From contig JAFPAQ010000223.1 in assembly GCA_017424235.1 (NCBI GenBank), positions 1 through 47,820 on the forward strand: a stretch of 47,820 nt of DNA, given 5' to 3'. Shown piece after piece: positions 1-47,820 of this stretch. Origin of the DNA: Lachnospiraceae bacterium. Its GTDB lineage: Bacteria; Bacillota; Clostridia; Lachnospirales; Lachnospiraceae. Numbering within the stretch: the first letter of the stretch is position 1; each line of letters starts with the position of its first letter. Position numbers and translations under genes: made by a program. The notes beneath the pieces were generated by a model, which made no database searches, had not been told where the DNA came from, and worked only from the letters and a program-made list of their open reading frames with translations.

Positions 1-221
1 CGGATTTTAACCGCTCAAGCTGTGGCTAGAAAGGAGTATCAGTTATGGCCTTCATCGCGATTAAAGCTTCCTTTGCTTTATTTTGAAATTCCTCGTTATT
101 CGCTCCGCTTACACATCATCGCGCGAGTTTCGTATCGCTCGTTACCTATGTAGCCGATTGCGTCTTATTCAGTTTTCAAGGTGCTGTCCCTCCGGGTGTT
201 ACTCCCGAATGTCTGTATCTT
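1..221 (-). other. Leader DNA of a divergent, off-window transcription unit (probable mobile element)
   Basis: No convincing complete gene lies here. On the minus strand this stretch is the expected 5' leader of a transcript starting near 245 and leaving the window to the left. It contains a boxA-like motif (165-184), a small GC-rich hairpin (about 192-206) and several short reading frames; one minus-strand frame stays open from about 117 and stops at 30-32 (TAG), too short to call. Seen: composition slightly richer in GC than the chromosome to the right. Inferred: leader of a conjugation or mobilisation operon. Confidence 0.4.
165..184 (-). promoter_or_regulatory. boxA-like antitermination motif in a leader
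   Basis: Minus strand reads GCACCTTGAAAACTGAATAA. The CTTGAAAACT core resembles the boxA element of Firmicute rRNA leaders and spacers (CTTTGAAAACT type), which is bound by NusB-S10. No rRNA gene is visible here, so use in a long mobile-element leader is inferred. Confidence 0.45.
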
Positions 222-251
222 GCGTACCATTTGATACGCTTTGCATTATGT

Positions 252-280
252 ATAATAGCGTATCTTTTGATACGTGTCAA
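252..280 (-). promoter_or_regulatory. Divergent sigma-A promoter with operator in its spacer
   Basis: Minus strand: perfect -35 TTGACA (275-280), 17-bp spacer, -10 TATTAT (252-257). The spacer is exactly the palindromic operator CGTATC-TTTT-GATACG (259-274) plus one base. Transcription would start near 245 and run left out of the window. This is among the best promoter matches in the window and there is no gene for it inside the window. Confidence 0.7.
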
Positions 281-290
281 TATCTTTTGA

Positions 291-319
291 TTGCATTTTC
301 GTATCATTTGATATAAAAT
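291..319 (+). promoter_or_regulatory. Promoter of the XRE regulator gene
   Basis: TTGCAT (291-296), 17-bp spacer, TAAAAT (314-319). One operator overlaps the -35, one lies in the spacer and one lies on the expected start site, the usual geometry for autorepression. Confidence 0.55.
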
Positions 320-381
320 GTTCTCAAATGGTACGTTATGTGCTTTTTTATACAAAAAATACAGCGATAGGAGCAGTCATC

Positions 382-933
382 ATGACAATAGGAGAGAACA
401 TTAGAAGAATCCGTAAAGAACGTGGCCTTACACTAAAGCAGCTCGGTGAAGCAGTTGGAGTCAGCGAAGCTTATATTCGTGCCTATGAATCAGGCAGGAG
501 AAATCCAAAGCAAAAAGCTCTTGAAGCATTAGCAGCCGCTCTGTGTGTTAATGTTGAAGCACTCACAGGGGCTGATTTTGATGGCGTAAAAGCCATGCAC
601 AGACTCTTCCAAGTCTTCCGTCAATATAGTGGTGAACTTGTGGAATACACTGATAAGGATGGCAATGAACAGGTTGCTGTCAGTTTCGGCAGTCTAATGC
701 TCATGCGTTCCTGGTTTGAACGATATGAAAAATATCAGAATGAAATAGAAGAATGTGAAAAAATAAAAGATGTAACTGAAAAAGCGAATGCACTACTTCG
801 TGCAGAGGAATCTTTTAATCTTTGGATGGATATTTATCCTCAGTCAGAGCCAATGCTTGAATTACTGAAAGCACAAAAATCTCACGACCAGTTTATGGAT
901 CATCTTGGGTTAAATCCAAAGAATCCGGATTAA
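382..933 (+). CDS. XRE/Cro-CI-type transcriptional regulator (mobile-element type)
   Basis: DNA-binding regulator of 183 residues. Residues 2-60 form a canonical HTH_XRE domain (MTIGENIRRIRKERGL; helix-turn-helix LKQLGEAVGVSEAYIRAYESG; then ALEALAAALCV with NVEALTG at the boundary). The C-terminal ~110 residues are helical and acidic, with no enzyme motif seen; similar two-part regulators occur in Firmicute integrative elements. The start at 382 has AGGAG 8 bases upstream (369-373); an upstream in-frame extension from 274 runs through the operator DNA and is rejected. The gene sits behind a five-site operator array and faces a strong divergent promoter. Inferred role: autoregulated switch controlling a divergent operon left of the window. 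Confidence 0.85.
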   Translation: MTIGENIRRIRKERGLTLKQLGEAVGVSEAYIRAYESGRRNPKQKALEALAAALCVNVEALTGADFDGVKAMHRLFQVFRQYSGELVEYTDKDGNEQVAVSFGSLMLMRSWFERYEKYQNEIEECEKIKDVTEKANALLRAEESFNLWMDIYPQSEPMLELLKAQKSHDQFMDHLGLNPKNPD

Positions 934-965
934 ATCACCGGGTAAAATTCCCTCAGAATAATCTT

Positions 966-986
966 TTGTACCCAAATTGAACCCAA
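966..986. repeat. Two 10-bp direct repeats, possible integrase arm sites
   Basis: TTGTACCCAA (966-975) and TTGAACCCAA (977-986), period 11, differ by one base. They lie between the mobile-type regulator and the terminator of guaA. Repeats of this kind occur near the ends of tyrosine-integrase elements; that role is inferred. Confidence 0.35.
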
Positions 987-997
987 CGCAAATTAAA

Positions 998-1039
998 AAA
1001 TCCCTACAAACCGCTTAAAATCACGGTTTGTAGGGATTT
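998..1039 (-). terminator. Intrinsic terminator of guaA
   Basis: Perfect 16-bp stem (998-1013 with 1024-1039), 10-base loop; on the minus strand it runs into ATTTTTTAATTT. It ends 6 bases from the guaA stop codon. Confidence 0.9.
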
Positions 1040-1045
1040 GATGTT

Positions 1046-2641
1046 TTACTCGAACTCAATCGTTCCAGGTGGCTTACTTGTCAGATCATAAAATACTCTG
1101 TTCACACCCTTAACTTCATTTATTATTCTGCTCATGACTTTCTGAAGTACTTCAAATGGTATATCTGCTGCCTCAGCTGTCATAAAATCTACTGTGCGCA
1201 CTGCACGTATTGCTACTGCGTAGTCATAAGTACGCTCATCACCCATTACACCTACACTACGCATATTTGTAAGTGCTGCGAAATACTGGTTTGGCATCCA
1301 TGATGGCTCCTCACCGTTATTAGCTTCCTTGTATTCTTTGACTGCCTTGTCAACTTCACTGCGATATATCCAGTCAGCATCCTGAACAATGCTTACCTTT
1401 TCTGCTGTAACTTCTCCGATTATACGGATACCGAGTCCGGGACCCGGGAATGGCTGCCGGAATACCAGATATTCCGGAAGACCAAGCTCAAGACCTGCTT
1501 TTCTGACCTCATCTTTGAAAAGGTTACGAAGTGGCTCAATAATCTCCTTAAAGTCTACATACTCAGGAAGACCTCCTACATTATGATGAGACTTGATAAC
1601 TGCTGATTCTCCACCAAGTCCACTTTCTACAACGTCAGGATATATTGTTCCCTGCGCGAGGAAATCCACAGTTCCTATTTTCTTGGCTTCCTCCTCAAAT
1701 ACACGGATAAATTCTTCTCCAATTATCTTTCTCTTACGCTCAGGCTCTGTAACGCCTGCAAGTTTTGCATAGTAACGCTCCTGTGCATTGACCCTTACGA
1801 AATTGATATCAAAGTCGCCGTCTTTTCCAAATACGCTTTCAACCTCATCACCTTCATTTTTACGAAGAAGACCATGATCTACAAACACGCATGTGAGCTG
1901 TTTTCCAATAGCCTTTGCCAAAAGTGCTGCAAGCACTGAAGAATCCACTCCACCGGAAAGAGCAAGAAGAACTTTTCCATTTCCGACCTTTTCGCGAATC
2001 TCTTCGATAGTATTCTCAACAAATGAATCCATCTTCCAGGTTCCGGCACATCCACATACACCACGAACAAAGTTGTAAATCATCTGTGTTCCATTTATAG
2101 TATGAAGCACTTCCGGATGGAACTGTACTGTGTAAAGCTTTTTCTCAACATTCTGTGTTGCAGCGATAGGACAATCTGCTGTATGTGCTACAACTTCAAA
2201 TCCCGGAGCAGCCTCTGCTATTCTGTCAAAATGACTCATCCAGCATACGGAAGTCTCTGGTAAATCCTTGAACATTACACCATTTGCAGAATAGTTGATT
2301 TCTGTTTTTCCATACTCTCCAACCTCCGGAGTAATAACCTTTCCTCCAAGCTTATGCATCATAAGCTGTGCACCATAGCAGATACCCAGTACAGGAATTC
2401 CTAATTCAAACAATTCCTTCTGGTATGATGGTGAATCCTCTTCATAACAACTGTTAGGACCGCCTGTAAGGATGATTCCCTTAGGATTCATTTCTTTGAT
2501 TTTCTCAATATCTATCTTATATGAGTAAATCTCACAATATACATTACATTCACGGACACGGCGCGCCACAAGCTGGTTGTACTGACCACCAAAATCAATG
2601 ACGATGACTTTTTCTGTTAAAAGCGAATTTTCCGTCTTCAT
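1046..2641 (-). CDS. guaA: GMP synthase (glutamine-hydrolysing)
   Basis: Converts XMP, ATP and glutamine to GMP in the cytoplasm, the last step of de novo guanine nucleotide synthesis. The 531 residues show an N-terminal class I amidotransferase with nucleophile Cys88 (GICYGAQ) and His175/Glu177 (QFHPEV), then the ATP pyrophosphatase P-loop SGGVDSS at 229-235, and the family C-terminus ending KPPGTIEFE. Length is normal. AGGAGG (2647-2652) precedes the start. A -10 hexamer TATAAT lies at 2694-2699 (minus) without a clear -35. No purine riboswitch is evident in the ~150-base upstream gap. The 3' end of guaA is a known integration site for genomic islands, relevant because element-like DNA adjoins it here. 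Confidence 0.97.
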
Positions 2642-2791
2642 CTGAACCTCCTAAAATTTTGTGCCTCTAAATGACACGTTATAAATACATTTTATTATAT
2701 ATTTTCGATTTACACAATAATAATATTTTATCAACTATTCACAACCTCTATTTTGCAAGGTGTTTTCAGCGTGAAAAACCGAGCTTTGTTT

Positions 2792-4057
2792 TTACACTAT
2801 ACGGCGAACAGTGATTATTGGTTTATAGGTTGCATAGCTGATTTTTATGCCTGTTTTAGCTGAACTTGCATGCACAATCTTGCCATTGCCAATATACAAA
2901 GCTACATGTCCTGCATAGCATATTATATCTCCGGGCTGGGCATCTGCATAAGCGACCTCCTTGCCCGCACTTCTCTGAGAAAATGAATTTCTTGGAATGG
3001 AATATCCATGTGCTTTATAAACTCCCTGGGTAAAACCTGAACAGTCTGTACCATTAGTAAGACTTGTACCACCTGCAACATATGGACATCCCACAAATCC
3101 ACAGGCATAAATCGCAATCTCTTTACCCTTTGCGCTGCCATTGCAGGCATTGATTTCGCTTGTATTTACTGTAGCTGTTCCTTTTGGCTTGGAAGTGGTC
3201 TGAGAACTGCTATTAGAATTTCCATTGTTAGCTTTCTTTTTTGCGGCTTCTTCAGCTGCCTTTTTTCTCCTTGCCTCTTCTTCAGCCTTTTTTCTTGCCT
3301 CTTCCTCAAGCTTCTTTATTTCAGCATTCTGCTTCTTTATCTTGGTTTTATAAACCTCTGCCTGCTGCTTTGCCTTGCTTATCTGCACAGCATAATCAGC
3401 ACTTATCTGCTCAAGCTCAGCTCTTGCTGCTTCAACACCTTCCTGCTCCTCCTTAAGACCATCCTGACAGGCTTCAAGCTCTGATTCTTCTATCTCCAGT
3501 TCCTCTTTAAGCTCTTCTACTCTCTGTCTGGCTGCCTTATAATCCAAAAGCACCTTCTGGTCATAAGAATGAATCTGTTCAATATAATCTGCCCTGTTAA
3601 GTAAATCCTCCATTGACTTTGCACTGATAAAAATATCAATATAATTTACATCCCCCGCTTCATACATTGAATGTATCCGCTCTTTCATTATACTGTACTG
3701 GTCATTTTCAACCTTTATTGCCGCTTCAAGGTCTTTCTGGGCCTGTACTATCTCTTCCTGCTTTTGAGCAATCTCTTCTTCAAGCAGACTGATACTTGCA
3801 ATAAGCTCAGCTATCTGATTGCCAAGAGTAGCTATCTCATCCTCAATACCCTCTTTTTCACCGGTAAGATCATCAATCTGTTCATTGATCTCATCAACCT
3901 TTTGCTGATCCTTTTTATTCTGATCTTTAAGATCCTTTATTTTGTCGGCTTTTACATAAACCATATCTTTGTTTACTGTTCCCGCTTCAAACACAATCAC
4001 CAGACCAAGCACTACTGCAAGCAAAGTCCTTAATAATCTATTAGTCCTTATACTCAT
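2792..4057 (-). CDS. NlpC/P60 peptidoglycan endopeptidase with coiled coil
   Basis: Secreted cell-wall hydrolase, predicted gamma-D-glutamyl-diaminopimelate (DL-) endopeptidase. In the 421-residue form: signal peptide or anchor at 5-30, long heptad-rich coiled coil about 38-275 (PcsB-like, charged, Lys/Glu/Ala rich at its end), a Ser/Asn/Thr linker about 276-300, then an NlpC/P60 domain with Cys339 (GTDCSGF), His384 (AGHVALYIG) and His396 (KIVHASS). The start at 4057 is chosen because GAGGA (4061-4065) precedes it; the ATG eight codons upstream has no Shine-Dalgarno. PcsB-type coiled coils are usually regulated by FtsEX, but no ftsEX gene is in the window. Likely role: septum splitting or wall turnover. 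Confidence 0.9.
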   Translation of the reverse strand: MSIRTNRLLRTLLAVVLGLVIVFEAGTVNKDMVYVKADKIKDLKDQNKKDQQKVDEINEQIDDLTGEKEGIEDEIATLGNQIAELIASISLLEEEIAQKQEEIVQAQKDLEAAIKVENDQYSIMKERIHSMYEAGDVNYIDIFISAKSMEDLLNRADYIEQIHSYDQKVLLDYKAARQRVEELKEELEIEESELEACQDGLKEEQEGVEAARAELEQISADYAVQISKAKQQAEVYKTKIKKQNAEIKKLEEEARKKAEEEARRKKAAEEAAKKKANNGNSNSSSQTTSKPKGTATVNTSEINACNGSAKGKEIAIYACGFVGCPYVAGGTSLTNGTDCSGFTQGVYKAHGYSIPRNSFSQRSAGKEVAYADAQPGDIICYAGHVALYIGNGKIVHASSAKTGIKISYATYKPIITVRRIV

Positions 4058-4117
4058 ATATCCTCGAATTCTGCCGTTCATCCGGCTTGTACAATTTTCC
4101 CCTAAATTAATACCAAT

Positions 4118-4195
4118 CGAGTAGGAGGGAATTTATTTCCTCCTACTCGCCCGCGAGCCTCATGTCCGTAAGGACAAATTTCATCTATGAGGCTC
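4118..4195. repeat. Two adjacent hairpins, the second nested
   Basis: Hairpin 1: 11-bp perfect stem CGAGTAGGAGG (4118-4128) with 4139-4149. Hairpin 2: 9-bp stem GAGCCTCAT (4155-4163) with 4187-4195, enclosing a second hairpin GTCC-GTAA-GGAC (4164-4175). It lies between the foldase stop and the hydrolase start. Neither stem has a good U-tail on the minus strand, so simple termination is not convincing. It could be a REP-like repeat or a processing/stability structure. Confidence 0.5.
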
Positions 4196-4203
4196 TGTGA
4201 TAA

Positions 4204-5403
4204 TTAATCAGCTATTTCCGTTGTTTCTTCATTTTCATTGACTTCTATATCAACAGCTACAACATTTATCTTATTTTTGATACTGTCCATAACCTTTTCT
4301 GACAATACTGACATTCTATATGAAGTATATCCCACATCTTCTATAAAATCATTGCCTGATGTATATCCATACTGAAATGCTTCTTCATCTGCAAGCTTAA
4401 GTATCTCCTCCTTTGAAAGAGTAATTCCTTCTTTTCTTGAGAGGGCTTCTATTATCATATAGCTTTTTACAGTAAGCGCAACTCCTTCCGTAAGCTGTTC
4501 ATCAAATTCCTCGATTGTCATATTCTGCTCTTTAAGTGCATCCTCCATTGATTTCTGATAATAGTTTTCATACATCTTCTCGAGATAATTTTTATAATTT
4601 TGAACCTCTTCCTCAACAAAATATTCAGGAGCATCCTTTAAAAATACTGTTTCTTCATTTATCTTAGTCTGAATTTCACTTAGCACACTTGCATCAAAAC
4701 TGTCATCCGCACTCTTTTGAACTGCTTCTTTTCCTGCTTCCCATACTTCTTCTTTTGTCTTATAGGCAATACCCATCTCGGCCATCTGTTCTTCTGTTAC
4801 AGTCGCATAGTTTGCACTTTCAACGATTCCATTGACTGTAACCGTAAAAACTACCGGCTGTCCTGCAAGCTCTGTATTTACATAATCCTCCGGAAAAGAA
4901 ATCTCAAGGTCTTTTGTCTCTCCGGGCATTACTCCGACAAGCCCTTCTTCAAACCCCGGTATAAATGTACCTGAGCCTATTGAAAGATTATATCCCTGTG
5001 CTGTTCCTCCCTGAAAAGCCACACCGTCTTTTTTTCCTACATAATCAATATTTGCAGTATCGCCTTCTTTTACAGCACGATTCTTTATCATACCCTCTAA
5101 AAGATTTGCATCAATATATTCTTCTATCTGGGCATCTGAAACTAATGGCTTATTCACTTCAATAGTCATATTTTCATAATCAGGAAGTTTTACATATTCT
5201 GTAATGTTGATTTCTTCCATGCTTACATAGTCGGCTCTGTCACTTACCTTTTCTTCCTTTGAAGAGTCCTTATCTTCTACATCTGATTTCGCTTCACTTG
5301 AAACTTCAGTAGTATTATCACTGTTTGCATTCTTCTGACCACAGGCACATACATTTAATGTCATAACTCCTGCAAGTATCATAATAGCTATTTTCTTTTT
5401 CAT
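4204..5403 (-). CDS. Lipoprotein FKBP-type peptidyl-prolyl isomerase, trigger-factor-like
   Basis: Predicted surface-anchored foldase of 399 residues. A lipoprotein signal ends VCAC-G with lipidated Cys21; an acidic Ser/Glu/Asp linker follows (22-60). An FKBP-type domain spans about 112-193 (GDTANIDYVGKKDG, FIPGFEEGLVGVMPGE, VVFTVTVNGI), and the rest is helical and resembles the C-terminal chaperone region of trigger factor. The whole looks like an exported trigger-factor paralogue, common in Lachnospiraceae. Role inferred: folding of secreted proteins outside the membrane. The start is preceded by AAGGTTAGG. Its leader carries an 8-bp hairpin (5437-5460). It is not the cytoplasmic tig gene, because of the lipobox. 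Confidence 0.85.
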   Translation of the reverse strand: MKKKIAIMILAGVMTLNVCACGQKNANSDNTTEVSSEAKSDVEDKDSSKEEKVSDRADYVSMEEINITEYVKLPDYENMTIEVNKPLVSDAQIEEYIDANLLEGMIKNRAVKEGDTANIDYVGKKDGVAFQGGTAQGYNLSIGSGTFIPGFEEGLVGVMPGETKDLEISFPEDYVNTELAGQPVVFTVTVNGIVESANYATVTEEQMAEMGIAYKTKEEVWEAGKEAVQKSADDSFDASVLSEIQTKINEETVFLKDAPEYFVEEEVQNYKNYLEKMYENYYQKSMEDALKEQNMTIEEFDEQLTEGVALTVKSYMIIEALSRKEGITLSKEEILKLADEEAFQYGYTSGNDFIEDVGYTSYRMSVLSEKVMDSIKNKINVVAVDIEVNENEETTEIAD

Positions 5404-5436
5404 TACAAAAACCTAACCTTTCATTCCTCATAATAA

Positions 5437-5460
5437 TGTTGGAGCAAAAAAACTCCAACA
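5437..5460 (-). other. Leader hairpin upstream of the lipoprotein foldase
   Basis: TGTTGGAG (5437-5444) pairs with CTCCAACA (5453-5460), 8-base loop. It lies about 35 bases upstream of the start codon at 5403, in the divergent region shared with the gene at 5588. On the minus strand the tail is TTATTATG, a weak terminator, so an attenuator or stability hairpin is possible. Confidence 0.45.
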
Positions 5461-5521
5461 CTGATAACCCGCGTACAATAACAATAATTTAACATAAAAT
5501 ATGACAAATTGAAAGACTTTA

Positions 5522-5550
5522 TTGCACTTTGGGTGATTTAATGATACAAT
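5522..5550 (+). promoter_or_regulatory. Sigma-A promoter of the gene at 5588
   Basis: TTGCAC (5522-5527), 17-bp spacer, TACAAT (5545-5550); the start codon follows 37 bases later with GGAAGG at 5571-5576. Confidence 0.7.
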
Positions 5551-5587
5551 CATATCTGAATATTTGTATAGGAAGGTTTGAAGTCAA

Positions 5588-6061
5588 ATGAAATGGTGGG
5601 TAATTTTATTAATTGTATTAGTTGTATTAATTGCAATCCTCGCTGTCCTCTATTTTTTAGGCAATAAAATGCAGAAAAAACAGGCTGAGCAGGAAAAGCA
5701 GATTCAGGAAATGGCTCAATGGGTAACCATGCTTGTTATAGATAAAAAGAAACTGAAACTTAAAGACGCCGGTCTCCCGGCAGTAGTTATGGAACAGACA
5801 CCAAAATATATGCGTCGTGCAAAAATGCCTATCGTAAAAGCTAAGGTAGGACCGCAGATAGTTTCACTTATTTGTGATGCAGGCATTTATGACAGTGTTC
5901 CGGTAAAAAAAGAAATCAAAGCCAAAATAAGCGGTATCTATATAACTGAAATAAAAGGTATCCGCGGAAAACTCAATCAGCCTACGGAAAAGAAAAAGGG
6001 CAAATTCAAGGCATGGGTTGAAAAAATGCAGGAAAAAGCCGGTGCAAAACCAATAAAGTAA
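5588..6061 (+). CDS. Membrane-anchored protein of unknown function
   Basis: 157 residues. One N-terminal transmembrane segment (about 3-24, almost all Leu/Ile/Val), then a charged helix rich in Lys/Gln/Glu (27-45) and a basic domain with motifs ICDAG and KAKISGIYITEIKGIRGKL, ending in a Lys-rich tail. No catalytic motif is visible and I do not recognise the family. The high Lys content outside the membrane segment fits a cytoplasmic C-terminus (positive-inside rule) and possible contact with acidic polymers or membrane. It has its own promoter and terminator, so it is monocistronic. Confidence 0.75.
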   Translation: MKWWVILLIVLVVLIAILAVLYFLGNKMQKKQAEQEKQIQEMAQWVTMLVIDKKKLKLKDAGLPAVVMEQTPKYMRRAKMPIVKAKVGPQIVSLICDAGIYDSVPVKKEIKAKISGIYITEIKGIRGKLNQPTEKKKGKFKAWVEKMQEKAGAKPIK

Positions 6062-6079
6062 AAATATTATATAAAATTA

Positions 6080-6120
6080 AAAAATCTGAAATGCAAAAAT
6101 GTGTTTCAGATTTTTTAATT
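6080..6120 (+). terminator. Intrinsic terminator after the membrane-protein gene
   Basis: 12-bp perfect stem (6080-6091 with 6104-6115), 12-base loop, followed by a T-rich tail. Confidence 0.85.
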
Positions 6121-6204
6121 TTTATGTTAAGATTATATATATTCATGCCGATACAAAGAAAAAGGATAATTCTAAACACATATAGGGAAAGGAAAGGTAT
6201 TATT

Positions 6205-6909
6205 ATGGGTGTAAACGGAATTTACAATAGTACTGTCAGTGAAATGTATTCTGCAAATACCACTGCAAAGGACAAGGAAGTTGACAAAAAGGATACCGAT
6301 AAGACAACTCAGACAGATAACTCTGAGTCAAAAGCTTCTGCTACTGAGTCTGATAAAACAGCAAATAAACCTGCTGCGGTTTATGACAAGAGAAAATTAA
6401 GTGAAGCCGACCGCAAGGCAATAACTGAACAGTTAAAGGCTGAACAGGAAAAACGCCAGCAGCAACTTCTTGACCTTGTACGCAAGACAATGTCCACTCA
6501 GACTACCATGTTCGGACAGGCAACAGATGATGATGTCTGGAAATTTCTTGCAAAAGGCGATTTTACCGTTGATGCCGAGACCAAAAAGAAAGCTCAGGAA
6601 GCTATTTCCGAGGACGGTTACTGGGGTGTAAAGCAAACCTCTGACCGAATCGTAGAATTTGCTACAGCTCTTGCAGGAAACGACAAAAACTCTCTTGAAA
6701 AAATGAAAGATGCATTTTTAAAAGGCTACAAGCAGGCTGAAAAAACATGGGGTGGTAAACTGCCTGACATTTCAAAAAAGACTTATGATGCGGTAATGGA
6801 AAAGTTTGACAAGCTTTTAAAATCTGAAGAAGAAACCAAGACTGAAGATAAAGCTGATAAAAAAGATGACTCTGTACCTTCATCTGGTATGGTAGTTGAA
6901 AAAAATTAG
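6205..6909 (+). CDS. Hydrophilic helical protein, possibly DUF5610-like
   Basis: 234 residues, no signal peptide or membrane segment. The N-terminus MGVNGIYNSTVSEMYSA is followed by a low-complexity Lys/Asp/Thr/Ser linker (about 20-60), a helical Gln/Glu/Lys stretch, and a C-terminal domain containing RIVEFATALAG, AFLKGYKQAEKTWGGKLPDI and KTYDAVMEKFDKLL. The pattern RI..FA..G..A...GG.LP.IS..TYD.VM resembles DUF5610-type proteins, often found near flagellar genes; this is recalled, not searched. The start at 6205 follows GGAAAGG; the in-frame upstream region overlaps the preceding terminator and is rejected. A strong bidirectional terminator follows. Confidence 0.65.
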   Translation: MGVNGIYNSTVSEMYSANTTAKDKEVDKKDTDKTTQTDNSESKASATESDKTANKPAAVYDKRKLSEADRKAITEQLKAEQEKRQQQLLDLVRKTMSTQTTMFGQATDDDVWKFLAKGDFTVDAETKKKAQEAISEDGYWGVKQTSDRIVEFATALAGNDKNSLEKMKDAFLKGYKQAEKTWGGKLPDISKKTYDAVMEKFDKLLKSEEETKTEDKADKKDDSVPSSGMVVEKN

Positions 6910-6925
6910 AATACCATGAAATTGC

Positions 6926-6960
6926 AAATATGGTGCATGCCTGCGCATGCACCATATTTA
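6926..6960. terminator. Bidirectional terminator between convergent genes
   Basis: 15-bp perfect stem (6926-6940 with 6945-6959), loop CTGC, with T-rich flank on the plus side. It includes the last bases of the stop codon of the leftward gene. Confidence 0.85.
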
Positions 6961-8607
6961 TTTTACTATAAGAAGCTTATCTCCCGGATTTATCATATCA
7001 TCCGTAAGATTATTTATTTCTTTTATCTGATCTACACTGACATAATATTTTTTTCCAATCTGCCAGAGAGAATCTCCCGGCTGCACATAATATATTGCAA
7101 ATCCCGGAAGTTTTTCAATTACCTCCGGAGAAATAGGAGTCACATTTATATCTGTTATTATATCCCTGGCAACAACATTATATATCATCATATGTATATT
7201 GAGTACACATCGTAAATCAACATTATTTCCATCCTTAATATTTATCTGAATAGAAGAAATCTGGGCATCTATAGAATAACTGTCTATTTCATTATTCATT
7301 ATATCCGCCAGTTCTCTTTCTATTTCAAAAGGTATTGATTTTCTAAGCGGATGCAGCTGATTATGTTCATCCGAAGAAGCATATAGAATATTTATTAGTA
7401 TATCTCCCTTTATTTTTACTTTTTCATTTGTTTCAAACTCAGTATATCCTTTCTTATCCGTTTTATCCATAACCAGTTCCAATGAACCTACTACTGCCTG
7501 GGTATGACATATCTGATTGATTTGTGGCTCATTTGCCTCTATACCGATAAGTGATGAGATATTCTGGTCAATATAAATATCGGAATACAGATTTCTAAAC
7601 TCTGCATTGTCAGTTGATGTATTTATTTCACAGGTGACTCCATAAACATCCGAAACTATTGGTATTGCACCTGCTTCGTACAGTCTGATTTCAAGCTCGA
7701 GTGCCGCTTCAACTCCTACTATTCTGGCCTCTGCATTAGAATCCTCCCTGACTGTTATATCCTCATGATTCAATGCATATGACACATCTGCTATCATATA
7801 TTCACTACAGCCTGCACACTCTACACTTCCGCTAAATGGAAGGATAGTATCAAACCATAATATCTTTTTTGAAATATCCTCAAGATAAACAATAAATACC
7901 TTCATCTCTCCTGAAACATTTAATTTATCCTCATAAGGCTTAAATTCAATCCGCACCGGCTCTGCACTTTTCCATAACAAAGTCCCAACTGATGGCAGAT
8001 TATCAGGCATCTTGGTCTCTTCATGTATTCTTAAAAGATCCCTTTTACGTGTGATTGTTTCAAGATAATTTAATACTTTTTTGCGATAAACTATATCCTG
8101 CGGATTTATTTCATTATACCCTTCACTGATTATATTATGTTTTTTTACAGCACCTCCTATATCATCAAGTTCTGTGCATATCTCTCTTTCCACAGTCTCC
8201 TCTGCCTTAGTCTCCAGGCTTATCACTGCCTGTATGCTAAGCTTTCTTGAATTAATGATATGTACTCTCAAATCCTCTATTGTACTGCTACAGGTTACCC
8301 GATCCTGATTATCGATTTTATCTATAAAAATCTCTTCCATTAAAGGTATTTCACCTTCCATAACAGATATCTCACTATCTGCCCCCGCCTCTGCCTGATA
8401 CAGTATCTGATAAAACATTTTTCCTTTTATCCATACCTTATTCATACCGGTCTTTATATCATCTACTCTTACCCATCCATTATAATAAAGAACCGATAAT
8501 ACATCAGGTTTAAAGTCAGATATATTTATATCCTCCTCTACTGGCACCTGCAAAAGTGCCTTTGACTTTATCTTATCTGTACGAGCCTTTTTCTTTATTA
8601 ACTCCAT
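6958..8607 (-). CDS. SPOCS (DUF3794) and LysM protein, spore coat/cortex type
   Basis: 549 residues. The N-terminal and central regions carry SPOCS/DUF3794-type repeats (for example ALLQVPVEEDINISDFKPDV and later beta-rich segments), and the C-terminus is one LysM domain (YYVQPGDSLWQIGKKYYVSV...INPGDKLLIVK, about 505-549). In clostridia, proteins of this layout are associated with spore envelope assembly, LysM binding the peptidoglycan or cortex. The start at 8607 follows GGGAGGG (8611-8617); the GTG four codons upstream overlaps this Shine-Dalgarno and is rejected. It is monocistronic; no mother-cell sigma factor promoter could be assigned with confidence. Confidence 0.85.
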   Translation of the reverse strand: MELIKKKARTDKIKSKALLQVPVEEDINISDFKPDVLSVLYYNGWVRVDDIKTGMNKVWIKGKMFYQILYQAEAGADSEISVMEGEIPLMEEIFIDKIDNQDRVTCSSTIEDLRVHIINSRKLSIQAVISLETKAEETVEREICTELDDIGGAVKKHNIISEGYNEINPQDIVYRKKVLNYLETITRKRDLLRIHEETKMPDNLPSVGTLLWKSAEPVRIEFKPYEDKLNVSGEMKVFIVYLEDISKKILWFDTILPFSGSVECAGCSEYMIADVSYALNHEDITVREDSNAEARIVGVEAALELEIRLYEAGAIPIVSDVYGVTCEINTSTDNAEFRNLYSDIYIDQNISSLIGIEANEPQINQICHTQAVVGSLELVMDKTDKKGYTEFETNEKVKIKGDILINILYASSDEHNQLHPLRKSIPFEIERELADIMNNEIDSYSIDAQISSIQINIKDGNNVDLRCVLNIHMMIYNVVARDIITDINVTPISPEVIEKLPGFAIYYVQPGDSLWQIGKKYYVSVDQIKEINNLTDDMINPGDKLLIVK

Positions 8608-8937
8608 AATCCCTCCCACAAATTACAATTTTTGTCAGATTAACCAAAAATCAACCATTTTCATATTTTTATAAAATTATTTTTAACAATTATTATGTAA
8701 ATCTACTGTCTGCTTTTCGTTTTCTTAATACAAAAAACGTTGCATACTAAATATTATTCAAGTATTTTTTTTTTATTCGCATTATATAGATTTTATTATA
8801 TTCCAAAAAATATTTGACATTAAATACGATTAGTTATAGTATTATATTATATTAAATATAGTAATGAATACTACTTATCATTTTGTGTAAAACTATGATT
8901 ATTAATAAACAAAACTACGAAAGGTAAGGTGACTATT
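8608..8937. other. AT-rich divergent intergenic region
   Basis: 330 bases of very AT-rich DNA between divergent genes. The right half holds a clear plus-strand promoter at 8814-8842. A 7-bp inverted repeat (TAGTATT 8837-8843, AATACTA 8867-8873) flanks the expected start site. No gene is seen. Confidence 0.6.
8814..8842 (+). promoter_or_regulatory. Sigma-A promoter of the hemolysin III gene
   Basis: Perfect -35 TTGACA (8814-8819), 17-bp spacer, -10 TAGTAT (8837-8842). Confidence 0.75.
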
Positions 8938-9579
8938 ATGACTCTGACAATTCGTGAACCCGGCAGTGCTCTGACTCATTTTATTGGCTGTATAATGGCG
9001 GCAATTGCAGCAATTCCGCTAATAATAAAAGCTCCCACCGGTATTAGTACAATGGCAATGACTATATTTATGATAAGCATGATACTTTTATATGGTGCAA
9101 GTGCGACCTATCACTCTGTTAATGTTTCTGAAAAGGTAATAAAAATCTTTAAAAAGATAGACCATATGATGATTTTTGTTCTCATCGCAGGCTCTTATAC
9201 CCCTGTATGCATGATAGTGCTTGGCGGATCAAAAGGTTATTCCCTGCTTGCACTTGTATGGGGTATTGCTTTTATTGGAATGGGTATAAAGTTTTTGTGG
9301 GTAACCTGCCCTAAATGGTTTTCATCTATTATTTATATTTCAATGGGATGGCTTTGTGTATTTGTGATGGGAACCTTGTGGGACACACTCTCTCATGTGG
9401 CTTTTGGCTGGCTTTTGGCTGGAGGTATTTTTTATACAGTGGGTGGAATAATATATGCATTAAAGCTGCCGGTTTTCAATTCACTCCATAAATATTTTGG
9501 CTCACATGAAATTTTCCATCTGTTTGTTATGGCCGGAAGCATCTGCCACTTCATATTTATGTACTGCTTTGTCATTTAA
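8938..9579 (+). CDS. Hemolysin III / PAQR-family membrane protein
   Basis: 213-residue polytopic membrane protein with about seven hydrophobic segments. Family motifs are present: GASATYHS in the second membrane segment, DHMMIFVLIAGSYTP in the third, and the C-terminal H(E)IFHLFVMAGSICHF, whose histidines with the Ser/His of the first motif form the metal site of PAQR hydrolases. The family includes YqfA and Bacillus HlyIII; true haemolysis is rarely shown and the physiological role is unclear (membrane lipid homeostasis is proposed). The start at 8938 is chosen because AGGTGA lies 5 bases upstream; a GTG three codons earlier overlaps it. Confidence 0.88.
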   Translation: MTLTIREPGSALTHFIGCIMAAIAAIPLIIKAPTGISTMAMTIFMISMILLYGASATYHSVNVSEKVIKIFKKIDHMMIFVLIAGSYTPVCMIVLGGSKGYSLLALVWGIAFIGMGIKFLWVTCPKWFSSIIYISMGWLCVFVMGTLWDTLSHVAFGWLLAGGIFYTVGGIIYALKLPVFNSLHKYFGSHEIFHLFVMAGSICHFIFMYCFVI

Positions 9580-9604
9580 TGAAAATATTAATAATCTTTT
9601 CCCA

Positions 9605-9633
9605 TTGCATTAATTGTATATAACAAATATAAT
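9605..9633 (+). promoter_or_regulatory. Sigma-A promoter of trkA-trkH
   Basis: TTGCAT (9605-9610), 17-bp spacer, TATAAT (9628-9633). Confidence 0.75.
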
Positions 9634-9667
9634 AAAGATATGTTCACAACAATTTGAACATATCTTT
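9634..9667. promoter_or_regulatory. Inverted repeat on the trkA transcription start, operator or terminator
   Basis: 13-bp perfect arms (9634-9646 with 9655-9667) separated by 8 bases begin directly after the -10 hexamer, and a run of T follows the right arm. The promoter position argues for an operator; the T run argues for a terminator of the upstream gene. It may serve as both. Confidence 0.55.
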
Positions 9668-9695
9668 TTTATTGGGGAAATGAGGATAATTTGAT

Positions 9696-11057
9696 ATGAA
9701 GATAATAATTGCAGGCTGTGGTAAAGTTGGCTATGCCCTTGCACAGCAGTTAGATGATGAAGGACATGATATAGTTCTGATTGATAACATTCCCGAAAGA
9801 TTACAGACAGGTCTTTCTGACCTTGATGTTCAGGGAATAGTGGGTAATGCGACCAGCTTTCGTACACAGCAGGAAGCCGGTATTGAAGACTCAGATCTCT
9901 TTATTGCAGTAACTGGCAAGGATGAAATAAATCTCCTAAGCTGTCTTATTGCCAAAAAAGCAAGCAACTGTCAGACCATTGCCCGTGTACGCAATCCTGA
10001 ATATTTTCAGGAAATCATATACTTAAGACAATGTATGGGTATGTCAATGTCTGTAAACCCTGAGTATGCTGCTGCCAGAGAAATCGCACATCTTATTCAG
10101 CTGCCACAGGCTATGGAGATTGATTCTTTTGCCAAAGGACGAGTTGACCTGTTAAAAGTTGCTATTTCTGAAAATTCACCATTGCACAATATGACTGTAC
10201 AGGCTTTTTCAAAGAAATTCAATCACGAAATCCTTATCTGCATACTAAGTCGCGAACATCAGATCAGTATACCAAATGGAAACACTGTACTTAAGGCAGG
10301 AGATACTATTTCCGTTATTATGCCAAAGGAAAAAATAATTCCTTTTTATCAGGTTTCAAAGCTTTCTTCAATCAAGGGAGTCAGAAATGTAATGATAGCT
10401 GGTGGTGGAACTATTTCCTTCTACCTCACCACTATTCTGGAGCAGTCAGGAATCAAGGTAAAGATCATCGAAAAAGACAAGCATCGTTGTGAATTTTTGA
10501 GTGAATCTCTTCCAAATGCTGTCATTATAAATGGTGATGCCACTGACCACAGTATGCTTTTAGAAGAAGGTCTTGCAAGAACAGATGCCTTTGTTGCACT
10601 TACAAACATGGATGAAGAAAATGTTTTTCTTTCATTATATGCAAATAAAGTAAATCCTAAATGCAGAAATATGACTAAAATGAACAAGCTTGTCCTTAAT
10701 GATATCATTGAAGATCTGAATGTGGGAAACATTATCTCTCCTAAGAATATTACTGCAGAATACATTCTTCAATATGTTCGAAGTCTCAGTAATTCTTATG
10801 GAAGTAATGTTGCCGCGCTCTACAGGCTTATGGACAACCAGGTTGAAGCACTTGAATTTCAGGTAAGAGAAAAAAGTGCTGTAACTGATATACCACTTTT
10901 GGAGCTCAAATTAAAGAAAGATCTTATTGTATGCTGTATCGTAAGGGGCAATAAGGTCATAACTCCATCAGGACGCGATATGATTCAGCTTAATGATACA
11001 GTAATCGTAGTTACTACCCAGAAAGGACTTCAGGATATATCTGATATCCTTAAATAG
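9696..11057 (+). CDS. trkA: Trk/Ktr potassium uptake regulatory subunit TrkA
   Basis: Cytoplasmic gating subunit of a K+ uptake system. The 453 residues hold two RCK modules in tandem: NAD(H)-binding TrkA-N at 1-130 (GCGKVG at 7-12, acidic D30 at the end of beta2), TrkA-C about 140-215, a second TrkA-N from about 231 (NVMIAGGGTIS, acidic residue in IIEKDKHR), and a second TrkA-C at the end (TVIVVTTQKGL). The second glycine motif is GGGTIS rather than GxGxxG with a full charge pattern, so nucleotide affinity may differ between halves. trkH follows after 14 bases, giving a two-gene operon. Confidence 0.95.
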   Translation: MKIIIAGCGKVGYALAQQLDDEGHDIVLIDNIPERLQTGLSDLDVQGIVGNATSFRTQQEAGIEDSDLFIAVTGKDEINLLSCLIAKKASNCQTIARVRNPEYFQEIIYLRQCMGMSMSVNPEYAAAREIAHLIQLPQAMEIDSFAKGRVDLLKVAISENSPLHNMTVQAFSKKFNHEILICILSREHQISIPNGNTVLKAGDTISVIMPKEKIIPFYQVSKLSSIKGVRNVMIAGGGTISFYLTTILEQSGIKVKIIEKDKHRCEFLSESLPNAVIINGDATDHSMLLEEGLARTDAFVALTNMDEENVFLSLYANKVNPKCRNMTKMNKLVLNDIIEDLNVGNIISPKNITAEYILQYVRSLSNSYGSNVAALYRLMDNQVEALEFQVREKSAVTDIPLLELKLKKDLIVCCIVRGNKVITPSGRDMIQLNDTVIVVTTQKGLQDISDILK

Positions 11058-11071
11058 GAAAGCGCAATATT

Positions 11072-12511
11072 ATGAACATTTTATTAGTAAACTCAATTTT
11101 AGGGCTCGTCGTAATGCTGGAGGGGGTATTTATGCTACTTCCATGCCTTGTAGGTATATGCTATGGCGAGTGGTCCGATGTACTTATTTACTTTATTTTG
11201 TCTATATTCTGTATAATTTTTGGAACCGTTTTAAGAATAAAAAAGCCCTCTGATAATACCTTTTATGCAAAGGAGGGTTTTGTTACCGTATCTCTTAGCT
11301 GGATTATCATGAGTATTATTGGTGCTCTTCCTTTCTTTATCACAGGAGATATTCCCTGCTATGTAGATTCGCTTTTTGAGATAATCTCAGGCTTTACGAC
11401 AACAGGTTCAAGTATATTAAATGATATCGAAGCTCTTTCACACTGCAACCTTTTCTGGCGAAGCTTTAGCCACTGGCTGGGTGGTATGGGTGTTCTGGTA
11501 TTTATACTTGCAGTCCAGCCAATGTCAGGCGGATCGACAATGAATCTTATGAAGGCTGAAAGCCCCGGACCTACTGTTGGTAAACTGGTTCCCAAAATGC
11601 AGCAGTCGGCATTTATTTTATATGCCATATACTTCGCAATGACTATTATAGAAACCATTCTTCTGCTTTTGGGTGGAATGTCCTTTTTTGAAGCTATATG
11701 TCATGCAGTAGGTACTGCCGGAACAGGTGGATTTGGTATAAAAAATGACAGTATTGCCGGTTATTCAGTATACCTTCAAAATGTTATTACTTTATTCATG
11801 TTCCTCTTTGGTGTAAACTTTGTTTTTTATTACTATATTCTGATAAAAAATGTGAAAGAAGCTTTCAAGCTTGAAGAAGTGAAATGGTATTTTGCATTAT
11901 TTATAGGTGCAGTCTTACTGATAACTGCTAACCTTACCTTTGCCGGTGGCAATTTCTTTTCAAATATGCAAAAGGTTGCTTTTCAGGTTGCTTCAATAAT
12001 GACCACCACCGGTTATGCGACCGCCGACTTTGATTTATGGCCCTCATTTTCAAAAACCCTAATGGTGGGATTAATGTTTATAGGTGCCTGTGCCGGTTCA
12101 ACCGGAGGCGGAATCAAGGTATCACGTATAATGATATATTTAAAACAGGTTAAAAAGGAGCTCTTTCAACAGATACATCCAAGACAGATAAATATTATTA
12201 AAATGGATAAAAAATCTATTGAACACAGCACTGTCCGTTCCTGCAATGTTTTTCTGATGTGTTACAGCTTTATTTTTGTAATATCAATATTGTTGGTAAG
12301 TCTTGACGGTTTTGATTTTACAACAAACTTTACTTCAATTGTTGCTACCATAAACAACATTGGTCCCGGTCTTAACATGGTAGGTCCAACCAAAAACTTT
12401 GCAGAATTTTCGCATTTATCAAAATTTGTGCTTATGTTTGATATGCTTGCAGGCAGACTTGAGATACTCCCAATGATGATTTTATTGCATCCAAGAACCT
12501 GGAGAAAATAG
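11072..12511 (+). CDS. trkH: Trk/Ktr potassium channel subunit TrkH
   Basis: Membrane K+ translocation subunit of 479 residues, made of four M1-P-M2 repeats with selectivity-filter segments TTTGSS, GTAGTGG, TTGYA and a final NIGPGLN; each supplies a filter glycine. GSTGGG after the third repeat is the intramembrane loop region of TrkH/KtrB proteins. Partner of TrkA encoded just upstream. Translation is probably coupled by the short spacing. No terminator separates it from spoVT, which has its own promoter. Confidence 0.95.
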   Translation: MNILLVNSILGLVVMLEGVFMLLPCLVGICYGEWSDVLIYFILSIFCIIFGTVLRIKKPSDNTFYAKEGFVTVSLSWIIMSIIGALPFFITGDIPCYVDSLFEIISGFTTTGSSILNDIEALSHCNLFWRSFSHWLGGMGVLVFILAVQPMSGGSTMNLMKAESPGPTVGKLVPKMQQSAFILYAIYFAMTIIETILLLLGGMSFFEAICHAVGTAGTGGFGIKNDSIAGYSVYLQNVITLFMFLFGVNFVFYYYILIKNVKEAFKLEEVKWYFALFIGAVLLITANLTFAGGNFFSNMQKVAFQVASIMTTTGYATADFDLWPSFSKTLMVGLMFIGACAGSTGGGIKVSRIMIYLKQVKKELFQQIHPRQINIIKMDKKSIEHSTVRSCNVFLMCYSFIFVISILLVSLDGFDFTTNFTSIVATINNIGPGLNMVGPTKNFAEFSHLSKFVLMFDMLAGRLEILPMMILLHPRTWRK

Positions 12512-12520
12512 TGTGAAATC

Positions 12521-12551
12521 TGTATAATGTATCCATTTTTTCCACATACTA
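12521..12551 (+). promoter_or_regulatory. Sigma-G-type (forespore) promoter of spoVT
   Basis: TGTATA (12521-12526), 18-bp spacer, CATACTA (12545-12551). This matches the Bacillus sigma-G pattern (GHATR, about 17-18 bp, CATnnTA). A sigma-A-like TATAAT overlaps at 12523-12528 but has no matching -35. Confidence 0.65.
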
Positions 12552-12610
12552 ACTCCATCAACAATAGTATGAAAGAATTATCAGATTCATTTATTAGATG
12601 GAGGAAGCAT

Positions 12611-13159
12611 ATGAAAGCTACAGGTATAGTGCGCAGAATTGATGATTTGGGACGCGTGGTTATTCCTAAGGAAATCCGACGTGTCATGCGCATAAAGGAA
12701 AGTGATCCTTTGGAAATTTTTACCGACCATGAAGGTACTATTATATTAAAAAAATACTCTCCTATCGGCGAGATGGGAGATTTTGCAAAACAATATGCAG
12801 AAAGTCTTTCACAGGTGTCAGGTCATATATCACTTATTGCAGACAGAGACCAGTTTGTTGCTGCTTCCGGCAGCAATACCAAAAATATCGTAGGCAAAAA
12901 TATCAGCAAAAAACTTGAGGAAAAAATGAATTCAAGAGAGACTATAAATGCCTCCAGATATGACAAAAATTTCATAACAGTCCTTGAAAATGAGCCCGAA
13001 GAGTATCAAAGTGAGGTAATAATACCAATTATAACTCAAGGCGATGTGCTTGGAGCTGTAATTCTACTTTCAACCAGAGCTGATGATAACATGAGCGAGG
13101 TCGAATTAAAGCTTGCACAATCTGCTGCTGATTTTTTAGGAAAACAGATGGAGAATTAA
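12611..13159 (+). CDS. spoVT: Stage V sporulation protein T (AbrB-type regulator)
   Basis: Forespore transcription regulator of 182 residues (178 in B. subtilis). N-terminal AbrB/SpoVT swapped-hairpin domain at 1-50 (MKATGIVRRIDDLGRVVIPKEIRR, ending EIFTDHEGTIILKKY), then a GAF-like domain (about 57-180; GDVLGAVILLS). It acts as a tetramer that tunes sigma-G genes and spore cortex/coat maturation. The start at 12611 follows GGAGG; the longer frame from 12527 runs through the promoter and is rejected. The sigma-G-type promoter is in keeping with its known control in Bacillus. Confidence 0.95.
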   Translation: MKATGIVRRIDDLGRVVIPKEIRRVMRIKESDPLEIFTDHEGTIILKKYSPIGEMGDFAKQYAESLSQVSGHISLIADRDQFVAASGSNTKNIVGKNISKKLEEKMNSRETINASRYDKNFITVLENEPEEYQSEVIIPIITQGDVLGAVILLSTRADDNMSEVELKLAQSAADFLGKQMEN

Positions 13160-13191
13160 AAAATGGATGCGCACACACGCATCCATTTTTT
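13158..13191. terminator. Bidirectional terminator between spoVT and the HAD gene
   Basis: 14-bp perfect stem (13158-13171 with 13178-13191), loop CACACA, with A/T runs on both sides. It overlaps both stop codons. Confidence 0.92.
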
Positions 13192-13831
13192 ATATAAACC
13201 TATTAATATCTGCCAAAGTATCTGCAACTCCATACAACAAAGGCTTTATCTCATCGTCAGGCTGTGTAAGGTCAGGCACCATAACAGGCTTACAACCTGC
13301 TGCATAAGCTGATTTTATACCATTGGGCGAATCCTCAACTGCAATGCAGTCAGACGGATTTTCTCCTATCTGTTCACATGCATACAAATATACATCAGGA
13401 GCCGGTTTGCCATTTGCCACCTGCTTTGCACTCACTATTTTATCAAACTTGTCCTTTACCCCTATTTTAGTAAGATGTTGCAATGTAAGCTCTATCGGTG
13501 TAGCTGTTGCCACAGCTGTCTTTATCCCATTTTGCTTCAAATAATCAAGAATCTCATCAAGACCGGGCTTTTTTTCGAGACCATATTTTTTAAGTCTTTC
13601 TGCTACAAGTCCACGTCTGACTTCACGAACTGCAAAATAGTCAAAATCCTCTCCAAATATCCCCTTCATCATCTTTGCTGCCACATTTGCATCACAGCTT
13701 CTGAGCATAAGTGCATGTTCACTTCTAAAATCATAGCCAAAGCTTCTGGCTGCCTCCTGCCATGCTTCATAGTAATGCTTTTCTGTATCTATAAGGACAC
13801 CGTCCATATCAAAAACTACTGCTTTTATCAT
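13190..13831 (-). CDS. HAD-superfamily phosphatase, beta-phosphoglucomutase-like
   Basis: 213-residue subfamily IA HAD hydrolase. Motif I VVFDMDGVLIDTE (nucleophile Asp8, acid/base Asp10), motif II VATATP, motif III Lys in NGKPAPDVY, and motif IV AVEDSPNGIKSA give a complete active site; the cap is the four-helix type. Such enzymes dephosphorylate or isomerise small phosphates; substrate cannot be told from sequence. Start at 13831 (ATG) with GGAGG at 13841-13845; the TTG just upstream is rejected. A GGAGATATC...GATATCCCC hairpin upstream (13877-13901) may end preceding transcription. Confidence 0.88.
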   Translation of the reverse strand: MIKAVVFDMDGVLIDTEKHYYEAWQEAARSFGYDFRSEHALMLRSCDANVAAKMMKGIFGEDFDYFAVREVRRGLVAERLKKYGLEKKPGLDEILDYLKQNGIKTAVATATPIELTLQHLTKIGVKDKFDKIVSAKQVANGKPAPDVYLYACEQIGENPSDCIAVEDSPNGIKSAYAAGCKPVMVPDLTQPDDEIKPLLYGVADTLADINRFI

Positions 13832-13876
13832 CAAATTCTTCCTCCATTTGTTTTATCACAATTATATCAAAAAACA

Positions 13877-13901
13877 GGAGATATCTCTATAAGATATCCC
13901 C
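13877..13901 (-). terminator. Hairpin upstream of the HAD gene
   Basis: 9-bp stem with one wobble (13877-13885 with 13893-13901); on the minus strand TGTTTTTTG follows. Possibly a second terminator for the leftward DUF2791 unit. Confidence 0.45.
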
Positions 13902-13991
13902 CATTTTTTGTGATTGTGAAGTTTTTTTAGAAAGGTTTGTTATAAGCTAATTAATATACTATTATTTGCAATAGCATAATGTTAGTTAATC

Positions 13992-14039
13992 AAAAAGCTA
14001 CGCTTTTTGGAATCGGATGCGCTGGCATCCGATTTTTTT
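13992..14039. terminator. Tandem terminator hairpins after the DUF2791 gene
   Basis: Stem 1: AATCGGATGC (14011-14020) with 14025-14034, loop GCTG, T7 on the plus side. Stem 2: AAAAAGC (13992-13998) with GCTTTTT (14002-14008), ending in TTTTTGATT on the minus strand. Together they end leftward transcription and block rightward transcription. Confidence 0.75.
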
Positions 14040-15306
14040 ATGCAAGTTTTGCATACAGGATATCCTCCTTTGGAGTTTCCTGATTCTGCTGTATAAGATT
14101 TAACAATGTTATATAGCTTCTGATCATTTCCCTTGCAGTAGTATCATTTGCATTTGATTTGCGTGCATACTGCGTTTTAAGGAAATAAATGAAATCATCA
14201 TGTTCAAGCTTTGGATTATAGCCATAAAGTATGCCATGCATCTGCGCAAGCTTCTCCAAAAGCACATACATCTCACCGGGATTGAGTGGTGAAAGTTTAA
14301 TAACAGGTGAAGCCATATCTCTTAGTTTAATGACTCCTTCCTGTTCAAAGGCTGTATCTTCAAGTCTTGACTTTAACGCTCCAAAACTGAAAATACCTCT
14401 TGTCTCATCTTCCATGGCTTCCTTGGTTACACTCATAATAATGCCAAGGTGATTTGCTTTTCCCTGAAGTGCATCATTGTATATAGAAAGCAGTTTATTG
14501 TAGTTGAACTCTCTTCCAACACGACTTGGTATCTCATAAAGAGTAGCAAGCTCGTCCATACATACATACAGTCCAACATAACCTGCCTTAACAACAAAGT
14601 CAGCAAATAATTTGACAAAATCATACCAGTTTTCATCTGATACAATAAGGTTAACACCTAAATCTGTCTTTGCATCAGTCTTTGTTCTGTATTCACCACA
14701 AAGCCATCTGAGAGCTTTTTTCTGCAACTCGATATCACCTGTTCTATGTCCCTTATAATAAGCAGCTAACACTTTGCCAAAATCAAATCCGTTAACCTTC
14801 TCCTCCATAGATGATGTTATCTTATATATCTTCTGGCTCACTCTTACATCAAATGTTTCATGTCCCGGTGTCAGACCTTCATTCTGAACCACTTCATTTT
14901 CAAGTGAACTTATCCATTTATCCAAAATTAACTGCAATGCCCCATTATCAGGACATGCATTTGTTGCCATATTTCTGATCAATTCTCTATATGTGGCAAG
15001 TCCCTGTCCCTTGTTTCCCACAAGTCTTTTATCAACAGACAACTCCACATCTGTAACTACAAAGCCTTTTTCCATTACATGGTTTCTAAGTGCATGCATA
15101 AGAAAGGTTTTACCACTTCCAAACTGTCCTTCAATAAATCTGAAGGTTGCTCCTCCCTGTTCTATTATTGAAACATCCTGCAATAATGCCTGTATTTCAC
15201 TTCTTCTTCCTACTGTAATATATTCAAGACCTGTACGTGGCACTACTCCACTTTTTAACGAATTAAGAACAGTAGCAGCTACTGCTCTGGATACTCCTTT
15301 ATCCAT
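14038..15306 (-). CDS. P-loop ATPase of the DUF2791 (BrxC/BrxD-like) family
   Basis: 422-residue AAA/STAND-like ATPase. Walker A GQFGSGKT at 60-67 and Walker B VCMDE with Asp251/Glu252 are intact; the N-terminus GLEYITVGRRSEIQALL precedes the P-loop as in related ATPases. The family (DUF2791) includes BREX-associated BrxD and ATPases coded next to helicases and TerB-domain proteins in stress/defence loci. No BrxA, BrxB, PglX or PglZ is in the window, so this is not BREX. The start at 15306 is an ATG after AAGGG; a TTG seven codons earlier is less likely. The upstream gene (DUF4391) is co-oriented 134 bases away, with a possible structured RNA between. Function unknown; protein-DNA loading or defence is inferred. 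Confidence 0.8.
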   Translation of the reverse strand: MDKGVSRAVAATVLNSLKSGVVPRTGLEYITVGRRSEIQALLQDVSIIEQGGATFRFIEGQFGSGKTFLMHALRNHVMEKGFVVTDVELSVDKRLVGNKGQGLATYRELIRNMATNACPDNGALQLILDKWISSLENEVVQNEGLTPGHETFDVRVSQKIYKITSSMEEKVNGFDFGKVLAAYYKGHRTGDIELQKKALRWLCGEYRTKTDAKTDLGVNLIVSDENWYDFVKLFADFVVKAGYVGLYVCMDELATLYEIPSRVGREFNYNKLLSIYNDALQGKANHLGIIMSVTKEAMEDETRGIFSFGALKSRLEDTAFEQEGVIKLRDMASPVIKLSPLNPGEMYVLLEKLAQMHGILYGYNPKLEHDDFIYFLKTQYARKSNANDTTAREMIRSYITLLNLIQQNQETPKEDILYAKLA

Positions 15307-15360
15307 ACAACCCTTATCCCCTTTCAAATAAACCTATACACTAAACACAATATATATGAC

Positions 15361-15428
15361 AATCTGCCCGAACCATCCTCCCCAGAACGGTTCGGAATTG
15401 TGTCCCCTTATTCACAATATAGCAGATT
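15361..15428 (-). ncRNA. Candidate three-way-junction RNA between the DUF4391 and DUF2791 genes
   Basis: Three stems nest without conflict: P1 AATCTGC (15361-15367) with GCAGATT (15422-15428); P2 CCGAACC (15368-15374) with GGTTCGG (15389-15395); P3 ATTGTG (15397-15402) with CACAAT (15413-15418). Junction linkers are 0, 1 and 3 bases. On the minus (sense) strand both apical loops contain GGGGA. It begins 12 bases after the DUF4391 stop and ends 54 bases before the DUF2791 start. No U-tail follows, so it is not a terminator. Structure drawn by eye; function unknown. Confidence 0.4.
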
Positions 15429-15440
15429 ATTCATCAGATT

Positions 15441-16079
15441 TTAAAATACCTTGAGCTGTTCTGTTATGAAATCAGCATCCTGTCGAATTTTATTCAGATT
15501 CTCGAGACTAAATTCAAAATTAAGCTCATCCTCTCTCTTCCGGTCATCCTTATCAATTCTTTCAAAGGCTTTTTCTATCATTATAATTCGTTTCTGTAAT
15601 CTGAGAGTTGCAAGAATCCTTGCGTGTATCTGTTCTGTACTCTTGCCTGCATCCTCTTCGAAATCAAGAATCTCAATCATTCTTTCAGTATCAAATTTGT
15701 AAAATTCTGTTGTACAATACTTTCCTGTTTTACCCTCACCAACCGGTATAAATGTGCCCATTGATAACTCATCTTCACATATATATACCATGACTATTGG
15801 TCGCTGAAGCAATCCTGCAAAAACTTCTGTCATAAGCTCAGGAGAAATCTTTCTTCTCATCTGCACTTCAAAAACTGAAATTCCCTTCTGTCTTAACAAG
15901 GTCATCATATCCATTCTTTCCATGGAATCAACTATATGATAACTCCAGGTTATACTCTCTATCTCTTCTTCGAAAATTCTGCGACACTTGGAGTTTCCAA
16001 TCTTATCAAATAACACCTCAAGTGGCATACCCTTATCTACCTTAAACTGTCTTGGTATGTTATACTTCCCTTCATTCAT
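15441..16079 (-). CDS. DUF4391-like protein
   Basis: 212 residues, soluble, no signal. The N-terminus MNEGKYNIPRQFKVDKGMPL and core EEIESITWSYHIVDSMERMDMM, then ISVFEVQMRRKISPELMTEVFAGLLQRPIVMVYIC, match the layout I recall for DUF4391: a conserved protein often coded beside SNF2-type helicases and restriction or defence genes. The C-terminal ~60 residues are a charged coiled coil (KRIIMIEKAFERIDKDDRKRED). The start at 16079 follows AGAGGG; the 23-codon upstream extension (CVCERE) has no Shine-Dalgarno and an unusual composition. Probably the first gene of an operon with the DUF2791 ATPase. No helicase is present. Confidence 0.65.
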   Translation of the reverse strand: MNEGKYNIPRQFKVDKGMPLEVLFDKIGNSKCRRIFEEEIESITWSYHIVDSMERMDMMTLLRQKGISVFEVQMRRKISPELMTEVFAGLLQRPIVMVYICEDELSMGTFIPVGEGKTGKYCTTEFYKFDTERMIEILDFEEDAGKSTEQIHARILATLRLQKRIIMIEKAFERIDKDDRKREDELNFEFSLENLNKIRQDADFITEQLKVF

Positions 16080-16322
16080 AATTTCCCTCTCACAAACACA
16101 TAAATAAAATTTATAAGTAATTATTTTATAACTACTTATGTAAATCACTTTTCATAGTGATTATAATACTTTTTTTCTGAAATTTCCATATATTTGTGTG
16201 CATTATTTGATTTTCGTCATAATTGCCATATATTTATGCATTTTAATTTATTAAAAAAAGGAAAATATGTGTATTTTGACATATCTTCCTCTTTTTCTTA
16301 TAATAATCTGTTAATTTGACTG
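16080..16322. other. Intergenic region between the DUF4391 gene and cvfB
   Basis: It contains the cvfB terminator (16253-16289), two related AT-rich segments beginning CCATATATTT (about 16186 and 16227), and a 5-bp-stem inverted repeat at 16146-16161. A promoter for the DUF4391 gene must lie here but no confident -35/-10 pair was found. Confidence 0.5.
16253..16289 (-). terminator. Intrinsic terminator of cvfB
   Basis: 11-bp stem with one wobble on the minus strand (16260-16270 with 16279-16289), followed by seven U (16253-16259). Confidence 0.85.
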
Positions 16323-17420
16323 TTAGCCTTTATATTTTATTGTTTTTTCAAGTATCTCAACCTTACGTGTTTTCAGCATATGACCAATCGCACGCTTAAA
16401 CTCATTCTTACTCATTCCGGTTGCACTTTTTATGATTTCAGGTGCCGCTTTATCAGTAAATGGTAATTCTCCACCATTTTTATCAAAAAGCTCTATCAGC
16501 TTTTGTGCATCCTTCTCAATCTGTATATATGCCTTCTCGCGTATACTAAGATCGATTTTTCCATCTTCTCTTACAGCAGTTATTCTTCCTTCGACAACAT
16601 CACCAACATTGACTTTTCCAACAAGCTCACGCTTGGGAATAAGTGCAGAAAATCTGTCATCTACTGCTGCAAATGCGCCAAACTGCTCACTTATCTGATA
16701 AATTCTTGCAGTTACTCTGTCATCCTTTTGATAATCACTGTTTTTGTCAAGATATTCATATACCTTCATTGTAGCTGCAAGTCTCTTACTCTTATCCACA
16801 TAGATTGCAACCAGAACATCTTCTCCCTCTTTTACAGGCTTGGTCTGCTCCTTATAAGGAAGAAGAATATCCTTCTCAAGCCCCCAGTTAAGAAATGCTC
16901 CTACAGGCGTTACCTGTGAAACCTTAAGCACTCCGACCTCACCTGCTGAAATAACCGGAGTATTTGTTGTAGCAATTATTCTGTCCTTTGAATCCTTGTA
17001 TAAAAATACTTCTATTGTATCTCCAACATTGACCCCCTCCGGAATCTGCTTTTTAGGAAGAAGTACTCTGTCTTCCATCGCTGTCTCCATAGAGTCACCA
17101 AGATATACACCAAAATCAACAGTCTTTACTACTACTAATTCCTGTTTCCTACCTAACTTAAATCTGCTGTTAAACTCCGGATTTCTGATTTCTTCACGTC
17201 TGTCATTACTTCTTGTGAAGCCTCTTCCATTTCGTCTGTCATTATTTTTGTATCCGTTTCTGTCCCCGGTATTATTTTCTCTGCCATTCTTTCTGTAACC
17301 TGACTTATAATCCCTGCTTTTTTCATCTTCTGAATCTGAATTCCATCTTGCAGAGTATTTACTTTCAATACTGTTATCTTTTCTCTTTTCAAAATTTTCT
17401 GGTTTTTCCGAATTATACAT
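16323..17420 (-). CDS. cvfB: CvfB-type S1 RNA-binding protein with a long disordered N-terminus
   Basis: RNA-binding regulator of 365 residues. Residues 1-80 are low-complexity (Asn/Arg/Asp/Lys/Ser/Gly rich) and probably disordered. Then come S1-like OB domains (KLGRKQELVVVKTVDFGVYL; GEVGVLKVSQVTPVGAFLNWG; DRVTARIYQISEQFGAFAAVDD with GDVVEGRITAVREDGKIDLSIREK) and a C-terminal winged helix (ATGMSKNEFKRAIGHMLKTRKVEI). Staphylococcal CvfB and B. subtilis YitL (about 280-300 residues) have the S1 and winged-helix parts but not this N-terminus. The start at 17420 follows GAGGAAAGT; the frame upstream of it lies in the leader. Promoter at 17499-17527. Confidence 0.88.
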   Translation of the reverse strand: MYNSEKPENFEKRKDNSIESKYSARWNSDSEDEKSRDYKSGYRKNGRENNTGDRNGYKNNDRRNGRGFTRSNDRREEIRNPEFNSRFKLGRKQELVVVKTVDFGVYLGDSMETAMEDRVLLPKKQIPEGVNVGDTIEVFLYKDSKDRIIATTNTPVISAGEVGVLKVSQVTPVGAFLNWGLEKDILLPYKEQTKPVKEGEDVLVAIYVDKSKRLAATMKVYEYLDKNSDYQKDDRVTARIYQISEQFGAFAAVDDRFSALIPKRELVGKVNVGDVVEGRITAVREDGKIDLSIREKAYIQIEKDAQKLIELFDKNGGELPFTDKAAPEIIKSATGMSKNEFKRAIGHMLKTRKVEILEKTIKYKG

Positions 17421-17498
17421 ACTTTCCTCATTTCTGGTTTTACATTTAGCATTGTGCGACAATCTATAAAATGATGTCAGAACCAAAAGCCCCTAATT

Positions 17499-17527
17499 AT
17501 TATACCTTATAACAAATGCTAAAACAA
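17499..17527 (-). promoter_or_regulatory. Sigma-A promoter of cvfB
   Basis: Minus strand TTGTTT (17522-17527), 17-bp spacer, TATAAT (17499-17504). It overlaps the region just after the rhamnosidase stop codon. Confidence 0.7.
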
Positions 17528-17535
17528 TATCATAA

Positions 17536-20500
17536 CTAATTATTACCATATATCTCATAATATCCTGAGACAAGTTCTACCTCTTTATATCCATGATAAC
17601 TGTTTTCATTTAGTATTAATGTTGCTGTAGTATTAGCAGGGATTTTGACACTATACACTACATCCCCGTCTTTTATTTCCCAGCTGCTTTCAATTATTCC
17701 ATATACACTTTCATAACTGCCCTTCGCCCATGTCAGATTGCCACCAACCCGTGGTTCAATAAAAATATGCTTATATCCCGGATTATACTCGTCTGTTCTT
17801 ATTCCTGTCACATCACTGTAAATCCATTCTCCAACAGAGCCCAGTGCATAATGGTTGAGTGAACCATTGATTTTATACTTACCATCCTCCATATCCAAAA
17901 AGGTCGTCCATCCTTCCGTTATAGTGGTTGCTCCATGTGAAAACATATAATTCCATGAAGGAAAAGTATCACAATCAATCATCTTATAAGCTGTATCCAC
18001 ATATCCATATCTGCAAAGAATTGGCAATAAATATTTTGTAGCTATATAACCTGTTGTAACATGATAATCATTTGCTTTTGTTGACTGTTCAAGCTTTTGC
18101 GCCCCCGACAAATCAAGTTCCTTCTGGTACAAACCAAATGCCAGAGGTATTACATATTCTGACTGAAACCATTCTCCAACCGAACCATCTTCATTAATAT
18201 ATGTATCCTGCCATACTTTTTTGTACTTTTCAAATTCATCAGTATAAAACTGCTTATTATCATCTTGACCAATCACACCACTCATCTTTGCCAAAAGCTC
18301 AATAACGTGTGCAGTCTGTGCTGAATTGCACATGGTTATATCCATAGTTGAAGTCGCATTGTGATCACCATATCCATCATGCACTCTTAAATAGTTATCG
18401 CTTGAAGCTATAAGATAATCAGCATATTTGCACATACTTTCATAATTTTCATAGATTATACCTGTATCTCCATATTGCTGATACAAATCCCACACTATAC
18501 CTACTCCTGCATCGCCCCAGCCATTATTTCCACCGGTTGTATCTCTAAAATAAGCAATGTCAGAATAAGAACCGTCTTCATTTTGTGCTATGCGCAATGC
18601 ATTTAAAAATTCTCTGTAAAAATTATATACATCATAATTATACGTGGCTGTCCTTGCAAAGGTCTGGGCATCTCCGGTCCAGCCAAGCCTCTCATCTCTT
18701 TGCGGACAGTCAGAAGGCAGACTGACAAAATTGCTTAACTGTGTCCAAAATATACTGTTATATAATCTGTTAAGCTTTGCGTCTGAACATTCAAAATATC
18801 CTGTTCTTTTGTTATCAGAAGACAATACAATTGCTGATATTTCCTCATCTGTCAAGGCGTAATCAAGCCCGGAAATCTGCACATATCTAAATCCCCTGCA
18901 AACAAGACTAGGCTCAAAATATTCATTTTCTTCACCTTTACAGACATAATAATCTGTATTGTCTGCTGTATACAGATTCTGAGTCCATATCGCACCTTCA
19001 ACATCATCTTTACATTCCAGATTTTCTGTATTCAGGGCTTCTGCATACCTGAAGGTAATTACCTGTCCCTTTTCTCCACGAAGCTCTACACCGCAAAATC
19101 CACTAAAATTTTGTCCAAAATCATATACATAGCTTCCATCTTCCATTTGTGTGGTACTTACAGGCTTTAATTTATTCAGACACCTTACAGGTGGTCTTTC
19201 AGATGCTTTTATCTTTATATCCCTTTGCTTTATATCATTTAAAATATGAGCTTTTTTAGTCCACACATAATCTTGTGGTATCTCCATGTTTGCATCATAA
19301 TATTCACCCCAGAAATAATCATCTCTTAGTACCGGGCCTTCACATACATCCCATTCTTCATCAGTAACATAGATATCATATTGACCTTTACTGTCAAAAA
19401 GCTTTATTAATGCACTTATTGCAAGCTGCTCGCCCCATCTGCCTTTAGCCCTGTCATAGTGACCATGTGCCAGTGTAATTCTTATCTCATTTTCTCCATT
19501 TACAAGATATTCATTCAATTCATATGCCCTATAATATACTTCTTTATCATAACAGCTTATTCCCGGTGCAAAGTATTCATTACCAACCTTTCTTCCATTT
19601 AATGATATCTCATATTCACCTAAAGCAGCCACATAAATAAGTGCTCTTTTATATCTGCTTTTATCATCAATGTTAATATTTTTTCTAAATACAGGTGCAG
19701 GATTTTCTATACCCGGTGTCAAAATCACTCCTGAGTCGGCATTTGCTTTTCCGTTTACCGTCTTTAAATAGAAGGGTGAGAATATCGTATCATCAATATT
19801 TTCAAAATCCTCTGAATATATGACTTCTCCATTTTCATCCCTTATATCAATATCATCATAAATACCATAAAAGGCTCCTCTATCTGTCCAAAAACCTATC
19901 TGTCCCACAGCTTTTGATCTATATACATCTGTTTCTGCAATCTGTTCTTCATCCAAATAGGTTGTGACATGTGTGTTTTCCACATTTATGCATACACTAT
20001 GCTCTTTATTAATAAAATCTTCTTTATTAAATCCTGCACTTTCCAAAGGATATCTTATCTCATCAAACTGATCTTCATATACGTATCTTGAAGTAACAAG
20101 CTCAACAATATCTCCTCTGGTATCAAAAGCCCACACATAATATTCTCCATAACAATTGCTGTCTGCCCCCCATACAAATCCTGAATAGCTCTCATCAAGA
20201 CTGGTTTTATATGATATGGTATAACTGTTATTTTGATTTTGTTCTTCTATTGTCTGCTCTCGAGGCAGATATATCCACTTTGCGTTGTCCCACTCAGACT
20301 GGCTTAAGCCCGTAGTAAAGCTGTTATCAGTATTACTGTTTATTACTTTATTGTCCTTGTCCCATACATTTACTTTCCAAAAATATTGTTTACCATTTTC
20401 AAGCTCAGGTCCTTCATATTCAATTCCTACCGAAATGTCAGAATCTATTTTCCCGGAATCCCATATATACCTTTTATCCTTTAAATTCTCTGCATTATCT

Positions 20501-20760
20501 GCAACTAATATTTCATATGCAGTCTGACACTGCCCCTGAATATCTGATTCCATTCTCCAGCTAAATACAGGAATATTTTCTATTGCAATAGGATTATTCA
20601 TATAATTAACTCTCAAATCAGTAATCTGAGTAATATCCACATTACTTTGTCTATTGATTCTGTGCTTAAAAGTCAGCACAATACCGGTAATAATTATCAG
20701 AACAGCTATTGATAATATTAATATTTTTACTTTTGTCCTATCTTTATACATCCTTTTCAT
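17536..20760 (-). CDS. Membrane-anchored GH78 alpha-L-rhamnosidase
   Basis: Glycosidase of 1074 residues that removes terminal alpha-L-rhamnose from plant glycans or glycosides. An N-terminal signal anchor (about 12-31) places it outside the cell. Domains in order: Ig-like N-domain (ITDLRVNYMNNPIAIEN, PVFSWRME), an inserted laminin/ConA-like segment, the rhamnosidase beta-domain (EISLNGRKVGNEYFAPG), the (alpha/alpha)6 catalytic domain with the GH78 signature SDCPQRDERLGWTGDAQ, and the C-terminal beta-sheet domain after NHYALGSVGEWIYSDVTGI. Length fits multidomain GH78 enzymes. The insertion makes it long for a simple one. The start is uncertain: ATG at 20760 lacks a good Shine-Dalgarno, and the leader is filled by the terminator of the Ca2+-ATPase gene. 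Fits a pectin- or glycoside-using gut bacterium. Confidence 0.92.
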   Translation of the reverse strand: MKRMYKDRTKVKILILSIAVLIIITGIVLTFKHRINRQSNVDITQITDLRVNYMNNPIAIENIPVFSWRMESDIQGQCQTAYEILVADNAENLKDKRYIWDSGKIDSDISVGIEYEGPELENGKQYFWKVNVWDKDNKVINSNTDNSFTTGLSQSEWDNAKWIYLPREQTIEEQNQNNSYTISYKTSLDESYSGFVWGADSNCYGEYYVWAFDTRGDIVELVTSRYVYEDQFDEIRYPLESAGFNKEDFINKEHSVCINVENTHVTTYLDEEQIAETDVYRSKAVGQIGFWTDRGAFYGIYDDIDIRDENGEVIYSEDFENIDDTIFSPFYLKTVNGKANADSGVILTPGIENPAPVFRKNINIDDKSRYKRALIYVAALGEYEISLNGRKVGNEYFAPGISCYDKEVYYRAYELNEYLVNGENEIRITLAHGHYDRAKGRWGEQLAISALIKLFDSKGQYDIYVTDEEWDVCEGPVLRDDYFWGEYYDANMEIPQDYVWTKKAHILNDIKQRDIKIKASERPPVRCLNKLKPVSTTQMEDGSYVYDFGQNFSGFCGVELRGEKGQVITFRYAEALNTENLECKDDVEGAIWTQNLYTADNTDYYVCKGEENEYFEPSLVCRGFRYVQISGLDYALTDEEISAIVLSSDNKRTGYFECSDAKLNRLYNSIFWTQLSNFVSLPSDCPQRDERLGWTGDAQTFARTATYNYDVYNFYREFLNALRIAQNEDGSYSDIAYFRDTTGGNNGWGDAGVGIVWDLYQQYGDTGIIYENYESMCKYADYLIASSDNYLRVHDGYGDHNATSTMDITMCNSAQTAHVIELLAKMSGVIGQDDNKQFYTDEFEKYKKVWQDTYINEDGSVGEWFQSEYVIPLAFGLYQKELDLSGAQKLEQSTKANDYHVTTGYIATKYLLPILCRYGYVDTAYKMIDCDTFPSWNYMFSHGATTITEGWTTFLDMEDGKYKINGSLNHYALGSVGEWIYSDVTGIRTDEYNPGYKHIFIEPRVGGNLTWAKGSYESVYGIIESSWEIKDGDVVYSVKIPANTTATLILNENSYHGYKEVELVSGYYEIYGNN

Positions 20761-20772
20761 CACCTGTAATTT

Positions 20773-20805
20773 CTAAAAAACGGTGTAGATAAAATCCACA
20801 CCGTT
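20773..20805 (-). terminator. Terminator after the Ca2+-ATPase gene, within the rhamnosidase leader
   Basis: AACGGTGT (20779-20786) pairs with ACACCGTT (20798-20805), extended by three bases past one mismatch; six U follow on the minus strand. It ends only about 12 bases before the rhamnosidase start codon. Confidence 0.8.
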
Positions 20806-20845
20806 GAAAAAATAATAGTTTACTATATAAATTAATCTATTAATC

Positions 20846-23509
20846 CTATTTAGCTGCTTTTGTCATAAATACCTTACGGATGCAGTCAACAGGAATCATT
20901 GTAACTGCAAGAAGCACAACTGCAATCCATCCCATAATGCCAAATGGTGTACAGCTGAACATATTACCAATCCACTCAAATGGTGCTAATGGAATAATCG
21001 CTGCATTAACAATTACAAACTGAATAGCCATGATTGCCAGCATAACCTTGATAAAATTAGGGTTCTCATTAAGTCCCTTAAAGATACCAAATCTCTCATC
21101 ACGTACATTAAATCCATTGAATAATGCTGCAACGATGAAAAGTACAAAGTATCCTGTTAAATGCTGCTCTTCAGTAACAAATAAGTTAACAAATACATCT
21201 AACTTAAGGTAAGCAAAGCTTACAAGTGTAAGCCATAATCCCATGATAACAATCTGTGTCATCATCTTCTTACTTACAATACTCTCATCACGACGTCTTG
21301 GTGGCTCACTTAAGTATTCCTTAAGTGCAGGCTCATTACCAAGCATGATAGCACACAGACTATCCATTACAAGGTTAACGAAAAGTAAATGTGTTACCTT
21401 AAGTGGCTCTTCAACTCCAAGGAAAGGAGATAATGCACTTACAATAACCGCTGTAACGTTGATTACAAGCTGGAATTTACAGAACTTCAAAATATTGTGA
21501 TATATTGTTCTACCATACCAGATAGCATCCTTGATTGACTTGAAGTTATCATCAAGAATAACGATCTTACCTGCTTCCTTGGCAGCCTCAGTACCACTAC
21601 CCATTGCAAAACCTACGTCAGCTCTCTTAAGTGCAGGTGAGTCGTTAACGCCGTCACCTGTCATACCTACAACAAGATTCATTTCCTGACACAGACGAAC
21701 CATTCTTGACTTGTCTGTTGGAAGTGCTCTTGCAATAACTCTGATATTAGGAATGATCTTCTTAACCTCCTCATCTGACATCTCATTTAACTGAGCTGAT
21801 GAAAGAGCTACATCTGAGCTTTCTTTTAAAAGTCCTGCATCCTTTGCAATGGCAATAGCTGTCTCAAGACGGTCTCCTGTGATCATTACTACCTGGATAC
21901 CTGCATGCTGTACCTGTTCGATAGCTTCTTTAGCTTCCGGACGAACATCATCTCTGATACCTACAAGACCAATGATAACCAGGTCATCATTAATCTGATT
22001 TTCAACTAAATCTTTTTCAGAATATCCAAATGCAAGAACTCGCATTGCCTTAGCTGCAAGCTCATCGATCTTTCTGTCTAATACAGGTCTGTCAATAGTC
22101 TTGATTTCTCCATTTGCATCAAGATACTTTGTAGCCTTGTCAAGAAGTCTCTCAGGAGCACCCTTGTAGAAAGTTTTTCCTGTACTTGGTACCTGAGCCT
22201 GACTGAACTTGTTAGAAGAGTTAAATCCCTGTGATTGTGATACTACACATGACTTATCTGCTTCAAAAGCTCTGAAAGTCTCTTCACCCATGAATTTCAT
22301 CATAGCCTGGTCTGTAGCATTACCACCGATTACTCTGTGCTCTCCGTCAAACATAGACTGTGTATTCTTACCGATAGCCATATCAACAAGACCCTTTACC
22401 TTGCTATGCTTGCTAAGTTCACTGATAGGAATCGAATTACCATCTGCTGTAAAGAAATCTACAACTTCAAGCATACCCTTTGTGATTGTACCTGTTTTAT
22501 CACTGAAAAGAATATTAAGAGAACCTGCTGTCTCAATACCTTCTGCTTTTCTTACTAATACGTTATGGTCAAGCATCTTACTTGTATTCTGCATAAGTAC
22601 AAGAGAAATCATAAGTGGTAATCCCTCCGGAACCGCACAAACAATAATAACTACAGCAAGTGAAACTGCATCAACCACGTTCATAATAATATCGCCGATG
22701 TCCTGTGAAAAATATGCAGACATTCCGCCATATTCGATAATTGAATGTGTAAGAAAAAATACAGCAATAACAATAGCTCCGATATAACCAAAGGTTGAAA
22801 TCTGTTTTGCAAGCTTTGCAAGCTTAACCTTAAGTGGCGAATCAGGCTCATCCTCCTGCATTTCCTCAGCCATCTTACCCATCATGGTAGCAATTCCGAC
22901 TTTTCTTACATCAAGGATACCTTCACCATCGAACACAACAGCACCTCTGAAAAGTGAGTGCTTGTCCACGAATGTATCACCTGTGATATTGTCAGCTAAC
23001 TGAAAGCTCTCAGGTGCTTCTGTTTTCTTACACTCTTCTGCTTCACCGTTAAGTGCAGAGTTATCAACACTCAAATGTCCCTGTACAAGAACACCGTCGG
23101 CCGGTATCTTATTACCTGACTGTAAGAGCACCTTGTCCCCTACAACGACATCATCTACATCGATTACAGTAATTATACCATTACGATATACCTTACATTC
23201 ATCTTTCTTTGTGTTATCCTTCAACTCACGATACTTTGTATCACTTGCCACACCGGTCTTTGCTGATACAACAGCAACTACAAGAACTGCTACTATTGTT
23301 CCAAGTGGCTCATAAATCTCAGCATATCCAAAGAAGAACATAACAATCATAAGTGCTGCAATAACAAGAAGAATCTTAATCATTGGATCACTGAAGGTCT
23401 CTTTGAATTCCTGCCAAAAAGTTGTCGGTTCTGAGTCAGGAATAGCATTTGAACCATGCTTCTGACGTGATTCCAGAACCTCTTTGTCTGTTAATCCATT
23501 CAAGTTCAT
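20846..23509 (-). CDS. Ca2+-transporting P-type ATPase (PMCA/SERCA type)
   Basis: ATP-driven cation pump of 887 residues in the cytoplasmic membrane. N-terminal cation-ATPase domain, membrane pairs at about 42-82 and 240-300 with the M4 binding motif PEGLP (294-298), phosphorylation motif DKTGT (Asp337), nucleotide domain (FYKGAPERLL), hinge GDGVNDSPALKRADVG, and six C-terminal membrane segments with NLVMDSLCA in M6. PEGLP plus this M6 supports Ca2+. The actuator motif is NGEA (154-157) where TGES is usual; the catalytic Glu is kept. It follows three TerD genes in the same direction, fitting published links between Ter modules and Ca2+ handling. Confidence 0.92.
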   Translation of the reverse strand: MNLNGLTDKEVLESRQKHGSNAIPDSEPTTFWQEFKETFSDPMIKILLVIAALMIVMFFFGYAEIYEPLGTIVAVLVVAVVSAKTGVASDTKYRELKDNTKKDECKVYRNGIITVIDVDDVVVGDKVLLQSGNKIPADGVLVQGHLSVDNSALNGEAEECKKTEAPESFQLADNITGDTFVDKHSLFRGAVVFDGEGILDVRKVGIATMMGKMAEEMQEDEPDSPLKVKLAKLAKQISTFGYIGAIVIAVFFLTHSIIEYGGMSAYFSQDIGDIIMNVVDAVSLAVVIIVCAVPEGLPLMISLVLMQNTSKMLDHNVLVRKAEGIETAGSLNILFSDKTGTITKGMLEVVDFFTADGNSIPISELSKHSKVKGLVDMAIGKNTQSMFDGEHRVIGGNATDQAMMKFMGEETFRAFEADKSCVVSQSQGFNSSNKFSQAQVPSTGKTFYKGAPERLLDKATKYLDANGEIKTIDRPVLDRKIDELAAKAMRVLAFGYSEKDLVENQINDDLVIIGLVGIRDDVRPEAKEAIEQVQHAGIQVVMITGDRLETAIAIAKDAGLLKESSDVALSSAQLNEMSDEEVKKIIPNIRVIARALPTDKSRMVRLCQEMNLVVGMTGDGVNDSPALKRADVGFAMGSGTEAAKEAGKIVILDDNFKSIKDAIWYGRTIYHNILKFCKFQLVINVTAVIVSALSPFLGVEEPLKVTHLLFVNLVMDSLCAIMLGNEPALKEYLSEPPRRRDESIVSKKMMTQIVIMGLWLTLVSFAYLKLDVFVNLFVTEEQHLTGYFVLFIVAALFNGFNVRDERFGIFKGLNENPNFIKVMLAIMAIQFVIVNAAIIPLAPFEWIGNMFSCTPFGIMGWIAVVLLAVTMIPVDCIRKVFMTKAAK

Positions 23510-23570
23510 TATTTTTTACCCCATTCTTAAATACTAAGGTCATGCATCTGCACAGCCTTATTTACATAAT

Positions 23571-23620
23571 ACGAGCCGCCTTCAATAAAGTCAACATAAA
23601 TATGACCTAAAGCGGCTCGT
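23571..23620 (-). terminator. Long-loop hairpin between the TerD genes and the Ca2+-ATPase gene
   Basis: 9-bp GC-rich stem ACGAGCCGC (23571-23579) with GCGGCTCGT (23612-23620), 32-base loop that can form a small inner stem. The minus-strand tail TATTATG is only moderately U-rich, so termination may be partial and the pump may be co-transcribed. Confidence 0.5.
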
Positions 23621-23637
23621 TTTGTTATTATGTGATG

Positions 23638-24222
23638 TTAAAACCTCTTTATAAGCTCATTAATGCCTGCATCCGTAGTACCCTGACCAACTGCGTTGAA
23701 CTTCCATTCAGAACCATGTCTGTACACTTCTCCAAATATCATTGCTGTCATATTTGAATAGTCATCTGTAAGATTATATCTGCAAAGCTCTTTTCCACTC
23801 TTTCCATCCATAATTCTGATATACGCGTTCTTTATCATTCCAAAGTGCTGTCTTCTCTGCTCACACTGATAAATATTTACAACTATCGCAATTCTGTCAT
23901 AATCTGCAGGTACATTCTGAAGGTCAACAAATATCTGTTCATCATCACCATCGCCTTCTCCTGTAAGGTTATCGCCCATATGTCTTACAGCTCCTGACAT
24001 ATGAGTAAGATTTCCAAAATAAACGACATCCTCTTTTCTTGCCACCTTACCATTTGTAAGCAAAAATGCAGATGCATCACAGTCAATAGGTTCAGGCTTT
24101 GGAGAAAAAAGTCCTCTCTTTCTCTCTGCCTCATCCCATCCAAGTGCCACCATCACACTTGTAAGTCCTGCATTTTCCTTTGTAAGACTTACCTTCTGTC
24201 CTTTTTGTAAACTTACTGACAT
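23638..24222 (-). CDS. TerD-family stress protein, YceC-like variant
   Basis: 194 residues. Shares the TerD start [20 protein letters not shown] and [19 protein letters not shown], but the first metal loop differs from its two neighbours: GWDEAERKRGLFSPKPEPIDCDASAFLL replaces the DFDLD form. Bacillus YceC has a similar Lys/Arg-containing insertion before IDCDAS. The acidic GDGDDEQ loop that binds Ca2+ in TerD structures is intact. Cytosolic; family linked to tellurite, envelope and phage stress, exact role unsettled. The Shine-Dalgarno is weak and distant (AAAGGG about 12 bases upstream). Last TerD gene before the pump. Confidence 0.9.
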   Translation of the reverse strand: MSVSLQKGQKVSLTKENAGLTSVMVALGWDEAERKRGLFSPKPEPIDCDASAFLLTNGKVARKEDVVYFGNLTHMSGAVRHMGDNLTGEGDGDDEQIFVDLQNVPADYDRIAIVVNIYQCEQRRQHFGMIKNAYIRIMDGKSGKELCRYNLTDDYSNMTAMIFGEVYRHGSEWKFNAVGQGTTDAGINELIKRF

Positions 24223-24286
24223 ATCTATACCATGCCCTTTCCATTCAAGTTATATTTTAAACTGACGTAACTGACAAGCTTATTAA

Positions 24287-24868
24287 TTAGCCTACCTCAA
24301 CACCATAGTTTGCGCAAAGTGCTGCAAGTCCGCCCTGATATCCGCTTCCAATTGCATTGAATTTCCACTCTTCACCATTTCTGTATACTTCACCAAATAC
24401 AACAGCTGTTTCGATTGAGAAGTCTTCACCAAGGTCATATCTAAGTAATTCCTCACCGTTTTCTTCATTGTAAATACGGATAAATGCATTGCTTACCTGT
24501 CCGAAATTCTGATGTCTCTTTTCAGCTTCATAAATTGTACATGTAAATGCTATTCTTGTTACTGTAGGTGGTACAAGTGAAAGGTCAATCTTAATCTGTT
24601 CATCATCACCGTCTCCGGCTCCTGTAAGATTATCTCCCATATGTGCAACACTTCCTGATTTATGGCTAAGATTTCCATAAAATACAAAATCATCTGAGCT
24701 TGCTACTTTTCCGGCATCTGTAAGAAGAAATGCTGCTGTATCAAGGTCAAAATCTCCACCTGTATCAAATGCATTTACATCCCATCCAAGACCTACTACA
24801 ACCTTCTTGAGCCCCGGATTTCCCTTTGTTAAACTTACTTTCTGTCCTTTTTGTAAACTTACTGGCAT
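24287..24868 (-). CDS. TerD-family stress protein
   Basis: 193 residues, canonical TerD fold: [112 protein letters not shown]. Asp residues of the DFDLD and GDGDDEQ loops, the Ca2+ ligands of studied TerD proteins, are all present. GGAGGT precedes the start. It and the upstream copy are clearly paralogues from tandem duplication; the 30-base gap between them indicates co-transcription and probably joint assembly. Confidence 0.95.
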
Positions 24869-24898
24869 AATTTTACCTCCATATACTTTCTCTAAATA

Positions 24899-25480
24899 CT
24901 ATGCTACTTCTATTCCATAATGACCACACAATGCTGCAAGTCCGCCCTGGAAACCACTTCCGATTGCGTTGAATTTCCACTCTCCGTTATGACGATATAA
25001 TTCACCTACTACTACAGCAGTTTCAATTGAGAAATCTTCTCCAAGATCATATCTTATTATCTCATTTCCGGTTGTGTCATCAACGATTCTGATAAATGCG
25101 TTTGATACCTGTCCAAAATTCTGACGTCTGACATCTGAATCATAAATTGTAACTGTGAATGCTATTCTTGATACATTTGCAGGAACCTGAGACATATCTA
25201 CAAAGATCTGTTCATCATCACCTTCACCGGAGCCTGTAAGGTTATCTCCCATATGCTTTACACAGCCTGTATGGTGTTCAAGATTACCATAAAAAATGAA
25301 TTCCTTCTCTGTTGGACATTTTCCATTCTCTCCAAGCATGAACGCTGCTGCATCAAGGTCAAAATCTGCTCCCGAATCAAATGCATTTACGTCCCATCCA
25401 AGACCTACCATGATTTTTGTAAGACTTGGGTTTCCTTTTGTAAGATCTACCTTCTGTCCTTTTTGTAAACTAATTGCCAT
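24899..25480 (-). CDS. TerD-family stress protein
   Basis: 193 residues, canonical Ter[124 protein letters not shown]. Metal loops are intact. Strong AGGAGG before the start suggests it is the best translated of the three. First TerD of the cluster, 73 bases after telA. In Bacillus the comparable genes are yceD/yceE. Confidence 0.95.
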
Positions 25481-25553
25481 ATTTATATCCTCCTTAAATA
25501 AAAAGAATTGTACCTGTTCACACCACTATTTTGTGATTTCTATTTTGCAATTT

Positions 25554-26723
25554 CTATTTTCTTATACTGTCAGGGTTCGGCATATGATAAAGTCTGTTAA
25601 ACTCAGCCTTGATATTTTCAAGTCTTGCCTGATCCTCAATACGCTTCTGATGTGCATCCTGCTGGATACGTCTTGTCTCTTCAATACCGGTTACAATAGT
25701 TCTCCAGGTTGTTTCAAGAGTTTCTATCTTAATTGAGCTTCCTGATGCAAGCTGTGCAGTCATCTTAGACTGTTCAACTGTATTTCTTGCATTCTTTATA
25801 AGCATCTCATTTGTCTTCTCATCAAGTGCAGACAAAGCCTCTGCCTGAACTCTCTGACGCTTAAGCATTATAGCCTGTGCAAGAGCCTGCTTAAATACAG
25901 GTAAAGTGATGATAAATGCAGAATTTATCTTTCTTACAAGATTCATATTACTGAATTCCATTGTCTTGATCATCGGAATAGACTGCATTGCAACACTTTC
26001 TGCTGTTCTTAAATCCTGTGTTCTCTGCTCAAGCATTGAAAGCGCCTGCTGTAAACTCTGAAGCTCAAACTGTATTGAATTATCACCTGTAGCCTGCATA
26101 TCCTGCTCTCTTTGGGAAATATATGCTTCTAGTTCTCTACAGCCCTGTTCACCTGCAAGTATGTATTTGACAAGTTCATGATAATAGCCTACATTTGCCT
26201 CAAAAAGAGTTTCAAGCTTGCGATTTGACTCTTTTATTTCAGATTCATATTTCTTAAGCTCTACATATATCTTGTCTACTTCCTGTCCCATTGTATGGTA
26301 CTTGTCAAGAATCTTTTCAATCTGTTTTGTAAGCTTTCCAAAAAGCTTGTTAAACATACCCGGATTTTCTTTTATCTCATCAATATCAAACTGATCCATT
26401 ATCTTTGCAAGAGTTTTTAATAACTCTCCTGAATCATTTATCTGTGACATGTTCATACTGTTAAGTACTACGTCGGAAGCCTTTGATATATTTTCGGCTA
26501 CCTCTCCACCAAATGTAACGATTGTCTCAAGGTTATAAACCTCAATCTGGCTTGCAATGTTGTCTACCTCCTGTGAACCCACAAGAGTCTCAGTCATCTG
26601 CTTTCTGTCATCAACAATGCTGTACTCCTCAACAACAGCCACCTCATTTTTTTGCTCAACATCTACCACTGTCTGTGGCATTGAAGCTGCCATAGCTTCA
26701 GGTTTCTTAAAATCTAAGCCCAT
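25554..26723 (-). CDS. TelA-family protein (toxic anion resistance, YceH-like)
   Basis: 389 residues, soluble and almost wholly helical, with long coiled coils (about 130-330; QQALSMLEQRTQDLRTAESVAMQSIPMIKTME and ALAQAIMLKRQRVQAEALSALDEKTNEMLIKNA). These match the TelA/KlaA family, whose B. subtilis member YceH is coded beside the TerD-like YceC-E. No enzymatic motif. Probably a cytosolic scaffold; despite the family name, direct tellurite detoxification is not shown. The start follows AAGGAG at 11 bases. Lies 31 bases after the YceG-like gene. Confidence 0.93.
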   Translation of the reverse strand: MGLDFKKPEAMAASMPQTVVDVEQKNEVAVVEEYSIVDDRKQMTETLVGSQEVDNIASQIEVYNLETIVTFGGEVAENISKASDVVLNSMNMSQINDSGELLKTLAKIMDQFDIDEIKENPGMFNKLFGKLTKQIEKILDKYHTMGQEVDKIYVELKKYESEIKESNRKLETLFEANVGYYHELVKYILAGEQGCRELEAYISQREQDMQATGDNSIQFELQSLQQALSMLEQRTQDLRTAESVAMQSIPMIKTMEFSNMNLVRKINSAFIITLPVFKQALAQAIMLKRQRVQAEALSALDEKTNEMLIKNARNTVEQSKMTAQLASGSSIKIETLETTWRTIVTGIEETRRIQQDAHQKRIEDQARLENIKAEFNRLYHMPNPDSIRK

Positions 26724-26754
26724 CTCAATATTACTCCTTTTCTATATTTATATA

Positions 26755-29037
26755 CTAATACTTATTTCTGCCAAACAAAACATCAACAAAAGAACGCTTA
26801 GTTCCCTGTGGTACCAGCATCGAATCTGCTATCTTCACATCATACTTATATTCGCCAATCTGATGCTCCTCCATTATCATGCGGTTAAAATATTTCTCCA
26901 CATTCTGATATCCTGTCGGTATAAAGAAAAGTATATCAAATCCCACCAGATTTAAAAATGCTATAAGAATAGAATCCTCAAGAGTTATCATTCTTTCAGT
27001 AGTATTTATATAAATCAATTTTGGATTTGTCTTTGTAAAATCAAACTTTTGAATAAGTCGTACCACATCCATATTCATATTTAATATGGTTGAGACAATT
27101 GTATATTCGGTACCGTTTTCAAAAGTTCCTTTTATATTTCTGCTATCTATAAGAAGCTGCAGCTTATCTAAAATGTAGTCCTGCATCTCCTCACGCAAAA
27201 ATCCATACTGATAATCTCTGCAATTCTTAATGGCACTTTTTTGTACCTTTCCATTCTTGAAAAAGTCTGTAGCATGCTGCTTCATAGGATTAGGTGCCAT
27301 ATTCTTAATATAATCTTTATCATTTATCACTATCGTATCTGCAGTTATCAGATCCCTTATTCCATTTGTATATGACTTGGAAGCAGTCATATTCACACCG
27401 GAAATCTTTGCAAATATAACAGGAATCGTGACAACATTATTTGAAGTGTCAAAATTCGGTCTGTACTTAAGCTCCTGCTTCCAAAGCAGCTCTATTTCCT
27501 CATACATGGTCTGAAGAGAAATAATATTAGCTTTGCCAAACTGTTGGTTTCTATACATTCCCGTATCCTGATACATTATTGAGTCAAGCTCTCTCTCAGC
27601 ATGATATGCAACTGTACCCATGTGCAAATCTGTCGATTCTCTTGGATAACGGCTGACTTCAAGACTTGTATCATATTTTTTGTTAAAAAGGAATTTATCT
27701 TCAAGTACGCTTTTTACATTAAGATTTGGAGCAAACACCACTACATCAACAGGCATTCTTGATAACAGCCTTATAAACAAAGCTTCATTATCAGTCTGAA
27801 CTGCTCCCATCATCATAAATACCGATATCTCTGTACTCTTCCAGCTTCCAAAAAGCTCTGAATAATATCTCTTAAGCCAGCAGAGTATATTTACTGCCTT
27901 TCCAACAAGCTTGTTTATATTCATGCCATCCAGTTTAGACTGCTCCAGCATCAGGTCAACAAAAGCCTTGTTTGCCAGTCGCTTTAATTCAGCATTTGAA
28001 ATAAATGACAGATTTGCACAAAGATCGAGTATCATCTGGTCATATTTTTGATAGTTCTTTCTATTTATAGTATTTATCTCATCAGGTGTTGGCTTTTGAA
28101 TATCGCCATCCTGAATAACTACTTTTCTCTTATTGTTTTTTAATGAAAGCTGTAACTGATACAGGTCATTTAAATAAGTAAGCTTATCCTCAACACCTTC
28201 TAATAGGAAGAAACAGTTGTAAAAGCAATTAGGATCTGTACCTCTTTGCTGAACAGGAGTCTGAATATTTTCAAGCACCTTTGTATTTATCCATGCATTT
28301 GTACAATTCACAGTCTGGGGCTTGGCTCCATACAATCTTTCATTGTTAAATGCTTCCTGTATTTCATTTACTATTGCCCTGATATTGAAATCTTTAGGAA
28401 ATTCATTTAAGCTTTTTCCTGCCGGAGTATAACTTTCAGATAAAACAGAGGTCGGGTCAAGCTTAAGATAATCTGTATCTCCATTATATTGAAGCATGAC
28501 CACATCACAGCCTGCATTTGATAAAATAGATATAAGCTTCAATTCATAATTACTTATTGAGCCCTCATACAGTATCTTGGGCACTGCATTTGCCCCCAGC
28601 TGATTTACCACTCTCTCAAATTTATAATAAAGCCAGCACATATATTTTATATATGCATTTTTTATCATTGCTTCATTTTTACCCTGTCTTTGCATATCCA
28701 AAAGATTCTGCAATATAGATCCGGCAACACTTTCTCTTTGATAGTCATTCATTCGCGGAAGCCATTTTTTTAGACTTGCATTTATAAATGGCATATTCAT
28801 CTCAAAGGCTTTACCCATGTTCTCTTCATAATATTCCAGATTTTTTTCATCCGGATTGGGTATTTTTCCTTCTATTACTACTCCGGTACGCCTTGCCTGT
28901 TCATAATATTTTCGGATAAAGTCATGTATATCCTTATCATATCCATTAATTCTGTAAAAAAATACACCCTTTTCCTTACGATTACAAAGCTCTAAAAAGT
29001 AATCGTCAAGACTCTGCAACCTTTTGTGTTCAAACAT
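26755..29037 (-). CDS. YceG-like Ter-cluster protein ('biosynthetic module' component)
   Basis: Large cytosolic protein of 760 residues, first gene of the Ter operon. MFEHKRLQSLDDYFLELCNRKEKGVFFYRINGYDKDIHDFI is the conserved opening of the Bacillus YceG family, and the middle (KILYEGSISNYELKLISILSNAGCDVVMLQYNGDTDYL) and end (LVGFDILFFIPTGYQNVEKYFN) repeat an alpha/beta pattern that occurs twice, as if two related halves were joined. The family is placed next to TelA and TerD in Firmicutes and was proposed to belong to a biosynthetic module; the reaction is unknown. It is longer than Bacillus YceG (about 540). GAGG precedes the start. Promoter at 29201-29229. Confidence 0.82.
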   Translation of the reverse strand: MFEHKRLQSLDDYFLELCNRKEKGVFFYRINGYDKDIHDFIRKYYEQARRTGVVIEGKIPNPDEKNLEYYEENMGKAFEMNMPFINASLKKWLPRMNDYQRESVAGSILQNLLDMQRQGKNEAMIKNAYIKYMCWLYYKFERVVNQLGANAVPKILYEGSISNYELKLISILSNAGCDVVMLQYNGDTDYLKLDPTSVLSESYTPAGKSLNEFPKDFNIRAIVNEIQEAFNNERLYGAKPQTVNCTNAWINTKVLENIQTPVQQRGTDPNCFYNCFFLLEGVEDKLTYLNDLYQLQLSLKNNKRKVVIQDGDIQKPTPDEINTINRKNYQKYDQMILDLCANLSFISNAELKRLANKAFVDLMLEQSKLDGMNINKLVGKAVNILCWLKRYYSELFGSWKSTEISVFMMMGAVQTDNEALFIRLLSRMPVDVVVFAPNLNVKSVLEDKFLFNKKYDTSLEVSRYPRESTDLHMGTVAYHAERELDSIMYQDTGMYRNQQFGKANIISLQTMYEEIELLWKQELKYRPNFDTSNNVVTIPVIFAKISGVNMTASKSYTNGIRDLITADTIVINDKDYIKNMAPNPMKQHATDFFKNGKVQKSAIKNCRDYQYGFLREEMQDYILDKLQLLIDSRNIKGTFENGTEYTIVSTILNMNMDVVRLIQKFDFTKTNPKLIYINTTERMITLEDSILIAFLNLVGFDILFFIPTGYQNVEKYFNRMIMEEHQIGEYKYDVKIADSMLVPQGTKRSFVDVLFGRNKY

Positions 29038-29200
29038 ATTCTACCTCAATTCTGTGACATCAACACAACAAATAATATAACAGATATTTCCAAATCATCT
29101 TAAAGCAAGATTAAAATAAGATTAAAAATAAATTAATCAATTACGTGTTAGATAATAATTATGTCTATGCTTATCGTGCATTGTTGATGCCATTAAATGC

Positions 29201-29229
29201 ATTATACTGTAATTTGTCTGAAATTTCAA
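29201..29229 (-). promoter_or_regulatory. Sigma-A promoter of the Ter operon
   Basis: Minus strand TTGAAA (29224-29229), 17-bp spacer, TATAAT (29201-29206). Confidence 0.75.
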
Positions 29230-29254
29230 CAAGAATAGATATAGAGTCGAATAG

Positions 29255-29289
29255 TTTTATGTAAATTTAATAATTAAATTTACATAAAA
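29255..29289. repeat. Perfect 16-bp inverted repeat upstream of the Ter promoter
   Basis: 29255-29270 pairs perfectly with 29274-29289, 3-base spacer TAA, entirely A/T apart from two G/C pairs per arm set. It begins 25 bases upstream of the -35 and touches the tRNA-Gln terminator. Too AT-rich for an efficient terminator; an operator or cruciform is possible. Confidence 0.5.
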
Positions 29290-29317
29290 AAATCAGTAGC
29301 AACTAAACTACTGATTT
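29286..29317 (-). terminator. Terminator of tRNA-Gln
   Basis: AAATCAGTAG (29290-29299) with CTACTGATTT (29308-29317), 8-base loop, then a U run on the minus strand (29286-29292). Confidence 0.85.
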
Positions 29318-29323
29318 AAAGAG

Positions 29324-29396
29324 CAGCGCTACAAGGATTCGAACCTTGAAAATGACGGAGTCAGAGTCCGTTGCCTTACCGTTTGGCGATAGCGCT
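29324..29396 (-). tRNA. tRNA-Gln (anticodon CTG)
   Basis: 73 nt. Acceptor AGCGCTA/TAGCGCT (7 bp), discriminator G, anticodon stem ACGGA/TCCGT with loop CTCTGAC (anticodon CTG, reads CAG), T arm with GGTTCGAATCC. CCA is not encoded. Body sequence is the usual Firmicute tRNA-Gln. Single gene with its own promoter and terminator. Confidence 0.97.
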
Positions 29397-29438
29397 TTAT
29401 TTATTTGTCTGTGCTGTGTTGTCCTCAGCACATGTATT

Positions 29439-29467
29439 AATATACACCAGGTTTTTAAAAAATGCAA
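29439..29467 (-). promoter_or_regulatory. Promoter of tRNA-Gln
   Basis: Minus strand TTGCAT (29462-29467), 17-bp spacer, TATATT (29439-29444), about 43 bases before the mature 5' end. Confidence 0.7.
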
Positions 29468-29523
29468 GTACTTTTTTTACTTTTTTCAAAACTTTTTTCA
29501 AAAAAATTTTTAATCCATTTTTC

Positions 29524-29542
29524 AGGGGCTTTAAAAGCCCCT
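29524..29542 (-). terminator. Hairpin after mfd
   Basis: AGGGGCTTT...AAAGCCCCT, GC-rich 7- to 8-bp stem 4 bases past the mfd stop. The minus-strand tail is not U-rich at once, so it may be a weak or Rho-aided terminator. Confidence 0.5.
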
Positions 29543-29546
29543 AAAA

Positions 29547-32500
29547 CTAATATAAAATCTGCATATCCTTAAGAATAAGATTTGTGTACTTTATCATAAG
29601 CTCTGCTTCCTTTTCCACAAGTCCATTTTTCTTATATCTGAGAATAAAGCAAGGAGTACCCTTGGGGTCAAACTCAAGCACCTTCTGATATTTCTGCATT
29701 AACTTTGGAATATTTTCAACTATTACAGGTGCATAAGGCTCCATATAAAAGGTCACAATTCCTGCTTTTCCTTTTATTTCTGTCACATAGCATTTATGTG
29801 CATTCACCCTGATAAGGGATATCCTTATAAGATTTTCAACAGATTTTGGAATACTTCCAAATCTGTCTTTTAGCTCTTTTCTCATATCATCGCACTCAGC
29901 GTCATTTTCAAGGCATGCTATACGCTTGTAAATATCCAGCTTTTGTACTTCATTCACAATATATTCAGGCGGAATGAAAGCATCTACATCCATATCAATG
30001 GTGGTTGTAAAATCTTCATCTACCCGTTTAGTGCCTTTAAGAGTCTTGACGGCTTCATTTAACATTTTACAGTAAAGATCATAACCAACCGCTTCCATAT
30101 GACCATGCTGTCTCTCTCCCAAAAGATTGCCTGCACCACGTATTTCAAGGTCACGCATCGCTATCTTAAATCCGCTTCCAAGATCAGTAAATTCTTTTAT
30201 AGCCTGAAGCCTCTTCTCCGCAACTTCCTTTAAAAGCTTATCCTTTTTGTACATCAGAAATGCATAAGAGGTACGGTTTGAACGTCCTACACGTCCCCTT
30301 AGCTGGTAAAGCTGGGACAATCCCATATTGTCAGAATCATGAATTATCATGGTGTTTACATTTGATATATCAAGTCCTGTCTCTATAATGGTGGTTGCTA
30401 CAAGTACATCTATCTCTCCATTTATAAAGCTGAACATTATTTTTTCAAGCTCATGCTCCTTCATCTGTCCATGTGCAAATGCCACATTAGCCTCAGGCAC
30501 AAGATTAGCCAGTCTGTTTGTAATGTCACTTATATTATTCACACGATTATAGACATAATAGACCTGACCTTTTCTCGAAAGCTCTCTTATTATAGCTTCT
30601 CTTATCATCTCTTCATTGTATTCCATGACATAGGTCTGAATAGGCTGTCTTTCATTTGGTGCCTCTTCAAGCACACTCATATCACGTATTCCCACCAGAC
30701 TCATATGCAGGGTTCTTGGAATCGGAGTAGCTGTAAGTGTAAGTACATCCACATCTTCTTTTACCTGCTTTATCTTTTCCTTATGACGTACTCCAAATCT
30801 CTGCTCCTCGTCTATTATAAGAAGTCCCAAGTCCTTATATTGGATATCATCAGATAAAAGCCTGTGTGTACCTACTACAATATCTACCATTCCCTTGCGA
30901 AGGTCTTCTATTGTTTTTTTCTGCTGTCCTGCTGTCCTAAAGCGCGAAAGCATATCAACCCTGACTGGAAAATCCTTCATTCTCTGTACAAAGGTATTGT
31001 AATGTTGCTGTGCAAGAATAGTAGTAGGAACCAGATATGCCACCTGTTTGCCGTCCTGAACTGCCTTAAAAGCAGCCCTTATTGCAATCTCTGTCTTGCC
31101 ATATCCTACATCGCCACAGACAAGTCTGTCCATAATGCGTGGACTTTCCATATCATTTTTGGTAGCTTCAATCGCAAGCAGCTGATCGCCTGTCTCTTCA
31201 AACGGAAACATCTCCTCGAACTCCTGCTGCCATACAGTATCCTTACTGAATACAAATCCCTGCTTTTGCTGACGAATGGCATAAAGCTCTACCAGATCCT
31301 TTGCCACCTCATTTACTGCTGATTTTACCTTTGATTTGGTCTTTGACCATTCCTGTGTACCAAGCTTATTAAGCTTTGGCTTTTTGGCTGCATCAGCAGA
31401 AGCATATTTCTGGATAACATCAAGTCCTGTTGCAAGAATATAAAGATTTCCTCCATCTCTGTATCCAATCTTTATATAATCCCTTACTACCTTATCTACC
31501 TCTATCTTCTCGATTCCAAGATAAACGCCAAGCCCATGGTCTTCATGTACAACATAATCTCCAACCTTAAGGTCTTCAAAATTGCTGATTCGTGTACCGC
31601 CACCGTCAAACTTCTTCTTTTTCTTCTTATTATGCTGCTTTCCAAATATGTCAGTTTCAGCTATTACCACCAGCTTAAGAAGAGGATACTCAAATCCCTT
31701 CTGAACCTGACCATGAAAGGTCATAACCTCTCCAGCCTGTAACGCCCTTTCAGTATCTTCAGTGTAAAAAGCAGTAAGCCCTTCATCCATCAAATCATAT
31801 GCAAGACGCTTTGCTCTGGTTGCAGAGGCAGACAAAAGCACCACTCTGTATCCATTTTTCTTAAAGCTCTTAAGATCCTTTACCAGTTCTGCAAAACTGT
31901 TATTATATGAAACAATATTTCTTGAACTTATAGAAAAGCGTTTTTCAAAGCCTATCGCAAATCCCTTAAAGTCCATTGTGGAAAGTGCAAAAATCCTCTC
32001 TCCTTCAAGTCTTGCCATAGTATGCCTGACACCAAAGAGTATATCCATCTGTTTTGGAAGTATATATCCTTTCTGAGCACGATTAGACATACTTTCACGA
32101 AATTCAAGCTCAACTGCGTTTGCATGCTCCGTTATTCTTGCAGGCTCATCTATATAAAAGCAACAGTTCTGCCCCTTAAAAAAATCAATAAATGACATGG
32201 TGTTTTCATAAAAATATCCAATATAGCTTTCCAGATTGATATAATTCTGAAATGAAATAACCTGTTCCTTTAATTCTTCCACCGCTGTTTCAAGTCTGTG
32301 TGCCTCTTCAGGCATTGTATTTTCCCTGAAAAATGCAGCTCTCTCCTTGCAGTCCTTATCAATTTTCCTAAGTCCGTCTTCAAGTTCGTCTCTTGTGACC
32401 AGTATCTCAGTAGCAGGATAAATTGACACCTGTGTCATATTTTCCTCAATTGAGCGCTGACTGAGCACATCAAAGCTTCGAATAGACTCTATCTCGTCAC

Positions 32501-33107
32501 CCCAGAGTTCTATACGTACAGGATTATCAAGTGTCAGGTCATAAATATCAACAATACCACCTCTTATGGAAAATTGTCCCGGAGCTTCAACCTGATAATT
32601 TTTTTCATAGCCCATATTTACAAGCTTCTGTGCCAGTGCTTTTTCATCTATTACAGAATCTCTGGAGATATGAAGCACATTATTTTCGATAACAGACAAC
32701 GGCACACTATGTGCCATTAACGCCGAAAAAGTCGTAACTATTGTAAGCTGCGACTTTGCCTCATGCGTATAAAAATGTTCAAGAATCCTTCTTTGAACCT
32801 CTATTCTGTCTTTTGTAAGCTGATTGCTGTGTATATCTGCCTGATAAAAAATCAGGTCTTTTGCAGGATAATAATAAGTGTCCTTACAATATAACCGGCA
32901 GTCCTGTACAATTTCACGCGCCTTAATATCACTGTAAGTAATTATTATCTTTACATCATATCTGTCTCCATCAAGACCAAAAACTGCATGAACCTTCTGT
33001 GAATCCACACAGCCACTTAAGCTCACCTTGCCCCCATCACAGGCAAGGGCTTTTGCCATTTCTTCATATTCCCCTAATTCTTTAAAGGGTGCAAGTAATG
33101 CATTCAT
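29547..33107 (-). CDS. mfd: Transcription-repair coupling factor Mfd
   Basis: ATP-dependent DNA translocase of 1186 residues that dislodges stalled RNA polymerase and recruits UvrA. Domains in order: UvrB-like N-terminal region (about 1-380), RNA-polymerase-interaction CarD-like domain (about 495-580; GDYVVHEDHGLGVYLGI), superfamily 2 motor with Walker A GDVGYGKTE, DEEQ box (IIDEEQRFGV), TATPIPRT, and QLRGRVGRS, and the C-terminal TRCF domain (about 1030-1140). Length is normal. GAGG precedes the start; pth ends 31 bases upstream, so they share a transcript as in many Firmicutes. Confidence 0.98.
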   Translation of the reverse strand: MNALLAPFKELGEYEEMAKALACDGGKVSLSGCVDSQKVHAVFGLDGDRYDVKIIITYSDIKAREIVQDCRLYCKDTYYYPAKDLIFYQADIHSNQLTKDRIEVQRRILEHFYTHEAKSQLTIVTTFSALMAHSVPLSVIENNVLHISRDSVIDEKALAQKLVNMGYEKNYQVEAPGQFSIRGGIVDIYDLTLDNPVRIELWGDEIESIRSFDVLSQRSIEENMTQVSIYPATEILVTRDELEDGLRKIDKDCKERAAFFRENTMPEEAHRLETAVEELKEQVISFQNYINLESYIGYFYENTMSFIDFFKGQNCCFYIDEPARITEHANAVELEFRESMSNRAQKGYILPKQMDILFGVRHTMARLEGERIFALSTMDFKGFAIGFEKRFSISSRNIVSYNNSFAELVKDLKSFKKNGYRVVLLSASATRAKRLAYDLMDEGLTAFYTEDTERALQAGEVMTFHGQVQKGFEYPLLKLVVIAETDIFGKQHNKKKKKKFDGGGTRISNFEDLKVGDYVVHEDHGLGVYLGIEKIEVDKVVRDYIKIGYRDGGNLYILATGLDVIQKYASADAAKKPKLNKLGTQEWSKTKSKVKSAVNEVAKDLVELYAIRQQKQGFVFSKDTVWQQEFEEMFPFEETGDQLLAIEATKNDMESPRIMDRLVCGDVGYGKTEIAIRAAFKAVQDGKQVAYLVPTTILAQQHYNTFVQRMKDFPVRVDMLSRFRTAGQQKKTIEDLRKGMVDIVVGTHRLLSDDIQYKDLGLLIIDEEQRFGVRHKEKIKQVKEDVDVLTLTATPIPRTLHMSLVGIRDMSVLEEAPNERQPIQTYVMEYNEEMIREAIIRELSRKGQVYYVYNRVNNISDITNRLANLVPEANVAFAHGQMKEHELEKIMFSFINGEIDVLVATTIIETGLDISNVNTMIIHDSDNMGLSQLYQLRGRVGRSNRTSYAFLMYKKDKLLKEVAEKRLQAIKEFTDLGSGFKIAMRDLEIRGAGNLLGERQHGHMEAVGYDLYCKMLNEAVKTLKGTKRVDEDFTTTIDMDVDAFIPPEYIVNEVQKLDIYKRIACLENDAECDDMRKELKDRFGSIPKSVENLIRISLIRVNAHKCYVTEIKGKAGIVTFYMEPYAPVIVENIPKLMQKYQKVLEFDPKGTPCFILRYKKNGLVEKEAELMIKYTNLILKDMQILY

Positions 33108-33138
33108 TATATGCCTCTCATTCCTAAGCTGTTAATCC

Positions 33139-33711
33139 CTATTTTTTACTTCCATTGTATTCATTCATCGCAGCATCAACCTGATCAGTTATCATCAGGT
33201 TCACTGCACCATCTACATCTTTTAAGCTGGTGTTCATAATATCAAGCTCTTCTTTGCCAAAATGCCCCAAAACATAATCAGCAAGATCATATCCCTTAGG
33301 CTTTTCTCCAACCCCGATTTTTATTCTGTTAAAATTATCATGCCCCAGATGTGCGATGATATTTTTTATGCCGTTGTGACCGCCTGCACTTCCTTTTTTC
33401 CTGATTCGAAGCTTGCCTACTTCAAGACTTATATCATCATATATCACAATAAGCTCACAAGTTTCATCTACCTTATAATAATCCACAGCTGCCCTTATTG
33501 CTTCTCCGCTGAGATTCATATAGGTTAATGGCTTCATAAGTATTACTTTTGTACCGTTTATCATGCCTTTACCAAGTATTGCCTTATGCTTTACTTCACT
33601 TACATTTATATTATATGTGTCAGCCAGTGCATCTATTGCCATAAATCCAATATTATGCCTTGTATTCTCATATTCTTTTGTGGGATTTCCCAAACCTGCT
33701 ATAATATACAT
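33139..33711 (-). CDS. pth: Peptidyl-tRNA hydrolase
   Basis: Recycles peptidyl-tRNA released from stalled ribosomes. 190 residues with all family motifs: MYIIAGLGNPTKEYENTRHNIGF (catalytic His in TRHN, Asn in GNP), MKPLTYMNLSG, VIYDDISLEVGKLRIRKKGSAGGHNGIKNI and RIKIGVG. The start at 33711 gives the standard N-terminus and has AGAGGA at 33719-33724; a further ATG 21 codons upstream would add a basic extension without a usable Shine-Dalgarno. Sits between the small DUF6472 gene and mfd in one leftward operon. Confidence 0.95.
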   Translation of the reverse strand: MYIIAGLGNPTKEYENTRHNIGFMAIDALADTYNINVSEVKHKAILGKGMINGTKVILMKPLTYMNLSGEAIRAAVDYYKVDETCELIVIYDDISLEVGKLRIRKKGSAGGHNGIKNIIAHLGHDNFNRIKIGVGEKPKGYDLADYVLGHFGKEELDIMNTSLKDVDGAVNLMITDQVDAAMNEYNGSKK

Positions 33712-33781
33712 TTTTTCATCCTCTATCCTGTCTTGCTTTGACAGTCCTAATATTTTCTTTAATATTTTTAACATCCTTCAC

Positions 33782-33973
33782 TCAAATCTGGTGTCTGACA
33801 ACAGCATATTCATCGCCATTTCTATAGTAAGGACAGCTCTTGTAATGTCCCTCCATCAGACGTACCATATCATCCTCATCCATATCTACTTCACAATAAT
33901 AACATTCATCTTCTTCATCGTATACATTATATGCACACATATCACAATTTGAATATTCCACACTCTTTGCCAT
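33782..33973 (-). CDS. Small Cys-rich protein, DUF6472-like
   Basis: 63 residues, very acidic. Cys10 and Cys13 (NCDMCAYNVYDEED), Cys24 (ECYYCEVDMDEDDMVRLM) and Cys47 (YKSCPYYRNGDEYAVV) suggest a small zinc-binding fold. I recall this as the DUF6472 family of clostridia. Function unknown. AAAGG precedes the start at 9 bases. It leads the pth-mfd operon from the promoter at 34007-34035, so it is expressed constitutively with translation and repair genes; its role there is not known. Confidence 0.82.
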   Translation of the reverse strand: MAKSVEYSNCDMCAYNVYDEEDECYYCEVDMDEDDMVRLMEGHYKSCPYYRNGDEYAVVRHQI

Positions 33974-34006
33974 ATTAATAACCTTTCGTGAAATCTTTTT
34001 TTCCTT

Positions 34007-34035
34007 ATTCTATCAAAGTAAATCATCACATGCAA
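34007..34035 (-). promoter_or_regulatory. Sigma-A promoter of the DUF6472-pth-mfd operon
   Basis: Minus strand TTGCAT (34030-34035), 17-bp spacer, TAGAAT (34007-34012). Confidence 0.7.
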
Positions 34036-34040
34036 TATAT

Positions 34041-34085
34041 AAAAAACAGAGCACCCGAAAGACTTACAGCTTCCAAATGCCCTGC
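34041..34085 (-). terminator. Terminator of spoVG
   Basis: 16 consecutive pairs on the minus strand including several G-U wobbles (34046-34061 with 34070-34085), 8-base loop, then U6 (34041-34046). Confidence 0.85.
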
Positions 34086-34111
34086 TTACCCACATTATCT
34101 TATTCTATTTT

Positions 34112-34387
34112 TTAGACTGTCTCGTCCGGCTCTAAAAGTGCTTTCTCATAAGCTTCAAGAATTGTCTTCTGGATTGTCTCTCTTGTAGAAGAGTTAATTG
34201 GATGAGCAATATCTCTATACTCTCCGTCAGCAGACTTTTTACTTGGCATTGCGATGAAAAGACCCTTTTCACCCTCAATAACCTTGATATCATGAACTAC
34301 AAATTCATCATCAAGTGTAATGGAAACTACTGCCTTCATCTTTCCTTCTTTAGTAATCTTACGAACGCGCACATCTGTTATCGTCAT
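34112..34387 (-). CDS. spoVG: SpoVG, RNA/DNA-binding regulator
   Basis: 91 residues, full family length: [72 protein letters not shown] small nucleic-acid-binding regulator, needed for sporulation control in Bacillus and for RNA-level regulation elsewhere. The start at 34387 follows AAAGGGGGA at 11 bases; an in-frame TTG upstream lies inside that Shine-Dalgarno and is rejected. It lies in the leftward series glgC, glgD, spoVG, but the ~100-base gap with its hairpin suggests a separate promoter, which I could not define. Confidence 0.96.
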
Positions 34388-34427
34388 TCTCTTGTTCCCC
34401 CTTTGCAAGTCGTTAATTTGTTAGTTT

Positions 34428-34446
34428 TTAGCTGCTTACCAGCTAA
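34428..34446. other. Small hairpin between glgD and spoVG
   Basis: TTAGCTG (34428-34434) with CAGCTAA (34440-34446), 5-base loop. No U run on the minus strand, so not a clear terminator; it lies in the likely spoVG leader. Confidence 0.4.
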
Positions 34447-34488
34447 TTTCCTTTTTTGCTTATCCGCACTGTGATAAACTATTATCTT

Positions 34489-35607
34489 TTAAAGTGCATA
34501 CCTCTCGTTTTTTTCTGCAACCACTTTGATTCCTGTTTCACCAATGTGGCGAGAATTCGCTCTAATTGTATCGCGGCTCTCTACTATACAGTTCTCAATG
34601 TGGGTGTTGTCGCCAAGATACACATCATTTAAAATGATAGAGTTTTTAATGTAACAATTGTTACCGACGAATACCTCCTTAAACAGAATTGAATCTTCAA
34701 CAGTTCCATTTACTATACAACCACTTGACACAAGACTGTTTTTTACCTGTGCTCCCGGATTATATTTAGCTGGTGGTAAATCATCAACTTTAGAATGAAC
34801 GTCTGGATATTGCCTGAAGAAATAATCACGAATATCTTTATTAAGAAAATCCATATTCGTGCTGTAATAATCTTCTACAGATGCGATATTTCTCCAATAG
34901 GTGTCTATCTTATAGCCGTATATTCTCTTTACATCTTTGTAGCGTATGAGGATATCCTGTACAAAATCATATCTTCCTTCCTCAGCGCTTTTTTCAAGTA
35001 ATTCAATCAGCTGTCTTCTTCTGATAACGTATATGCCACATGATACTGTTTTTGTTTTTGGTACCATTGGCTTTTCATCAAATTCCACGATACGTGAATC
35101 TTCGTCAAGCTTCACTATACCGTATCTGTCAAATGCAGTGCCATCAGGCATATCTTTTACCGCAACGGTAATATCAGCCTTCTTTGCAATATGATATTCC
35201 AAAAGTTTATTATAATCCATCTTATATATGCAGTCGCCTGTCGCTATGACTACATATGGTTCATGGCTTCTTTTCAAAAATAAAATATTCTGGTAGATAC
35301 TGTCTGCCGTACCTCTGTACCAATTACTGTTCTGCGGAGTAACTGTAGGAGTAAATGTATAAAGACCACCCTGCTTACGTCCAAAATCCCACCATTTAGA
35401 TGAACTCAAATGTTCATGCAAAACACGTGAATTGTATTGCGTTATAACTGCAGCCTTCTGGATATGTGAGTGTGCCATATTGCTAAGGACAAAATCTATG
35501 CTTCGATAGCTTCCTGCAATTGGCATAGCTGAGATCGATCTTTTTTGGGACAGTTCTCTCATTCGATTATTGTTTCCACCTGCTAAAATTATTCCCAATG
35601 CTCTCAT
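34489..35607 (-). CDS. glgD: GlgD, glucose-1-phosphate adenylyltransferase partner subunit
   Basis: 372 residues, homologue of GlgC with nucleotidyltransferase fold and C-terminal left-handed beta-helix. The pyrophosphorylase loop is degenerate: AGGNNNRMRELSQKRSISAMPIAGSYR in place of GGGxGxRLxPLT, and GDCIYKMDY replaces GDHIYKMDY. In Firmicutes, GlgD is the weakly active or regulatory partner of GlgC in a heterotetramer making ADP-glucose for glycogen. The gene begins 4 bases after glgC stops, with its Shine-Dalgarno (AAAGGTGG) inside glgC, so the two are translationally coupled. Confidence 0.94.
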   Translation of the reverse strand: MRALGIILAGGNNNRMRELSQKRSISAMPIAGSYRSIDFVLSNMAHSHIQKAAVITQYNSRVLHEHLSSSKWWDFGRKQGGLYTFTPTVTPQNSNWYRGTADSIYQNILFLKRSHEPYVVIATGDCIYKMDYNKLLEYHIAKKADITVAVKDMPDGTAFDRYGIVKLDEDSRIVEFDEKPMVPKTKTVSCGIYVIRRRQLIELLEKSAEEGRYDFVQDILIRYKDVKRIYGYKIDTYWRNIASVEDYYSTNMDFLNKDIRDYFFRQYPDVHSKVDDLPPAKYNPGAQVKNSLVSSGCIVNGTVEDSILFKEVFVGNNCYIKNSIILNDVYLGDNTHIENCIVESRDTIRANSRHIGETGIKVVAEKNERYAL

Positions 35608-35611
35608 ATCA

Positions 35612-36877
35612 TTACACCACCTTTATCAATGTTCTGCCACTGTCAAGAATACCGCCAGGATAATCTTCCTCATGTGTAACACCTGATATAACAGCATTTT
35701 TACCTATCTTAACCTTTGATGGAATTACTGTCTTTTCACCTATGGTAACAATACCACTATTATAAATATCAGGTCGGGTATCATTCTCTTTTTCAGCCAT
35801 AAGACCTATCTCGACACAGTCACCTATTTTGACAAACTCATCAATAATAGCTTTTTGAACATTACAATTCTTTCCTATTGTAGTGTTGTTCATGATAATA
35901 GAATCCCGCACAATAGCACCTTCATCTATGATAACACCACAACCTATAACTGAGTTGTAAACCTGACCATAGATTTCAGAGCCTTCTCCAATAATGCATT
36001 TATCAATAACACTGTTTGCACCCAGAAACTGTGGAGGAAGTATATCATTTTTAGTATATATCTTCCAGTATTCCTCATACAGATTAAACTCAGGAACTAT
36101 ATCTATAAGCTCCATATTGGCTTCCCAATATGAACTAAGTGTTCCTACGTCCTTCCAGTATCCGTTAAATTCATAAGAATACATTGGACAGCCCTTCTCA
36201 TGACAAAATGGAATTATATGTTTTCCAAAATCAAGTGCAGGCTGGTCTGACTTTGCAAGCAATGCATCCTTAAGAGTCTTCCAGTTAAATATGTAAATAC
36301 CCATTGAGGCTAAATTGCTTCGTGGGTTTGCAGGCTTCTCTTCAAAATCAATAATCTTTTTATTTTCATCTGTAATGACAATACCAAACCGGCTTGCTTC
36401 CTCATATGGAACAGGCATTGCAGCAATTGTAACCTCAGAACCGCTCTCTTTGTGAAAATCAAGCATTACCTCATAATCCATCTTATAAATATGGTCACCT
36501 GACAGGATAAGTACATAGTCAGGATTATATGTTTCCATATATTCAAGATTTTGAAATATGGCATTTGCTGTTCCTGTATACCATTCACTCTCTCCATTTT
36601 TTTCATATGGAGGAAGAACTGTAACACCACCCTCATTTCTATCAAGATCCCATGGCACACCTATACCTATATGGGTATTAAGCTTAAGTGGCTGATACTG
36701 GGTAAGTACACCAACTGTATCTATACCTGAATTAATACAATTGCTTAATGGAAAATCAATAATCCTGTATTTTCCCCCAAAAGCAACTGCAGGCTTTGCC
36801 ATCTTGGAAGTCAAAACTCCAAGTCTGGATCCCTGTCCACCTGCCAAAAGCATGGCTATCATCTCTTTTTTAATCAT
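35612..36877 (-). CDS. glgC: GlgC, glucose-1-phosphate adenylyltransferase
   Basis: 421 residues. Catalytic subunit forming ADP-glucose from ATP and glucose-1-phosphate, the committed step of glycogen synthesis. Intact [33 protein letters not shown] loop, GDHIYKMDY metal site, FEEKP substrate motif, and a beta-helix C-terminal domain. The start at 36877 follows GGGGTGA; an ATG six codons upstream has no Shine-Dalgarno. First gene of the glgC-glgD operon, promoter at 36940-36968. Confidence 0.96.
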
Positions 36878-36939
36878 GTTGTCACCCCAATCCATGAAAT
36901 TGTGCGTATTTTATATCAAAATAACTATTGTGTACGCAT

Positions 36940-36968
36940 ATTATATCATATAATTACTCCAAAGTGAA
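36940..36968 (-). promoter_or_regulatory. Promoter of glgC-glgD
   Basis: Minus strand TTCACT (36963-36968), 17-bp spacer, TATAAT (36940-36945). Confidence 0.6.
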
Positions 36969-37155
36969 CAACAAAAGATAAGATAAAAGCCTTTATCTTA
37001 GCAAAAATGATAATATGTAAACCTTTTTGGCTGTCACAATATATATATCGGATAATTTTTTTGTAAACTTAAGATATTTTTTGTATTTTTTTATTTTTTG
37101 ATACATTTATGATTTCAGGATATATTTATTTATTGGTTACTTTTTACATTGTATA

Positions 37156-37164
37156 TGCTATAAT
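37156..37164 (+). promoter_or_regulatory. Extended -10 promoter of murC
   Basis: TG-C-TATAAT: an extended -10 (TG 37156-37157, TATAAT 37159-37164) with no good -35. The start codon is about 100 bases downstream. Confidence 0.6.
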
Positions 37165-37264
37165 CACTATTGTCAGGAACTTAATGCACCAGCGCATTAT
37201 TCTAAAATTGATTATGGTTGTGAATAATTATTCTAAATATTTGAATTGAAAGGAAGCAGATAAT

Positions 37265-38644
37265 ATGTATCAAATAAATTTTAATCAGCCAATTCACATA
37301 CATTTTATGGGCATAGGTGGAATAAGCATGTCAGGACTTGCTCAGATACTTTTGGAGGCAGGATTTACTGTATCAGGTTCAGACTCCAAAAAATCACCAC
37401 TTACCGAACAGCTCACACATATGGGCGCAAGCATAAAATATCCTCAGATGGCAAGCAATATTACCAAAGACATAGATCTGGTAGTATATACTGCTGCAAT
37501 ATCCGGTGACAATCCTGAATTTGTAGAAGCAAAAAATCAAAACCTTCCTATGATAACAAGGGCTGAACTTCTTGGTCAGATAATGAAAAATTATAAAACT
37601 CCAATAGCCATAAGTGGTACACATGGCAAAACCACTACCACATCAATGATATCAGAAATACTTATGGCTGCTGACACTGACCCAACTCTTTCAATTGGTG
37701 GTATTCTCAAATCCATCGGTGGAAATATACGTGTCGGAAAATCCGATTACTTTGTTACAGAAGCCTGTGAGTATACCAATTCTTTTTTAAGCTTCTTCCC
37801 ACGCATAAGCATCATTCTTAATGTAGAAGAAGACCATATGGATTTCTTTAAGGACATAGATGATATACGCAGTTCCTTCAAAAAATTTGCAAACCTTCTT
37901 CCGGATGACGGATATCTTATAATAAATGGAAGCATAGAAAAGCTCGACCTTATCACAGAAGGACTTGGCTGCAAGGTAATTACCTTCGGAAAAGATAATA
38001 AATGCAATTACAGCTTTACAGATGAAAGCTATGATGAATTCGGAAGAGGTTCTTATACATTATTAAAAGATGGCAGCAAAGTCTGCACTATAAAGCTTGG
38101 TGTTGTTGGAGAACATAATATAATCAATTCACTTTCTGCTATCGCACTTATGGATATCCTTGGAATCGAACCGGATACTGTACGCAGCGCACTGTCAAAC
38201 TTTACAGGTACAGACAGACGTTTTGAAATAAAGGGTACTGTTGGTGGAGTCACAATACTTGATGACTATGCACATCATCCAACAGAGATAGAAGCTACCT
38301 TAAAGGCGGCTGCAAATTATCCACACAAAACCTTATGGTGTGTATTCCAGCCACATACATATACAAGAACAAATGCCTTTTTAGGTGATTTTGCCAAAGC
38401 TCTTACCCTTGCTGACAAAGTCATACTTACCGATATTTATGCTGCACGTGAAAAGAATACTTTGGGGATTTCCTCAGTTGATCTTCAAAAAGAGATACAA
38501 AAATATGATAAAGAATGTCTGTATTTTCCTACTTTCGACGAAATTGAAAATTTTTTATTAGAAAATTGTATCAACGGAGATTTGTTGATAACTATGGGTG
38601 CCGGAGATGTAGTAAAAATCGGTGAAAACCTGTTAGGCAAATAA
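37265..38644 (+). CDS. murC: UDP-N-acetylmuramate-L-alanine ligase
   Basis: Adds L-alanine to UDP-MurNAc, the first amino-acid step of peptidoglycan precursor synthesis. 459 residues: N-terminal GIGGISMSG (17-25) UDP-binding loop, ATP P-loop GTHGKTTTT (118-126), catalytic region TEACEYTNSFL, and YAHHPTEI in the C-terminal domain. All three Mur-ligase domains complete. AAAGGAAG precedes the start. It is not in the usual dcw cluster here. A DnaA-box cluster starts directly after its stop codon. Confidence 0.97.
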   Translation: MYQINFNQPIHIHFMGIGGISMSGLAQILLEAGFTVSGSDSKKSPLTEQLTHMGASIKYPQMASNITKDIDLVVYTAAISGDNPEFVEAKNQNLPMITRAELLGQIMKNYKTPIAISGTHGKTTTTSMISEILMAADTDPTLSIGGILKSIGGNIRVGKSDYFVTEACEYTNSFLSFFPRISIILNVEEDHMDFFKDIDDIRSSFKKFANLLPDDGYLIINGSIEKLDLITEGLGCKVITFGKDNKCNYSFTDESYDEFGRGSYTLLKDGSKVCTIKLGVVGEHNIINSLSAIALMDILGIEPDTVRSALSNFTGTDRRFEIKGTVGGVTILDDYAHHPTEIEATLKAAANYPHKTLWCVFQPHTYTRTNAFLGDFAKALTLADKVILTDIYAAREKNTLGISSVDLQKEIQKYDKECLYFPTFDEIENFLLENCINGDLLITMGAGDVVKIGENLLGK

Positions 38645-38645
38645 T

Positions 38646-38875
38646 TTATCCACACTATCCACAATTTTTTGAGCCCAAAACGGCAAAAATCATTGTGGAT
38701 ATTTTTATTTTAAATCCACATTTTCCACTTATACTGCCCCCTCCCCCAAAATACTTATTTTATGCATATCACACCCCAAAAGACACATATATTTTTATGA
38801 TGTATCCACATTTTCCACACTATCCACATTTTGCCACAAACCCAGTATTCACAAGGGTTTGAGCGGTGTGGACAC
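38646..38875. promoter_or_regulatory. Dense DnaA-box cluster upstream of dnaD
   Basis: Sites like TTATCCACA, plus strand unless noted: 38646-38654 (perfect), 38655-38663, 38694-38702 (minus), 38712-38720, 38721-38729, 38802-38810, 38811-38819, 38820-38828, 38830-38838, 38845-38853, 38867-38875 (minus). Most match 7-9 of 9 bases. Several abut exactly at 9-bp period, including 38802-38828. It also holds a C-rich tract (CCCCCTCCCCC, about 38737-38747). The last box touches the dnaD -35. Confidence 0.8.
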
Positions 38876-38903
38876 TTGCATTTTTTTAATAGTATGATAC
38901 AAT
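38876..38903 (+). promoter_or_regulatory. Promoter of dnaD
   Basis: TTGCAT (38876-38881), 16-bp AT-rich spacer, TACAAT (38898-38903), directly after the last DnaA box. The leader of about 85 bases contains a short imperfect stem (TAACGTC...GACAGTTA). Confidence 0.65.
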
Positions 38904-38996
38904 ACAGATACTTTCATAAAATGTAAGTTTTCACTGAAATTTTTAACGTCGGTGTCGTGACAGTTAAAGTATATTTATTAAAGTTGGAGGAGCACT

Positions 38997-40193
38997 ATGA
39001 ATCGTGTCAATATTTACAGATCAGTACAAAAACAGGATACTGCTATTTCAAATATATTTATAGATGAATATATGTCTGAGGCAAATGATGCACAGCTCAA
39101 AATATACCTGTTTCTTACTCGTATGATGAGTGCAAATATGCCTACTTGTGTTGCAGATATTGCCGATAAATTTAATTATACAGAAAAGGACGTGCTTCGT
39201 GCGCTCATATACTGGGAATCAAAAAATCTCCTCTCACTTGAATTTGATGCTGCTGATAATCTTACACGCATTGAAATTCTTTCTTTGGAGAATTCATACA
39301 ATGCCATGCCAAGACAGACCACACCGCAGCGCATAACTCCTGTTTTATCATTTGTAAGACCTGCAGGCATGCAAAACAATATGAGAAGAAACAGTATGAT
39401 GATGTCAAGTGGAAGAACTGCTGACAGACGCATAAACAATAATATGACTGCTTCTGTTACCAATACACCTGCTGAAAATGTCAGTGTCTCAAATACAGCT
39501 TGTGCATCCTCAGAAATAGTTAAGCCTGAATACTCTCTTGATGAGCTTAAAAATTTCAAGAGCAATGAGGAAGCAGAACAAATACTGATGATTACTGAAC
39601 AGTACCTTGGAAGACAGCTTGGACGCTCAGATATGGAGACAATACTTTTTATCTATGACAAGCTTAAGTTTAGTCCTGATCTAATAGATTATCTGGTACA
39701 GTACTGTGTCGAACGTGGAAAAAAAGATCTTCGCTATATAGAGAAAGTAGCTCTCAAATGGCATGAACAGGAAATCACTACTCCTGATGAAGCAAAGCTT
39801 AAAAATGCAAAATATGACAAAAGTGTTTATGCGATAATGAAAGCACTTGGTAAAAACTCAAATCCGGCTCCAAAGGAGCTTGAATATATAGAAAAGTGGA
39901 CTAAGGAATATGGTTTTCTTATGGACGTGATACAGGAAGCGTGTGACAAGACTGTCATGACTACTGACACTCATCGTTTTGCCTATGCTGATGGCATACT
40001 GAAGAAATGGTATGAAGCCGGGGTTCATCACAAATCAGATATCCCGGTAGTTGATGCAGCATTTAAAAAAATAAACAATGCTACCCCTAAAACAATCACT
40101 TCAACAACATCGACACCACGCAATAAGTTTAATTCATTCACTCAGAATACTTATGATTTTGATCAGCTCGAAAAAACTTTATTGAGCAATTAA
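38997..40193 (+). CDS. dnaD: DnaD-domain replication initiation protein
   Basis: 398 residues. N-terminal winged-helix region (about 20-95), Asn/Met/Arg/Thr-rich linker (about 105-175), then two DnaD/DnaB-type C-terminal domains, about 180-270 (YCVERGKKDLRYIEKVALKWHEQEI) and about 275-355 (HRFAYADGILKKWYEAGV); both carry the YxxxIxxxW-like signature. Two such domains in one chain resemble Bacillus DnaB as much as DnaD. Predicted to remodel DNA at the origin or at restart forks and recruit the loader coded next. GGAGGAG precedes the start. Confidence 0.92.
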   Translation: MNRVNIYRSVQKQDTAISNIFIDEYMSEANDAQLKIYLFLTRMMSANMPTCVADIADKFNYTEKDVLRALIYWESKNLLSLEFDAADNLTRIEILSLENSYNAMPRQTTPQRITPVLSFVRPAGMQNNMRRNSMMMSSGRTADRRINNNMTASVTNTPAENVSVSNTACASSEIVKPEYSLDELKNFKSNEEAEQILMITEQYLGRQLGRSDMETILFIYDKLKFSPDLIDYLVQYCVERGKKDLRYIEKVALKWHEQEITTPDEAKLKNAKYDKSVYAIMKALGKNSNPAPKELEYIEKWTKEYGFLMDVIQEACDKTVMTTDTHRFAYADGILKKWYEAGVHHKSDIPVVDAAFKKINNATPKTITSTTSTPRNKFNSFTQNTYDFDQLEKTLLSN

Positions 40194-40205
40194 TACGATA
40201 GTCGA

Positions 40206-40249
40206 TATATAATTCTTTATATAAAGAATTATATAAAGAATTATATAAA
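40206..40249. repeat. AT palindrome with tandem 12-bp repeat after dnaD
   Basis: 30-bp perfect palindrome (40206-40235) whose right half opens a tandem of ATATAAAGAATT (40219-40230 and 40231-40242, partial third copy). It begins 13 bases past the dnaD stop. Confidence 0.6.
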
Positions 40250-40259
40250 CATTAAACTG

Positions 40260-40300
40260 ACAAGCATAATAACTGACACTTATGTCATTATTGTGCTTGT
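40260..40300. other. Long hairpin in front of the helicase-loader gene
   Basis: About 18 pairs: ACAAGCATAATAACTGACA (40260-40278) with 40283-40300, one bulge and one G-U. It ends 14 bases before the Shine-Dalgarno of the next gene. No U-tail follows, so a translation or processing element is likelier than a terminator. Confidence 0.5.
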
Positions 40301-40330
40301 AAAAACGTTATGGAAAGGCTTAATATAATA

Positions 40331-41290
40331 ATGGCACTTACAAACAGTCAATATGATATGATAATGCGCTCCTATGAAGAAAAGCAGCGTTTATCAAGAT
40401 ACAATCTGGAAAAGAATTCTGAAATAGTATATCAAAAAATTCCGGAATATGAGATGGTGGAAAAACAGATATCTGCTATTTCGATTGAAAAATGTAAAAA
40501 ACTTTTATCCGGAGATTCCTCTGCGCTTTCAGATTTAAAAGAGCAGTTAAAAAAGCTGTCCGCACTCAAAACCCGGTTATTATTAAAAAATGGATTTCCT
40601 GCTGATTTTCTTACACCAAAATATGAATGTGAACTGTGTAAAGATACAGGATATATAGCGAATCAAAAATGCAGCTGCTTTAGAACTGCCGAAATTGACC
40701 TCATATATGAGCAGTCACATATAAAAAATCTATTAAAGACAGATAACTTTTCTGCTCTCTCTTATGACTATTATGAGGGAGAAGCACTCGAGAAATTCAA
40801 AAATGCTGTACAGATTTGCCAAAATTTTATCAATACATTTCATTTGGACTACCATAATCTGTTTTTTTATGGTACAGTAGGTACAGGTAAATCATTTTTA
40901 TCATGCTGTATCGCAAAAGAAATAATTGAGCAGGGACGTCTGGTAATTTACTTTAGTGCCTCACAATTGTTTGATGCACTTTCAAAAAGTACCTTTGATA
41001 AAGACAGCAAGGAAGCAGTATCAGGTATAACAGAAGACATTTATGAATGCGATCTTCTGATAATAGATGACTTGGGAACAGAACTGACCAATTCATTTGT
41101 TTCATCACAGTTATTCTCCTGCCTGAACAACAGACATCTTAGGAAAAAATCAACAATAATTACAACTAACCTGTCATTGCCTGAGCTTCGCGACAGATAT
41201 TCTGACAGAATATTTTCCCGAATAACGAGCAACTATGATATATGCAAATTGATGGGCTCTGATATAAGAATGAAGAAAAAACTATTATAA
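40331..41290 (+). CDS. dnaI: Helicase loader, DnaC/DnaI type
   Basis: AAA+ ATPase of 319 residues that loads the replicative helicase. N-terminal helical region, a Cys4 zinc motif CELC...CSC (Cys100, 103, 114, 116), Walker A GTVGTGKS (181-188), Walker B LLIIDDLGTE, sensor 1 STIITTNLS and Arg finger region DRIFSRI. The zinc-binding N-terminus and size match Bacillus DnaI rather than E. coli DnaC. Start at 40331 has GGAAAGG about 12 bases upstream; an ATG seven codons earlier lacks one. Follows dnaD, so both act in the same loading step. Confidence 0.92.
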   Translation: MALTNSQYDMIMRSYEEKQRLSRYNLEKNSEIVYQKIPEYEMVEKQISAISIEKCKKLLSGDSSALSDLKEQLKKLSALKTRLLLKNGFPADFLTPKYECELCKDTGYIANQKCSCFRTAEIDLIYEQSHIKNLLKTDNFSALSYDYYEGEALEKFKNAVQICQNFINTFHLDYHNLFFYGTVGTGKSFLSCCIAKEIIEQGRLVIYFSASQLFDALSKSTFDKDSKEAVSGITEDIYECDLLIIDDLGTELTNSFVSSQLFSCLNNRHLRKKSTIITTNLSLPELRDRYSDRIFSRITSNYDICKLMGSDIRMKKKLL

Positions 41291-41315
41291 TGTAAAGAAA
41301 GTGAGGTTTTTCCAA

Positions 41316-42506
41316 ATGCCAAATCGTGAGGAAAAAAGAAATCTTAATTCAATACCTGTAGGTTCTTTAGGAATTATTCCTATGCAAAATTGTAAAGAGT
41401 TAGGTGACAAGGTTGACGCTTATCTCGTTAAGTGGAGAACAGAGCGCGAGAACGAGCACAAGAATTCTCTTGCATTTTCAGGATATCAGCGTGATTCATA
41501 TATCTTAAAAACTAAGGTTCCACGCTTTGGTACAGGTGAAGCCAAAGGCGTTATTATGGAGTCAGTTCGTGGTGATGACCTTTTCATTATCGTAGACGTA
41601 ACAAATCACAGCCTGACATATTCATTATGCGGACAGGAAAATCATATGTCTCCTGATGATCACTATCAGGATTTAAAACGTATTATCGCTGCTGTTGGTG
41701 GTAAGGCAAGACGTATCACAGTTATCATGCCTTTCCTTTATGAAAGCCGTCAGCACAAGAGAAGTACAAGAGAATCTCTTGACTGTGCATTAGCTTTACA
41801 GGAAATGGTAAGAATGGGCGTTGACAATATCATTACCTTTGATGCTCATGACCCACGTGTACAGAATGCTATTCCTCTTAATGGTTTTGAGACAGTATCT
41901 CCAACATACCAGTTTATAAAAGGACTTTTAAACAATGTGTCTGATCTTACAATCGACTCAGATCATATGATGATTATAAGCCCTGATGAAGGCGGTATGG
42001 GACGTGCTATTTACATGGCAAACGTTATGGGACTTGATATGGGTATGTTCTACAAGCGTCGTGATTATACAAAAGTAGTTGACGGACGTAATCCTATAGT
42101 TGCACACGAATTCTTAGGAAGCAGTGTTGAAGGAAAAGATGTCATCATTGTTGATGATATGATTTCTTCAGGTGAGAGCGTACTTGAAGTAGCTGCTGAT
42201 CTCAAGAAAAGAAAAGCTAACCGTATCTTTGTTGCTACAACATTTGGTCTTTTCACAAATGGTTTTGACAAGTTTGATGAAGCCTTTGAAAAAGGACTTA
42301 TTTACAGAGTTCTTACTACAAACCTTATTTACCAGAAACCGGAGCTTCTTGAAAAGGAATGGTATATAAGCTGTGATATGAGTAAGTATATCGCTTACAT
42401 CATTGATACTTTAAATCATGATTCTTCTATCAGCGATTTACTCAATCCAAACGAAAGAATCCATCAGATTATCACAAAATATAAGAATGCTGAATTAAAT
42501 AAATAA
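41316..42506 (+). CDS. prs: Ribose-phosphate pyrophosphokinase, long form
   Basis: Makes PRPP from ribose-5-phosphate and ATP for purine, pyrimidine, His, Trp and NAD synthesis. 396 residues against the usual ~315. Catalytic features: FDAHDPRVQNAIPL, ISPDEGGMGRA and PRPP loop VIIVDDMISSGES. The extra length is an N-terminal segment of about 50 residues and an insertion around TGEAKGVIMESVRGDDLF; such long forms occur in Lachnospiraceae. ATG at 41316 is chosen with GAGG 9 bases upstream; a GTG at 41301 overlaps it. 25 bases after the loader gene, so probably co-transcribed. It also supplies PRPP to NadC coded nearby. Confidence 0.93.
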   Translation: MPNREEKRNLNSIPVGSLGIIPMQNCKELGDKVDAYLVKWRTERENEHKNSLAFSGYQRDSYILKTKVPRFGTGEAKGVIMESVRGDDLFIIVDVTNHSLTYSLCGQENHMSPDDHYQDLKRIIAAVGGKARRITVIMPFLYESRQHKRSTRESLDCALALQEMVRMGVDNIITFDAHDPRVQNAIPLNGFETVSPTYQFIKGLLNNVSDLTIDSDHMMIISPDEGGMGRAIYMANVMGLDMGMFYKRRDYTKVVDGRNPIVAHEFLGSSVEGKDVIIVDDMISSGESVLEVAADLKKRKANRIFVATTFGLFTNGFDKFDEAFEKGLIYRVLTTNLIYQKPELLEKEWYISCDMSKYIAYIIDTLNHDSSISDLLNPNERIHQIITKYKNAELNK

Positions 42507-42517
42507 TGTATATAATA

Positions 42518-42546
42518 AAAGCCGGATGCGCTTAGCATCCGGCTTT
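42518..42546. terminator. Bidirectional terminator between prs and galE
   Basis: 12-bp perfect stem (42518-42529 with 42535-42546), loop GCTTA, A/T flanks. A tandem ATTAATT (7-bp unit, about three copies) follows at 42554-42574 and overlaps the galE stop. Confidence 0.88.
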
Positions 42547-42571
42547 ATTATATATTATTAATTATTAATTA

Positions 42572-43588
42572 TTAATCTTCATATCCGTTAGGATTGTTTG
42601 ACTGCCATCTCCAGCTGTCTGCACACATATCCTTTATTCCATACTGTGCTTCCCAGCCAAGCTCTTCCTTAGCCTTTGTAGCATCTGAGTAGCATGTAGC
42701 TATATCACCTGCACGTCTTGGCTTAATAGAATATGGGATCTTAACTCCTGTAGCTTCCTCAAAATTCTTTACAATATCAAGTACACTGTATCCTACTCCT
42801 GTACCAAGGTTATAGATACAAAGACCAGCCTTCTGCTCAATCTTCTTAAGTGCCTTAACATGTCCTATTGCAAGGTCTACTACATGAATATAATCTCTCA
42901 CACCAGTACCATCATGTGTATCATAATCGTTTCCAAATACACCAAGCTCTTTAAGCTTGCCAACAGCGACCTGTGTAATGTATGGCATAAGATTGTTAGG
43001 TATACCATTTGGATTCTCACCCATTGTACCACTCTTATGAGCACCAATTGGATTGAAATATCTAAGAAGAATTACATTCCATTCAGGATCTGCCTTCTGC
43101 ATATCTGATAATATCTGCTCAAGCATTGACTTTGTCCATCCATAAGGATTGGTGCACTGTCCCTTTGGACATTCCTCTGTTATTGGAATAAATGCCGGAT
43201 CTCCATAAACTGTAGCTGATGATGAGAAAATAATATTCTTGCAGTTATGCTTTCTCATAACATCTACAAGAGTTAATGTACCCGCAATATTATTATTATA
43301 ATATTCCCATGGCTTCTGTACAGATTCTCCAACTGCTTTTAAACCTGCAAAATGGATACATGAATCAATCTTTTCTTTTGTAAATATCTCCTCTAAAGCA
43401 TCGCGGTCAAGAATATCAGCCTTATAAAAAGTAACCTTCTTACCTGTTATTGCCTCAACGCGCTCTAAGGATTTCTCACTTGCATTTGACAGATTATCAA
43501 GAACAACTACATCATATCCTGCATTCTGAAGTTCAACTACTGTATGACTTCCAATAAAACCTGCTCCACCTGTAACTAAAATTGCCAT
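42572..43588 (-). CDS. galE: UDP-glucose 4-epimerase
   Basis: Interconverts UDP-glucose and UDP-galactose (Leloir pathway and glycan precursor supply). 338-residue extended SDR: NAD loop GGAGFIGS (7-14), catalytic Ser in SSSATVY (122-128), Tyr149 and Lys153 in PYGWTKS, and RYFNPIGAH. Length and motifs are standard. GGAGGT precedes the start. Promoter at 43682-43710; monocistronic. Confidence 0.97.
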
Positions 43589-43681
43589 TTTTTACCTCCA
43601 ATTCCAACATAATTGCAGATCTTAATAATAAGCAATCATGTAACAAATTATTGTTTTCAATTGACTAAATGATATGATATT

Positions 43682-43710
43682 ATGATATAACTTTTGAATG
43701 AATAACACAA
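43682..43710 (-). promoter_or_regulatory. Promoter of galE
   Basis: Minus strand TTGTGT (43705-43710), 17-bp spacer, TATCAT (43682-43687). Confidence 0.55.
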
Positions 43711-43758
43711 TAGCAAATATATTTTAAAATCGCTCAAAAAATATCATTAAAAGTTTTT

Positions 43759-44304
43759 TTACTCTTCTTTCCAGAAATCAACAGGTTCATAATCCTGCAG
43801 CTTTGCTAAAAATCCCAGCTCCTGAAGTCTTTGCTGAATAAGGTCTAAAGTATCATTATCCTCTGCATAGACTGTGTGATAATGATAGCCTGAAGTTACA
43901 TTTTTAAGAAGTCCTGATTTTCCAGATTTAATATCATCTAAATACTGTTTTACATCACGTCTGGATTTTACATTTATTTCTGCTCTTACAACACCATAAA
44001 CCTTATGATAAACGAATACATCCTCAACTCGTCCGCCCATATCTACTATTGCATTAAGCTCTGTTTCAACCTCGTCATCACCATGTATCATCTTGAAAAC
44101 GCGCTTCACATCACCCTTCTGACCTATCATATAACCACGATTTGTAGATATGATATCCATCCCATTTGCACGAAGCAGTGCGATATCCTGTACAATAACC
44201 TGACGGCTTACCTGCATTCTCTTAGCAAGCTTTGTTCCTGATAAAGGCTCATTATCATTTGTCATGATCTGTACGATTTTATTTCTTCGCTCTTCTCCGG
44301 TCAT
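43759..44304 (-). CDS. niaR: Niacin-responsive repressor NiaR (3H domain)
   Basis: 181 residues. HTH_11 at about 1-60 (KLAKRMQVSRQVIVQDIALLRANGMDI) and a 3H domain with conserved His residues (VYHKVYGVV; SGYHYHTVYAEDN) that bind metal and nicotinic acid in studied family members. It represses NAD synthesis or niacin uptake genes when niacin is ample. Last gene of the nadA-nadB-nadC-niaR transcript, 34 bases after nadC, so it would be autoregulated. AGGAGAG precedes the start. Confidence 0.92.
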   Translation of the reverse strand: MTGEERRNKIVQIMTNDNEPLSGTKLAKRMQVSRQVIVQDIALLRANGMDIISTNRGYMIGQKGDVKRVFKMIHGDDEVETELNAIVDMGGRVEDVFVYHKVYGVVRAEINVKSRRDVKQYLDDIKSGKSGLLKNVTSGYHYHTVYAEDNDTLDLIQQRLQELGFLAKLQDYEPVDFWKEE

Positions 44305-44338
44305 CGTAGCTCTCCTTCCTAAATTCTATTTATAAAAG

Positions 44339-45196
44339 TTAATCTACAGGATGTAAATTCTTTAAAGAGATATCGAGAATTGGTGCCGAATGTGTGAGTG
44401 CTCCACTTGAAATATAATCAACTCCCAAATCTGTAAGTCTCTCAATATTCTCCTTTGTTACATTTCCTGATACTTCTACCTCTGCTCTTCCATCAATATA
44501 TGCAATAGCTTCCTTTAACTGTTCTGTTGCCATATTATCAAGCATAATGATATCAGCACCGGCTTCAACAGCTTCTTTTACCATATCAAAGCTTTCAACC
44601 TCTACTTCAATCTTTCTGACAAATGGAGCATATTCCTTAGCCATTAATACAGCCTTCTTTACACCACCTGCTGCTCCAATATGGTTATCTTTTAATAAAA
44701 CTCCGTCTGAAAGATTGTATCTGTGGTTGTTTCCTCCACCAATTCTTACTGCATATTTTTCAAAGATACGATTGTTTGGAGTTGTCTTTCTTGTATCAAG
44801 AAGCTTTGTTTTCTTTCCTTCAAGCAAAGCAGCAACCTCTCTTGTATATGTTGCGATACCACTCATTCTCTGTAAGTAGTTAAGGGCTGTACGCTCACCG
44901 CAGAGAAGAGTACGAATATCTCCATGTACCTTTGCCATAAGCTGTCCTGCCTTTACTTCATCACCATCCTGCACAAAAAATTCTACAGTTGTATTCTCAT
45001 CAACTAATGTAAATACTCTTTCAAATACCTGTAAACCGCAGATGACTCCGTCCTGCTTACAGATAAGATCTACTTCTCCTGCCTGTGGATGTGGCATTAC
45101 ACTGTTAGTTGAAACATCTTCACTTGTGATATCTTCACGAAGTGCGCTAATGATTAATGGGTCTACATTTAATTTTAAAGTTACCTGATCGTACAT
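44339..45196 (-). CDS. nadC: Nicotinate-nucleotide pyrophosphorylase (quinolinate phosphoribosyltransferase)
   Basis: 285 residues. Converts quinolinate and PRPP to nicotinate mononucleotide and CO2, third step of de novo NAD synthesis. Motifs: GERTALNYLQRMSGIAT, DTRKTTPNNRIFEKYAVRIGGGNNHRYNLSDGVLLKDNH, EVEVES, MLDNM, EVSGNVT and DYISSGALTHS; complete barrel. GGAGAA precedes the start, 17 bases after nadB. Confidence 0.97.
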   Translation of the reverse strand: MYDQVTLKLNVDPLIISALREDITSEDVSTNSVMPHPQAGEVDLICKQDGVICGLQVFERVFTLVDENTTVEFFVQDGDEVKAGQLMAKVHGDIRTLLCGERTALNYLQRMSGIATYTREVAALLEGKKTKLLDTRKTTPNNRIFEKYAVRIGGGNNHRYNLSDGVLLKDNHIGAAGGVKKAVLMAKEYAPFVRKIEVEVESFDMVKEAVEAGADIIMLDNMATEQLKEAIAYIDGRAEVEVSGNVTKENIERLTDLGVDYISSGALTHSAPILDISLKNLHPVD

Positions 45197-45213
45197 GTCT
45201 ATTCTCCAATCCT

Positions 45214-46548
45214 TTATCTACTTTGTTTCTCATCTGCTTTTTTTATTTCTTCTTTTACCAGACGCTTATTTGCATCTGAGTAAGCCTTTTTGTCTTTATA
45301 TTCTGACATATCTGTCATTTCAATTATTTCTGCATTTTTGACAAACATGTCATAATTTTCCATAATATCACCGGCAGCTCTTTTTGCAAACACAAGACTT
45401 TCCAGAAGTGAATTGCTTGCAAGTCTGTTTCTGCCATGAACTCCATTACATGCCGTTTCACCTACTGCATAAAGCTGCTGCATTGATGTCTTGCTGCTAT
45501 GATCTACCTTTACGCCACCCATATAATAATGCTGTGCCGGCACAACCGGTATACATTCTTTTGTAACATCATAGCCCTGCTTTTTACAGTGTTCAACAAT
45601 GTTTGGAAAATGATTCTTAAGCTCCTCCTCAGGAATAGGTCTTAAATCTTCCCATACAAACTCAGTACCATCTATCTCCATCTGTTTGCGTATTTCCTGA
45701 GTGAGCAGGTCTCTCGGAAGAAGTTCGTTTACAAAGCGGTTCATGTTTTTATCATAAAGCTTTGCTCCTTCACCTCTTACAGATTCAGATATAAGAAAGC
45801 TTCTGTCCTCCTCCTTTTCTGAATACAGGGTTGTTGGATGTATCTGCACATAATTGATATCTCTGACTTCTATATTGTGTCTGAGGGCTATTGCAAGTGC
45901 ATCACCTGTCAGATGCCTGAAATTTGTTGAATGTCTGTAAAGTCCACCAACACCACCGGTTGCAAGCACAGTAACATCAGCCTCTATCTTTGCAAGGGTT
46001 CCATCTTCTCTTCGAATAATTCCTCCAAAGCAGACATTGTCTTTTTCTATTATATCCACAAGAGTTGTATTTTCTACTATTGTCACATTTGAAAGCTTTC
46101 TGACCTGAGCAAGAAGCTTACTTGTTATTTCCTTACCTGTTATATCAGCATGGTAAACAATACGCTTCTGTGAGTGTGCACCCTCTCTTGTATAGGCAAG
46201 TGTGCCGTCTTCATTTCTCTCAAAGTCAACACCATATCCAATAAGTTCATCCACCAGCTCCTGTGATGAACGTATCATTATTTCAACAGACTCTTTATCA
46301 TTCTCATAATGACCTGCTTTCATGGTGTCTTCAAAATAAGCATCATAGTCACCCTCATGAGTAAGCATACACATACCACCCTGTGCAAGAAATGAGTCAC
46401 TGCTCTCGGCATCTGACTTTGTTATTATAAGAATCTTTTTGTCACGGGGAAGCTTTAATGCGCAGTAAAGACCGGAGCATCCACTTCCAACTATTAATAT
46501 ATCTGTATTTATTAAATTGTTAGTACCAGCATTTATTGAATTACTCAT
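45214..46548 (-). CDS. nadB: L-aspartate oxidase, short form
   Basis: Oxidises aspartate to iminoaspartate for NadA. FAD-binding ILIVGSGCSGLYCALKL (about 19-35), FLAQGGMC, capping-domain arginines (HSQKRIVYHADITG), RHLTGDA, QIHPTTLY, RGEGAKLYD, active-site HYYMGGVKVD, and ACNGVHGRNRLASNSLLESL. Only about 60 residues follow the last motif, so the C-terminal helical domain of E. coli NadB (540 residues) is essentially lost; short NadB forms are known in clostridia. FAD and capping domains are complete, so activity is expected. Confidence 0.95.
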   Translation of the reverse strand: MSNSINAGTNNLINTDILIVGSGCSGLYCALKLPRDKKILIITKSDAESSDSFLAQGGMCMLTHEGDYDAYFEDTMKAGHYENDKESVEIMIRSSQELVDELIGYGVDFERNEDGTLAYTREGAHSQKRIVYHADITGKEITSKLLAQVRKLSNVTIVENTTLVDIIEKDNVCFGGIIRREDGTLAKIEADVTVLATGGVGGLYRHSTNFRHLTGDALAIALRHNIEVRDINYVQIHPTTLYSEKEEDRSFLISESVRGEGAKLYDKNMNRFVNELLPRDLLTQEIRKQMEIDGTEFVWEDLRPIPEEELKNHFPNIVEHCKKQGYDVTKECIPVVPAQHYYMGGVKVDHSSKTSMQQLYAVGETACNGVHGRNRLASNSLLESLVFAKRAAGDIMENYDMFVKNAEIIEMTDMSEYKDKKAYSDANKRLVKEEIKKADEKQSR

Positions 46549-46571
46549 AATATGCCTGCCTTTCCATTTTC

Positions 46572-47489
46572 TTATTTTGCAGCAAGCTCCAACATTCTTA
46601 TCATTGGTAAATGTGCAGCATCCATAAGTGACTTGTCCATTATTACCTCTGACTGCTCTGTCTCAAGTACATGAAGAATCTTTTCCATTGTTATCTTTTT
46701 CATATTAGGGCAGACCTGCATATTTCCTGCTGTATAAAATTTCTTATCCGGGTTACGTTTTTTAAGTTCGTACATAACTCCCATTTCAGTAGATACTATG
46801 AATTCCTTTGCATCACTTTCTGTTGCAAATTTGATTATTCCTGAAGTACTTCCGACGTAGTCTGCCATTGCTGTAACCTCCGGTTTGCACTCAGGGTGTA
46901 CAAGTACAAGTGCATCCGGTCTTGCCTGTTTTGCAGCCTTTATCTGCTCGGTAGTTATTGTGTGATGCACATGGCAGAAGCCATCATTAAATATAAAATT
47001 CTTCTCAGGTAATTTATCCGCAATATAGTGTGCAAGATTCTGGTCAGGAATAAAGAAAATGTTCTTGTTTGGAAGTTCTTTTACAATCTTGAGAGCATTT
47101 GCTGATGTAACACACACATCACTTGCTGCCTTTAATTCAGCAGTTGAATTTACATAGCATACTACCGCAACATCATCATACTGTTTTCTTACTTCATTGA
47201 TTTTGTCAATCTCTGCCATATGCGCCATTGGGCAGTCGGCATCAGCAGCCGGAAGAAGTACCTTCTTGTCAGGATTAAGCACCTTCGCACTCTCTCCCAT
47301 AAACTTAACACCACATAATACAATGATGTCTGCATCTATCCTGGTAGCCATATCACTAAGATAGTATGAGTCTCCTATGTAATCTGCAAGCTCCTGCACA
47401 TCATCCTCTACATAATAATGTGCCATTATAACTGCATTTTTCTGTTTCTTTAATGCTTCTATTTTTTCTCTCAAAATCTTATCCTCCAT
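46572..47489 (-). CDS. nadA: Quinolinate synthase NadA
   Basis: [4Fe-4S] enzyme condensing iminoaspartate and dihydroxyacetone phosphate to quinolinate. 305 residues in three pseudo-repeats; cluster Cys candidates in CYVNSTAELKA, HPECKPEV and QVCPNMKK, with MAHYYVEDDVQELAD at the substrate site. The start at 47489 gives the standard N-terminus, though its Shine-Dalgarno (GGAA) is weak; a TTG eight codons upstream is rejected. First gene of the nad operon, behind the palindrome-bearing promoter at 47564-47593. Confidence 0.96.
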   Translation of the reverse strand: MEDKILREKIEALKKQKNAVIMAHYYVEDDVQELADYIGDSYYLSDMATRIDADIIVLCGVKFMGESAKVLNPDKKVLLPAADADCPMAHMAEIDKINEVRKQYDDVAVVCYVNSTAELKAASDVCVTSANALKIVKELPNKNIFFIPDQNLAHYIADKLPEKNFIFNDGFCHVHHTITTEQIKAAKQARPDALVLVHPECKPEVTAMADYVGSTSGIIKFATESDAKEFIVSTEMGVMYELKKRNPDKKFYTAGNMQVCPNMKKITMEKILHVLETEQSEVIMDKSLMDAAHLPMIRMLELAAK

Positions 47490-47753
47490 GATTCCGTTTT
47501 TATATATTAGCAATTATTGTACGTGATGATATATATCTTGTGTACATTAATGTATTGTCACCTAGTATAACATCTGTCTTGTCAGTTGACAAGTCAAATT
47601 TTTACCATCAGAATTTGAATTAATAGTTAATTTTTGCCAAAGAAATGTACAATATGACTTTTACTCAACTATTAAAGTTAATGTTACTATTTTATTAAGT
47701 AATATATTATTATATATAAATACTTTAACAAAATATATATTCGTCGATATTGT
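47490..47753. other. Upstream region of the nad operon
   Basis: 264 bases: nadA leader with a 12-bp palindrome TACATTAATGTA (47542-47553), the promoter/operator at 47564-47593, and an AT-rich stretch with an imperfect AT hairpin near 47698-47726 that could end the gene to the right. No gene. Confidence 0.5.
47564..47593 (-). promoter_or_regulatory. nadA promoter with candidate NiaR operator
   Basis: Minus strand -35 TTGTCA (47587-47592), 17-bp spacer, -10 TATACT (47564-47569). A perfect palindrome CTTGTCA-GT-TGACAAG (47578-47593) covers the -35. NiaR as ligand is inferred from the operon content. Confidence 0.7.
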
Positions 47754-47820
47754 TTATGCAACATTTACTCGAATTGGATGTAACACCACACCCTCTATTC
47801 CATCTGCAAATGCATTTGGA
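47754..47820 (-). CDS. 3' end of an unidentified leftward gene (partial)
   Basis: The last 21 codons read PNAFADGIEGVVLHPIRVNVA then TAA at 47754-47756; the gene continues beyond the right edge. Codon use and the coherent beta-strand-like peptide suggest real coding sequence, but it is too short to name. Confidence 0.45.
   Translation of the reverse strand, partial: PNAFADGIEGVVLHPIRVNVA

Follow-up and report, generated by a model that had tools for sequence, protein, structure and literature searches.

DnaA-box array in the murC–dnaD gap

The gap between murC and dnaD in this Lachnospiraceae bacterium contains an array of DnaA boxes which is real and conserved in relatives, and which probably serves as a DnaA operator controlling the downstream helicase-loader genes, namely dnaD and a gene for a DnaC/DnaI-type ATPase. 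The regulatory reading appears well supported by the geometry of the boxes, which in nearly all gaps with a strict extended −10 element lie at one of two fixed distances from that element of the predicted dnaD promoter.

The window, meaning the whole stretch of DNA that was analysed (47,820 nucleotides), was scanned for 9-mers that differ from TTATCCACA at no more than two positions and whose core is restricted. Eleven such words were found within 230 bp (38646–38875; Table 1), about eleven having been counted in the first-pass annotation of this DNA, with one perfect box, five boxes with one mismatch and five with two. When the window was simulated 100 times with a first-order Markov model, no 230-bp stretch contained more than five boxes, and the cluster thus exceeds chance at a site outside oriC. 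The arrangement described in that annotation was also recovered, with three exactly contiguous boxes starting at 38802, 38811 and 38820, a fourth one base away (38830) and two adjacent pairs (38646/38655 and 38712/38721), and the end of the array does carry promoter-like sequence ahead of dnaD. Alignment of relatives showed that the boxes starting at 38646, 38655, 38694 (minus strand) and 38712 (the last within the same genus) and the triple are kept, with those at 38721, 38830 and 38867 being weak and mostly without conservation. The boxes at the murC stop are referred to as module A and the contiguous triple as module B. Apart from the array, murC itself carries a further perfect copy of TTATCCACA in its coding sequence (38317–38325).

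Table 1. Features of the murC–dnaD region, in coordinates of the window.
Feature	Position	Strand	Basis or remark
murC (UDP-N-acetylmuramate--L-alanine ligase)	37265..38644	+	TIGR01082 over cut-off; Pfam Mur ligase domains
Module A box 1, TTATCCACA, perfect	38646..38654	+	Starts at murC stop
Module A box 2, contiguous with box 1; 5' arm of hairpin	38655..38663	+	Box scan; covariation and fold
Apparent murC intrinsic terminator	38656..38711	+	Hairpin 38656–38701, T-rich tract 38702–38711
Module A box 3, inverted; 3' arm of hairpin	38694..38702	-	Box scan; covariation and fold
Box 4, AAATCCACA, 18 bp after box 3	38712..38720	+	Kept within genus
Weak box, two mismatches, not conserved	38721..38729	+	Box scan; alignment
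Module B, three contiguous boxes GTATCCACA TTTTCCACA CTATCCACA	38802..38828	+	Box scan; alignment of relatives
Weak fourth box, TTTGCCACA	38830..38838	+	Box scan
Genus-conserved 20-mer CCAGTATTCACAAGGGTTTG, with box-like GTATTCACA inside it (38845–38853)	38842..38861	+	
Weak box, GTGTCCACA, abutting the −35 element	38867..38875	-	Box scan; alignment
dnaD promoter predicted by conservation: TTGCAT (38876–38881), 16 bp, extended −10 TGaTACAAT (TACAAT 38898–38903)	38876..38903	+	
dnaD-domain gene	38997..40193	+	PF07261, TIGR01446
DnaC/DnaI-type AAA+ ATPase, putative helicase loader	40310..41290	+	NF005304 over cut-off; DnaI model below cut-off; PF01695/PF00308

The genus-conserved 20-mer was considered as a general regulator motif and rejected as such: it gave ten matches in 9 of 144 genomes, all in one genus, and eight of the ten lie at the dnaD promoter by their coordinates. 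Two extra copies were seen in one genome (G018, contigs C305 and C481). A 7-bp hairpin can be drawn within the 20-mer, and when the alignment of relatives was inspected by eye the structure did not look conserved.

Conservation in relatives

A total of 125 dnaD relatives were found, of which 80 were kept (by title Lachnospiraceae, Butyrivibrio, Roseburia, Blautia, Kineothrix and a few Clostridiales, Eubacteriales and Clostridium). With 30 further dnaD loci from the organism's own genome and a second genome collection, this gave 110 loci, and the murC–dnaD gap was readable in 105 of them (40 titled Butyrivibrio and 65 others, including the organism's own). Because of relatedness among the genomes and species shared by the two collections, the counts that follow are not independent. 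At least three boxes were present in 103 of the 105 gaps (63/65 non-Butyrivibrio and 40/40 Butyrivibrio) compared to 2 of 2100 shuffled gaps, and one locus (L057) had both murC and dnaD and no box between them. In 96 gaps (63/65 and 33/40, respectively) the murC stop had a box no more than 10 bases away. A tandem pair near the murC stop was found in 61 of the 65 non-Butyrivibrio gaps, in 60 of them together with an inverted box, and neither arrangement was found in the 40 Butyrivibrio gaps. A contiguous pair further down the gap was present in 57/65 and 39/40, respectively. That the boxes might not be conserved at this site in relatives, the outcome which the first-pass annotation had named as fatal to its proposal, was looked at and is contradicted by these counts.

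Beyond this set, loci were taken from 29 of 55 relatives in the order and from 8 of 51 genomes of the same family but another genus. Two or more boxes were present in 20 of the 29 order-level loci and in all eight of the same-family loci, compared to 18 of 1450 shuffled order-level gaps, with the remaining nine order-level loci having fewer than two. All 20 of the order-level loci with an array fall among the 24 in which murC lies beside dnaD, a number that includes L176 though its murC end was placed beyond the dnaD start. The five loci without a visible murC held at most one box each, and one of these (L182) ends at a contig edge. At the level of the class, the array was found in two of 29 dnaD loci (the best 29 of 94 matching genomes), both from the organism's own family, and two others of these loci had a single box-like word each. 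Among class-level murC loci (the best 30 of 98 matching genomes) it was found in three of 30, these being the ones beside dnaD; three others had four, three and two scattered box-like words within 400 bp, none of them contiguous. Judged by this distribution, the array is a feature of the murC–dnaD junction.

Box clusters elsewhere in the genomes

The pattern WTCCACA-N(0–25)-WTCCACA had 25 matches in the organism's own genome compared to two for the reversed control. Overlapping or neighbouring matches occurred on four contigs, and the genome-wide count suggested in the first-pass annotation, for comparison with the dnaA–dnaN region, yields clusters at oriC (C13), at the array upstream of dnaD (C216), near an NrdG-like gene (C77) and on C84. 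The C77 cluster consists of four close boxes (3044–3083; L013:1499–1538), 145–176 bp upstream of the NrdG-like radical-SAM gene. A conserved DnaA regulon beyond dnaD was considered and rejected, as at least three boxes upstream of the NrdG-like gene were found in only one of 30 loci (the best 30 of 56 matching genomes, two of the 30 having short upstream sequence), this one being the organism's own. The C84 cluster consists of six boxes between two ORFs (4181–4246; L016:1499–1564), three direct and then three inverted, and the ORF upstream of it had no Pfam match.

A triple of the core TCCACA repeated every 9 bp gave 48 rows in 43 of 144 genomes, with two genomes (G053 and G063) each counting twice owing to one longer run, and the control pattern gave one. 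When compared by eye with the dnaD coordinates, 45 of the 48 fall immediately before dnaD. The remaining three are located in the dnaA region of G053 (L173), 3' of a plasmid initiator gene of the Rep3 type (L171) and in a region with ORFs (L172) that look Rhs-like from their translations. The dnaA region of G053 (L173:58–2129, contig C132) has 40 box-like words in approximately 2.1 kb compared to 21 listed for the organism's own dnaA region. At L171 (1683–1709; G037, contig C89) the three contiguous boxes lie approximately 170 bp past the 3' end of the initiator gene and perhaps mark a plasmid origin.

Spacing between module B and the dnaD promoter

A box run together with an extended −10 element was found in 102 of the 105 gaps, a looser motif being used where the strict one failed. 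The strict motif, TGnTAnAAT, occurred exactly once in 93 of these and in none of the other nine. From the last box of module B to the strict −10 element the distance was 68–71 bp in 56 of the 93 gaps, 79–82 bp in 36 and 60 bp in one; within the window, the TACAAT lies 69 bases past 38828. The 79–82 bp group is Butyrivibrio, with the exception of L043 (79 bp), whose module ends 9 bp early as only its first two boxes were recognised. The Butyrivibrio spacing is thus shifted by approximately 11–12 bp, about one helical turn. In shuffled tails the strict −10 occurred in 2.3% of 2040, with three at 68–71 bp and two at 79–82 bp. The distance from the −10 element to the ATG (39–215 bp) and that between modules A and B (88–224 bp) vary, and therefore it is only the box-to-promoter geometry that is held. 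Several boxes upstream of the promoter at a conserved spacing are what is expected of a DnaA-regulated promoter. Twelve further order- or family-level loci had a box run, with a strict −10 at 78–79 bp in four, at 121 and 153 bp in two and none in six; the four at 78–79 bp, measured from a box pair, look as if the third box were missing.

The −35 elements are poor, with the best match having two of six consensus bases in 12 loci, three in 74 and four in seven of the 93 promoters. A DnaA-like core lies within the core-promoter stretch in one of the 93, the window itself (38867–38875), and one-mismatch boxes near the −10 element were seen in L119 and L125. It should be noted that a simple promoter scan of the window returned three sites against a shuffle mean of 2.6, and the dnaD promoter was not among them; its rival candidate was TGGACA-18-TATGAT at 38869–38898. 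The distance between modules A and B was also examined for helical phasing using 30 distinct spacings, giving Rayleigh p-values of 0.005 at a period of 11, 0.112 at 10.5 and 0.993 at 10. No phasing is claimed, since several periods were tested one after another on spacings taken from related genomes.

Module A and the apparent murC terminator

Within module A, approximately 30 bases separate box 2 from the inverted box 3, and T's follow, a feature of the array which the first-pass annotation did not see and which doubles as the apparent murC terminator. The hairpin in the window has a predicted energy of −18.4 kcal/mol (z −5.6). No terminator was reported there by a simple terminator scan, in which the loop was limited to 3–8. 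An inverted core pair near the murC stop was found in 67 of 142 gaps, with all 40 Butyrivibrio among the 75 lacking it, and the 67 were reduced to 28 non-redundant loci. In these 28 loci, 164 of 224 inner-stem positions pair with their own partner, whereas 2000 permutations gave 105 on average and 130 at most, and at least four T's occur in the eight bases after the stem in 26 (L102 has two and L207 none). A stem, a T-run and matching changes in the two arms, as expected of an intrinsic terminator, are therefore all present.

Since such a hairpin covaries and is followed by a T-run, module A could simply be a terminator whose arms are box-like by descent, with DnaA bound by module B alone, and the Butyrivibrio gaps, in which module B is kept and module A's tandem and inverted boxes are missing from all 40, are in line with this. 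A terminator alone, however, requires neither box 1 nor box-like arms. Box 1 lies outside the stem and is nevertheless kept, being contiguous with box 2 in 61 of the 65 non-Butyrivibrio gaps, and in the alignment of relatives the arms remain box-like while the inner stem drifts. The terminator-only explanation is consequently considered rather doubtful, though it is the strongest of the alternatives. A more speculative and less likely suggestion is that module A serves two purposes, the same 9-mers acting in RNA as a terminator stem and in DNA as an inverted repeat bound by DnaA, such that DnaA occupancy would modulate murC termination and read-through into dnaD, or would bridge to module B. 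If so, cell-wall precursor synthesis, helicase-loader supply and the state of DnaA would be coupled at one junction.

Operator, titration and origin readings

Neither dnaA nor dnaN is in the window, as had been reported; the organism's own DnaA is encoded on contig C13 with dnaN after it, and the PF00308 match within the window is to the DnaC/DnaI-type ATPase. This DnaA aligns over its full length with the solved full-length DnaA 8btg, presumably that of B. subtilis, and in its C-terminal part with 1j1v, which we take to be the E. coli DnaA domain with a box. Four roles had been offered for the array in the first-pass annotation, namely titrating DnaA, reactivating it, tying dnaD-loader transcription to it or forming part of a second origin. 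The third of these is strongly favoured by the fixed distance at which the triple lies from the −10 element; neither titration nor reactivation predicts such a distance to a promoter.

Dense boxes outside oriC would also be expected of a DnaA-titrating cluster which keeps DnaA from oriC and delays initiation, its position at dnaD being incidental, and in B. subtilis the removal of six such clusters led to early initiation (PMC5295017). A titrating cluster, though, has no need of a fixed distance to the dnaD −10 or of a fixed tandem and inverted order, and by the locked box-to-promoter spacing, which is an indirect test, the arrangement here is not independent of the neighbouring promoter; titration as the main role is thus improbable. 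Less probable again is an element like DARS or datA, in which a fixed set of boxes serves DnaA to exchange or hydrolyse its nucleotide. The order and spacing of the module A boxes are held and DARS cores have three boxes (PMC4585315), but the tightest constraint on the array is to a promoter and the terminator accounts for a large part of the module A arrangement. Titration or DARS-like action may occur as a side effect of the array. A second replication origin, or part of one, was rejected as almost certainly wrong despite the many boxes next to replication genes, since dnaA–dnaN with its own boxes is located on contig C13, dnaA and dnaD are approximately 45, 239, 250, 287, 471 and 1258 kb apart in six single-contig relatives, and the array lies neither beside dnaA or dnaN nor at a GC-skew switch, the skew being negative in all 4-kb bins of the 47.8-kb window on both sides of it.

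Returning to the operator, DnaA sites at a fixed distance before helicase-loader genes, in this bacterium and many relatives, make it probable that DnaA governs how much of its own helper is available. Judging from sequence, it is suspected that DnaA occupies the array and affects transcription there. DnaA would assemble on the module B triple and, once bound, would act on RNA polymerase at the dnaD promoter with its poor −35 and extended −10 elements. The module A boxes at the murC stop would add DnaA sites, and as module A would end murC transcription, dnaD would depend on its own promoter. Activation is held to be somewhat likelier than repression, as the poor −35 elements (two to four of six bases) and a box core within the core promoter of only one of 93 loci fit it better than occlusion; the boxes near the −10 element in L119 and L125 and the core at 38867–38875 of the window would fit repression. 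Counted against an operator are the single perfect box in the array, the gap of L057 without a box, the nine of 29 order-level loci with fewer than two boxes, the 27 of 29 class-level dnaD loci without the array (the best 29 of 94 matching genomes) and the nine of 102 gaps without a strict −10 element.

Comparison with known systems

In Caulobacter crescentus the DnaA regulon is reported to include the replicative helicase gene (dnaB), with predicted boxes upstream (PMC8203912), and both there and here clustered DnaA boxes lie upstream of a replication gene. The array differs in that its presumed targets are helicase-loader genes and in that a contiguous triple is locked at 68–71 or 79–82 bp from the −10 element and kept through the family and partly through the order. 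Dense box clusters in a Firmicute are likewise known from B. subtilis, at sda, ywlC, ywcI, yydA, gcp/ydiF and trmE/dnaA/dnaA-dnaN, where the eight strongest in vitro DnaA sites are those seen in vivo, and the clusters named in section 7 of the same paper, as distinct from its list of 269 in vitro sites, do not include dnaD (PMC4447404). A DnaA-dependent response including essential replication genes is also mentioned for B. subtilis (PMC10804225). Like DARS1, DARS2 and datA of E. coli, the array is a small set of boxes in a fixed arrangement outside oriC (PMC4585315), but unlike these its spacing is tied to a promoter. Module A shares with Rho-independent terminators a stem-loop with a T-run, here after murC; in contrast to ordinary ones, it preserves DnaA-box words in both arms and has one more copy, in direct orientation, outside the stem. 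No description of DnaA boxes upstream of dnaD was found in the literature searched, a search which had most subscription journals outside its reach and does not establish absence from print.

If the operator reading is true, a whole bacterial family and part of its order would couple helicase-loader supply to the replication initiator by means of a geometry-locked operator. The stem of the murC terminator would then be an unusual one, made of words resembling protein-binding sites, and a feedback or feed-forward loop at initiation would become directly testable in these bacteria.
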